64,000 bases of DNA from contig CM073331.1 of the NCBI GenBank assembly GCA_037043015.1, forward strand, positions 1,137,501 through 1,201,500, given 5' to 3'. This document shows positions 1 to 64,000 of the stretch, in pieces. This DNA comes from Bryum argenteum. Lineage: Eukaryota > Streptophyta > Bryopsida > Bryales > Bryaceae. The position numbers were made by a program, and so were the translations under genes. Under the pieces are notes generated by a model. The model was not told where the DNA came from. It was given only the letters and a program-made list of their open reading frames with translations, and did not search any database. The stretch's first letter is position 1. Each line of letters begins with the position of its first letter.

Positions 1-49
1 CGTTCCCTGCAAAAACTCAAGCCATCCTTTAACCGTTGCTGCAGGTTGT

Positions 50-1179
50 TTTTCCATATCAGTTTTCCAGTTGAGGTTTTGGAATGGCACAGAAGATGTC
101 AACCGCTTGGATGGTAGCCATGAGTTGTTTCTTCACTTCTTCCATTTGCATCTGCATTGAGCTATGTAGCTCTTCCGTCAACTTCTAGGCATGAAGGTTG
201 GCCTCCTTCGCGATCTCTTCCTTGAATATTCCTAGCTCCTTGTGCATTTCCTCTTTCAGTTTCTCGTTCCTTGCTAACGGCCTTCTCCACTTTGACTCCG
301 CGATTTCTCCATGAGTAATGTTGTTCCGTTTCTCCTTCGGTGCGTTCTGTGCTGCCTCCAATGTACTCACAATGGCAGTAGATATGTCACAAAACCCAAA
401 TCTCTCCTGATCTTCTCTACTAGGAGGTAGACTGCCTTCTAAACTGCGAGGGTGTGGAGTAAAGCTTACGTGTTTCCCCATGATCTCCTTCGTCTTCCCT
501 ACCCATTGTCGATATACAATGGGGTTCAGGCACTGGACGTTGGCTGCCCCTTTGTGCAGGTTTCCAACCTGCCCCGGGAAGAAGAATGTCAGTATGTTCT
601 TCTCCCCCATTGCAGCTTCGATTGACATCTTTGTCTCCTCGACTTTCTTCATTTTGTGCAATCCGTATAAGCACAGCATCGTAGCATTCTTCTTCTTCAG
701 CTCCTCCTCCGTCAGTCCTTCTCCTCTAGCGCCACGTTCCGCCTTTGCAGTCTGCGGTGTGATCACGTGAAGGAGTTCGTTTTCGTATGGTACCTGGTAT
801 TGAATGATTTTGTCAACCTGAGTCGGACTTGTAGCAACCAGCCAGCCCCAGGTCTCCCCTTCACTCTTCTGTACGCTAGAAATCTCGTAATCATGTCCTC
901 TTCGGAAACTTTCTTCCGAAAGACGTCCCGTTGGAGTTCTGCAGCGGTAACCCCTTCCAACTTTGGGCTATCAATTTTCGCCGACAACAATGTGTTCCGT
1001 GCAATAGAATCCCAGCTTTTGCATACCTTCCCAACGGTTGTCAAATCGTGGTCCAACTCCAAGATGAAAGCTCTCTTCCCTTTAAGTAGGGCGATTCCGT
1101 CAATCTTCGGATGCTTCAGGTGGATTTTGATGGTCCCTGTCCAAAACTTCATTTCGACCCCTTCACCTTCTCCTTGCAC
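50..1179 (-). pseudogene. decayed coding sequence of unknown family
   Basis: Three minus-strand stretches read as one protein interrupted by lesions. Residues from about 1179 down to about 820 run in one frame (motifs such as FWTGTIKIHL and GRPGAGWLLQV). The sense reading then passes into the neighbouring frame (IIQYQVPYENELLHVITPQ) and continues to a stop at 185-187. Beyond that stop the same frame still reads KLTEELHSSMQMQMEEVKKQ down to about 50. A further in-frame TGA lies upstream near 1200 (MEIEVGRTW then stop). The second half contains HVSFTPHPRSLEG and a lysine/glutamate-rich, coiled-coil-like tail. I do not recognise the family; a lineage-specific repeated or transposon-derived gene is possible. 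Three separate lesions argue against a working gene, although an unrecognised intron could remove one of them. Confidence 0.45.
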
Positions 1180-1313
1180 GGAATGTAGATCGGTTCACCA
1201 TGTTCTCCCGACTTCAATTTCCATCTTTTTTCACCTTTCTTTGCATCTCGTAAGAATTTCTCCGTGTGTGAAGTCCGTTCTTTGGTCTTAAAAAAAACTG
1301 ACCCACTGATAGT

Positions 1314-2093
1314 CTAGCGACAGCCCGCTAGACGTATCCACTTCCGTCTCAATTGGAAGTTGAGTAATGTTGTAATGTTGCCCACCTTTGCCGTCGGGTC
1401 TCTCCATCGGTGCGACCTGCTTTGCACATGTGGAAACGCCATTCTTCCTGCGTTGTGGAGTTCTTCAGCTTCAGCCTTCGTGAAACCCTGTTTCACTTTC
1501 TCTATCACACTCTTGCTTCTCAATCCTTCAGCTTCACCAGTTCCTTCTTTCAGCGCCAACTGCTCCAAAGCTACAAACCCCAGCCAGAATGTCTTCGGCG
1601 TTTCCTCGATTGCTGCTACATTCTTCTTCCTCTTGCTGCCGCTTCCTCCGGATCCTTCCTGGTTTCTTTTTGTATGTTGAGTTTCGATTTGTGTTACTCT
1701 GCAATCGTCATCCGCTTCCGCCATATTTGTGTCCAGCATTTTCCCCGGTGTACTTTCTGTCATAATGGCTGCGTGTACAGCTTTCCCCCTGTGCGCCATC
1801 TGCAAATCCAATTTTTTCTTTGTTTTTTCTGTATTTTCTTTCAACGATTTGGTCTGTACACTAATCAAGCTATTCTGCTTCCAATCTGTTCCCTTCTGCG
1901 CGTGCATAGGGGCTGTATACAGATTGTAAGCTCTTGACCTAATTTCAGCACATACAATCTTTGCTACTAGTTTCTTTTTCAATTCAATGAGCAAAAGCGA
2001 GTTTAGGGTTAGGTTCTTACCTGAAAGCTGTAGATCTAGTGTTTCTACGGCCGTCTCTTCTGCAGCGTCGTCGCTCTTCTCTCTTGCAAACAA
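1314..2093 (-). CDS. hypothetical charged open frame (possible exon or remnant)
   Basis: This is an open frame of about 259 codons. Its first codon is TTG and the first ATG comes about 63 codons in, so it is more likely an exon or remnant than a complete gene. The frame opens just after a TAA near 2125. The protein is rich in Lys, Glu and Ala, with a basic KRKK patch in the middle and the stretch KTFWLGFVALEQLALKEG. It lies upstream of, and in the same orientation as, the decayed sequence at 50-1179 and may be the 5-prime part of the same degenerate gene. No family recognised. The plus-strand frames over it are low-quality shadows. Confidence 0.25.
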   Translation of the reverse strand: MFAREKSDDAAEETAVETLDLQLSGKNLTLNSLLLIELKKKLVAKIVCAEIRSRAYNLYTAPMHAQKGTDWKQNSLISVQTKSLKENTEKTKKKLDLQMAHRGKAVHAAIMTESTPGKMLDTNMAEADDDCRVTQIETQHTKRNQEGSGGSGSKRKKNVAAIEETPKTFWLGFVALEQLALKEGTGEAEGLRSKSVIEKVKQGFTKAEAEELHNAGRMAFPHVQSRSHRWRDPTAKVGNITTLLNFQLRRKWIRLAGCR

Positions 2094-2208
2094 ATCACCA
2101 ATGTCGCGGCCAAGGGCGACAAAGAAAATTTACGAAATCGGATCTGCGTCTAAAGCTGCGTCTAGGTTCGGATCGGCTGCGCAGCGATTTCAGCACTCGA
2201 AATCCTAA

Positions 2209-3823
2209 GCTCCTGGTAGTTTCAAGCCTTTCAATGTTGGATCTAAGCTCTATTTCCCAGCCCGCTTTCAGATCTACAATAGCAACTCCAACAACTCAAA
2301 CCCTCATTCCACCACTTTCACTACCTACGCTTTGTGTGCATTCGTGGTGCGGTTAGATCACTCCTAACACAAATCGCACACACGGGTTACGATTGCAGCA
2401 TTGCTACGACACCAGATCTGGTCCTATCCGCTCTCTACTCCTCTCTCTCCATTCTCTCTTCCTTGCGTTTGACCTTAACTCTGATCAATTTTACCACTTG
2501 CTTGCTTATTACCAAAAAGCTACAAGTGATTCAAAGTTTGAAAGTTCTAAGTTTTTTTTTTTTTTAATGATTCAATTCTAATAAACAAAAGTCTATCGAA
2601 TTTTTTATTTCTAATATTATTTTGGGTTAATTATTTATCAAAAGTCAAGTAAATCAAACAGAACCATCAAATCTAAATTTTAAGTCTTTTCTTTTTACTT
2701 TACCAATATATTATGATGTATAATTTCCTTCATAATGTCTAAAAAAAATACTATTTATGACATTCCTTCTCTTGAATGTCCACTTGTATAAATAACTTAA
2801 ATAAGGGCTCCAGTGGTTGTTGAAGTCTTTGTTATCTTCCATTGTCTTGATTACAACATATGTACTAAATTTTAGAGTGTGATTGGAATCATTTTGCAAT
2901 TTCTTTGCTAAACAATGGTAAGCCTTATATCTAAATAATGTACAAGGTACTTTAAAGACATTGGTATTGTTTTCAAAACTTAAGTCAATTATAACAATTA
3001 TATGTCTACATTTTTGACATTCACTGTAACTATTTTTGTCTAGTCATGCTTACGAGTGATTTGGACTTTGCTTTTAGAGAAACTCATTTTTGTGGAATAA
3101 CTATTTGCTCTTGTCTTCCTTTATTGTAATCAATTTTAAAAATATGGTTGATACCTTTGTCGCATGTTACTTCACAAGCGTTTTAGGCCTATGTCGAGTT
3201 CTTTTGTCACCACCAAAGTAGCTTTTGTAAACGCATTTATCGATTCCTCTTGGAGCTTATTTCAAATTTGCAATTGATTTCCCTTTGTTACTATTTATAA
3301 GATGCTCCAATATCAAGCTCCTTCTTTAGACTTCCAACTTTGGCATCTCATTAACATTATTTGCTCTGTGTTCCTCGAATTCTTGTTGATCCTCAAAACT
3401 AGGTTCTGAATACATCCAACATAGCCAAACCCATTGATATGCTACAATATACACATGGATATTGAGTGTAGTTTGAACTTCCAATCCAACTTTGACTTTG
3501 ATACATTCTACATTGTTTGATGAAACTCTCACACTTTGTTCTCACATTCAAAACCTTCTCTTTAATTCATATAAGTTTAAATTTTTGGTACATATTTAGG
3601 TATACTAATGTGAAACAGTCACCATTGATTGTATATAAAACTTTTTCTCACTTATGGTATGTCAATGCAAAGCTCATGGGATCCAATTTAATTTCTCAAT
3701 GAGATAAGCTAATCTATTCATGGTTGAAGTAGTACACATTCCAAAATCACACAACTTTAGATTTTATAATATTTTTGGGTCAATTGTTAAGTATTTTTGT
3801 AACGATTAAAGGTGTGATTCAAG
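2209..3823. other. AT-rich intergenic stretch
   Basis: No gene, terminal inverted repeat or tandem repeat that I can support. The few short open frames have no recognisable content. Confidence 0.5.
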
Positions 3824-4262
3824 TACCGTAACACCATAGCTGGTTCGTTCTCTGCCGAACGAATAATTTTTTTTTTTGAAAAGATAAGGTTCGTTTCTCG
3901 CAAATCGAATTTTCAAAAATTCGTCTCTATATTTTTAGAGAAAAAAAAATTCGGGGCAGAGAAGGGAGTTTATTTGTGGATGGAGCTTCATAATGACAAG
4001 ACTAAGCAAATCAGACTTGAAATCAGTAGATTTGACAGCTACATCAGTGGGGCCAGCGGATATTTTCGTCATTTACCTATTTTTGGAGGGCGGCAGAATA
4101 AGTCCACAATCCTCGAGAATCATTATACTCTATTTTCTCAATTTTCGGTTTATATCGAGATTATTTTTCCTGAAATTCATTCTTGAAGGCCGGAATTTCC
4201 GTTTTTTTTCGTTTGTTATTTTTGGAATTATTTAAGAACGAACCAGCTATGGTGTTACGGTA
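3824..4262. mobile_element. MITE, TA-flanked, CCGTAxCACCATAGC family (copy 1)
   Basis: The left end reads TA then CCGTAACACCATAGCTGGTT. The right end is its exact reverse complement followed by TA. About 439 bp with no transposase, so non-autonomous. The TA duplication suggests Tc1/mariner-type mobilisation (inference). Related copies lie at 23656-23934 and 55383-55701. Confidence 0.8.
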
Positions 4263-4940
4263 TAGTTTTCTAAGATTGGTTACAATGACCTATACAAACT
4301 TCATCTAAATTGATTTGAATAATAATAATAAAAAATAAAAAATAAAAAAAAAAAAACCATGGAAAAATTAGTTTCACCTCTAAAACATTCCTCGGTGTTA
4401 AAGGGTGAACCACATCATTCTCTTTTCTTGCTTCGGCACCAAATCCTGTCACTCCATAAAACTCAAAAAGTACCATTCCATGGGGTAACCAAATTCGATG
4501 CACCCTCTTCACCCTAATTGGGAAAGTCCCTTTCCAGGGTAATAGAAGAAAAACGAGTACAAGGGGGAGCAGTGGGAACTAGGCCTCCTGTTTTAGGGTA
4601 CCTGTCACAAGCATTGAATCCTCCTCCAGAAAAACAAAAACTGCAGTGAAAGAACGGAGGCCAGTTTCAGTACATGGATTTAAATGCATGGCAATCAAGT
4701 AACTAATTGCATGGAAGCCAGCCACAGAGCCATTGCTGGAATGTATGTAGACAACCATGAAGTTTGTCCTTTCTGCCCTGGCTTAACCGATGGGGACATG
4801 TTTTAGAAACGAAACTCATTTGCAAAGAGGAAGAAACAAAAATAAGGTAAGAATAGAAATTGCTAGTAACCTTCAATGATTGTCTATAGGTACAAAACAT
4901 TTAATGTTTACAAACAGAAAAAAGAGAGTGTTAACTTTTG
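4263..4940. other. intergenic, no gene seen
   Basis: Contains a short A/T low-complexity run near 4318-4356. No supportable coding content. Confidence 0.4.
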
Positions 4941-5076
4941 TATACATAGTTATCATTAGTGGAAACATGATCCGCGTATACCCGTAGTGACACACTTCAC
5001 TTGAGCTTGGGTGTAATGTGCCACTACAAGTGTACTAGTGGGGTGTACGTGGACCATGTTTCCATTAGTGTATACT
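4941..5076. repeat. imperfect foldback (small inverted repeat)
   Basis: The left arm, from about 4953 (CATTAGTGGAAACATGATCC), pairs imperfectly with the reverse complement of 5041-5070 (CACTAATGGAAACATGGTCC). It looks like a very small decayed foldback element upstream of PAL copy 1. Confidence 0.5.
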
Positions 5077-5142
5077 TACATGCACCTACTTCTTTGCTTA
5101 TTCATATCGTCACAACGTGAGGATCATGATACACTATGGTGA

Positions 5143-5218
5143 AGAAGGCCACTGGTTAGTTAAGAATTTTTGCTTTTGACTAATTACATATCGATTTCTC
5201 TTAACCAGTGGTCTTCTC
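5143..5218. repeat. short hairpin in the distal PAL1 upstream region
   Basis: The arm GAAGGCCACTGGTTAGTTAAGA pairs with the reverse complement of TCTTAACCAGTGGTCTTC around a loop of about 35 bases. It is either a tiny MITE or a hairpin-forming element, about 600 bp upstream of the putative TATA box. Confidence 0.5.
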
Positions 5219-5807
5219 TTTCATGATTACTAGTCGAAACAGAGAACAAACAAACAAAGGAGGTGATCAGTGTTTCTTTTCCTGGCAAGACATCGCCAAA
5301 TGATACGATAGAGATCATTTGATTTTGGAGGGACTCCAGCTCTTCATAACCAACTCAACAGAGTGCTGCCAGAAAAAGAAACGCTGGAGGAAACAAATTT
5401 GGTTGACTCCTGCCAATTCTTTTACTTGCAACCTTGGCAGCAGCAAGTGCAGCTTGTAACAGCAACGACAACTCAATTCGTTGACAGACGTGGTTGTTTT
5501 CCAAAAGTCTGTCCACACACTCAAGTCCCCACACCCACATTCAATACCTTCTGTGCCGACCAGGGCCAGCACTCATTCATCCCATGCCACCCTCTGTTAA
5601 GAGCCGTTTTCGGGGTGATCGAGTTGCCGACCCTCTCCCACCACACCTACACTAATTGACTCTGCTTCACTAAATTTGGAGTGATTGATCGATCAACATT
5701 CTGTTGGGTTAACGCACTCGACTTACCAGCTGGCCAAAATGTGAACGTGGCCAGGCACTAGAAAGCCGCGTCCACTCCCGCTATGGAATGGATGTATGGA
5801 TCGTTGC

Positions 5808-5814
5808 TATAAAA
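5808..5814 (+). promoter_or_regulatory. putative TATA box of PAL copy 1
   Basis: TATAAAA in a locally GC-rich context about 800 bp before the PAL ATG. Upstream there are MYB-type AC-like words (ACCTACA near 5645, ACCAACT near 5350), as is common in PAL promoters. The transcription start would lie near 5840, giving a long leader. Inferred from sequence only. Confidence 0.5.
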
Positions 5815-6010
5815 GCCCCCACCTCCTCGCCTCCCTATTCCATTAATATCGACCAAGCTACACATCATTTTTCTCGTGCCACTACTCGCTTTTTCTGTCA
5901 CTCGCTGCCCCAGTTCGTTCACAGCTTCCATCTCTTCTTCCTCACAAGATCGAAGCTCAGTGTATATAGCATGCTGGTACTCGTGTGCACCATCTGAGTC
6001 CATCGTGAGC

Positions 6011-6156
6011 TTCTGATGTTGCACTTTTTGCTGTAAGTTTCTGGTGTTGAAGTCTGCTGAGTTTTTGATTTTTTGGAGTTTCTGATGTTGCACTTTTTGC
6101 TGTAAGTTTCTGGTGTTGAAGTCTGCTGAGTTTCTGATTTTTTGGAGTTTCTGATG
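6011..6156 (+). repeat. 69-bp tandem duplication in the PAL1 leader
   Basis: Units start at 6011 and 6080, each beginning TTCTGATGTTGCAC, with the start of a third at 6149. The period is exactly 69 bp and the copies are nearly identical. Each full unit carries GTAAGT (6033-6038 and 6102-6107). Confidence 0.85.
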
Positions 6157-6173
6157 TGAAACTTTTTGAATGG

Positions 6174-6400
6174 TATCAACTGGTTAGTGCTGCACAGATT
6201 TCAAAGCTTGAATCTATTGAACTTTTTGAAGAGGAGTAGTGGACTGACCTTAGTCGTCTCCATGCTACGTGTCGAGATGATGTAGAACTTTGTGAAGGAT
6301 GTCAACTGGTTAGTATTGCATAAGCTTTTGGACATCTTAAAGTGGAGCAGTGGACTGACCTTCGTTTTTCTTCAGTTTGCGTGTCGAGATGTTTCGATTC
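6174..6400 (+). repeat. older diverged tandem duplication in the PAL1 leader
   Basis: Shared words recur about 111-125 bp apart: CAACTGGTTAGT at 6178 and 6303, TGGACTGACCTT at 6240 and 6351, CGTGTCGAGATG at 6268 and 6380. It is a second, more decayed duplication next to the 69-bp one. Confidence 0.65.
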
Positions 6401-6609
6401 CAAACTTTTTGGTGTGGGACTTTTTGAAGCATACTTTTTGACCTCGGTCTTCTTCACTATGAGTTGCTGCACTTCTTCTGCAGTGGTTGACCAGTGTTTG
6501 TGTGGGAGATCAGCTGTTCTGACTATGAGCATTGGGGTGTTGGCCGGGAGCAGGGGATGGTGAGTGGCGGTGGGAATGAGTAAATAGGCGGTGGCACTTT
6601 GCTCGCAAG

Positions 6610-8840
6610 ATGTCAATGAGCAAGAGGGCGAAGATGGCCATATTGAGCAATGGCCACGGAAACGGGACTAATGGCGTGGCCCATCACGAGATTGGTGGTG
6701 ATGACCCGTTGAATTGGGGGCGAGTGGCAGCTGGGATGGGCGGGAGTCACTGGGAGGAGGTGAAGCGGATGGTGGCGGCGTACTTCGAGTGCCGCGAGGT
6801 CGTGCTCGAGGGCGCGGGGTTGAGCGTCGCGCAGGTCGCCGCCATTGCCCGGCGGACTGATCTGAGTGTGGTGCTGGATGCGTGTACTGCTAAGGCGCGC
6901 GTGGACGAGAGCTCGAAATGGGTGCTGTCGTGCGCCATGAACGGCACGGACATTTACGGCGTCACCACAGGTCTGTAATCCCTGGCATTTTTGCAATCGC
7001 GCACTTTATGGTTGGAGGATGGTAATTGACGGGTGGTTGATGAATAGGGTTCGGAGCGACGTCACAGAGGAGAACGACGCAGGGAGTTGAGCTCCAGCAG
7101 GAGCTAATTCGGTTTCTGAATGCCGGCATTGTGGGCAAAGGCGATGGCAATACGCTGTCATCGGCCACGACGCGGGCCGCAATGCTGGTGCGCACGAACA
7201 CGCTGATGCAAGGCTACTCGGGCATCCGGTGGGAGATTCTGGAGGCCATTGGCAAGCTGCTGAATGCGAACGTGACGCCGAAGTTGCCACTGCGGGGCAC
7301 CATCACGGCGTCCGGCGACCTGGTGCCGCTCTCGTACATCGCGGGGTGCCTGACCGGGCGGCCAAACTCACGAGCCTGCACGGCGGAGGGGAAGGAGGTG
7401 ACGTCGGAAGAAGCGCTGCGAATTGCGGGCGTCGGACAGCCATTTCAGCTGGAGCCGAAAGAAGGGCTGGCGCTCGTGAACGGAACAGCGGTCGGGTCGG
7501 GGCTGGCGTCGATGGTGTGCTTCGACGCGAACGTGCTGGTGGTGCTGGCCGAGGTTCTGAGCGCGCTCTTCTGCGAGGTAATGCAGGGAAAGCCAGAATT
7601 CGCTGACCCACTGACGCACAAGCTGAAGCATCACCCGGGGCAGATGGAGGCAGCGGCTGTGATGGAATACATATTAGAGGGGAGCTCGTACATGAAAGCC
7701 GCCGCGAAGCTGCACGCGACAGATCCGTTGCAGAAGCCAAAGCAGGACCGATACGCGCTCCGAACTTCGCCTCAGTGGCTGGGCCCTCACATTGAGAATA
7801 TCCGAAGCGCGACCCACTCAATCGAGCGCGAAATTAACTCCGTGAACGACAACCCGCTGATCGACGTGTCCCGGAACATGGCATTGCACGGGGGAAATTT
7901 TCAAGGGACGCCAATCGGGGTGTCGATGGACAACATGCGGCTGTCGATCGCAGGAATCGGGAAGCTGATGTTTGCGCAATTCAGTGAGCTCGTTAACGAT
8001 TTCTACAACAATGGGCTGCCGTCGAATCTGTGTGGGGGGCCGAACCCGAGTTTGGATTACGGGATGAAGGGGGGCGAGATCGCCATGGCGTCGTACACGT
8101 CGGAGCTCCAGTACCTGGCGAATCCGGTGACGACCCACGTCCAAAGCGCGGAGCAGCACAACCAGGACGTGAATTCGCTAGGCCTAGTGTCGGCGCGGAA
8201 GACAGAGGAGGCTGTGGAGATTCTGAAGCTGATGACGTCGACATATTTGGTGGCGCTCTGCCAGGCAGTGGATCTGCGTCACTTGGAAGAGACGATGCAA
8301 GCGACAGTGAAGAGTGTGGTGGCGCAAGCGGCGAAGAAGACGCTGGTGGTGGGCGTGAACGGGTCGTTGCAGCTAGCGCGGTTCTGCGAGAAGGAGCTGC
8401 TGCAAGTGGTGGAGTACCAGCCCATCTTCACGTACATCGACGACCCATCGAGCACGTCGTACCCGTTGATGCAGAAGCTGCGGCAAGTGCTGGTGGAATT
8501 TGCCCTGAAGCAGAGCGACGAGGGAATTTCGGTGTTTCAGAAGATTCCGGCGTTCGAGGACGAGGTGAAGGCGCAGCTGGTGGCGCAAGTGAGCGCGGCG
8601 AGGCAGAGTTTCGACAAGGGAGTGTCGGTGGTGCCGAATCGGGTGTGGGAATGCCGGTCATTTCCGCTGTACAATTTCGTGCGGGCGGAGCTGGGGACAT
8701 GCTTGCTGACGGGTGAGCGGTCGCAGTCGCCAGGAAGTGACTTCGAGACAGTGTACGACGCGCTATGCGCAGGCAGGCACGTGGGCCCGTTGATGGAAGT
8801 CCTAGAAGGCTGGAGCTGTACCCCTGGCCCTTTCTTGTAG
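6610..8840 (+). CDS. PAL: phenylalanine ammonia-lyase, copy 1
   Basis: Deaminates L-phenylalanine to trans-cinnamate and ammonia, the cytosolic entry step to phenylpropanoids. Exons 6610-6970 and 7048-8840 flank a 77-bp GT-AG intron that splits the Gly codon of GVTTG-FG. Joined, they encode 717 aa, normal for plant PAL. Visible signatures: catalytic Tyr116 in [10 protein letters not shown]; the Ala208-Ser209-Gly210 triad that cyclises to the MIO cofactor, in [11 protein letters not shown]; Phe143-Leu144 in IRFLNAG, the pair typical of PAL (tyrosine-using forms have His); and [10 protein letters not shown]. The usual ATSHRRT loop reads ATSQRRT (Gln127). The start at 6610 aligns with copy 2 ([10 protein letters not shown] against [10 protein letters not shown]). 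The exon-2 proteins of the two copies differ at about 32 of 569 residues by eye count. The CDS is far more GC-rich than its flanks. The frames antisense to it are shadows. Confidence 0.97.
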
Positions 8841-10079
8841 CTCTTTCGTCCTGCACCTGACCTCCACCGAGAGTTTCTTTGTTGTGACCATTGAGGTGTA
8901 TAGATTCATCGCCCTGCTTTAGTGGCCGGGCGTGAAAACATTCAGTACGCTTTTTAAACTGATCGGAGGCTTTGTATCTTTACTGCTACGGAGACAAATT
9001 GAACCTCCAGTGCAACGCTTACGCAATCGACCAGCGTACTTCTCCCGATTGAAGCTAGCTTGTCCTACACTCATAAATGAAGCCAGAGTACGGAGGATTT
9101 GATTAGCAACTACGCAATTTGCAACCGGGTGAGAGCATACTTGCAGTTTGCAATCAGGGGAGCTGTGGAGCGAAAGGTTCCAGCAGCTTGGTTACCAGTC
9201 TCGAGGCATTATCCAGCCGTATCGACATTGTGAATATGCAGATCTCGGAGCGTGTCTATGAAACTGCCGAAAACTGGAGCAGTCCTTTGAAGCGCGATGA
9301 TCGGCATGGCAAGTGGAGCATCTGGTTACGATGCCTCCGGAATGGCACACCTGCAGCAGGACAACATAAATGTGAAGGCCAATAGTGTACGACAATTTCT
9401 CTCAAATCATTTCTCTTCTTACCTTTTGAAGTAGTTGATCTCTGGTGTGGGCAATTTCCCACCATTCGTTGGTTGTCTTCAGCATAATAAATTATTGTTC
9501 TGGTTCTGTACAATACAGAGCTTGAACTTGGTTGGGTAAGTTAGAGGAAGGAGTCCGTAAGTAAGTTGCCTGTAGGGTGTACATTATCAGTATTGTATCA
9601 GATCAGCAATCAAGGGAAAGTAAATGAAATTTTTGAAAGGAACGGCATGGATCAGTGGGATGTTTGCCTTGGAACCACATGTTTTGTTTGAATTGTTGAC
9701 GAGGTTGACGATGTCCTGCCGCATTTCACCAACTTCCATGTATACATAGATTACCTCAAACTATGATATGAAATTTTGTATCGAATCACCAGTCAAAAAA
9801 GGTTGTGTAACAAAATTTCATTTCAATACAGCAGGGTATCAGTGCCAACTTTTGGTGTAACTATACAGAAAATAATGTTGAAAGTGTGTTTTGTTAGAAG
9901 TACTGTTGTATCAACACTAAGTACTGCACAATATCTTACAATCCTACGAACAGAGGATCAGATCTGTAGAATAGCAGATTGAACAGCAAGCCTGCGCTAT
10001 AAATTTCAATGAAGTGATGAAACTTTTCTAAACTTCTGAATGAAACAATGAGTAGATGACCTAAATCGACTTTATCAAC
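8841..10079. other. PAL1 3-prime flank
   Basis: No further gene seen. AATAAA-like signals occur (for example near 9486) and could serve PAL1 polyadenylation. The interval separates PAL1 from the stop of the opposing coiled-coil gene at 10080. Confidence 0.4.
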
Positions 10080-13000
10080 TCAAGTTGCAATACTACCAGC
10101 ATTCAACATGATCCCACGCTCTCTGAGGCCAGCCAATTGTGCTAGGCCCGTTTGTCCTGCTTCGAACAGAGTCGACAGCTTTCTCAGCTTCGAAACTGGC
10201 GCAAATGATGTACGTCTGCACGACGTGAAGGAAGAACAAATTGGTGCGGAAAGTGGCAAAGAGAAAGGAGGAGATGCATGGGGGAAGAGAGAAGTCAAAC
10301 CTAGATGGGTCGTCTATCGCTGTGGGATCTTCTGAATCAGCCGTTGGACTGAAATGGTTGGGCATGACCGTACTCAAGCCCGGGCTACCATCAGCGAGCG
10401 CGAATTGAGTGGGTGCTCCTTGGCTAAGATGTTGCAGTCGAACCCTTGCTAACTTGCCTGCCAATTCCGAATCACCCACCTGCAGTTGATCATACAAGAT
10501 TAATTTTTCTGAAATACAATTGTGCATGGAACGCATAGAATCGAGTATAAGAGAATGTTACCTTGTTGCTTGCACACAAGGCCACATCGCGGGATGTGAC
10601 AACACCCTTGACTCTTTCAAGGACGTTGGTTCGCCGTTGTGTCTTGAGCTCCTCCTCGAGGAATCCTTTGTCACCTCTGAGCTTCCTGTTCTCCAACAGC
10701 AGCTGGTTCACCGTGTTGATCAAATCCATTTTTTCCATTGGTACACGGCCTTTCCTTGCATGCCCTCCGAAGAACTGTGTGTGCATAAAAACCTCAGTCA
10801 GTGATTAAATTCCTTGTTGAGGATATCGAAGATTCATGCAATCTGAGGGTGCTCACCTTCTGATTCGTTTTCACCATCTCTAGTTCCGACTTTAATGTCT
10901 CATTCTCCTGCATCCATCACTCCCCACGGTTTATGGTAGGTTTCAGATGGAGCGTTATGTCCTAGTCTTGGAAATTCAGGTGAGCCCAGCCATAGGATGT
11001 ACAGAGTTCAAAGAAAAGGGTAAGCATGAGAACTAACTTTTCGCATTTGAAAGATCTCTGTTACAAGCTGGGAACGAGCGGTAGTCTCGTCTTTGAGACC
11101 ATCTTCCAGCTGACGCCGGGAGGCTTCAATAGTAGTCAGTTTGGCTTGCAGCGATTGACATTCTTGTTGAAGCTCGCTATACTGGATATGGTACTCAGCT
11201 TCTGCTTGCTCATATGTTTTTAACTTTGTCTGCAGCTGCTTAAACTTTGCAGTATAGAGTTCCTGTTATAGTGGATACCGAGATTTTTGAAACGTTGGGT
11301 GCCTTATACTCGGTATTTAGAAGACAAAATTTTGAATTCATGTACGAAATCCTCAACCTCATCATATGACTATCAATTACAAGTAAGCAGAATGAAGAGA
11401 AGGATCTGTTGTACCTGCAACGCGTGAATCTCTTGCCTTAGAATGTTCCTTTCGATGCCAATTTCATCAGCGCATTTCGGCTTCTGCTCAAGGGCTGCCT
11501 CTTGCTGCGCAATGGCTGCAGGCTGCTCTTTTAACGCTGCCAACTCCGCTCTTAGCTCGTCGTTCTCTTGCTTCAACTGTGCCAGAAAGAATCCGTATAC
11601 ATTTAACAGCAATTCTGAGTTTGCGGTAAGGGAACCTTTTTGGGGTCCAGATTCGAAACTGTTACAGTAATACATGCAAAGTTTGTTCATATTTCATAGT
11701 GATCACAATATGAGCATGAATCGTATACAAACCTTGCCACGGATCAGAACAAGGGTGTCGTTCTTTGCATCCACAATTACGCGCAGCAATGCAACACCAG
11801 CCTCCAACTTTTGCAACTGAGGATGCATGAAGTAGAGGTCAGTTTAGGATGGTCAGAACTTACTCTTGGATCATTTCTTCAAAGCGGATGCTGCTTACTG
11901 CATGCGTTAAGAATACATAGCAGAGTAACGATCCTGAAATCAAACGAGTAACGAGAGGATCCTGTTACTTGCCCTCTTTTTGGGGTAGTGGATTTGTAAT
12001 ATACCTCCTCAATTATCTTGGCTGGTCCATCAGAATCGCTAATCTTGGGAGATTTCCCGTTCTTCTGGTTCGGAATGGCTCGGAAACTCGGGAGCACATG
12101 TCGTTGAAAGGCTTCAACCGATTGCAAGATGTTGGTTGCCATGGCAGTGCTCGTGAGCATGGTCGACTCCAAGCTTCGCAGGCGTCCACCAAAAGTTGCC
12201 TCCTCACCGTCAATGCTCTTCCGCATCTTCTCTATCTCGCCCAGCAGCTGCTCCTTCTCACTGACCAACTTGTCCTTCTCGGCAACGACTTGTGCAAGAC
12301 TCAAAGCGGACGGCTCCAACAATCCTTTCACCCTGTCGAGCTCTCCTTTCAATTTTTGTGTGGATGCGTTCACCAACGCTGACACTTCCACATCTCTATG
12401 TGCTCGCAGCCTCTGGAGCTCAAGTCTCTGTTCAATCATATAATTTATCACTTTAAGATGTAAGTGCATGCGAATGCTCAATACGATACCCCCGTCCTAC
12501 TTAACCAAGCGGAGCTTCAAAACCATAATCACATTCATGAAATTCCAGGTAAACACTTGCTTCACTACCATCGACTATAAGGCACTTGTTACAGTATCCA
12601 TCAAATCACTTGACATGTCCTTCTCTCAAACAAGACAAAGTAGAGAGCATTGGACAACAATATAAGATATACCCGTCCGATGAAAGGAACATGAATTTAG
12701 CTAACTTCACTTTACCTGACTCTCATAGAAATGAGTACCTTCGTAGACTCATAAAGTGGATTCTAAAGTGAATCTAGTTTATGCAGGTGCACAATAGCAA
12801 AAGAACCGAAAGCTGAAAACAGAGGAGCATCGCTTCTCACATACGAAGAGGAGCAAATCATTGCATGCGCGCTCTGAACCGAACAATGATCAACGTTTTC
12901 CAACTCTCAAGGAATGCATGCACTGACTCACTTGATTTTTCTCCCGGTTAATCAGGTCGTTAAGCTGGAAGCGAAGAATGTCATTCTCTTGTTGCAGAGA

Positions 13001-13150
13001 CTTGGCCATCATCTCGGCCTCCGCTGCTCTGTGAACCGAGGACTTCTGTTTCTGAATTCATAAGCCAGGCTTAGAGTGACCTCGAAGAAATTCGCAACAG
13101 AAAAGTGAGTCTCAAATCAAGCAAGCAGAACGTACCTGACTCTGACTCAT
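10080..13150 (-). CDS. coiled-coil protein of unknown function (10 coding exons)
   Basis: Exons in transcript order: 13136-13150, 12932-13051, 12005-12427, 11733-11816, 11415-11576, 11038-11262, 10857-10907, 10562-10774, 10301-10479, 10080-10215. All borders are GT-AG. Every intron but the last is phase 0, and the joined frame is 535 aa. The product is almost wholly coiled coil (stretches such as SLQQENDILRFQLNDL, AELAALKEQ, ELQQECQSLQAKL, VNQLLLENRKLRGD). Its tail, FEAGQTGLAQLAGLRERG, looks globular. No signal peptide or membrane helix is visible. I do not recognise a family; structural or tethering roles are typical of such proteins. The frame stays open upstream of this ATG through an exon ending at 13315 (KLLIQEDRSQLKS), so the true start may be further up. 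A candidate is ATG 13605 with donor after 13574, but its acceptor is weak. The last intron (10216-10300) is inferred because splicing gives a more protein-like tail than read-through. Confidence 0.8.
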
Positions 13151-13688
13151 AGTGGCAATAGCAGGATCCCGGGCTTTCTGACCTAAATGCATAGTTCATA
13201 CAATGCACTTGAAGTTAGAACGACATAAAGATTGCACTGTACTCTGATTCTAACATGAAAGATCGCGAGGAACACGTTCAATATTATCACGCTGACAGTA
13301 ACTCGATTACTCACCAGATTGATTTTGAGGCGACTTCAGCTGCGATCGGTCTTCTTGTATAAGTAATTTGAATCCTGCTCGGCTTCGTGTTTATGAGCCT
13401 GATTTCCGCTGAGGTAACTTATGCGGATGCAGGCAAGTTGCGCTTTCGAAACATCAACAAGTTCTTACGCTAACATTTTCTACGGAGGATTTTCTCTCGT
13501 GATTTCATGGCGGCTGGAAGGAGCTCGGTCTTCTTCGCGGGAGCTGAAAAATTTGAACAGCCCTCGGATCCACCTACAGTTCTTGCCCGTCGTCATGGAT
13601 TCCATTTCAACTGAACAGGCAGGTCAACTTGAGAGTCGGTACCTCCATGCACGATCATGTCACCGCAACCCTAACTCAACCATGGTTT

Positions 13689-14160
13689 GCTCATGTCATG
13701 TCCCTGAAGCTTAGAATACCGGTATAAGAGATGCGCGTGAATCTGCTGGTCTGGATGAACCGCAGTTGACTCAGTTTCTTTTCCGTATCCATCAAGAATC
13801 TTCTCTTTTCATCACTTGCTTACATCATCGAAACCTTCGTGCAACACTAGGTCCTTCTCTTGAACTCGCACTAGTGCGAAAAGTCTTTCCCGCTAAAAGC
13901 AATCCAGCCGTTTAAGCACGATGACAATATTCTTAATCAAATCTTAAACTCATATCATGTCCCTGAAGCTTAGATAATCGATAAAGATGCACTTGATTTG
14001 GATTAACCGCAATTTCTTTTCCGTATCCATCAAGAATCTTCTCTTTCATCACTTGCTTACATCACTGCAACCAAAATTGACTTCTAACAACACTTCGTCC
14101 ATTTCTTGAATCAAGAATCTTTCCTGTTGAAAGCTATTCAGGCGCTAACATTGCGCGAAG
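13689..14160. repeat. diverged direct duplication upstream of the coiled-coil gene
   Basis: CATGTCCCTGAAGCTTAG occurs at 13697 and 13956. The block with TTTTCCGTATCCATCAAGAA near 13780 recurs near 14018. The period is about 240-260 bp with indels. It lies in the likely 5-prime flank of the coiled-coil gene. Confidence 0.7.
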
Positions 14161-15247
14161 GCAGTATTCTGCATGCAGTCGCGCGGGACTCGCGACAGAA
14201 TTGGTTACATGACAGAAACGGCCAATCTCCTCTGTTTTTTTTCACGAAGGCGCTTATCTTCCTGGCGCTCGCCTCCATATTTTTTTGGCGAATTGACCGC
14301 ATTTTCTTTTGATCGATCGAAAGATCGATAGACCGAAAAGTGAAACTACCGAAATATTGTTCGAATTCGTGCTTTCTTGAGCAAATTCGAGTCGAATAAT
14401 TTGCCGCTTTTGTGATTTGGCATGGCGACTTGATTGTATCTTCGAGTTTTTGATGTTTTCGCTGCAATCAAGAAAGTGAATGATGAAGAAATGCGAGGAC
14501 GAGAGACTTCCCCGTTCAACGTTGCCGCCAGGTTCATTGGCAACTGACCTTCGCTGCAATGAAGCCACGTGACTTTCGGGTGTCCATGTTCACACCTCCT
14601 ACACCTTTTTGTTTCCCCTAGTTACATAGTTTTTCTTGCTAGTTCAAAGATCATGAGAAACATAGTAAGTGGCTCAGAAACTGCTTGATTTTCAGTTTGG
14701 CAAGCTCATTTACAACTGACAAAGTGAATTAACTTTCCTAAATGGGCAAAGTATGTAAGAGATCGAACGAAGTGGAATCTTTAATTTTGGATTGAAATTG
14801 ATTCAGTTCTAAATTCTAGAAGTGAAACCTATAAGTGTACCCAAAATCACTCAACTTTAAAAAAGTGTATAATGTGAGTACATCAAAATTCACAACTAGA
14901 AGCTATGATGTACCTCCTAGCCATAACCAACTTGATTAAACAAGGATCTTAACGGTGATGGTTTGCCTTGTGGGATCTCTCTACCCCATGGTACTATAAT
15001 TGGCCCATGATACATTCTAAGTTCATATCGGAACTCAACAAACATAGTATTGAAACATATTTAAATTAACAAATCTTCGGATATATTTAATAAAATACTT
15101 GTTCAACATAAATCTCATCACGTAAATCAAAATCAACTTCAACAAGATGAGAAATCAATATAACTTCTCTAACTTCAAACTAATAACCTCTAACACCATG
15201 AAACTTTGAAGCGTATCGCTTACTTGTGTATCTCTTGGATATGTTAC
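14161..15247. other. intergenic, no gene seen
   Basis: Several short overlapping frames on both strands lack recognisable content. No element ends found. Confidence 0.35.
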
Positions 15248-15830
15248 TTAACCCCTAACTCTCCTTGAAGCCCGAAATGGGTTTTTGCGATTCCGGGCAG
15301 CGTAGATGAAGGGGTTAGAAGTAATATTTTTGCCTAAGATTTTTATTGGGTCCTTCTTATACTGCAAAGTGTATGTGGTAAAATTTGCAAAGTCAAATTC
15401 CAATTTTTGAGTCTTCTAGGATGATCCTTGGGTTGCGAGCCAAGACGGGGCAGCTTAAAAAAGTAACTTTTTTTAAAAAAATTTTGAAACATGTTTATTA
15501 CTAAATCACTACTCAAATTTCAAAGTGACTCAAGTCAAAAAGTCTACCAATTTTACAAGGGCACCTCCTAAAATTTCAAAACCAATCTTTGCAATGCCCA
15601 AAAACACTTGGGAGACAAACTTTGGATGTTATGATCTCTCAAATGGTAAACATCCAACGGTCAATTTTTTAAAAAGTAATCAAGAATATTCTTAGGTACG
15701 AGATCTTACGGTTGGAAGTTTTAAAAAAAGAAAAGAAATTGGTTCGTACCCCCACGAGTGCTTAGAGGTAGAGAATCGCAGTTTTGAGGTTTCAAGCTCC
15801 CAAAAAACACCAAGGAGATTTAGGGGTTAA
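15248..15830. mobile_element. TTAA-bounded MITE, long form
   Basis: Opens TTAACCCCTAACTCTCCTTG and ends GGAGATTTAGGGGTTAA. It shares the family ends and the internal words CTTACGGTTG and GTGAGAT/ATCTCAC-type blocks, but carries extra sequence (583 bp). Confidence 0.7.
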
Positions 15831-16132
15831 ATCTCTTTACTCAAGTAGTCTCTTCTAGACTATGGTGGTGATCATAATGCGCAAATATAGGGATTAATGT
15901 TACTCTCTAATTACTCCTAATTCCATACTCAAAAATTTGGAAATTCATTGAGTGCCAAGAAGTGCAAGAAGTTCAGATCAAATGGCTCTACATCCACATG
16001 TTGAGCACATTTGGAAAATAACCAAAATCTTTTAATTCAGGCTTACAAGTTCTAATACATATACTTTTTATTGCCATTATTTGGCGAGGTTTTGCTCGCA
16101 CATTCCCATAATGCTAGAATTCTTCCAATTTA

Positions 16133-16400
16133 TTAACCCCTAACTCTCCTTAAAACCCGAAACGGGTTTTAGAGGTTCCCGCAGGAGAAAAACTCTGCCA
16201 ACTTTGATCATTATAATCTCACAAATGAGGAAGAATGAACGGTTCAAATTTGGTATGTGGGAAGAATGTCAAGTGAAATTTGAGATCTTACGGTTGAATC
16301 TTTTAAATAATTCTTGGATTGAGATTTTTTGAGCTTAATCTAAAGGAAGGTCAAATATTGTGACTTAGACCGTTTTGCAACAAGGAGAGTTAGGGGTTAA
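16133..16400. mobile_element. TTAA-bounded MITE, canonical 268-bp form
   Basis: TTAACCCCTAACTCTCCTTA to AGTTAGGGGTTAA, with the family interior (CCGAAACGGG, CTCACAAATGAGGAAGAATG, ATCTTACGGTTGAATC, GACCGTTTTGCAACAAGG). It is nearly the same as the copy at 63257-63524. TTAA target sites and CCC-starting ends are the hallmark of piggyBac-type mobilisation (family knowledge). No transposase is present. Confidence 0.85.
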
Positions 16401-16514
16401 ATATAGTGATTCATGTTCACATATGACCTCCACTTTTCCTTCCTTATTGAAGCAAACTTGATTCATTGCCAAACTTGTATCATTCATTAAATGATACATT
16501 TCTAAATAACTAGT

Positions 16515-16785
16515 TTAACCCCTAAAGATCCACGATGATTTAGGAGCTTGAAATCCCAACACTGACCACTATGTACTAATGGGGGCACGTTCAATACTTT
16601 TGGAGATTTTTGATAATTTCAACCGTAGGATCTTGAAGTATACTACCATTGGTAGTAGTGTGAAAATTTTCAACCGTTGGATCATCACTAGATGTGAGAT
16701 TGTAACATTTGAAGTTGACTGTAAATTTTTTTGCTGGCCTTGATGGTAAAAGCTGAATCGGTGGCCGTGGTCGTTTCGGGGTTAA
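16515..16785. mobile_element. TTAA-bounded MITE, variant interior
   Basis: TTAACCCCTAAAGATCCACG to TTTCGGGGTTAA. The interior differs from the 268-bp form but retains CAACCGTAGGATCTTGAAGT. Confidence 0.7.
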
Positions 16786-16980
16786 GTCCGAGTTCTCATT
16801 GGTTCCCCCTCATGTCGGAATTGGACACCGCAATATTGTACTTGTTTTAAGTACTCCTATCTAAACACATGTTTCCGTCCGTTTTCGAGGAACGTATACA
16901 TTTGAGTACGATGTAAAAACCCTGATTGCATTACGACTTTGCAAGCTCACAAACATCGCAAATAATCAAGTCGTTGGTAG

Positions 16981-17341
16981 TAAGGTAGCGACACCCATTC
17001 CCGTTACTGTACCCATTTGCGTCAGCATACAGGGCACCTCAATCTGAGTGACTTTGATCATTTGTTGAGAACAAATATTACTAAATGCAGTAAAGGTATA
17101 GTGGCAGAATTTGCTTCTCCAAGTCACGGAATCAAGGCCATTTAGACACAGTCAAAATGTGCAAATCAATTTTTGACTTTGATTATCAAGAACGAACACA
17201 AATTTTCCAATAACATGACTTTTTCGATACATTTCAGATTAAAATCTAATTGCCTTTCCCCTGGTATACTAATTTCTCATACTCCTCATTCAGAAGTATG
17301 ATAATTAGCTTAAAGCCACGGGAATGGGTGTCGCTACCTTA
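16981..17341. mobile_element. TA-flanked MITE with AGGTAGCGACACCCATTCCC ends
   Basis: The left end AGGTAGCGACACCCATTCCC and the right end, its reverse complement, are flanked by TA on both sides (361 bp). The ends resemble those of the elements at 37617 and 41054, so these probably use the same transposase. Tc1/mariner-like by target duplication. Confidence 0.85.
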
Positions 17342-18100
17342 CTACGAGTTCCCGGGCCTTGAAAGTTGAAAAGAGGAGAGAGAGAGTACCTTCAATAAAT
17401 GCGGTACAACAAGGTGACGAAGTTCTTATGGTACTTGTCCTCGAACATGATGTGGCTAGTCCGATGGCTGGGCAGCATTTACACACGTTGGTCCGTTCTA
17501 AATTCTCATTTTTCCAATGGCGATGTCAATCCCACGAGGATATTGTTGTGCTTGTTTCCATTGCGACCCCCGATTTTTTTTGTTTCCATTGCCAGTTGTA
17601 GTAGCCGGAAAATGACATTGCCAGTGTGGTCATTTATCACATATGCATTATTGACGTCGTCAAAAGTTGTTTTTGTGGGGGGGGTTTCTAAGTGTGAATG
17701 GGGGCACGACAGTATGGGGTTAAGAGAAAAACTGGTTATGTCATTTGATGACTCGAGTACCATCACGCTCATGTCATAATGTAAGGTACTGCCCCCCGCC
17801 TTCATTGGGATTCTCTAAACTTAATTGCCTCGCAGTGGATGATGTATAAGTATGACATGCGCAACTTCATGAGAGGTCGTTTTAGTTGTTCGTTCCTTGA
17901 ACATGGCTTTTGCGTGACGAAAAATTTCGGTCATGCTAACGTTTTTGAGAACGTTCGTTTTTTTAGGTACGTTCATTCATCATGTGTGGATGAAATGCCT
18001 AATATATGTGGACCTTTGTACAAGTTGCGACTCAATCACAATGAGGAGGGAAGAAAATCATCGTTGATTGGTAATGTGAACAAGAATTACAATGCCCTAG

Positions 18101-18357
18101 TTTAAGCCTTGTTGCGAAATTGTCTAATTCACAAAATTTGACCTTCCTTTACATTAAGCTTAAAAAATCTTGATCTAAGCATTATCTAGAGGATTCAACC
18201 GTAAGATCTCAAAGTTAACTTGACATTCTTGTCAGGAACCAAATTTGAACCGTTGATTGTTTCTAATTTGTGAGATTATAATGGTCAAAGTTGGCGGAGT
18301 TATTCTCCTGCAGGAACCTCCAAAACCCATTTTGGGTGGTAAGGAAATTTAGGGTTT
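18101..18357. mobile_element. decayed TTAA-family MITE, reverse orientation
   Basis: The reverse complement of the canonical interior is recognisable (CAACCGTAAGATCTCAAAGT, GAGATTATAATGGTCAAAGT), but both TTAA ends have decayed. Confidence 0.65.
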
Positions 18358-20051
18358 AGATTGATTCTAGGAGCACATTTTGGTTGCCAATCAAAGCAAA
18401 TATTATGTACTCCATCCAAATGACCAGTTACAAAAAAATTCACTTACAAATTAACCTAGGTGTGAAGTTGAAAACAACCCATTTTAGGTCATTTAGACTT
18501 GTTTTTACAAAATATGTGTGAATTTATCTCAAGATTTATAGTCCATTATATATTTAAAAACTCGATGAGTTAATTATTTTAACAATTTTTGAACAAGATC
18601 CTCTAATTAAAATTCTCAAAATCAAGTTTCTTAAGAAATTACATGAACATTGGAAGTCGTTTTTGGAAGATATTAGGGCTTAATGTTTTTGCATGTTTTC
18701 TGATCGATGATTCTCATACATCATTCTCATGTCACCTGAAAGGCACGCCTTACTGTGCTCATGAAGAGAAACTCCAACCTATTTAGAGGCCAACGTGAAT
18801 ACTCAATAGAGTGTACATTCCATCTAAATGTGCTCATGAAACTATTGACTTTAAGAAATTATATAAAACTTTGCACTCATTTGGAAGATACGGATCTTCA
18901 GAAAGGCAGGGAAATAATCCTCCTGAAGGCTTTAATTGACCAATAATTGTGTTCAGAAATACAGAACAGTGCAGTTCCAGAAAGGGAATTCAAACATCAA
19001 CCATTCAATCTTAATAAACAAATATCTTATTTGTTTAAAAAATGATAAAAAATAAATAAAAAAAGGGCTTTTTGCTCATGGACCAAAATCCAAATGTCAT
19101 TGAAGACTAAAGTAAGAATTTCATATTCAAGAGTTGTAGTATTATAAAATTCGATAAATTTCTAGTTTGACTTATCGGCAATAAGATTCTATGTTTATTC
19201 AGGAGGTTTTAGTGTTGGCGCCAAAAGTGCACAAGGAATACAAGGTTCGCGTCACTTTTGGTATCATTCTAGTGATGCGGCACGTGTAACCGGTCGGACC
19301 AACAATCGCAACTGTCGGTCCGACTCCTTGGGGCTTTCACAACACCCTCCTCTACAAAGCACAAGGTTGTCTCTCATCACCATGTAGTCATATTATAAAT
19401 GATCGACCTTGAACTTTTTGTATTATTTCAGTAAGCCCAAAGTTCCAAATTTACTACTCTAGTTCAATCACAATGTTAAAAAGTGCCCAACATCTTCACC
19501 CCTTTGTCGATAGTGTGAAACAACCCATAACCAAACGTCATTCACAAGGTCGCATCTTTTTGAACTCTATTATTTTCCATCTCACCTAAAAAGACCACAT
19601 CGTCAACTTGCATATAAGTACTTCTCGTTGACAACTATCCTTGTGTACAAAAATGGATATGATGTGTACAGCTACAATCCTTTTCAGAAAGGCCCAACAA
19701 CCTTATACACGGTCTACCGCCACTAGTGGGGAATCCACCAAAGCTCTTTCCACCAAGAATATCTCATTCCAAGTAAGTCCATCCACATTTCAAGATTCAT
19801 ATTCAAGTGTATTCACATCAAAACAAAGATTCTCGTGATCAAAGGAACTACGCATGAATGATAGTGAACACCAAAATGGTGGCTTTTATACTTGCTGATC
19901 GAAATCACTTTGAATGAGTTACCTTACAACAGCAGTGAGATTGAGTACAAGGGAGTACTCCTGCAAGAATGTGTCTTGCATGTACACTAAGGGATTGAAT
20001 GGAGAAAATCTATACAACACATGCTTGCTCGCAAGGGCCGGGATGCGAGAG
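18358..20051. other. intergenic, PAL2 3-prime flank
   Basis: No gene or bounded element that I can support. A GC-richer patch near 19210-19340 has no recognisable content. Confidence 0.35.
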
Positions 20052-22380
20052 TTACGAAAAGGGGCCAGGAGCACAGCTCCAGCCTTCGAGCACCTCCATC
20101 AACGGACCCACATGCCTGCCCGCGCAGAGCGCGTCGTACACTGTCTCGAAGTCACTCCCTGGCGACTGCGATCTCTCGCCCGTCAACAAGCACGTCCCGA
20201 GCTCCGTCCGGACGAAGTTGTAGAGCGGGAACGACCGACAATCCCTCACCCGATTCGGCACCGCCGACACTCCCTTGTCGAAGCTCTGTCTCGCCGCGGT
20301 CACTTGCGTCACCAGCTGCGCCTTCACCTCCTCCTCGAACGCCGGGATCTTCTGAAACACCGACACTCCCTCGTCTCTCTGCTTGAGAGCAAACTCCACC
20401 AGCACTTGCCGCAGCTTCTGCATCAACGGGTACGAGGTGCTCGATGGGTCGTCGATGTACGTGAAGATCGGCTGATGCTCCACCACTTGCAGCAGCTCCT
20501 TCTCACAGAATCGTGTGAGTTGTAAGGAGCCGTTCACGCCCACGACGAGCGTTTTCTTCGCCGCTTGCGCCACCACAGTCTTCACTGCCGCTTGCATCGT
20601 CTCTTCCAGGTGACGTAGATCCACTGCCTGGCAGAGCGCGACGAGGTATGTGGATGTCATCAGCTTGAGTATCTCGACCGCCTCCTCTGTCTTCCGAGCT
20701 GAGATCAGGCCGAGTGAGTTCACGTCCTGGTTGTGCTGCTCCGCGCTTTGGACGTGGGTGGTGACTGGGTTTGCGAGGTACTGAAGCTCCGAGGTGTAGG
20801 ACGCCATGGCGATCTCGCCTCCCTTCATCCCGTAGTCGAGGCTTGGGTTCGGTCCCCCGCAGAGGTTTGATGGTAGTCCGTTGTTGTAGAAATCGTTCAC
20901 GAGCTCACTGAATTGCGCGAACATGAGTTTTCCGATTGCTGCAATTGATAATCGCATGTTGTCCATCGACACCCCGATCGGTGTCCCTTGGAAGTTTCCC
21001 CCGTGGAGCGCTATGTTTCGGGCCACGTCGATGAGCGGGTTGTCGTTCACGGAGTTGATCTCGCGTTCGATTGAGTGAGTTGCAGTTCGGATTGTCTCGA
21101 TGTGGGGGCCTAGCCACTGCGGGGAGGTTCGGAGCGCGTAACGGTCCTGCTTTGGTTTTAGCAGTGGATCTGTCGCGTGCAGCTTCGCGGCGGCTTTCAT
21201 GTACGAGCTTCCGTCGAGAATGTATTCCATTACTGCTGCGGCCTCCATCTGCCCCGGGTGATGCTTCAGCTTGTGAGTTAGTGGGTCGGCGAATTCCGGT
21301 TTGCCTTGCATTACCTCGCAGAAAAGCGCGCTCAGAACCTCGGCTAGCACTACGAGAATGTTGGCGTCGAAGCAGACCGTGGAGGCTAGGCCGGAACCTA
21401 CCGCGGTTCCGTTCACGAGCGCGAGGCCTTCCTTGGGCTCCAGCTGGAATGGCTTCCCGACGCCCGCAATTCGCAGCGCCTCAAGAGATGTTACCTCCTT
21501 CCCCTCAGCTGTGCAAGCTCGTGAGTTCGGCCGCCCGGTCAGACACCCCGCGATGTACGAGAGGGGAACCAGGTCGCCGGACGCCGTGACCGTGCCACGA
21601 AGTGGCAGCTTCGGCGTCACATTCGCGTTGAGTAGCTTGCTCATGGCCTCCAGAATCTCCCACCGAATGCCCGAGTAGCCTTGCAGGAGCGTGTTCGTGC
21701 GCACCAGCATCGCCGCTCGCGTTGTGGCCGAGGGAAGCGTATTGCCATCGCCTTTACCCACAATGCCGGCATTCAGAAACCGGATCAGCTCACGCTGCAG
21801 CTCCGCTCCCTGATTCGTCCTCCTGTGCGACGTCGCTCCGAACCCTACTCATCAACCACCCATCAATCACCGTCCTCCGATCACCCCAGCTCCAAAAACT
21901 CACAACACTCAAAAAATGCTCCCACTTAAAAAATAACATACCTGTGGTGACGCCGTAAGTGTCCGTGCCCTTCAGGGCGCACGACAGCACCCAGTTGGAG
22001 CTTTCGTCCACGCGCGCCTTAGCAATGCACGCATCGAGCGCCACACTCACATCAGTTCGCCGGGCAATGGCGGCAACGTGCGCCACGCTCAACCCAGCGC
22101 CCTCGAGCATGACCTCGCGGCAGTCGAAGTACGCAGTCACCATCCGCTTCACCTCCTCCCAGTGACTCCCACCCATCCCAGCTGCCACTCGCCCCCAATT
22201 CAACGGATCGTCACCACCAATCTCATACTCTTCTATCTCCGGAAACGCAACGACGCCATTGCCATTGCCATTAAGCCCCCCACCATTCGTCACGTGACCA
22301 CCATTCTTCTGGCTCAAAATCACCCCCACCGTGTCGGCGTCCAATGTCGCTGCCATCTTCGCCCTCTTGTTCATCAACAT
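20052..22380 (-). CDS. PAL: phenylalanine ammonia-lyase, copy 2
   Basis: Same reaction as copy 1. Exons 21942-22380 and 20052-21844, with a 97-bp GT-AG intron at exactly the same place (the Gly of VTTG-FG). Joined, they give 743 aa. The second exon has the same length as in copy 1 (1793 bp), so there is no net indel there. The extra 26 residues lie in the N-terminal region, around [10 protein letters not shown] and a Gly/Asn-rich run. Signatures: Tyr142 in [10 protein letters not shown], canonical ATSHRRT (His153), Phe169-Leu170, and the MIO triad at 234-236. I chose ATG at 22380 because it aligns with the copy 1 start; an upstream in-frame TTG is not a likely start. A TATA-like CTATTAAAA lies on this strand near 22775-22783. 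The gene faces copy 1 in a convergent arrangement. Confidence 0.97.
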
Positions 22381-22773
22381 CTTGCCCCCGCTCTCATACG
22401 CACCCAAAACTCACAATCCTCTGCTCCCCACATCCCAATTCATCAAAACACTCGGATCAAAAAAAACGCCACAGCTAGCTACAACAATACCACGACCACC
22501 AGAATTCACTTCGAAGCTACAGTACTACTCACAGACGTACTCATTAACTAGGACAGTAAACTCGCATTGTTCTCATTGATTACAACCACTTCCGAGGTCT
22601 GGACATGATGGACATGCAAGCGTTTGGCCCAAAGGCATTGATCGAGGAGCAGCAGAGAATGGACGAACCTGCAGGGCGAGAGTTGGTGCGATCATAAAGG
22701 TCTTGACGCCGGGTGCGCGCGCGGACAGAACCAGTGACGTGATTCTCGGAATGAGAATGGGACCATTGGGGAG

Positions 22774-22783
22774 TTTTAATAGC
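22774..22783 (-). promoter_or_regulatory. putative TATA-like element of PAL copy 2
   Basis: On the minus strand the sequence reads GGCTATTAAAACTCCCC, about 395 bp upstream of the PAL2 ATG. It is followed by GC-rich DNA with CpG runs. Sequence inference only. Confidence 0.35.
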
Positions 22784-23655
22784 CTTGTTGCGCGCATCCT
22801 CGGCCGCTGATGGCCACCGAGAGGGCGTGGACGGTGCGCGCGCGCCCGCGTGGGCGCGGTGCCAGTCCCAGTTTAGTTCCACGCAGCGCTCTGTCTGTCG
22901 GACCGTCACGTACGGTGGGTGAACCCTCAACCATCAGTAACTGTATGTATCAGTAACATGGCAATTACATAAACACAATCTGTGATCATTTTTCTTCTCT
23001 TTTTTGTTTGTTTCTGCACAAGCCAGAGTGGCCATCCAAGTGCTCTTTTCGCAACCCATCGACAAAAAAAGAGGTTTTGTTCAACTCTAGTGCAAGCACC
23101 TCTTCGTATGAATGGAAAAAAAGGAGTATCAAACTCATTATGACTAGCCTTCTATTATCACATTTGTCTTGTACTTGCATACATCATGCAGTTTTAGGAA
23201 CACTTGTAGAAGTAGGGACCTCACATTGATCACCTACTTAAACAGAGTAGTGTGAAGATCTAGGAATGGAGTCATTGATGCATGTAATTCCAACAAATGA
23301 TAAGTGCCAATGCTTTTCAACATTGTTTATCAGCAATATATGATTTTCTTTTGTCAGTATTATAGCATAAAATAATGAGTATTTAAGTGACATTGCAAGG
23401 CCATGCTGTTTGCAGCATAATCACGAGTGTTGTCCACGCCGTGCCATCAATTTTGCATGGATACAAAATCTCCTGAAATGGGGAATTTTAAACGGGAATT
23501 GTGCGTTCGTTCCCACGAGAGACTCTTTTTCTGAAGCTCTCTGATGAAGGAACAACACTTGTGTTTGCCTGCCATATTGAACATCACGTATTTATAGTAA
23601 GGTGCTCAATAATGGCTCGATTTTTAGCACGGGGAAAAACTATAGGGGATGTTAC
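22784..23655. other. PAL2 upstream region
   Basis: A CpG- and GC-rich patch near 22795-22870 gives way to AT-rich DNA. No gene seen. Confidence 0.4.
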
Positions 23656-23934
23656 TACCGTACCACCATAGCAAGTTCGTTCGTAAATAATTCTAATTTT
23701 TAAAAAAATGTAAAAAATCAGGAATTACACGCCAAGAGGAACGAAAAGTTGAGAAATTATGAGTTACTGCAATAGCCAATTGGATGAGTTAGAGCCTCTA
23801 GTTCATCTCTCTCCTTGGCATAGGATTTTCCAAAATCAAAAGAATGAATTTCAAAAAATCTATCTCTGGCGGACGAACCTTATTTTTTTCAAAAAAAACA
23901 AACATTCGTTTGTTGAGCATGTTTGTGGTATGGA
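23656..23934. mobile_element. MITE, CCGTAxCACCATAGC family (copy 2)
   Basis: The left end TACCGTACCACCATAGCAAG is clear. The right end (GTTTGTGGTATGGA) is decayed. The interior GAGCCTCTAGTTCATCTCTC is the reverse complement of the interior of the copy at 55383-55701, confirming one family. Confidence 0.7.
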
Positions 23935-24008
23935 AAAAAAATTTGCTGGAAAGATGGAGCAAGTGGAATTGTCATTTTTGAACGCTTTCTACAATGAGTT
24001 ATGAGTTT

Positions 24009-24190
24009 TCGAGGTTGGTAATGATAGGTACTTCTTAAATGGTGCCCTAAAGTGGCACCCTATAATGTTTGCAGTGAGTATACATGGTATCGTAAGTTGT
24101 ATGAGAAAGCTATTATGTACCTAGTTTGCGTGAAGATTACTAGAGCTCCATTGTGGGACTATTTTAGACCATTTTATCATAGAGTAAGTT
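24009..24190. repeat. dispersed repeat, GAAGCTATTATGTACCT family
   Basis: Shares TTTGAGGTTGG, a TGGTG...GTGACACC-like hairpin and (G)AAGCTATTATGTACCT with 27255-27475. Shorter matches lie near 42055-42125 and 45300-45405. No ends defined. Confidence 0.5.
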
Positions 24191-24809
24191 GTGTACTCAC
24201 GATCAATCCTTGGGTGCCTCAACACCACTCTCCATTGTTTATTTTGTGGTTGTTTTAGGTGGATAAGTTTGAATTTTTAAGGTAGAGGCACCTATAACCA
24301 TTCGTTTATGAGTTGTATTATGTATGTTGGATACATCAAGGTCCTTCTGTCCGGTGGGCTTTAGGTCGTTGGCTTGACGAACAGACACTCTAATCACGCC
24401 GGTCCTAAAAAAGGATTGGAGTTTTTATCTATGTTGGATGACACTAGAGAAACTTTCATTTTCCGTCATGGCCTATTAAAAAAAAGAGGCCTCTCTTTGG
24501 AAATGTAAGCTTTAACCCTTAAACGTCCCATGGTAGGTGAAGATCACTGACCGTAGACTAGGTGTACGTTCTGCTCTTCAAAATTTAGCACGACAGATAA
24601 AAGCATGTTCAGAAAATCCAACGGTATGGATGTGACAATTAATGTACACTACGTACAGAGAATTTTTTTGGGGTGATCAATCCCAAGGTTCTGGTGAGAT
24701 TGCATGAAAAGAAACCACAAGACAATGTGTTTACCAAGAGGAACCCCATGCATGGATCTGAGTGTGACACACAGAGATTAGAGCCGTGATAATATAGAAG
24801 GTGGAAGTG

Positions 24810-24990
24810 ATATTACAGAGGTTGTTCCCTATATTCGAGGTGTGATATTACACAAGTTAGGGTAAATGATACTATAGAGGTTGGATTGTGATATTGCAGA
24901 GGTCCCAATATGATGTTAGTTTGATATTACATAAGGTTGTCTTGAGGTAGTGATATTACAAAGGTTGTAAGAGTAACATTACATAGGAGG
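24810..24990 (+). repeat. degenerate tandem repeat of GTGATATTACAGAGGTT
   Basis: The word TGATATTACA(G/A)AGGTT recurs six or seven times at irregular spacing of about 25-45 bp. Confidence 0.65.
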
Positions 24991-25006
24991 ACTAGCAATA
25001 AAAATT

Positions 25007-25112
25007 TACTCCCTTTGTCCCACTATAATTGTCTAATAGGTTTTCTCAAATCTACCTCGAGAAGTAAATTTGAGAGAAACTACTTGACAATTAGAATGGG
25101 ACACAGGGAGTA
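25007..25112. mobile_element. short Stowaway-type MITE (copy 1)
   Basis: TA then CTCCCTTTGTCCCA, and at the far end its reverse-complement-like TGGGACACAGGGAG then TA. About 106 bp and almost entirely palindromic. The CTCCCTCYGTCCCA end is a well-known plant Stowaway signature. Confidence 0.85.
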
Positions 25113-25346
25113 TATAATAACAGAAGTGGGTCCATCCGGCGATCCTTCGTACCTACCAAAGTACCAACCTACCAACATACAAACCTACCAACCTAGGAAC
25201 TTACCTACCTACCTCTCTTTTTTATTATGTTACCCAAAAAAAAAAAAAAAAAAAAAAATCAACCTATTTGAGGAAATGATAGACACAAGATACTATTTAA
25301 AAGTACAATATAAAGAGCTTTCCCATCCGAACGACGGGGACCTTAC

Positions 25347-26172
25347 TAAGGTAGACCATGCTAAATCCATGCATTTAAGGACTACACTACAATTGGAAAG
25401 TTGAAATATGTGGATCAATAATAAATATGAAAAAAATGAAGAAGTTTCCATATTTTATGATGTTTTTTTAAGCACTTATAAAAATTAAAATTAAAAAACT
25501 CAGAAGTGACATATACCACATCACCTAATAAAAACCGTTCACATGCTCCATGTGCACATGAGGTACATTCTTCTACATGAAATCTAGAAAGTAGGCAAGA
25601 ATCTAGTAAGAGTGGGTGGTTTAACCCCTAAAGGTCTGCTTGATACAAAAATTGTTTAAATTATAAAAAAGAACCTTCTTCTACTTCAGGTGCAAAGAAA
25701 CTCAATCTAAGCATTGACTAGAAGATCCAACCCGTAGGATCTTGAAGTTAACTTGACCCTTTTCTCGAATGTCGAATTTAAATCGTTCATTCTTCCTCAT
25801 TTGTGAGATTATAACGGTCAAAGTTGGCTGAATTTTTCTCCCGGCGGAAATTCCAAAAAGCGATTTCTGCTTTCTTGGACTTTTAGGGGTTAACCCCTAA
25901 CTTTCCTTTAAAACCCGAAACGGATTTTGGAAGTTCCCGCAAGAGAAAAACTCAGTTAACTTTGACCATTATTATCTCACAAATGAGGAAAATGAACGGT
26001 TCAAATTCGACATTCGAGAAAAGGGTCAAGATAACTTCAAGATCTTACGGTTGGATCTTCTAATCAATGCTTAGATTAAGATCTAAAAGAAGGTCAGATT
26101 TTGTGACTTAGACCGTTTTGCAACAAGAAAATTTAGAAGTTAAGAAGATGCACGGATTTAGCATTGTCTACA
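25347..26172. mobile_element. TA-flanked MITE interrupted by a TTAA-family insertion
   Basis: An inverted copy of the intact element at 41741-42040. Its left part is 25347-25624. After a 519-bp insertion the element resumes at 26144 with GAAGATGCACGGATTTAGCA. Without the insert it is about 305 bp, against about 300 bp for the intact relative. Its last bases (expected TCTACCTTA) are mutated. Confidence 0.8.
25621..26143. mobile_element. head-to-head pair of TTAA-bounded MITE units
   Basis: Two family units in opposite orientation, 25621-25893 and 25890-26143, share the central TTAA (GGGGTTAACCCC). Both contain TTCGACATTCGAGAAAAGGG (as reverse complement in the first), a word absent from the other copies here, so one unit is an inverted duplicate of the other. 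TTAA flanks the pair on both sides. Confidence 0.85.
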
Positions 26173-26632
26173 AAATAATAATCATTTTAGGCTTTTTCTA
26201 TAATGCTTCCCATATGAATGCAACTGGATATATCACCAGAAAACCACTCAAAGGGGAGGAAATCCACTGTACTGACCCATTCTGTGTCTGTTTCAACTTT
26301 CCTTGCAGAGCAGAGGCCTGCATTTACTTCTTTATGAGAAACTAGGAAAAGTGGGGGGTGGGGGGGGTCAGGAGGGGCTCAAGGGTGCAAATCGACCCAC
26401 GCTTGTGCTTCCCCTGTAAGTTGGTTCACTTGATGATTCCATAGGGAAAGAAATAGCTCAGCCAGCCCCCCACTTGGAACAAAAGCCATCCCATCCTCAT
26501 TGTGCACATGGGGTGGGCATTGGCCCCCTTGGAATATCTGAGTGTGATTTGTTATGCAAAACAAACGTGGGAGTGAGCATTGGACCAGGTGGGGCAACCT
26601 CAATCTCTTTAAATTAATTTAAAAAATAAAAA

Positions 26633-26925
26633 ACTAAAACTAAAAAAAAGGAAGAGAAAGAAAAAAATAAGAGAGAAGAAAGAAAGAGAAAGAAAAAAAT
26701 AAGAGAGAAGAGAGAAAGAAAAAAATAAGAAAGAAGAAAGAAAGAAGAATGAAAGAGAAAGGAAAAAATTAGAGAGAAGAAAGAAAGAAAGAAGAAAGAA
26801 AGAGAGAAAAAATAAGAGAGAAGAAAGACAAATAAATAAAAGAAAAGCAATTGAAAGTAGAAGGGAAATAAAAGAAAAAGAAAGAAGAAGGGAAAAGAAA
26901 GGAAAGAAGAACGGAGCTTATCTTT
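26633..26925 (+). repeat. polypurine low-complexity tract
   Basis: About 290 bp of nearly pure A/G on the plus strand, made of GAAA/GAGA runs with recurring AAAATAAGAGAGAAG blocks. The long frame on the other strand (Phe/Ser/Leu only) is an artefact of this composition. Confidence 0.85.
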
Positions 26926-27158
26926 GTTGCTCTCTAATTGAACAAGTGTTATAATCATTGTTGGAAAACAATTTTGTGAATTTTAGCACAACATTAGATT
27001 TATTTATAGATAATCTTACACTTGTGGAAACTTTGCCAACTTTTTATGTAACTTTGTGTGAAATTGGGCATCTTCATTAGAAAGTTGCATGGAAGGGGGA
27101 CACATTCTCTAGTAATAAGGTGTTAAGGTAATGGTAATGTTAGAAAGGGACTGGAGTT

Positions 27159-27159
<1 letters not shown>

Positions 27160-27203
<44 letters not shown>
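27160..27203 (+). repeat. (CTAT)n microsatellite
   Basis: About 11 uninterrupted TATC/CTAT units inside a dispersed sequence (AGAAAGGGACTGGAGTTTCT) that recurs in reverse near 56355-56390. Confidence 0.9.
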
Positions 27204-28678
27204 TTGTTAAGGTAATGGCTCACTTTTCAGCCACGGAAATTTAGAGGGATGTAAGTTACAAGTGTAACCAATTTTTGTGCATGGGGAAAATTAGTAGTGA
27301 ATTTTTGAGGTTGGAAATCATAAGTGTTACTAGAATGGTGCGCTGTAGTGACACCATATGATTTTTTGGAGTGAGTACATGATATTATTGCATGGGGAAG
27401 CTATTATGTACCTATGAGTGAAGATTACGAGTAAGAGTTTTGGTATGTGAATTGCTCTGGTTTAGACCACTCTACTATATCATCAACCTCATGGATATCT
27501 TAAACGCTAAAAGACTGGGTTGTCTGTAGCCAAGGAGGAGGGGTTGCTAAATGTAGCACCCCTTTGAATCTGAACCCTTTTTCAATAGACGCGATAAAGG
27601 ACTTTGCTAAATCACCGTGCTATGTTCCATATTTCTCAACATGTCCAAGGAATTGAAGACAACATGAAGACACGCTTAAAAAGATGAAGATAGTAAAAAG
27701 ATGCTATTAATACAAAAATGAAGAAGATAGACGCTTAAAATGATGAAGACAATACATAGATGCTAAACAAAATTAAGAAGGTAGATGTTTAAAAAGATGA
27801 AGACAATGTAAAGATGCAAAACAGAAATGAAGAAGATAGACGCGTAAAAAGTTTAAAACATTTGAAAAATGCTAAAAAGATTGAAGATAGAAAGATATTC
27901 AAATGATGATGAAGCATCACACCCATGAAGAAAATACTTTGGGAAGTACTTTGGGCTCTAGTATAGAGAGGTAGGTGTCGGTAGCAGCCACCAAAGGTAG
28001 CATGTCTATCAGCCATTCCGTTGGAAAAGGAAAAGGATATTTATCCGCCTAAATGTAGACAGTCTTCTCTCCTTCGCCACTCTGTTGAAAATGCTCTAAA
28101 TCATTGAAACAAATTTTATTAATATCCTCTCATCAATGGTTTCAATAAAAACAAAGTGATCTGATGTCCCACTTGGATGTGAACACGAAGTATTCATCAA
28201 CTTTCTATAGTGGACTTTTATGAGTTACCCTTGCAAGCAAACTTACAAAGGGACATCTCATCCTAATTTCTCAGAGAATATGGCCTAAATTCTATGTTTT
28301 ACCCTCAAAACACAAAATACAAAGTGAAATCCTTTCATTCTATGAAATATTCTACATACATCACCACTAAATCTAGTATCTAGGTTACGCATGTACATTC
28401 ACATTAAATCTTGTATTCCAATAAATAAACTTGTCATTTCAAACATAAACTTGTCGATAGCCTTCCACATACGGCTTGTCTCTTCCATTCCATTGATAGA
28501 TATTTTTATTAGTTTTGCAATACATACCACATAAAGAGACAATGAAAACAATAAACGATGAACAAGTAGTTTAAAAGTCATGTATGATCGTGCACAAATG
28601 CAGCGACACAAATTGCTTCTTCAATTTATCTGTACGTTTACACAATGTAAAAACAGCAACACATTCAATCTCTGATCC
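27204..28678. other. intergenic, no gene seen
   Basis: Includes the dispersed repeat at about 27255-27475. An A-rich block near 27655-27900 repeats AAAGATGAAGA(C/T)A irregularly. No coding content supportable. Confidence 0.4.
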
Positions 28679-31600
28679 TTATTCTCCCCATGCCAGAGTG
28701 ATAGTATGCAAAGGATGCCATTGCCTAAGAATTGCAACAGTGACAGTATGATTCGCCATTCCGAATGCCTGCGAGGAACTGTACACGTGAAGCTTCCGCT
28801 CCTTCACATCATGCTCTATTCGTCCTCCACCCAGCTGGGATACCTGTCGTGCAATTCCATTCGTTGAAAAGATTCAATTCAAAACATTAAACATTCTCAG
28901 TCATTCATTCATTGATACTATCTGCAATCCCATTCTAATGCAGCTTTTCGATCATTTCTTTACCAATGCTACAATTGCATTTTGTTACTATGAATGGGTA
29001 AGCTATCCTTGATTCGAAAACATTGATACTATCTGCAATCTCAATCTATCGATCATTTCTTTACCAATGCTACAATTGCATTTTATTACTGTAAATGGGT
29101 AAGTTCTCCTTGATTCGAGAACATTCTATAAACTAGAAAGTCGTTATGAATTGTTTCGAGAAAGTCTCAAGAGTTCCGAATCTTCATTCTCTAATGATAG
29201 AGTCTCAACTTAATTGCGAAATCCAACTCTCACCTGGAGGCCCAGATCCTTGACTTCATCCTCAGTTGCCTTCAGGATATCGGAATGGTAAGCGAGCTTT
29301 GAGTTGCCTCTTACGATCTGTTGAGTACATTCCGATGAGTACATTCTTTCTCAAACGAGAATCAGCCTGAAATTGCTGGGATTGATTGGAAGTATATTAC
29401 AGAGAATCAAACTAGGGAGCTAAGTACCTGTGAAAGCAAATCACAACCAAATCAATAAACGGTGACGTGAGTATGCTTACCAACTTCTCATGACCCTTGT
29501 CATCACTGAGACTCATCAATACGTACTTGAAAACACCTGCACAGGCGTTTAATACCATTAATAATAGCATATGCTTGTGATTCTCACATTCCTGTAATCA
29601 ATGCAGCGGAGTGGTTCCCTTCACTATCACGAACCGACATATTGTTTACCATTTGAATCTTTACTATTGATTTACTGATTTACTATCACATATTTAAGTC
29701 CTTCTATATTCCTCTCGAAGAAAAGCATCTCCTCTTGTAACAATCCCGATAGAACCAAATCGCTAACCTAATGGTAATATTCCACAAATGGGGTTTAAAT
29801 TTTATATACAAAAGAGAAGTTACTGATTTCCTATTACATATTTAAGTCCTTCTATATTCCTCTCGAAGAAAAGCATCTCCTATTGTAACAATCCTGGTAG
29901 AACCAAACAGCTCACTGGAACTAACCTCATGGTAATATTCCACAAAAAAAAGCACTTTTATTTAGGTTTAAAAGTTTGAAGTCAAAAGAAGAGGTGATAT
30001 TACAAGGCTAGTGAAGCAATGAGTGCTCCATAACAAAATAGCTTCACTCTTGAAGCATAATCACTCAAATGGAACTTTGTGACAAACTAATCAAAATGGA
30101 ACTTCATGTCATTTAACCGGTATTGCCCAGGAAGTGCAAGTTTACTACAAGCCTCTTTTCTATGTAATCCTCTGATTTTGCTTGATCAATTGATTCAAGA
30201 AGCATCAACGAATGCAACTCTTTTCATGACTAATAGTCAGATTCTGTGAGAAATTCATTATTTATGCTCAATTTTGTTGAATGAAAAGCAATGAGTTAAT
30301 CTTTACCTTCATCGATCTGAGCAGATCTGACGTCGTTACCAGGCCACGAAGAGTCGTCGTCGGATTCAGTCTCGGCCCATCGAGTGAGGAGGATGTTGGC
30401 AATCGCATAACCTCCCGGGATACTAAATTCGATGCCGTGTGGTAAGGAGTTCCCTTTCAGAATCCACCGCAGCAAATCCTTGTGCACCCATCTTGCGTCC
30501 TACACCTCAAAATCAAACATATCGTGACAATCAAAACAAACCAACAATAGAAACTGATCACTGCATGCACTGAATGAGGTTCTTTAGACGATGTTAAAAA
30601 GAACTTTCCCTCTTAGATGGTAAAATGAAGCATTACGGAACAGGGAGCAAAGTCAATCTATGTTTTAAAATTTTCGATTAAGATGACATAAAATTGTGTT
30701 ACGAACCATCTTTTATGAAATCCTCCCCATGAATCATGCAACACGCTCTTTCATGATGTTTGGGAGCTCATTGAACAATCAATTATCAATCTGTTAAAGG
30801 TGGAATGAGTCTGATGTAAGCATGGAAAAGAAACAACGGTTTGGTTCAATACCTCAAGATCAATTTCGTTACCATGATATAAAAAAAGAGGCTTGTGTAT
30901 GACCACTGCCACTATGAGTCTGACGACCATTAAAATGAGACTAGTCTGAATAAACAAAAGAGTTATTATTTGGATACTTACCTCGAGTTCAAGTTCGTCA
31001 GCAGAGGTCTGAGGTAATGCACGGGCTTCATCCACCACAGTGAGTTGCTTCGGATCAACAGCCACAGCATTGTCATTCTCCGAATTGGCATTGTAAGGCT
31101 CACAGGCATTTTTCACCGCCGAAGCGCTGAAGCCCACCATTAGCGACGACGGAAATGGCCAAGGCTGGCTTGCTGTGTAGCTGATCTCAAAAAACAACCC
31201 AAAGAAGGATTCAGAAGTGATGAAGATTTCCAAATGCATAAAAACAGGCCAATGAATTATCATGTGCAGATTGATCAGGAAAAGCCATTACAAGGAACAG
31301 ACCACTATTAGAGTGAACAAATATGGGACTATAGTTTGTAATAAGGACAATGGCTCTACTCGGAAACGCAACCTGGCATATATGAATAAACGATGCCTTT
31401 AAAAGCAAAGCCCAAACCATTTCTTAAGAGCAACAAACTCCACGACCATTTTTAGGGTTTCGAAAATGGCACCTCACACTCGTTTGGTCGATGTCGATGC
31501 CAGATTCTTCTTTCACTTCTCTGGCAACAGCCATTTCGAATGTTTCGCCAATCTCCACAAAGCCTGCCAATAAGGAGTATCGACCGGGGTTCCATCTACT

Positions 31601-33546
31601 CTGCGAACATGCGAGCAGATGTGATCTTATCATCAACACAACTTCATACACTCTTACACTATTTCGTTTTAGTTAAAAAGGAAAAGATCATAATCTCTTT
31701 GGTATCACAACATAAAGCATTTGTAATGAATTGAAACCAGATTGTAGAAAATTGCTCCTCACCTGTCGTCCGAGGAGAACATAATCGCCGCACGCTACCA
31801 GCATAATGACAGCAGGATCCTGTAAACACGATACGATACAGAAACCTTGAAATTTGTTTAACATGGGTTCTTATAGTAACTAACCACCATTCAAGTCATA
31901 AGTGCCCAATCTGCACAAGACCCAAAGCCGAGTAATAGGGTTCGTTGTATTATGATCTTTTGATACTTGAAAGGTTCCAAAAAGCACTGTACGATGTAGA
32001 TGAGTATATTGAACTGTCTAGTACAGATAGCTTCGTCTTCCTAGTTTCAGAAAATTCTTAGTTAAAAAAGATCTAACGTTATGATATACTCAAGAACATG
32101 TTGATCATGGAGATATATACCAGTCTGGGATATGCAGAATTTCTACACGAGTCCGAAGAGCAGTGCAACGAGTGACCACCATCTTTAGCAACCATCCGTT
32201 GACCACACCCTCCACAAAACTTCTGCAAAATCAACAAGAATAAGCACTTTATTCATCAACAAAACACCGAGGTATATACTCAATCAACTGACCAAAAGCA
32301 GCATTATAAGAAAAAGAGAAGGGAAGAAGGTGCACTTTACATTGCGAGATTGCCATTCCACCATTCCTCGAGCATACGCCAACAAGCCTGCATCACTGGG
32401 CTGAAGCTGCGGACCATACCTTCGCACATCCACCCATTCGCCACCTTCTTCCCAGGCCGGTCTTTCATCTCCTCCCCCTGCACTGCTACAACGGGCTTGG
32501 CTCCATAAGCATATCCCTATTCACAAAAAAAAGGGAAAGAGAATCGCAAGTAAGAGTACCTGGACGTGTTCTGTAAGTTCACAGCGAACACTGGCGCGTT
32601 CGTGGAGTTCGACAAGCCTAAAAAGACTGGATAGCCAGCAGTTGCATGATCTGCATGATGATCCTTTAATTGTAGAGCTGATGCTGCTACGAGTACCGGC
32701 TTCCCTTCTTTCACGAGGTTTTTGGCTTCGATTAATGGAATCACCTGTTGGCGAACAGCAACTGATCAAGTGGACAAGACTCAAAAATGCATTCAAGGAA
32801 AGAGAATGTCGATGTTTCAATGACGAAAAGTCCCATAGAAAGCTCGTATCTCTCATCACTAAGCTCGTGTTTACTTTTGAGTAAGCTAAATAGGTAGATT
32901 GTATTGTTAAGATTACAACCTATTAGCGAAAGAAACTGATCTTGTAATTCATATGTCTTGAAGCTGTTAGTTTATGAAGCATCTCTTGCAGAAATCCCCT
33001 CATCGAAGCTGTTTAAGGTCCATGATTTTGTAGGTTCTTCGTTTAATTCTAGTTTCCAACAAAAGCAATGCTCCTCACTAAAAAGGGATATTCACCGTAG
33101 ATACAAGAATCATACCAGAGCTTCTGGACTGAGGAAAGCATCGGAGAGCTTGGCTTTATCCACCCTCATCTCCGCCGCTCGCTTGAGTCCAGCATCTGAG
33201 AAGAAAATCGCCTGCTGCATTGCCACCATTTCTTGTAAATCCATAAATAATTCCCTTCTCGACATCGCAACGATGAATTTTGAAATTGTTTAATCACCTA
33301 CATTCTACTGACAAAAGTATAATTGTGAATGTTATGATAAATGAAAGGTTAAATGAGATCTGAAAAACACCAAGCTCTGGAGATTGAGACCATCAAAGTG
33401 TGAAAGGCTTCATCCATGTACCACTTTTTTACTTTTAACGAAGATAACGTTATATCGAAATCGGTGGAAAAAGAGGAGCAATGAGCATGGGAACATACTG
33501 AAGAAGAATTCGACTCCTGGAGGATCTTTGTTGAAGAAGAAGCCAT
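28679..33546 (-). CDS. Nudix hydrolase (NUDT19-like) fused to a Janus/PHPT1 phosphohistidine phosphatase domain
   Basis: Twelve exons join in frame to 486 aa: 33499-33546, 33116-33214, 32560-32744, 32341-32485, 32121-32222, 31763-31819, 31473-31600, 30982-31180, 30307-30499, 29481-29536, 29234-29317, 28679-28843. Residues 1-385 match plant NUDT19/NADH pyrophosphatases: [14 protein letters not shown], a zinc ribbon (Cys162, 165, 180, 185), [12 protein letters not shown], a perfect Nudix box at 225-247 (REVKEESGI), then [11 protein letters not shown] at 259. These enzymes cleave NADH-type dinucleotides to mononucleotides. Residues 386-486 are a whole Janus/PHPT1 domain: [24 protein letters not shown] with the expected catalytic His443, and [11 protein letters not shown]. 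The joining codon (G|GT) is split by a phase-1 intron. The start gives MASSSTKI before a phase-0 donor. Exon 4 may instead begin at 32482. There is no C-terminal peroxisome signal; localisation is unclear. Confidence 0.88.
28910..29130. repeat. 111-bp tandem duplication inside an intron
   Basis: CATTGATACTATCTGCAAT begins units at 28910 and 29021. Both carry TTTACCAATGCTACAATTGC. It lies in the last intron of the Nudix-Janus gene. Confidence 0.8.
29676..29947. repeat. 148-bp tandem duplication inside an intron
   Basis: CATATTTAAGTCCTTCTATA occurs at 29689 and 29837 within near-identical blocks ending ATGGTAATATTCCACAAA. It lies in the 770-bp intron that separates the Nudix and Janus coding parts. 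Confidence 0.8.
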
Positions 33547-34841
33547 TATGGTGACATGCCGAGAGCTCTTCCATCTCCTCACAGGTATACAATCACCTGT
33601 AAAAAAGTAGGAAAAATGCGGCGTAGTCAGATTCCATCTAGTCAGGAAGAACAACGTATCCTCTACAATTTGTCAATTACAAACTCCGATGAAAGATCTC
33701 TGTTATTACAGCAGTAAGAATCGCTAATTCCAATCCATTCATGAAGAGATCGAAAGAACGAGAATAGATTGATGATTCAATTGCAGCAATGGCTTCTGTA
33801 GGTAAGAACCGATACTCAGCTATGGACGAAGATTCGGCTGCTGTGCTGATATGAATTCAAATGCGCAACAAAGAGAAAGGGGGAAATGAGTATTTCGTTC
33901 GGGTAATGCAGCAAGAATTTGAGCTGGGAGGAGGGATTTGTGACCTAATTTGGAGGGCGAAGCTTGTTTTCCTAACAATGAACTGGAGAGGAGGGGCAAA
34001 TGCTGCTGCCACCCACGAGCAGCTGAGACATGGGCGAACGCTCTCACGCACATTTTCGCCCCCCGATTCAAACACCTGCCAAATTGCCAATGAAGCTCCT
34101 CAGCATTCTAGCCACAATGTCTCCACATTCATCTAATCGCAAGACAATTACCACTCACGCGCTTCGATAGCTGAGCTTCCGGAGTAGGAACAGTACATTC
34201 TTACGACTGCATCAGATTATGCGAGAATAATATGCTTGTCTGTCCATCGATACGACGAGTCTCATCCTTGTTCGCACAACCCTAATCGACTTTGTAGTTG
34301 TTGGTGATTGTGAGCCTTGGAACGATTGATTTGCAGTTGTAGGTTTTGGAGTTTGCAACCATTTTTGAGTTGGGGACTTCGACGTTTGCAACAATCGAAT
34401 TACATTCTTCTTCTCTTGCGTAACCCTAATCGACTTTTAGTAGCTCGGGGACTTTGACGATCTCTGAGGTTTGCAACGATCGAGCTACATCCTTCCTCTC
34501 TCGCATGACCCTAATCGACTTTCAGTAGGTGGAGACTCTGAAGTTTGCAGGTCAGGGTTTTGTAGATTGCAACGATTTTTGAGTTGGGGACTCTAAAGAA
34601 GGCAACGATCAGACTACATCTCCTTCTCTTGCACAGCCCTAAGTAGTTGGTGACTTTGAGGTTTGCAGACCATCGATTTGCAGTCGTGGGTTTTTGTAGA
34701 CCGCAACGTGTTTAGAGTCGGGGAGGTTGAAATTTGCAGTTATCAAATCACATTCCTTCTTCTCTCGCACAATCCTACTCGCTTCCTAGATGTAAATTCT
34801 AAACGATCGCGTTCTAGTTGTTAATTCCTACCGATTTTCCA
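33547..34841. promoter_or_regulatory. divergent intergenic region between the Nudix-Janus and MYND genes
   Basis: About 1.3 kb between the two start codons, so it must hold both promoters. No convincing TATA box seen. The half nearer the MYND gene is made of diverged repeats (see 34270-34790). Confidence 0.5.
34270..34790 (+). repeat. diverged tandem repeats in the MYND gene leader
   Basis: The word CCCTAATCGACTTT or variants recurs at 34280, 34424, 34509, 34637 and 34772, each preceded by TCTCTTGCG/TCTCTCGCA-like sequence. Between them are GTTTGCAACGAT and TTTTTGAGTTGGGGACT words. Spacing is irregular, 85-144 bp. Confidence 0.7.
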
Positions 34842-35372
34842 ATGGAGGAGTTCGACAAGTTCCGGGAGCTGAGTGACAAGAACCTCGAGAAACTTCAATC
34901 AATGGCAACAGCAAACCCTAATCTCCAGAAACACCTACAGATGTACAATCAAATTTCAGGAAGATCACTCTCAGAGTCAGCTCGAAAGGCGCAAGAAGAG
35001 AATGACAAGCGATGGGACAAGCTGGAGGCCGATCTCGGGCAATCCCAGCAAACCATGGGCGCATTCAGTGAAGCGATCTTACAATACGGATTCAAGCTTC
35101 CGAAGCCAGTTCCGGATGAAGAGCTCAACAAGGAAGGCGACTTCGCGGCGTTTATGAACACGTATGGCTCCCAAGGAATGGACATTCTTAGTGATTTTAC
35201 TGAGAAAAAGGAAGCTTCGGAGGCTCAGAAGCCCAAGTGCGAGGAATGTAGAAGTGATGCGGGTATGAAATGTACGCAATGTGGACAGCATTACTGCTCC
35301 CCGGAGTGTCAGAAGAAGGCTTGGCCCTATCACAAGAAAGTCTGCAAGCTTTTTGCTTCACGAGGATTTTGA
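34842..35372 (+). CDS. MYND-type zinc-finger protein
   Basis: A single uninterrupted frame of 176 aa. The first about 125 residues are charged and probably helical (KNLEKLQSMATANPNLQKHL; EENDKRWDKLEADL). The C-terminus is a complete MYND finger: Cys133, 136, 144, 147, 152, 156, His164, Cys168, in the spacing C-x2-C-x7-C-x2-C-x4-C-x3-C-x7-H-x3-C. MYND fingers bind proline-rich peptides in partner proteins, so an adaptor role is plausible. The partner is unknown and no enzymatic (SET) domain is present. ATG 34842 is the first ATG of the frame; an upstream in-frame TTG is discounted. The gene is divergent from the Nudix-Janus gene. 3-prime UTR introns cannot be excluded. Confidence 0.88.
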   Translation: MEEFDKFRELSDKNLEKLQSMATANPNLQKHLQMYNQISGRSLSESARKAQEENDKRWDKLEADLGQSQQTMGAFSEAILQYGFKLPKPVPDEELNKEGDFAAFMNTYGSQGMDILSDFTEKKEASEAQKPKCEECRSDAGMKCTQCGQHYCSPECQKKAWPYHKKVCKLFASRGF

Positions 35373-36150
35373 GCTCGTCATCTTCTTCGATTGCAGAGCC
35401 TGGTTTTAGAAGCTCTCTGTTCGTCGAAATTTATGGTGAGCATGATCTTCTTCGTTCTCTTGCAATGTTTCTTCGGTAGGTTCGACCTGATTGGGATTCT
35501 TCATTTCAGAGCATGAGTATAGTTTCGATGTGTCGCTCTGGGATCTCCCTCTACTCGAATCCGGAACCAGTGATCCTCTCCATCCTTCTTTCTCGTTTCA
35601 TGCAAAACTGTTGTGATTGCTGCTGTTTTTTAGGTATTCGTTCGGTGTGCTTCAATCTGTTGAGGTTGTCTATTGTTCGCGAGCTAAGTCATGGTGCTCA
35701 TGATCTATTTTCTTCTTCCTCCTGCAGAATGAATTTTTCGTTGTTGTGATTGCTCCTTTTTCTTGAGGACTTTGCTTTATTCTGTTTAGAGTCGGTGTCT
35801 GTTCTCCTTTTCCGCAAGCTGATTGCTCATGATCATACCCCTCCTTCCTCCTCTTGCAGATTATTTTTCAGTGCGATCACTACTACTGCTTCTTTTCTTA
35901 ACCAGATTGACATTCTTTTGTCCTCGAAGTAGAGGCAACTTCATATATTATTGATATGCGGCTTCAGAGTTCCCTTGTCCTTCTCGAAGAATCACCTGCT
36001 TGTGTAGAATGAGTTGATCTTTCTCGTGCAAATTTCAGTCAGTGTCGCAATCGCTCCTTCTTTTCTTCAGGAATTTGCTCGTGTATCCTTCTATTCCCCA
36101 AAGTTTGAGTATATGGCTCTTCTTTCTCTTAAGAAATGCGTGAGGTCGTC
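35373..36150 (+). repeat. diverged repeats in the MYND 3-prime flank
   Basis: Loosely repeated blocks with CATGATC, (C/T)TTCTTCCTCCTGCAGA and TTTTTCAGTGCGAT-like words recur about every 120-150 bp. No coding content. Confidence 0.4.
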
Positions 36151-36887
36151 CTCTTCTCATTGATTTTTGAATTGCCTTCCTTTGTGATACTGATGGTGGT
36201 TATCCTAATGACAGGATTCGAAAACTGCATCATGCTAAAACTGGTTACCCAAAAAGCCTTGCAACATTTCGCTCATTTCGAAGTGGCTTCATATCTCACA
36301 GCTTCATCAAGGCTCTCGATCACACTGGATGTCTACTGCACGTACAGGTATCGGAACATCGTAGATTGAGTTTTAGGATTTCCCAGTAGAACACCGGTTC
36401 TTCCCTCTGAAGATTCGGAGAACACTCCATAGCCAGCAATATTCCATGTAACAGAAATCTGCTATTACAGATTGATGATGACCGAAAGCAAATACTTTTC
36501 TTTCAACGAGATCCAGTTTTCTATTTCCCAATCGATTGAGGTGATTCCTTTGACTAGAAGGCGAAAACTCGATGAACGGAGGAGTTTTGCAGATCTATCC
36601 GGTATTCTAACAACCATCGAACACTCCATAGGATAGTTTTCGTTTTAACATGTGAAAGTGTAATTTCTTTGGGTTTCTAGAAAACAGGTAGGTGAATTGC
36701 AGAGATGAAAAGACCAGCCTGATCGATCGAGAAGACGACGTTGATAGGGTTTGATGGTGAGTAGCTCTCCACTAACATGAATCAGATATGGAAGCCTTGC
36801 ACATCAAGTATCATTGGAAGGCCATAAGTACTGTTGAAGTGCCATGATTTGATGTACATATGCAACCATTGACTTGCTACCATGATC

Positions 36888-36980
36888 ATGAAACTGTATA
36901 TGAAATCATGGAATCATATAATCATATACAATGAAACTGTATACGAAATCATGGAATCATATAATCATATACAGTTTCAT
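36888..36980. repeat. 43-bp tandem duplication ending in a palindrome
   Basis: ATGAAACTGTATATGAAATC at 36888 and its near copy at 36931. The block then closes with CATATACAGTTTCAT, the inverse of its beginning, so it can fold back. Confidence 0.8.
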
Positions 36981-37253
36981 GCTAGTCTAGTGAGTGATTG
37001 ATTGATTTGCACTACAGCGGTACCTGGATAAGATCAACCTCAAGATCAACGTGTAGTTGGGAACGTTGTCCCTGTCACTTTATTATGCAAAGAGGCATTG
37101 TTTTGTTATGGTCAACACTTGGATAAAATCAACGTTTTTGTCTGTCCGAAAACGTGTATCTAATTTAAGCACCACTATACACTCCATCGATTGTTGCGTT
37201 TTTCTCATTTTTTTCCTTCCATTAGGGAAGGTTGTGTCTTTTTCACAGATCGT

Positions 37254-37495
37254 TTAACTCCCAACTTTCCTTAAAACCTGTTCGAGCATGAGTCAACTTT
37301 GACCATTATAATCTCACAAATGAGGAAGAATGAACGGTTCAGATTTGGTATGTGAGAAGAATGTCCAGTGAACTTCGAGACCTTGCGGTTGAATCTTTAA
37401 AATAATTCTTAGATTGAGCTTTTTTGAGCTTAATCTAAAGAAAGGTCAAATTTTGTGACTTAGACTGTTTTGCAACAAGGAGATTTAGGGATTAA
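37254..37495. mobile_element. TTAA-bounded MITE
   Basis: TTAACTCCCAACTTTCCTTA to GGAGATTTAGGGATTAA with the canonical interior. A small internal deletion lies near its left end. Confidence 0.75.
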
Positions 37496-37986
37496 CTTAC
37501 CAACTCTGACCATTATACTCTCACAAATGAGGAAGAATGAACGGTTCAAATTTGGTATGTGAGAAGAATGTCAAGTGAACTTTGAGACTTTATGGTTGAA
37601 TCTTTTAAATAATTCTTAAGGTAGAGGCACCCATTCCCAACCGGCAACCAATACCCGATCAAGCCCAATTCCTAGATTTTGAAAGAACAGATGTACCTAA
37701 TTTGTATATTTGAGCATGTGATCAACTTTAGGTTCCAAGCAACTTTTCACTTTAAACAATTATAACTATTTGAATAATGCAAATAAAATCACGAAACTTG
37801 TTGCATTCAACAAGAACCTTATGTTTGCACACATGAAAATTTCTAAAAAAAATATATACCTTAATATCATGTGCTAAAATCCTTAAGTGGTCGGTTATAG
37901 GTGCCTCTACCTTATATTGAGATTTATGAGCTTAATGTAAAGGAAGGTACTTAAACTGTTTTGCAACAAGGAAATTTAGGGGTTAA
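37492..37986. mobile_element. second TTAA-bounded MITE, carrying a nested element
   Basis: Abuts the previous copy through a shared TTAA. The left end is truncated (ACCAACTCTGACCATTATAC). The interior is split at AATAATTCT by the element at 37617-37914 and resumes at TATTGAGATTTATGAGCTTA. It ends GGAAATTTAGGGGTTAA. Confidence 0.75.
37617..37914. mobile_element. TA-flanked MITE, AGGTAGAGGCACC ends (copy 1, nested)
   Basis: TA-AGGTAGAGGCACCCATTCCC to GGTGCCTCTACCT-TA, 298 bp, inserted inside a TTAA-family element. Nearly collinear with the copy at 41054-41351 (for example AGATTTTGAAAGAACAGATG). Confidence 0.85.
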
Positions 37987-38176
37987 CTTACTTGGCGATT
38001 GCATTTTTTGAGTTCATTTTCAAGACTTCTTCCGTAGTAGTTGATCCATCGTAGTTGGCAAACTATAGTGACATTTAGGAGGTTTTGATTTCCATTTTGG
38101 CTTTTGGAGAATGCTTAATGTTGTAACACTCCATTTGAACTTTTGGAGAATGCTTAATTTTGTAACACTTTCATTT

Positions 38177-38178
<2 letters not shown>

Positions 38179-38212
<34 letters not shown>
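38179..38212. repeat. poly-T tract
   Basis: About 34 uninterrupted T. Confidence 0.9.
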
Positions 38213-38215
<3 letters not shown>

Positions 38216-38459
38216 GAGTTTCATATCCAAGTGGCCAAGTGGTTCATTTGTCAGCTGAATTTCGTGTAGCAACTGCTTGGGATTGATTTTGTTTGGTAGG
38301 ATGGCAGGCTTCAGTTGGTGAGTATTGAATACGGGTCTTTTCAAGTCCTTGAGTGCTTGTGTCATTGAATGGTAAGTAGAATCATAAGATCCTTGGCCTT
38401 GAAAATGATCCCCCAAGGCCGGCTATTATGTGGGTCTACATCACCGAGATCTTTTGATG

Positions 38460-38640
38460 CCGAGGTATACAATGCACAAATTGTGATTTGAATTGTAAAA
38501 TTTCACTTTCTGAATGCATCATAAGAAGGTGACCAGTTTGACATCAAAATATAAGTGAGAAGTTGAGTACAATGATGGCTACATGGGCAGATTTCGTTGG
38601 AAAAAAGCTTATGGGGCTTGCTTAGGCATTTGAGGGTTAA
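38460..38640. mobile_element. partial TTAA-family element, long-variant group
   Basis: Shares CATCATAAGAAGGTGACCAG and TTTGACATCAAAATATAAGT with 43559-43929 and 62882-63217. It ends GGCATTTGAGGGTTAA at 38640. The left end was not located. Confidence 0.55.
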
Positions 38641-38695
38641 AATGGAGAAGTACCAATTTTGGAGCTTTAGGTTTCTTCACCCATGTGTAGAGCAA

Positions 38696-38815
<120 letters not shown>

Positions 38816-38960
38816 GTTGTAGAGTGTCGATCTGAAGTACTATCTATAGAGACAATTATGAGTCTAGCTTTGAAAATTTCATAGCAAATTGAAGGAGTTC
38901 AAGAATGATGATTCCACTTGGTTTATCTTCTACTTTACTTTGCTCACGCATAAAAATTGC

Positions 38961-39268
38961 TTAGAGCATCTCCACCCATACTCATTATAGGTGACTTGCT
39001 AAAAATGTTCATCTATATTTGAAAAACCCTTGAAATCACACTCCTCCACCCTTACAGACCCCTCAAGCACCAAAAGTGCATGTGAAATACTTAATGCACC
39101 AATCGCAAGTAGAATGTCAGAATTAGTCAACTAAAGTTAGACTTCGAGGGCCATATCTTGACGTGCCAAAGTAGAGAGCTAAGAGGCATTTGTGAAGGGC
39201 TCATAGCATTTCTCATCCACTTAATGCGTGTTTCAGACACTTGGCGAGTATGGGTGCGGATGCTCTTA
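38961..39268. mobile_element. Tourist/PIF-type MITE with 3-bp TTA duplication
   Basis: TTA-GAGCATCTCCACCCATACTC to its reverse-complement-like GAGTATGGGTGCGGATGCTC-TTA, 308 bp. GAGCATCTCC ends with a 3-bp target repeat fit PIF/Harbinger-type MITEs. Confidence 0.8.
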
Positions 39269-40622
39269 CACTATTAACTTCACTATGAAATTTTCACGGC
39301 TAGAAGTTGAGCGTTCTTGAACACCTTACCTTTCGAGTGCCCAAAAACGTACGGTCATTTTGAATAACTCAAAAACTAAATTGTTGTTAGATGGATCATC
39401 ACAACACGATTATTTCAATAAAAAAAAAAACTTCCACTTAAAAGTTGTTTGAAAATTCTAGAATTTGGTCACATATCAATGAGATGGTATGTACACCAAC
39501 TTGTGGACTTTTATTCCATCACAAAGAAGCTTACATATTATTGAGACTTTGATTTTCCTTTTGTACTTTTTCCTTCTTGCAATGGTCAAATATGCACATA
39601 GTAGTTGGAGGCTCACCAAACATGCAAGTAAAGACCAGGGGACACTAAATATCTAAAGCCTTGAAATTCAAGTACCTCAGTACATAGTTGAAAATACCAG
39701 GAAAATTCTGCAATACCATCATTTTTGTGTGAAAATAATTATGAATTTAAACTTTAAGGGTTTTAAGGGTTTTTTATTTTGTGAAAAATTTAGTGCATTG
39801 ATCAAAAAATCAATTTTTCGATGGCCCGTTCATACTAGCTTCAAAATGTGCGTGGGGTGGGTTGGCGATGCACCAATGTTGTGTTTCCATTCACATCCAA
39901 GGCATACCAACGCATGCGTTGCCTTCACGGAATTTTAAAAATAAACACATTTGTTTATGGATGCCACACCTTTCTGGGGCTGCCCTTTTTGGTGCTTCCT
40001 TGTTGATTGGTCGGAAGTGGCCTTGGATTCAATAGTTTGCGGCAACGCCTCTCTTGCAGGCACAAAAAGAAGCGGTGGAAGGATGTGAGTTCCGGCTAGG
40101 CAGTGAAAGGAGTAGTCGCTAAGCGACAGAGGAACGCGCTTTGAACATACGTTCAAACCCTGGTGTGAACAGACCTTGAATGTTGATTTCTCATGACAAC
40201 AATGCATTGATGAAATAATAAATACTTGCTCTAACGAACATTTTATGCTTATAGGTTATAATTTAAGGTATATTCTCTTTTGAACTCTTGTTGAGTTATA
40301 ACTTGATGTTCGAGATTCAACCCATAGAGATCTGAATAACTTGATGCTTGAGATTCAACCCATAGTTCCCAAATTTTGGTTATAGCGACTTAAAACAAGA
40401 AATATTGTTTTTTACAAAAAACAAAACATTATCTTAGGATTCCTACAACCAAAGTCAATCTAAATTGCTAGACAATCTTAAACAACATCCTACAATTAAG
40501 ATTTCAACTATATATACATTGATGATAAGAAAAAGCATCATTAGGAGGTTGTTTTGGGCCAATCAACTCTAGGACAGCGTTGTCTCATCAGAAAAAATTC
40601 ATGTTCATTTATCAAACACAAC
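39269..40622. other. intergenic, no gene seen
   Basis: Low-quality short frames only. A GC-richer patch near 39960-40160 has no recognisable content. Confidence 0.35.
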
Positions 40623-41056
40623 TTAACCCCTAAACGCCCAAGGGGGGGTAAAGCTCCTAAGAATTGATAATAATGCTGATTTTTCAAAACTGCGTAAAAA
40701 CAAATAAAAGATGAAAATGGAAAATCCAACCGTAGGATCTTCTTTGGAGCATGGCAATTAGTATGACCTCTGAGTTGCATGCCATTTGGAGGTATGGATT
40801 TCAAGATCCATGCAAAAAAGGGGTAAAGATCACACCACCAAAACTTTCATGAAAAATCTCTTTCGCCCACTCTCACAAATTGAGGATCAAGATTTTTACT
40901 ATTTATCCAAGGAGGGAGTAGAGTAAACCCACCGTGGAGTTGAGCAAAAAAAACGGCGGATGAAAAATCGATGGGATGAAAGCGGGGTTGTGCACCAAAG
41001 ACGGAGCCTCACATCCAGAATGTCGAAAAACAACACTGTGGGCGCTTAAGGGTTAA
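40623..41056. mobile_element. TTAA-bounded MITE, long-variant group
   Basis: TTAACCCCTAAACGCCCAAG to GGGCGCTTAAGGGTTAA, 434 bp, retaining CCAACCGTAGGATCTTC inside. Its right TTAA has itself received the insertion at 41054. Confidence 0.7.
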
Positions 41057-41351
41057 GGTAAAGGGACCCATTCCTTACCAAGGACCCATAACCAATCAAG
41101 CCCAATTCCTAGATTTTGAAAGAACAGATGTACCTCCTTTGTATATTTGAGCATGTGATCGACTTTAGGTTCCAAGCAACTTTTCACTTTAAACAATTAT
41201 AACTATCTGAATAATGCGAATAAAATCACAAAACTTTTTGCATTCAACAAGAACCTTATGTTTGCACACATGAAAAATTCTAAAAAATATATATACCTTA
41301 ATATCATATGCTAAAATCCTTAAGTGGTCGGTTATGGGTGCCTCTACCTTA
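41054..41351. mobile_element. TA-flanked MITE, AGGTAGAGGCACC family (copy 2)
   Basis: TA-AGGTAAAGGGACCCATTCCT to GGTGCCTCTACCT-TA, 298 bp, the same length as copy 1 with few differences. Confidence 0.85.
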
Positions 41352-41740
41352 GATGTACATCTCATCTAAATTGTGTTTAACAAATGAATAGGAGTTTTGT
41401 CTGATAAGACAACCGTGCTCTAGGAATCATTTCATATTAGATACTTTAAGTTTAAAACAAACAATGTATAGGGGTTCCTTTTAGGGGTTAAGATTTATAT
41501 GGTGCATGCATATCACTGTTCCACATTCTCCCTTATCGAGGAATGAAAGGCCAGCCTGCCCGGGATTCCAGCACCCCTGGGAAGAGGATCACCGTCGGAT
41601 CAATCGGCCGGTTGCAAAGTCAAGAAAATAGTCGGTCGCGATTGAATGAAGCGATCTGCCCGTAACTGCCCGTCCCTACCTTTGTCCCCTTCTCATGTAC
41701 GGCCATCCAAGTCTCCATGTGGTGCCCTAAATTTGCACCT

Positions 41741-42040
41741 TAAGGTAGAGAATGCTAAATCTGTGCATCTCCTTAAACTGCCCACTCTAGATTCTTGCCT
41801 AGTTTTCTAGATTTTGTGTAGAAGGATGTACTTCATGTGTACATGGAGCATCTGAAGGGTTTTAGGTGATGTGGTACATGTCACTCTATTGACTTTGATA
41901 AGTGCTTAAAAAATATTACAAAAATATGGAAAGTTTATTCATTTCACCATTCAATGATTGAAAAAATATTGATTCGCGTATTCCAAGTTTCTAACTATAG
42001 TGTAGTCCTTAAATGCACGGTTCGAGATTTGTCTACCTTA
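41741..42040. mobile_element. TA-flanked MITE, intact relative of the interrupted element at 25347
   Basis: TA-AGGTAGAGAATGCTAAATCT to GAGATTTGTCTACCT-TA, 300 bp. Collinear in reverse with 25347-26172 minus its insert. The AGGTAG ends tie it to the 16981/37617/41054 group. Confidence 0.8.
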
Positions 42041-43077
42041 TAGTAGTGTTCGTTGGGAGTAAATGCTATTGTTGAGTGAAGAAGGTGTTATGTACCTATA
42101 GGTGAAGAAGCCTAGTGCTCCAATATTGATCTTTTGAGCACTCTCCGGTAATCATTTGCTTTTGACTTCAAAAAGAGAGCAAATAATTCACATTCTTATC
42201 CCTTTATCAATCGGGAAGCCCGGAGAGAGTGCAAATTACCGACCATATTATGATTTCCTTGGATTTAGAAATCTTAAAGCTAAACCTCTGAAATCCTTCT
42301 TTACCAAATTTTACTTAGCCACAATAAGGTTGTGGCCAACATGTTCACAAGCTAATGATACACTAATCCATCACAAGCTAATGACACACATTGTTGTTGA
42401 TGAGCAACATTCACTACACAAAAGTTGTTGATTAGTGTTATGTGAGGATTAGTGGTGTTTCTTGAAAGTCAAAGGATACGGTATTTGTCAACAAGTAACT
42501 ATGACATTAGTGTTTAATTTCTGGCAGCCATTGCAATCAATGATCTATATCTTTTCTTGAAGCCACCAATTTTCTAGATTTAGTAAGTTTCTTCCTCTTT
42601 CTTTAACCCCTGAATGGTCTTACTCGTTTGTAGCATAAAAAAAACACATACTCAAAAAACTATTATAAATTGAAACAAAGGTGAGTTATTAAAATCTCAA
42701 TTGTATAATCTTGCAATAGACATATTGTTCATCATGTGGGTCAATTCTTGAGTCATGGGGCCTCATAGATTGCTGGATCCTAACTTATTAGATCTCAAAA
42801 ATGCTCACAATATTTCATCATTTTCACTTTGAAGTTGAAATGGTACCAAGACACTTACTGCAATGAAAAAGTTACCAACTAAAAAAAGTTGTTTACATTC
42901 ACGTGAATAACCTCCTTGAACCAAAAAATACAATGAGAAAAATTTCTTTGTGCAAATGATGGCCTTGCAATGGTGATACATCAAATCCATGATAACACGA
43001 TAAAAGTGATTGTCGGGTACTCAAATCTTCATTGTAGTAAGAATATGACATGCACCCTTTTAGAAGGGTGACCGCCT
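42041..43077. other. intergenic, no gene seen
   Basis: Holds a piece of the GAAGCTATTATGTACCT dispersed repeat (about 42055-42125) and a lone TTAACCCCTGAATGG end at 42603. Confidence 0.35.
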
Positions 43078-43470
43078 TTAGAGCATGCCCAACCCTATGC
43101 GTCAGGCCGAGCGACCCAGCTCCAGGAAAACCTTGCAGGCGCCACTTGGTCGAGCGTAGCAACCCCACCCCTGGCCAAGAGACAGGCCAAAGAAAAAGGC
43201 CTCTCACCAATCACATTTGCAAACAAGCATATTATATTTATTATTATTATTTGCAAATAAAATCTCTGCCATGTGGCCCTCTTCCATTGGTTAATGAGGA
43301 CGCTAAAATGTGAATGAAGGCACGGGATAAATTGGAGTTATGGTGCTCTAGAATTTAAGAGAACTCAACCGTCTTGACCAGATTACAGAGATAGTGTGTG
43401 GGCTAGGGTTCCTCACACTCCAAATATGGCTCCTCTCTCCGGCCCACAGTGGAGGTTGGGCATGCTCTTA
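43078..43470. mobile_element. Tourist/PIF-type MITE with TTA duplication (copy 1)
   Basis: TTA-GAGCATGCCCAACC to GGTTGGGCATGCTC-TTA, 393 bp. Collinear in reverse with 60075-60451 (GAAGGCACGGGATAA, TCTCCGGCCCACA shared). Confidence 0.85.
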
Positions 43471-43558
43471 AGTGTATTCACTATTGGCAATGCCGTAAGT
43501 CCAAACCAACACACATGAAGGAAGAGGGCTTCATCAACTGTCCATAAATTAAAGATAT

Positions 43559-43929
43559 TTAACCCTTAAACGCCCACAGGGTCTGAAAAGGGCTATCCAA
43601 AGGTGGATCACAACATCATTTGGACTTAGGCATCATGAATAGTGCCCTTTTTGAACTTATGCATCATAAATGAACCAATCACTATTGAGCTTGCAAGCTC
43701 CTACAAGGTCATGTTACAACCCCAACCTACCTACCACAATCCTTTCAAATTACAAAATCACTCATACAACATTGTGAATTGAACTGCTAAACTTCACGTT
43801 TTGAAAGCATCATAAGAAGGTCACCAGTTTGACATCAAAATATAAGTGAAAAGTTGAGTACACTGAGAGCTACAAAGCAATTTTGTTGGGAAAAAACTCA
43901 TCTTGCTTCCTTAGGCGTTTAAGAATTAA
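43559..43929. mobile_element. TTAA-bounded MITE, long-variant group
   Basis: TTAACCCTTAAACGCCCACA to TTAGGCGTTTAAGAATTAA, 371 bp. The interior matches 62882-63217 in reverse orientation. Confidence 0.75.
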
Positions 43930-44044
43930 AAGACAAAATGCTCCCCACTTTCATAATTATATATATCTCAATTGATTAATACATTAATTGCTAAAAAATT
44001 TAAAAACTAAAATTACTCACCCCATGTTTACCATACTTTTGAGT

Positions 44045-44516
44045 TAGGGCCCCTTTACACGAGGGGCCAAGCCATTGATGGAACCAATTCATGGCCAAAT
44101 CCTCTATAGTAATTGGTTCACTTCTTGAAAATGGCCCGAGGAACTTTACATGAGGAGTCAAGACGAATTTATTAAAATTATATAATACTAGGTGAGGAAC
44201 AAGTTATCACATAGCCCGCGTTCCAAAAGTTGGGAGATTCAAGAATGGAAGACCGTCAATACAAAATCTTCATTTCACCAAAATATTTCACTACAAACAA
44301 ATCAAAAGCACGTAAAGTAGCTAAGAATACTCATTGACCCAATAGCCTTGTTTTTCCTTCTACAAATCCGCCCCACACGGGCTTCACACACATGACAGAA
44401 TTGACCCCAACTTCATTAACTATTTAATGTGTTCTCGAAACTGCCCATGGAGCCAACGGGGCTGAAAATTGCCTTGAAGATTTGTTAACCTTGACTCCCC
44501 ATGTAAAGCGTCCCTA
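44045..44516. mobile_element. MITE-like element with GGGxCxCTTTACA ends
   Basis: TTAGGGCCCCTTTACACGAG at the left and ATGTAAAGCGTCCCTAA at the right form imperfect terminal inverted repeats about 470 bp apart. The inner words GGGGCCAAG and CTTGACTCCCC also pair. Target duplication is unclear (TA at most). A single copy in the window. Confidence 0.55.
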
Positions 44517-45851
44517 ACAGTCAGTCCACCAAATGCAAAAAAAAGTCTTTTCACACCATCCCAAAAAAAACCCAAAAACCAAAAACCTATGCAAATCCCT
44601 TAATTCCTGACAAGAGAGTAGGTGACATTTAGTTTGTCAGAAAACAGACCCTAAAATATCTAAACATTCTAGAGCCATCCAGACTGATCCAATAACCAAC
44701 TATTCATTACCGTACTTTCATAATTAGACAATTATAGTTACCCCCAACCACTGACTTTTTGTGCACTTCCTAATTGGGGGTTCCCTTCAAATGAAATCAA
44801 AACTAATAATTTTCACTTATGGAAAAGATTCCATCCCACATGCACGTGTACCAATAACCATGGGTATATTCGGTAAGAATCTTTTCATGTTCTTTTGTAT
44901 TCCTTGATCCTTTTGGAGTATTTTGATTATGGATACTTGAATTGTATATTAAAAAAAAGAACAAAGGTTTTTATGTTTGTGTTTTGTGTATATGAATATT
45001 GTAAGAGGACGTGAATATTCTAGTATGTTGGTAACCATGTTTTGAAGATAGATATGTTGTTGTTTAGGACACAACTTTTATGGTATTTTAGTTGATTTTC
45101 TTTACAACTAGCTTAGGGTAGGTTTAGAGCAGGGCTACGGCTGTTGGAGAATGGAGGCCAGTCTATTCCATGTGGTATGCAAAATGGCGCCTTGGAGCCA
45201 TGAATAAGAAAGTGGGAAAGCATAAAAACCCACCAAAATGGGAGCTCTATTTTGCTTTGCTTGGGGCCATGTCGGTCACTACTAAATGCTAAAATGAAAC
45301 GAAATTGGTGTAAAGTGACACTCTAAAATGATTGCATTAGGTACATGGAGAAGCTATCATGTACCTCGAAGTCTAGATTAGATTATTGATTGCGCTACTA
45401 TAGTATGAACATTTTCTCGGATCAACATCCAAGGAGGAATCAAATTGGTATCAAAAAAGGAAAAAAGGCACCAAAAACAGAACCCTCACAAGCAAGCAAG
45501 AGACCCCGAGAACGTTCCAGAACTCACGGAATGAAATTATCACTGTACCTTAGATTTTTGTGTTTTTTTTTATAAAAAAAAACCCCACCAGTGGGTCTTA
45601 TCTTTAGCCAACCATCACATGGCTACCCTGGCCTACTCCCCATTTTTAATTTCAATCATAAAATATCAAAATGACATGTGTGAATGCATTCTGTTTTGGG
45701 TCTTAAAAAAAAAAAATAATTTGGAAGTAGTAAGTGTCAGGCTGTCAGCTAAAGCCGAGTCTGGAATTTGGTGCTAACTTGTAGCTTGAGTAGAATTCGT
45801 TTGGGGGAAAACTTGGGCGGCAAGTGATTTTATTTGTGGGTTGAAAGTAAC
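44517..45851. other. intergenic, no gene seen
   Basis: Includes a fragment of the dispersed repeat near 45300-45405. Confidence 0.35.
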
Positions 45852-46056
45852 TACACTAAATTTGATAATTAATGTTAGCTACACTAATTTACATAAACAT
45901 GTTATAAGTTTTTACTGTTGTTCAATAATTTTACCTACTATATTGGCCAAGATGGGGGTCCTTATATAGTATCAGATTTTTTAAAAAACAAAAGTAAAAA
46001 CTTATAGCATTTTCAAATTTTATAATAATCTAACACTAATTATCAAATTTAGTGTA
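45852..46056. mobile_element. short MITE with TACACTAAAT ends (copy 1)
   Basis: TACACTAAATTTGATAATTA to the reverse complement TAATTATCAAATTTAGTGTA, 205 bp. The middle (AAACATGTTATAAGTTTTTAC) is shared with 55889-56110. Confidence 0.8.
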
Positions 46057-46179
46057 CCCTCCTCCATATATCACGTGCTCATGGAAACTTGGAAACATGA
46101 CTTGAAATTAAAGATATTGAAAAAAATCAAGACTTTTGTATGCCTTTTATGTTAGGTTTAGTTGAAAATATCCATTGGA

Positions 46180-46450
46180 GATTCTTGATTCAAAATTGCC
46201 TAAATTACAAAAAACGATCTTTGTTTAGTTCAGGCCTGAAAAAAGCTTAATCTAAGTATCAATTAAAAGATTCAATTGTAGGATCTTGAAGTTAACTTGC
46301 CTTTGCACTTGTGTGCAAAATCTAGACAGTTGATATTTTTTTCATTTGTGAGATTTACAATGGTCAATGGTAGTTGATTATTTTTTGTGGGAGGCTCCAA
46401 AAAGTTGTTTTGACTTTCTTGTATCTTTAATGGGGTTTTAGTATGTGATT
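46180..46450. mobile_element. decayed TTAA-family MITE, reverse orientation
   Basis: The reverse interior is recognisable (TCAATTGTAGGATCTTGAAG, CATTTGTGAGATTTACAATG). Ends lost. Confidence 0.55.
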
Positions 46451-47131
46451 CAAGGAAAATGAGATATGGAGTAGAAATTTTCGTTCTAGTTCGAAAGAGA
46501 TGATACAACAAGAAGTAGGGCAATTTCTTGTTTGGGTATATGGAATATGAAGATTGAAAAAAGTGAATTGGTGGGCTTCCTATGGAGATGAGATTTCTTT
46601 CGTTAGTGGTATTGCTATTGTAGTTATGGTTGCAAAAATGAACATCGATAGCCTGGATAGAGTGTGGTATTTCCACCAAGCATAATAACATAGGATATTC
46701 TTTGTACTTGAAATATTGAAATCATAAAGGGACAAAAACTAATACTAAAGATACTATAGTTTCTCAAAATAGGTTGATATCCGAAATCTGAAAATACAAG
46801 AACATTCTTGAAATCTGGTAATTATGGTAATCATGACGTACCGTAAGTCACACTAGCTTAGCGGCCTCTGCTCACCATATGACCAGAATCAGCCTTGAAA
46901 CTGTGTACACCACATTCATTATTTCCAAGTAAAGGTAAATTAGTTTACAAATTTGGAAGCTACTGCATACGTGTAAATGAAGGATTTGTACCACTTGTGA
47001 TGCAGCACAGTACAATAAGTCAAAGAGTGTTAACCATGTTGGGCACATTAGATTACAATCCAACGCGACCATACGTGTAAAGAAGTGCAACAGAAGTCAA
47101 GAGGTAAAAATCCAAAACTAAATGGTAAATC

Positions 47132-47229
47132 ACCAGAAGTCAACTAGCAGTAATGCAAACCGAAGAGAAAACCACGGAAGTCAAGTAGCAATAATGCAAA
47201 CCTGAAAGAAAACCACGGAAGTCAAGTAG
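47132..47229 (+). repeat. 41-bp tandem repeat
   Basis: CCACGGAAGTCAAGTAG with AATAATGCAAACC recurs at 47132 (diverged), 47172 and 47213. It lies in the 3-prime flank of the DUF789 gene. Confidence 0.75.
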
Positions 47230-47791
47230 ATACTGGTGACATTTATTTTTCTCGAAACATTTACAGCTGAAAAGATCTTGGAGGTGTGTCACCAAAATGT
47301 CTACTATAGCACTCAGCAAGGAAAAAAAGGAGTACTCATGAACTAACTTGATCTTAGATCCAAGCCTCTTGAACTGATGCTACGTGGATAGGACGGGAGT
47401 AATATAGGAATAGCAAAAGAGTGTGTGTTCTTCTCATCAACTCCCCAGTCCCCTACTAGAACTTTTACAGATTGCAACTTCAACTACCACTAAACATAAC
47501 ATTACGCATCATCAATAGTATCCACAAGATTGGAATTGATGTCCCCTGAGAGGCTGGGAAAAAAGAAAGGTTGCCTCTAAACTAAAAAACTAATCAAAGC
47601 TCGAATGAAGTGCAATCATTTTCCGCAGGTTTTTTCTATTTTTTTGTACTTTTTTTTTGGTTTCAGGTGAAGGAAAAAACTGAAACTAAATCAAAATGCC
47701 AGCGCATATACCTTGCAGCAGAGTCTGCGTCTCTGGCAGCAGGTGTATACTTTGTCGTGGTAGATACATAGTAATGATACAGCCCACTCTC

Positions 47792-50101
47792 TTAACGACG
47801 ATTAGGAGTAGCGTGATTCATGTAAAAAGAGAAGTCTGGATGATGCACACCGTTTCGCTTCAGATGATCAATCGCTGCCTTCTGAAGCTCCTGAAGCTCC
47901 TGACGCTTCTCTGCATTCGGTAACCAGACAGCTCCTCTCAACTTGTAGGAGGCAAGCCCAAATGCTGTGAGCTTCTGTGGCTCGGAAGCTGGCATTGTTG
48001 GCATGTGGCACACATCCTTGCCACACAGTGACCTCATAGAAACGTCTGCCAACACGAATCCAAGAAGTAAGACCTCAAGAGCATATAGCAACTACCGGTG
48101 TGTTAACCTCTGCAAGTAGGAAGGTTGTGATGGTGTACCTCCTTCGGCCTGCAACGGCTTCGACAAAGGATGAAACGTGAGGAAGCAAGCATCCAAATCT
48201 CGAAGAGTAGGCCCAGTTGGTATCCGATAGATGGGATACCATGCTACCGACAGGTAACTGTTCGGCAAAAGTTCGTAGCTTCGCAATGAGCGCAAAAGAT
48301 TCTCTTTTGGAAAATCGCGCGAAAGCTCCGCGATCTGGCATATTCACAAACGAAGATTGAAGTGTCAGTGCAGATCGTGATGAGGAGAACAGTAAAGAAT
48401 GTGAAAAAGTGAAATTCCAGAGTCACGATCAATTGTGTCAGCAGCACTTCAACGTTTTCGAAATTGGTGTAAGGATATAAGAGCGCACCTTATCGACAAG
48501 AGGCACACGACAGTATGGCGATATAGTCTCAAAATAAGACCACACTTCCCCATCTTCGTAAGATCGACATTCCAACTTGGAACTGCCCCCTAATTTTGCA
48601 GAGGGGCCATCAACACCCTTATAACTCCGGCGGGAGGATTCAGTTTCACCATCGCTGCTCGTTTCACTGCTTGTGTCACTCTCGGATCCCCATTGATTCC
48701 TGCACAAAAATGCCAATACCTCGTTAATTGATGTTGCAAATGAACGACAGAGGATTATAGACATGATTACAGGAACTCAGACGCAATCAGACACTTAAAT
48801 TTATACTTACGATGTCTGTCACTGCCGAGGGAAATACAAGTACTAAGAGATACCCTTCCAGAGGGAGCCATTGCTCAAGCACATCCACACAAGAAACCGG
48901 ATCTTTCAGTAACCTAGAATCCGGAATACCACAGAATTGGGATGCTCAACAACAAGCACCTGGATCCAGTATCAAACCGCCGTGATGGCACTGTGTACAG
49001 CTCAATAGCTGACAGATACGGTACGTAGTACTGGACCACGCTTTCGCCACCATTCAACACCAATGGCACACTGGCTCCATACGCGCTCCATTCATCGAAG
49101 GAGTCCCATAAATCTCCAAGAGTGAAGTACACAGAATCTTCAGGGTTGAAGCATCGTTTCTGTGAAGAATCGCGGACGCAGGACTGCAAATCGTTACGCA
49201 CATTTGTCAGTAAACCAATTCTTACGTCTTAATCTCGAAGATGATCTACGTATAGGAGGTTTAGAAAGTTCTAAAGTGTCGAGACACGAGAATTCAAGTG
49301 TTCCAAGTGTACAGGTTCACCCGCCTCATGCTTTCGGCCCTGCTTTCACGATCACGTCAAAAACATGAAGTGGCAAAAACACAGTACTGTACTTGCACAT
49401 GCGCAACACAAGAATATGTTTGTAGAGACAGATCATCACGAGTGAACGGCACTGGCTATTATTAGATAGTCATGTGCCACTACAACTATAGAAACAGAAA
49501 ACAATGCGTATCTTCCGTTTGGGAACTGCACGGAGAAAAGGATGCAACAAAACACGTTGTTCGCTATCGATCGAGACTACAGCGCGATAGAGAGAGTTTC
49601 ACAGTTGTAGACTAACATCCATTGTGATACTCAATTGCAATTCAGATAGAGAACTTACAACCTGTGATGTCAAGATCTCAATGACAAACAAGTGAGCGGA
49701 AAATTCATATGGAAAAATCAAGCCGTAAATCGCAAAACTTCCAGAGTCGACACCTACAAATAGACAATCTACAGCGCGAAGTAAATCCTCGCCAATTGGA
49801 TCTGATTCAGTACCTTAGGCAGATGTTGAGTCTTAACACGAGGCGTTGTGACTTCAAGGAAGCGATCTAAATTGGAAGGACGGCCAGAGATAGAGGCCGA
49901 TGACGGCGGATAGCTTCTCTCAATCCCGTCAGGCGTCCCTGCCTTGCTGTACCTCGGGCCACTTCGCCTCCCGTACTCTCCGTTAGAGTGCTGATGCTTC
50001 ACATTTGGCCGCGAATATGATTTGTTACCTCGGTGCCTCTGATCTTCCTGATGTCGCAAACCCTCACTACTGGTAACACCGGTCGAAGCTGAATCAACCA
50101 T
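47792..50101 (-). CDS. DUF789 family protein
   Basis: Five exons (49814-50101, 48960-49183, 48489-48699, 48139-48334, 47792-48045) join in frame to 390 aa with GT-AG borders and phases 0, 2, 0, 1. Family landmarks in order: [10 protein letters not shown] near residue 78; [20 protein letters not shown] and [15 protein letters not shown] in exon 2; an acidic, Ser-rich linker ([12 protein letters not shown]) in exon 3; [20 protein letters not shown] in exon 4; [13 protein letters not shown] and [11 protein letters not shown] near the end. DUF789 is a plant family known by conservation only; its biochemical role is not established. The N-terminal about 75 residues are low-complexity, basic and likely disordered. 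The start at 50101 is the only ATG that leads into the conserved LDRFLE block. Confidence 0.92.
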
Positions 50102-51091
50102 CGATCTACTCCTCCAAACCGTCGAGTGCTATCTCACACCGAACTCTCCCTCTTACAACTCTCCCGCCAAAAGCACCTTACCCTCGCCGAATATGCACCT
50201 CAGACAATACTACCGCAGCAACAAGACTCCATACCAGAATGCCTTGCACCTGCAAATCTCCACTCCGAAAACCTTGGAAAGTGAAAAGATATATACTATC
50301 ACTTTGGAATAAAAACACTATCGCTCAATCAAAACGCTGAAGTCGCGCCAAAAGAGAGAAAGCTCAGCTTCGGATTGATCTAACGTCCAACTCGAATGCT
50401 CATCAAGCTGACAAACTCTCTCGAACCTTCGAAAACACTCTCGCCGAACAAGAAAATCTCTCAATCAAATCAGAGAAGACAAGCCCCCGCCTTCGAATTA
50501 CTCTGACGTCCAACTCGAATGCGACAAACGCTCTCGAAACCAGAGACCTTAAAGAACTATTATCGCTAAGGGAATACGAATGAAAAGATCTATCTATCAG
50601 CTGCGCGCGAAAGTCCCATCAATTCCAGACGCCGAAAGCGGTTACACAAGAAGACCAGAAAAATTGATCGAAATGATGGGAAGTCTGCAATTCGTTTTGA
50701 GCGACAAACAATCGAAGCACTGGCCTACTTTTCGCGGCTTTTCGAGACAACGAAGACACGGATTGTGGCAGAGGTTGCTGGCTATGGCGAGCGTTGAGGA
50801 ATTGATATTCTGAAAAGAGCGATTGAGTGAATGAGAGCAGTTGAAACTTCTAGAAAGGAGATATTCTCTATGATGATTGATTGTTAAAGGAAGGCTCGCG
50901 CAGAAATCCAAGCGCTACTTGACCACGAAGCAAAAAACTGTTATGAGCTTCGCTTCTCGAACTTCTTCAGTCTAGTAGACGAGCCGAACGGAAGGGAAGG
51001 GAAGAGAGGAAGGTGGTGACCGGGAAAAGAACATTCGTTCTTTGGATGAATGAAAATTTTGCTTCTTAACCCTACCGGCGCCGGCCGAGAT
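50102..51091. other. DUF789 upstream region
   Basis: The likely promoter and leader lie here. The sequence TCTCGAACC/GTCCAACTCGAATG repeats at about 50390 and 50508. The short plus-strand frame at 50580-50813 has no recognisable content. Confidence 0.4.
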
Positions 51092-51230
51092 AAAAAGTGG
51101 GGGCGTGGTGGATGACAGATCGCGTTGGATGCTTTTCATCCAATTACGTGTACGTTTTAAGCATTACATCACCTTAAAAAGTGGGGGCGTGGTGGATGAC
51201 CGATCCGCCGGATGTTTTTCATCTGATTAC
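51092..51230 (+). repeat. 84-bp tandem duplication
   Basis: AAAAAGTGGGGGCGTGGTGG begins units at 51092 and 51176. The following sequence (CGATCnGC, GGATG, TTTTCATC) is also conserved. Confidence 0.8.
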
Positions 51231-51729
51231 ATCAACTAGAAGTTAAATAGAATCAAATAGAAGTGAGTGAAATGGAATGTGCAAAGATTTAGGTGTCGTG
51301 AATATATATGAAAAGAATGATTTGTGAATGTAGGTAATGTTGTGTATTTTATCAAATTTGAATATAGATGAGATTTATCTTCATAGAATTATGTTCCGAA
51401 TGTAGATATTGTGATATGACATCAATTAAATGTTTTTGCTAACTATAATTTCTAATATTATTATTAGAATGCCCATGTAAGCATAGTAATATCTTATTTG
51501 TTGTTGTATTTGTAATTTGTACTATGAATTTTTTTGCAATTAGTACAATTAGAATCTTCACTTTTGGTTGTTATAGTTAGATCAGCTTCTAGATTACTTT
51601 ACTGCACTGCAGTTGATTAGACACTAGTAGCATATATTACCACTAGGATCTTTCAGTAGTTACATTGATTTTAAAAGTTGTCATGTTTATGTTTTGTACC
51701 ACGGTTGATTCGACATTGTTGGTTGCTTG

Positions 51730-52050
51730 TAATTGAATTGTCTCCTTCTGTGTTGATTTCTCAAACATAGTTGGCAACTTGTAACCTCCTATGACTGATT
51801 TCTTGTACATTGTGACTTGGCGACCGGATTCTTGTAACTAATTTGTCTCCTTTTGTGTTGGATTCTTGTAACTAATTTGTCTCCTTCTGCGTCGGATTCT
51901 TCTGAGTGAACGGTCTCCTTCTCCGTAGATTTCTTGTACACTATGACTTCGCGACTGAATTGTCGCCTTTTATATTAGATTCTTGTAATTGAATTGTCTC
52001 ATTTTTGTATTGGAATCTTGTAACTGAACTCTCTCCTCTTTTATTGAATT
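51730..52050 (+). repeat. degenerate minisatellite
   Basis: Units of about 35 bp built on GGATTCTTGTAACTAATTTG and TCTCCTTCTG, imperfectly repeated seven or more times. Confidence 0.65.
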
Positions 52051-52615
52051 TGGTATAATGTTTGCATCAAGTACACTTAGAATCTGACAGGTTCAGTTAT
52101 TATAGTTGTATATGCTTTGCGTTGATGTAAAGTGTTTCCATATAGTACAACTTGGATGCTAGAATTTGGTTGTTCGTCATTGCATCAGTTGTTTTGTTCA
52201 TTTTGAAACTATAATTGATTAGATTCATTTGCATTCACGATTATTATAAATATTTCAATCTTGTCAACATAGTTAGAAATGATACCCATGTGTTTTTAGA
52301 CTACATAAAAATATGGAAATAATAACATGGTATTTAGAAAATCATACAGAAAAAAAAAATGTCGTAACTTATACATAGGAAGGGTTTATTATTTATGGTT
52401 AAGATTTTTAATGTTGTAGCTAATTAGGACACTTTTGTGGAGGGAGAGGAATGGGGATTAGGAGTGCAAGATTTTGCCTTCCCCCCTATTTTTGATAGTT
52501 TCGACTACTCAAACGGTTCAGAACAAAATCATATGGTTGGATTTCCCAAGATATAAAAATAAAAAATTATGTGATTGAGTTTCTCAAACTTAGAACAAAA
52601 AAAATAAAAATAATA

Positions 52616-52652
<37 letters not shown>

Positions 52653-54264
52653 AACTTCATTTGCGGATTTCAGATATGGCTGTTTGGGGTCACTTTCGAG
52701 CTTCTCCTTTAGTAATTAACACAAAAATCCAAAATTAATGATTCCAATAGATCCAATCTCTTACAAACTTTACACTTTCTCCATAACCAATCCTTTCACC
52801 AAGCTTCCCAATCAAAAAAATTGCTATTTCCAAGCATCACCCCTAAGAAATCATGTACAAATTATGAAAAGGTGTGTTTTACAAGACAAGGACATCTAAT
52901 GCTTGTGCTTTACATGATTAGGACCACCCTCTTGTCTGAGTGGTCACCTTTTCCTTTCTCTCCCCATTGGGTACCCCCAAAAAAGAATGGGTACTCTTGA
53001 TTATCATTAAATACCTTACAACTTGGACAGGAATAATTTTTTTTTTTTGCTTTCTAAGATTATTCATAGAAGTTATTTGGGGTAAACCCTAAATATTAAT
53101 GGACCATTCTCATGTTTGCAAAAGTGGGTGTCGTGTACTAGAGTATTTTTGTCATTGATGTTGATGTCCATGTGCATTTTCAAGGCAATGCTAGTTGCAC
53201 TTGCATGTATTTATTTTTTTATTTTTTTGAAATTGTTATTTTATATTAACATCCATGTGCAACTTTTTATTTTGTTTCGTTTGGTAAAAGTGAAAGTTAC
53301 CTTGCATTATGGTGATAGGTGCACTTGTTACCGAGTGCTTACCCTCATGGAGGTAGGTGGTTTTATTCTCTAAAGTCGATATGGACCACATTTGTTTTTC
53401 CAAAATAATTATGGTTGTTTTTGTAAAAACTAAAATTTGACTCAATATATGTTAAGATTCATACGGATAAATTTGATGGAATCGCTGGGTAGATCAATTA
53501 GATGATTTTAAATAGGAATCGACCGTTGGATTTTTCCAGAATCAAATTCATAAAGTACTTGTTTGTGGATTTCAGGTGAGGTGTATTGTAGAGGATTTCC
53601 TACAGGGGTTACCGTGGAGAAAGTTATAGCAACTGGTATTGTCAACACTAAATATGCATTTCAGTGTTGGTATGTGTAAGAGAAAGTATGTTTGGTTTTG
53701 AGTATAATGCAAAATCTCAATATCCGGTTGCGTTTCAAGGACTTGATGTATTTTGAGTGTTCTCAAAGAAAAACGAGCGTATAACAATTTCGAATAGATT
53801 TCAACAAGGCTTGCAAAAACTTTCAACCTCATATGATAATAAACTGAGTCAATATGCGCCTACTCAAAGGTCAAAACAACCCTCGTTGGGCTCTTTACAA
53901 CTTCAAAGGTTGAGGCTTTCCAACTTCTATTACTCACTCTTTGTTCCCAATAAAACCCCCAGTAGTTTCAGGTCTTTCCCAAATCAATCCAAAATTTAGT
54001 ACATCCAATTCCAACTCCAAAATATAGTAAAAAAGAATCTTCACTAGTCAAGGTAAAGCACACCGAGTTTGATAACAAAGCCACAAATACTTGCTCACAA
54101 AATGTGTGTTTAAATGGCAAACTGATTATTAACAATGCATAATCCCCTCCTACGCGGTAATTCCCTCCCGACCGGGAATTGTGAGAAATATTTCCATCCA
54201 TATTCCACATTCCATTCATAAACTCTTGCAGATGTTTACATTGAGCAATCGCGCGCAAGAAGAG
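52051..54264. other. AT-rich intergenic stretch
   Basis: Includes an A/T low-complexity run near 52595-52655. No gene or element ends that I can support. Confidence 0.35.
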
Positions 54265-54930
54265 CGTGAAATTGTCCCTCTCTTTAGGCTCCACTCGTCT
54301 CGTTGACGATAATATCCCCCATTGCCCTCGTCTCGTCAAGAATAATGTCTTGGTTTGCCCTCTTCTCGTCGGGGACAATTTCCCGCATTGCCTTTGTCTA
54401 ATCGAGGATGATTTCCCGGTTTGCCCTCATCTCGTCGGAGGCGTTGCCCTAATCTCATTGAGGATGATTTTCCGGTTTGCCCTCGTCTCGTCGGAGGCGT
54501 TGCCCTAATCTCATTGAGGATGATTTTCCGGTTTGCCCTCGTCTCGTCGGAGGCGTTGCCCTAATCTCATTGAGGATGATTTTCCGGTTGCCCTTGTCTC
54601 AATGAGGATGATTTCCCACACTGCCCTCACCTCGTCGAAGATAATTTCCCACGCTCTCCTCTTGTCGAGGACAATTTCTCGATTTGCCCTCGTCTCCTAG
54701 AGGATGATTTCTCGGTTTGCCCTCATCTCCTAGAGGATGATTTCTCGGTTTGCCCTCGTCTCGTCGAGGATGCTTTCCCACGCTGCCCTCATCTCGTTGA
54801 GGATGCTTTCCCACGTAGCCCTCATCTCGTCGAGGATGATTTCGCTCAACACCCTCGTCTTGTCAAAGATGATATCCCGCATCACCCTCATATCGTCGAG
54901 GATGATTTCGCTCGTCGCACGCGATTGTCC
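54265..54930. repeat. 33-bp minisatellite with a 56-bp higher-order unit
   Basis: The basic unit reads GATGATTTCCCGGTTTGCCC then TCGTCTCGTCGAG, 33 bp and so a whole number of codons. Around 54415-54585 a 56-bp compound (33 bp plus GGCGTTGCCCTAATCTCATT) repeats about three times. The periodicity yields repetitive frames on both strands (for example DEGKPRNHPLG), most likely artefacts. Confidence 0.85.
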
Positions 54931-55382
54931 TACACACAAAAGCAAGTGGTCAAAACACATGCAGATTGGGTGTTGGAACCAATAAAAAAATCTCCTGCAG
55001 AGCATATTACGAGAAGCATATGCACTGACATGAAAGAGGAAAAACGAAAGGGGATGTATGCAAATATCTGCTGGGCCTGGACTGGGTAAAGTAAAGTGAT
55101 GGGGTGGGGTGGGGTATGCAGCAACCAAGCAATGGGGTACCATGCCCAAACAAACTGCCTTTTTATCTGTCCCCCCATACTCACCTCACTAGCTAGCCAC
55201 CTCATGGATGGACTCAAAGGATCTCCTTCCATCACTCATCACCTGAATTGCCTAGTGTAGCAACACTTGGCTTTGCAGCAGAAAATTACTCCCACTCCGG
55301 AATTTAAAAAAATAAATAAATAAAATAAAACATTAATAATTTAAGTAATGATTAAGAAATAAAATAAAATCGATAGAATATA

Positions 55383-55701
55383 TACCGTACCACCATAGCA
55401 CGTTTGGTCCTCAACTAACGAATATTTCTTTTTTATTGAAAAAATAAGGTTTGTATGCCAAAAGTAGATTTTAAAATAAATTATTTAATTAATTAATTCA
55501 AAAAAAAAAAAAAAAACATTCTTTTGTTTTTTGAGAGAGATGAACTAGAGGCTCTGGCTGTTGTAGAAACTCATCCTGTTGAATGTTGCAAGAACTTATA
55601 ATTTTTCCGTCGTTTTGTTCCTCTTGGCTTGAAAATTCTAATTCTTTGAATTTCTCAAAAATATAATTAATTATGAACGAACGTGCTATGGTGATACGGT
55701 A
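55383..55701. mobile_element. MITE, CCGTAxCACCATAGC family (copy 3)
   Basis: TA-CCGTACCACCATAGCACGTT to GTGCTATGGTGATACGG-TA, 319 bp. Confidence 0.8.
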
Positions 55702-55888
55702 TATGTTCCATGGTTTATCGATTGGTGCATGCTTGTAGTGTCCTACTTTAAGGAATCTTTTATACCCAAGTAATATCTTGTAAATGAACGAGTTTATGGA
55801 GACTTGCCTCTTGGTTGGAGTCCCTTGTTTTAGATCAAGAACTATTATAAAATAGCAAAGGAGGGTGACCTAATTTAATAAAGACTGG

Positions 55889-56110
55889 TACACTAAATAG
55901 GTAGATTAGTGTTAGATACACTAATTTATATAAACATGTTATAAGTTTTTACTCTTCGTCGATATTTTTATCCTTTACATCAGTCAAGATGGGGATCCTT
56001 CCACAATATTAGAATCAATACTCTTGTTAATTTTTTTTTTGTCAAAAATAAAAACTTACAACATTTTCAAATCTTGTAAAAATCTAACACTAATCTACCT
56101 ATTTAGTGTA
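55889..56110. mobile_element. short MITE with TACACTAAAT ends (copy 2)
   Basis: TACACTAAATAGGTAGATTA to TAATCTACCTATTTAGTGTA, 222 bp. The middle is shared with 45852-46056. Confidence 0.8.
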
Positions 56111-57317
56111 GTCTAAACTGACAAAAGAAGGTGGCATAAATTAGCAAAGGGGGGGGGGGTGTATAGCTCCTAAGAGTGAGCCCGTACCCAATGGATATAA
56201 TTTGTTCACCTCATTTTTTCTTAGCATAAGACTTTGGGAAATTATAAAAACATGGGACTTGAAAATATTTTTATATCGGAAAACATGTGTTTTTGTGGTT
56301 TGTTATTTGGTGCCGTGGTCTACTTTGAGGAAATTCAAGGGTGAATCATTAATAGATAGATAGAAACTTCGGTCCCTTTCTAAGGGGCTGGCGTGAATGA
56401 AGTGTCCGTTCGTAATGCTAATATCCCGATGGCCACCGTACAAGGGGATGAATCATTGATACCTAGGTTGTGTCATATAAGTTATGGAGTTGATGGTTTG
56501 AGGTTCTTTTGCATGCCTCTTGTCTCTTGTTCAATCTTTCATTCCTACGAGATGTTTACGAGTTGTTTTTTCAGTAGAGTTGCATTCTGAATATATCACA
56601 ATATTTCATGTCCTTGATGGCAAAACACTATAGTGTTAAATAGTCAAATTTGTGTTAAAATTTATAACAAAAAACTTTCTTACTACAATTGTAATGATAG
56701 TCTTTAGGAAAAATTCATGTCACTAAAATATATAATGAACTTGATCTTTTTCGGGGGTTAAAACTTTAAAGAGCCTTAACTTCTTCATCCAATACCTGAT
56801 TTCGACAAGATTTTTTACACTAAATCACAAAACCAACTTTAGTCATTCCATATATCATCCAATATGGGGCAATATTTACACACAACTTCCGTTGTAGTTT
56901 TTGAAACTTTCGTTGACATGCTCTAACAATGTTAGATTTTACATCATTCCAAATATTACCTTTCAAACAACAAAAATTCCTAGATTCCTAAATGGTCCAA
57001 TAGAAATGAATGTACACGCCCAAGAGTCAATCTCATCCACAAGAAAGAACCAAAATCCCTCCACCAATTAAATCACTCCAGCCTGTCAGAATAAGACCAG
57101 GGATATTTTTACCTTTTAATTTACCCCCCCAAAAAAACAAAAAGATATTTGGTTACCCTTTAGCCCTTACTAGCCACGTGGAAATTAACTTCAGACCACT
57201 AGGATAGTGTCAGGTGGACAAAGAACTCCGTAATAGCACCCTAGGCTAGTAGGGTGCTATTATAGGATAAAGGGAACCCAACAAATGGATGAGGCTCTGT
57301 GGCTACTCGATCGTGTG
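56111..57317. other. intergenic, no gene seen
   Basis: Includes a reverse match near 56355-56390 to the AGAAAGGGAC...TATC sequence of 27140-27205, and a perfect-looking hairpin at 57232-57263 (AATAGCACCCTA / TAGGGTGCTATT). Confidence 0.4.
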
Positions 57318-57423
57318 TACTCCCTCTGTCCCATTCTCATTGTCCAATAGGTTCTTTCAAATGTACCTCCCAAGGTAGATTTGAGAGAACCTATTGGACA
57401 ATAAGAATGGGACGGAGGGAGTA
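57318..57423. mobile_element. short Stowaway-type MITE (copy 2)
   Basis: TA-CTCCCTCTGTCCCATTCTCA to its inverse TGGGACGGAGGGAG-TA. About 106 bp, foldback. A T/G-rich tract (57424-57600) follows. Confidence 0.88.
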
Positions 57424-57742
57424 TTTTTTTTTTTTTTTTTCCCTGTTTGCTTTTGCAACGTCTCATCTTTGCTTTTAGCTCCCCTTTTTGTTCTTTGTTT
57501 TTTTGGGGTTTTTTTGGGGGTTTTTTTGGGGGTTTTTTTTTTTGTTTTTTTTTATTTTTCAATTTTTTTCTCCTCTTTTTGATTGTTTTGTTTTTTTATC
57601 GCTTTTTAGTGTGGTGTGATTGGGGCCTGTGATTTTGGAATTTTTTTATTGGGTGATGGGCATTTGGGTTTGGAGGGACTCAAAAGTTTTTGGGACTTGT
57701 GGTTGATATTTTGGAGTGTGTACTCCATCTCTCAACGTCCAA

Positions 57743-57743
<1 letters not shown>

Positions 57744-57779
<36 letters not shown>
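57744..57779. repeat. poly-T tract
   Basis: About 35 uninterrupted T. Confidence 0.9.
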
Positions 57780-58950
57780 CTAATTAATTAATTTTGGTAC
57801 AAAAACATCTTCACTTTTGAAAAGTCAAATTTGTATTTGAAATTGAGTTGTTTAGTTATTATATTTTTGCTTTCTTTACTTAGGGATAGCCACTCTTGCT
57901 CTCGATATCGGCATTGAAAACAACCTCTTCCTTAGAATCCTCATCTTTTTCTTTCCACATTCTCATCTATGTCTCCATGAAAGACACGAGTGTGTAGCTA
58001 TTGTTTCTCCGAGCAGGTTCTAGCTATGGTTTGGATGTATTATTCAATCGATAAATACATTGATTGATGAGTTTAAGAGAAAATGTATAGAAAATAAAAC
58101 AACCTCTTTAGTGCCATTTTCTCGAATTGTGGGCTTTACAACCTCACCTATACTCGCAATGCATGAGTTCTCCCGCCGGCTCCCCACCGCATGTGTTTCC
58201 GGTCCCTTGTCTTCTCCTCTCGTTTCTAGCCTCACTTGTTGTGACGTCAAAAACAACTTCCAAAATAGATTGAGGAGAGGTTTCGATGCACGCCACAAGA
58301 GCCGCCGCATGGTGGATTTTTTTGAGAATGTCCTAAATAGCATTATGTGCTTGAACAAATGTCCTCCTTCCCAAAGGCAAACACAAAATAGTTACGTTTC
58401 GTGTTATTACCAGTGCAAGGGTGGCCATGCTCTCACTTGTTACACAAGTGCAAAATAGGTCAAGGCGAGGGTTTGCATCAATGATGGTGATTATCGTCAT
58501 TGTTCATGCAAAAATGATGTTAGAGTTATTGGCTCTCGCTTCTTAGAGTGAATCATGTTTAAATGTACAAAAAATATCACTTGTTCTATGTTTTTTTATG
58601 TTGGTCATGTGGGCATATCATCAAGGGTAAGTCGAACGGATACTTTATTCACGCCAACCCTCACGGGTCTGGTGTTGTTCTTCTTCTTCTTCTTCTTCTT
58701 CTTCTATGTTGTTCTTTTGAGCAAACTTTTTATGATGACACAACCAAAGAGCAAAACGAGTTGTCAAATACACTCTTTCTTTCTCTCTCTCCAACATTCT
58801 CCTTTTATGCTCCCTCCCTCCACAAGGCTCGATCTAAGAATAAAAGAAGTTAGACTAAAATTTAGGCTAAAATGTTATTGGTAAGAGCCAAATATGCACA
58901 AAAGGAAAAGTCAAACAAATTCTTATTTAGTTCATATTTTATACGAAAAG
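57780..58950. other. intergenic, one weak open frame
   Basis: The plus-strand frame at 58060-58458 (132 codons, Cys-rich end) has no recognised family. A (TTC)n run lies at 58678-58704. Confidence 0.3.
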
Positions 58951-59495
58951 TAACCATCACTCGAAAAGTGTGATATTTCCACCACGTTGAATGAGTCATT
59001 CCATGAGGATTTCTACCAAATTATGTGCACTTATGGTGAAAGTACCACACTTTTCCACTACACTATTTATATGATATTTAGTGTTGCTACACTATATAAT
59101 TGTGATTCGCTATAACTGTTTATTTCAATAACCATCACTCAAAAAGTGTGATATTTCCACCGAATTGAATGAGTCATTCTATGAATGTTTCTACCAAATT
59201 CTGTGCAATAAGACATTCTTGTTGAAAGTACCACACTTTTCCACTACACTATTTATATGATATTTAGTGTTGCTACACTATATAATTGTGATTCGCTATA
59301 ACTGTTTATTTCAATAACCATCACTCAAAAAGTGTGATATTTCCACCGAATTGAATGAGTCATTCTATGAATGTTTCTACCAAATTCTGTGCAATAAGAC
59401 ATTCTTGTTGAAAGTACCACACTTTTCCACTACACTATTTATATGATATTTAGTGTTGCTACACTATATAATTGTGATTTGCTATAACTCTTTAT
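58951..59495 (+). repeat. three-copy tandem array, about 178-186 bp unit
   Basis: Units start at 58951, 59129 and 59315, each beginning TAACCATCACTC. Copies 2 and 3 are nearly identical and copy 1 is more diverged. Each unit contains AAAAGTGTGATATTTCC and, inverted, ACCACACTTTTCC. Confidence 0.9.
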
Positions 59496-60074
59496 TTATG
59501 ATGAATTCTTTGAATGAGCAAACAAATGCTTACTTCTTAGGAAACATACGAGTTCATTTATTTCTATCATGAAAACGTCACAACAATTATGTATGATTTA
59601 GTGTGGGTATCAACAAACATCATCTTCAGTGTGGTGAACACAATGAAGAAAGCATACATAATAATGTTTGGAGCATGAAGTGAGTGAAAGAAGGAAAGCT
59701 TTTTGTTAATCATATAAGAGCATCCGTACGGAGCACTTGTGTTTTCTCGCCCCAATGTAACTACCAAGACTCACGCAATTTTCCCGCCTCACGCCAACCA
59801 TCTCCCTGTCTTGTTAAATTCACCTTACTTACTATGAGTTCTCGCTTTCCATATAGCAGCAAGACGACAAGCCCTTGTTTGTCCTCTCACGGGTGAAAAC
59901 CTTCGCTTTCTTGAACATCTCTCTTGGTAATTAAATTGAAATTCGCAAAATCCATCGCTTACAGCCCGACTCTCTCGCCATTTACATGCAGCGTTGAGGA
60001 GAATTCCCGTAAACGACTTTCCTGTCACCTCGAGGAAAGCTCACACCAACTTCTCCGTACGCACTTTGCGGGCA
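59496..60074. other. intergenic, no gene seen
   Basis: The start of a possible GAGCAT element (AAGAGCATCCGTACGGAG) lies near 59697, but no matching right end was found. Confidence 0.3.
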
Positions 60075-60451
60075 TCAGAGCATGTCCAACCCGCATTGTG
60101 GGCCGGAGAGTGGAGCCTTGATTGGCGTGAGAGGAACCCCAACCCACACACTATTTCTATAAGCCGATCAAGAGGAGTGAGGTCTCCTAAATTTTAGCAC
60201 ACCCTAACTCAAAGTTATCCCGTGCCTTCACTCACATTTTATCGCCCCCATTGACCAATGGGAGAGTGACACGTAGAAGCTATTTTATTGGCATAAAATA
60301 TTTTTTATTACAATCACTTGTCAGAAAGTGTAATTGGTGAGTTGCCTTTTTCTGTGCCCTGCCTTTCGGGGGTGGAGTGGGGTATCGACGCACGCCCAAG
60401 TGGCGCCTGCGAGCTTGCGACGCAGCCTAGCGGCCCGGTCGCATGCTCTCA
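60075..60451. mobile_element. Tourist/PIF-type MITE with TCA duplication (copy 2)
   Basis: TCA-GAGCATGTCCAACCCGCA to GGTCGCATGCTC-TCA, 377 bp, the reverse of the copy at 43078-43470. Confidence 0.85.
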
Positions 60452-61081
60452 TAGGAGATGCTCCAAACAAGATCCTACGATTCAGATTCTCTAACTTCCA
60501 TACTAAATTCCGAAAAAAACGATTAATTTAGAGATTGTTTTAGGCCACTCAACTTTTTGGGGTTCAAAGAAAATTAGTGTGCACACCGCACACTCCAGCC
60601 AAGCATAAGATTTGGTTCCTATCTCATCCTACTTCACTGGTGGCACAATTGTGGGCTTTTAAGGGGAGCCACAAGTGCAAGATGTCTTTCTACACATTCT
60701 TTGTGGGTAACCCTAATTGGCTCCGGGTTAACCCCACCAATGATATCATTCTCTTTTTGAGGAACAAGCTTGTGGGTTTTGCTTTTTAATGGGCTTTTTC
60801 CCTAGCCCCATGAGGGATGTGAGGAAAGGACGAAAATGTGTCATCATTTGTTGTTTGGGTTTTTTTGTTTGGATTCCACTTTTTCCCCTATCCTTTTGTT
60901 GCCTCTTCATTGGTGTGGAAATTTCTAATACTATATTTGGGACTAAGCTTTTTTTTGTTGGATTTTATTTGTAAAGATAAGACAAATTCGAGGGTCTTTT
61001 TGTAACGGGTGGAAGTTCCTCAATGGAGCAATTCTCTAGGTAGAGGTATTATGCTATGGACTAGATGTATTTTTCAATTGA

Positions 61082-61451
61082 TAAGAGCTACTCCAGCGGA
61101 GACTCTGGGAGGGAGGAAAACCGTAACCTGCTGGGAAACGCAGGAAATATTATCGCACCGTTAACTCTGTAACGTTAGCGTGAAAGTCGGGCTCGGCCAA
61201 GGACGCCCAGGGCACGACCAAATTGCAAGATATACAGAGCTATGTGTAGAGCCGGTCAAAGCGGATATTCCTGTGTTTTGCTCCTTTTCGGGAAGGATGG
61301 CAGGAAGTGGGAGACAGGATAAGGTGGTTTCAGAGCCACCAGTGGGTGTGGTGGCACTAGCCCGAAAATTAAGGCCTCTGCCACTTTCCGCGAGCTCCAA
61401 GGGAGGCTCTGGCAGAGCCCTTTCCCAGTGGCACCGTTGGAGATGCTCTAA
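61082..61451. mobile_element. Tourist/PIF-type MITE with TAA duplication
   Basis: TAA-GAGCTACTCCAGCGGAGACT to CCGTTGGAGATGCTC-TAA, 370 bp, GC-rich interior. The ends are of the GAGCATCTCC type but the interior is unrelated to the 43078/60075 pair. Confidence 0.75.
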
Positions 61452-61610
61452 TACATCGATTGGTTTGAAAAGAAAAAATGGCAAAAGAAAATAAATAAAT
61501 GAATATATGGTGAGCGTAGGCACGTTAGCAATTCTTACACTCAATAATTTGTCAAATTTCTCCTGCTCTTGCTATCTCATTCTATTTTCTAATTTTGTTG
61601 GAAAAGAAGC

Positions 61611-62221
61611 TCGCAATAACCCCTAGAGGCCTTAGTAAGTTCTTTTTTAGCCTTCAGAACAAAAAATTGCGATCCTTTGACCACTTTGTGCAAGTTGAGG
61701 TAAGATACAATAATTTGTAAGATTTTGATATTTCCGGTTGTATGATCTTCAAAATGACTACTTGCACTAATACCATGTGAAATTTCAACCATTGGATCTT
61801 TTCAATTTGTCAGATCGTAACGTTCATAGTTGATGTGTCAAGTTTTTTTGCAAACTCTGAAGCTTGCTCTTGTAAACTTTTGAAGGTTGCCCTTGTAAAA
61901 TTGGTAAGAGCTTGTACGTGGTTTTTATGATCTTTGAGTAGCAGTATCAGAATAAAAATATTTTCAAAAAAAAGAAAAAAAATGAAAAAACTCAATTTAA
62001 AGTTGCCCGAACTGCCCTACTTGGGCTTGAGAACTAAAATTTGCTTCAATAAATTCATAGTTTGGGATTTGACTTTGCAAATTCTCTCACACACACTTAC
62101 CTTGTAGTGTCCGAACCATCCAGTGAAAATCTTATGGATTAATATTAATTTTAACTCTTTCATCGAGGCTGCCCAAAACAACAAAAGCCCATTTCACGTT
62201 GTTTGAACCTTTAGGGGTTAA
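61611..62221. mobile_element. TTAA-family element, long and decayed
   Basis: The right end TTTAGGGGTTAA is clear. The left end is AATAACCCCTAGAGG. The interior resembles 16515-16785 in part (TTTCAACCATTGGATC). Confidence 0.45.
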
Positions 62222-62881
62222 AAAGAAGAACAACATACCTATTTTTAGGTCGACCTACACAGAGTGTACATCCAACCTATACTTGAATGTATGCCCAAAG
62301 TTCATCTTACCAATGGTGGGAATACTGACCCCCCTCCGCTGAACACTATGCTAGTTGCTACCTATCACTAATGTTTAGAACATAATTATCGCAACTCACA
62401 CTACACTTCAATCAAAAGTGAAAATGTCAATGAGGGAATTTTTTACAAATAATTACTCCAAAATATGTCTTAAATTGAAGACATCTACCTTGCATTGAGA
62501 GAGAACATTTGGGAATTTCTTGTTGTTATGAGGCCTTTCCAATTTAGGGGTTAGAATCCCATTCTTTTCCTTCTACACCAATTTATGTTCTTGCCAAGTT
62601 CTAGTTGAGCAAATTACGGTATTCACACTCTAGATGGATGCCGTGAAAGATGAAGGCATAGTGAACAAGCATCAATCTTAAATTTTTTATAACTACTAAT
62701 AAGTTGATATACACTATTCACTCACACCACATCAACAAAGATTGTGTAACCTACACAAGCATATTATTATCATGCAAAAATAACTCCTATTGAGGTGACT
62801 TGGAATATCCAAATTCAAACTAGGGTGCGTCCAACTTTGTTGATTGCAAGTAAAGTCGAGGCACCACCTAAAACCGACCAT

Positions 62882-63217
62882 TTGACCTTTAAACGCCCAA
62901 GCAAGTTTGAGGGGCTTTTTCTGGTATGTAGCTCTCATTGTACTCAACTTTTCAATTATATTTTGAGGTCAAACTAGTCACCTTCTTATTATACATTCAA
63001 AAAGTGAAATTTTACAATTCAATTCACAATTTGTATGAGTGATTGTGCTTTGAAAAAATTGTGGTAGGTAGGTTGGGGTTGTACATAACCTTACATAACC
63101 TTACAGGAGGTTGCAAGCTCATCATTGATTGGTTCATTCATAATGCCAAAGTCCTAAAAATGTTGTTATCCAATTTTGGGCTGCCCGTTTCAGACCCCAT
63201 GGGCATTTAAGGGTTAA
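62882..63217. mobile_element. TTAA-bounded MITE, long-variant group, reverse orientation
   Basis: The left end TTTAAACGCCCAAG has one TTAA mutated to TTGA. The right end is GGGCATTTAAGGGTTAA. The interior is the reverse of 43559-43929. Confidence 0.7.
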
Positions 63218-63256
63218 AACCCCCTAATGTCACACTTCATAATTTCACATCTAGAA

Positions 63257-63524
63257 TTAACCCCTAACTCTCCTTAAAACCCGAAACGGGTTTTGGAGGT
63301 TCCCGCAGGAGAAAAGCTCAGCCAACTTTGACCGTTATAATCTCACAAATGAAGAAGAATGAACGGTTCAAATTTGGTATGTTAGAAGAATGTCAAGTGA
63401 ACTTTGAGATCTTACGGTTGAATAATTTAAATAATTATTAGATTAAGATTTTTTGAGCTTAATCTGAAGGAAGGTCAAATTTTGTGACTTAAACCGTTTT
63501 GCAACAAGGAGATTTAGGGGTTAA
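63257..63524. mobile_element. TTAA-bounded MITE, canonical 268-bp form
   Basis: TTAACCCCTAACTCTCCTTA to GGAGATTTAGGGGTTAA. Same length as, and nearly the same sequence as, 16133-16400. Confidence 0.87.
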
Positions 63525-64000
63525 CACTAGGGTGGGCATCTCTAGTTAACATTCCCCCTATCACACTCTAAAGAAGTGATATTATAGAATGCACAATACC
63601 CAAGGTGCGACAATAAGGATACATCTCTATAAGAACCTAACCCCCAATTTAGGGCTAAAAAACGGATGGCTTTTGCCCCCTCAGCAAAGGGGACCAAATT
63701 AATAAAAATAAAATCCCAAGAGAATATTGGTTTAAAAAACGTGAACAAATCCTATGGGAATATTCCATATGCCAACTACCCACCCCCATGTATTGGATAT
63801 TCACAATTTTAATTTATTGTTAATTTATTATTTATTGACAATTAATAATTTATTTTTAGTTATAAGGAACAAAAATATTCACAAAGATGAACATTGCCAT
63901 CGCATGCCTTCAACTTGAGCCACTTCTTTTGGTCCTCAAATAGTGCGTTCCATACTAATTAATTTCCCACACTATTATTGTGACACCCATTTCCAACTAG
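63525..64000. other. AT-rich window end, no gene seen
   Basis: No supportable feature. Confidence 0.35.

Follow-up and report, generated by a model that had tools for sequence, protein, structure and literature searches.

The window, 64,000 nucleotides of Bryum argenteum DNA, carries on its minus strand a gene (33574..28679) whose predicted protein joins a Nudix hydrolase of the NUDX19 type to a C-terminal Ocnus (Janus/PHPT1) domain. Elsewhere in the window, two stop-to-stop frames of 598 amino acids each, at 7044–8837 (+) and 20055–21848 (−), match the aromatic amino acid lyase family (PF00221; 452.7 and 455.3 bits, respectively). They face each other about 11 kb apart and are likely to be an inverted pair of phenylalanine ammonia-lyase genes. 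The Pfam scan of the window took in 10 of its 60 frames of at least 110 amino acids, and seven of these ten had no match. A MYND zinc finger (PF01753; 31.5 bits) is encoded by an open frame on the opposite strand at 34818–35369 (+), which starts some 1.2 kb upstream of the fusion gene and may have a promoter region in common with it. Repeats occur as a tandem array (54294–54913) whose periods of 33, 56, 66 and 99 bases overlap and whose part from 54580 onward belongs to an open frame containing LVEDDFSVCPHL-like units, and as three copies of a 186-base unit with 94% matches (58951–59497).

Gene model and splicing

Read from the sequence, a 12-exon model yields a 488-residue protein in one frame with a lone terminal stop, and all of the introns are GT–AG. 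This bears out the initial annotation, which had twelve exons running in one frame from the Nudix region into a full Janus/Ocnus domain; the Ocnus match is near-complete (profile positions 3–105 of 108). Exon 1 (33499..33574) opens with an ATG at 33574 and ends at a GTATGT donor, and exon 2 (33116..33195), placed by its frame and splice sites, encodes the N-terminal part ahead of the NUDIX-like domain (PF09296), which is divided between exon 3 (32560..32744) and exon 4 (32341..32482). Exon 5 (32121..32222) encodes a zinc ribbon (PF09297) with Cys164, Cys167, Cys182 and Cys187. The NUDIX domain (PF00293) begins in exon 6 (31763..31819); by pattern match, the Nudix motif GX5EX7REUXEEXGU starts at residue 227 in exon 7 (31473..31600) and SQPWPFPSS at residue 261 in exon 8 (30982..31180), both intact. 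Exon 9 (30307..30499) encodes the Nudix C-terminal region, a linker and the nine residues with which the Ocnus profile match opens. The rest of the Ocnus domain is encoded by exon 10 (29481..29536), which starts inside codon 388, exon 11 (29234..29317) and exon 12 (28679..28843), which ends in the stop codon.

The 5′ end is uncertain. The initial annotation had started the gene at 33546; among exon 2 acceptors tried from 33290 to 33151, four keep the frame with that start (33214 and 33211 among them) and four with 33574 (33195 among them), so that neither start is rejected. Rival acceptors also include 33231, and upstream of exon 2 its frame is likewise open, with ATGs of its own. Introns 9 and 11 each contain an internal direct duplication (29672–29946 and 28910–29125; 96 nt and 77 nt, respectively, both at 92% identity), with a shorter pair beside each.

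Domains of the predicted protein

We scanned the 488-residue protein with Pfam hmmscan under curated cut-offs, and four domains scored above them: NUDIX-like (residues 62–157, 49.8 bits), the NADH pyrophosphatase zinc ribbon (159–186, 30.5 bits), NUDIX (197–303, 48.3 bits) and Ocnus (PF05005; 379–478, 101.2 bits, E = 4.3e-29). MoCoBD_2 and AAA_30 were also listed, both under their cut-offs. Among solved structures in the PDB, the best matches of the Nudix half are NUDT12 (E = 2.9e-37) and NudC-type NADH pyrophosphatases, and the C-terminal part matches the human 14-kDa phosphohistidine phosphatase PHPT1 (E = 2.1e-13). Taken as predictions, these domain matches within one open frame are far above chance.

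A probable single protein across the seam

The two halves meet at intron 9 (29537..30306), a phase-1 GT–AG intron of 770 bases that separates 30307 from 29536 exactly as the initial annotation had placed it and is the longest among the eleven introns of the gene. Its length, together with an in-frame ATG ahead of exon 10, might point to two adjacent genes joined in error. Exon 9, however, runs on past the Nudix region without a stop codon, the Ocnus match already begins in that exon, and other green plants have the same published fusion (PMC5118724). We rejected separate genes as the main reading on the Ocnus profile edge in exon 9 and regard such an error as very improbable. The domain that had been described from the seam onward is present near-complete, with its profile match starting nine residues further upstream, in the exon shared with the Nudix C terminus. 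With the residues from exon 9 included, Ocnus scores 105.2 bits, compared with 97.8 bits when they are omitted and 99.0 bits when a start in intron 9 is used instead; because the score is highest with these residues (some 6 bits above that of the intron start), the tail of exon 9 looks like the native edge of the Ocnus domain, albeit by a modest margin.

Shorter transcripts could also exist beside the fused one: a Nudix-only form ending in intron 9 (QIDEGKD, then stop), an Ocnus-only form initiated at an intron-9 ATG, or both. Retention of intron 9 would bring a stop two codons past the seam codon, and the intron contains AATAAA at 29962 and TATAAA at 29806. The reading frame of exon 10 extends without a stop into the 3′ end of the intron and includes ATGs there, which makes an Ocnus-only transcript conceivable; the absence of a start between the domains, as initially reported, thus holds for the spliced reading and not for the end of the intron. 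An intron-9 start, however, would drop the nine Ocnus-matching residues that exon 9 supplies, and such hexamers arise readily by chance in an A+T-rich intron. We consider additional short transcripts rather unlikely, and the in-frame fusion of Nudix and Ocnus is well supported by the predicted gene structure.

The predicted Ocnus active site

In human PHPT1, His53 is the general base (PMC11277029), and the residues reported to contribute to activity are Lys21, His53, Ala54, Arg78, Ser94 and Ala96, with Glu51, Tyr52, His53, Tyr93 and Met95 listed for substrate binding, such that His53 appears in both lists (PMC4817053). Over 99 aligned residues, 35 are identical to the human protein. Five of the six activity residues in the lists available from that paper are identical: Lys391 (human Lys21) in exon 10, the likely catalytic His417 (human His53) in exon 11, and Arg442 (human Arg78), Ser458 and Ala460 in exon 12; the exception is Ala54, replaced by Ser418. 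Human His102, important in early mutagenesis (PMC11277029), is retained as His466. The substrate-binding positions of the same source are less well kept (two of five), with Glu51 replaced by Ala, Tyr93 by Ser and Met95 by Gln. Because three of the five are changed, the comparison suggests that the Ocnus half may have another target than human PHPT1.

This alignment moves the catalytic residue. The initial annotation had assigned the role to the histidine of LGGGRIEH and had named a His443, but the equivalent of human His53 is His417 in LAYHSDI, and the LGGGRIEH histidine, from exon 12, is His445, which aligns with human position 81. The numbering depends on the 5′ end: across eight in-frame 5′ models the LAYHSDI histidine falls at 399–429 and that of LGGGRIEH at 427–457, and with the start at 33546 the latter is residue 442 (acceptor 33214) or 441 (acceptor 33211). 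Most likely, His443 was meant as the LGGGRIEH histidine, within one or two residues.

Genome context

We searched the assembly (258,844,377 bases in 25 contigs) exon by exon, scoring the best candidates. With PF05005 at E values up to 0.001 there was one match, exon 12 of the fusion gene, and 14 well-known control genomes gave none; with the gene's own Ocnus part as query, at E values up to 10, four places were matched, all inside the fusion gene. The fusion gene thus accounts for every Ocnus match that the 258.8-Mb genome yielded, in a search that a diverged Ocnus gene with short exons could escape, because the family search missed even exons 10 and 11 of the fusion gene itself.

With the full protein as query, 14 places were matched, 12 of them in the fusion gene and two on another contig, C2, where they mark a second NUDX19-like locus (L016:2496-6056 (−)). 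Frames at this locus resemble the zinc ribbon (45% identity over 47 residues) and the Nudix core, and a C-terminal one closes with YAIAHHLISTWANQGPPLTQSNI ahead of a stop. No Ocnus domain was found there: the best match of query residues 388–488 within 9.5 kb has an E value of 7.2, which is at chance level. At the same locus, SSQPWP and VGPSSM are about 50 codons apart in one open frame, probably with an intron within the SQPWP motif. At least one NUDX19-like gene of the genome is thus fused to Ocnus, and at least one other is apparently not.

Single-sequence scans, which reach close relatives only and so carry little weight, gave 68 pattern matches for prokaryotic relatives of the Ocnus part and two for the full protein in viral contigs, none of which was confirmed.

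Published architecture

The initial annotation left open whether this architecture had been described. It was published in 2016, in a moss and green algae, and the fusion gene is a further member. The paper on AtNUDX19 (Sci Rep 6:37432; PMC5118724) defines the SQPWP group of Nudix enzymes with subgroups I and II and assigns an extra Ocnus domain, there spelled ‘Oncus’, to the whole of subgroup II apart from the Micromonas enzymes. The bearers include Physcomitrella, Klebsormidium (kfl00032_0450), Chlamydomonas, Volvox and Coccomyxa (PMC5118724). The earlier statement that NUDT19 proteins of plants stop at the end of the Nudix region is true of subgroup I and not of the Ocnus-bearing enzymes of subgroup II.

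Among the species examined in that study, higher plants have subgroup I alone, Coccomyxa and Micromonas have subgroup II alone, and Physcomitrella, Klebsormidium, Chlamydomonas and Volvox have both; the authors propose subgroup II as the ancestral form, which higher plants would have lost (PMC5118724). The presence of a fused and an Ocnus-less locus in one Bryum genome agrees with the species reported to have both. In the text available, the authors relate the Ocnus domain to Drosophila Janus/Ocnus and state that the use of pyridine nucleotides by the wider SQPWP group is still to be shown (PMC5118724); the phrase ‘histidine phosphatase’ has no occurrence in the main text. This was the sole paper to combine ‘nudix’ with ‘ocnus’ or ‘oncus’ in the literature searched, and a search for the biochemistry of an Ocnus-bearing Nudix protein found none, most subscription papers lying beyond the reach of both searches.

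The features of subgroup II are present in the Bryum protein: NUDIX-like, zinc ribbon and NUDIX domains, the Nudix box with SQPWPFPxS, and Ocnus. The predicted gene fits a subgroup II SQPWP enzyme by its Nudix-side domains, its motifs and its Ocnus domain.

Proposed function

We consider it likely that the gene encodes a subgroup II SQPWP Nudix hydrolase of the AtNUDX19/NUDT12/NudC type with a C-terminal Ocnus/PHPT1 domain, one protein with two activities as proposed. By analogy with relatives, a single transcript would carry both halves, and both would be active. The Nudix half would most likely split the pyrophosphate bond of NADPH or NADH by means of its metal-binding Nudix box, scaffolded by the zinc ribbon and a rudimentary N-terminal NUDIX domain, and the Ocnus half would most likely hydrolyse P–N phosphates (phosphohistidine or phospholysine), with His417 acting as general base on water and Lys391 and Arg442 holding the phosphate. 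The bifunctional protein envisaged at the outset thus has its in-frame fusion and two likely active sites, and its dual activity is plausible; we retain a bifunctional enzyme as the best guess because most of the residues linked to catalysis are conserved in each half.

The fusion could also be real and its Ocnus half no protein phosphatase, instead binding a phosphorylated ligand or acting on a small P–N or nucleotide product of NAD(P)H turnover. Three of the five human substrate-binding residues are changed, yet five of the six activity residues are kept (lists from PMC4817053), and a moss and several green algae are reported to have Ocnus joined to a nucleotide hydrolase (PMC5118724), all of which would suit such a role. 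The general base His and the Lys and Arg are nevertheless retained and would be needless in a pure binding domain. We hold this alternative to be improbable, if worth keeping in mind, and prefer the bifunctional enzyme.

Because its C-terminal tripeptide, WGE, is presumably unlike a typical peroxisomal one, the fusion protein probably acts outside the peroxisome and plastid sites of most subgroup I enzymes, perhaps in the cytosol. A bolder and decidedly tentative proposal, which we would not expect to hold, is that the plant's only PHPT1-type phosphatase is tied to an enzyme that consumes NAD(P)H; pyridine nucleotide level and the removal of phosphohistidine or phospholysine from proteins would then be controlled together in seedless green plants, a link that higher plants would have lost with subgroup II. 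The fusion gene joins a published group for which our literature search found no biochemistry, and it raises a useful question: why is the sole PHPT1-type domain found in the genome fused to an NAD(P)H pyrophosphatase?

Comparison with known systems

The closest counterparts are the subgroup II SQPWP enzymes, which share the NUDIX-like domain, the zinc ribbon, the NUDIX domain with SQPWPFPxS and the extra Ocnus domain (PMC5118724); compared by published description rather than by sequence, the Bryum protein shows no difference from them. AtNUDX19, an NADPH pyrophosphohydrolase of subgroup I, shares the three Nudix-side domains, the Nudix box and the SQPWP motif, but lacks the Ocnus domain that the fusion protein has; subgroup I enzymes carry mostly plastid and peroxisome signals (PMC5118724), whereas the fusion protein ends in WGE. 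Human PHPT1 and Drosophila Janus/Ocnus share the family (PF05005) and the catalytic Lys, His and Arg; human PHPT1 is, however, a stand-alone 14-kDa protein, and three of its five listed substrate-binding residues differ in the fusion protein. The NADH pyrophosphatases NUDT12 and NudC, which presumably lack an Ocnus domain, are the top solved-structure matches of the Nudix half, and the stretches matched are confined to that half.
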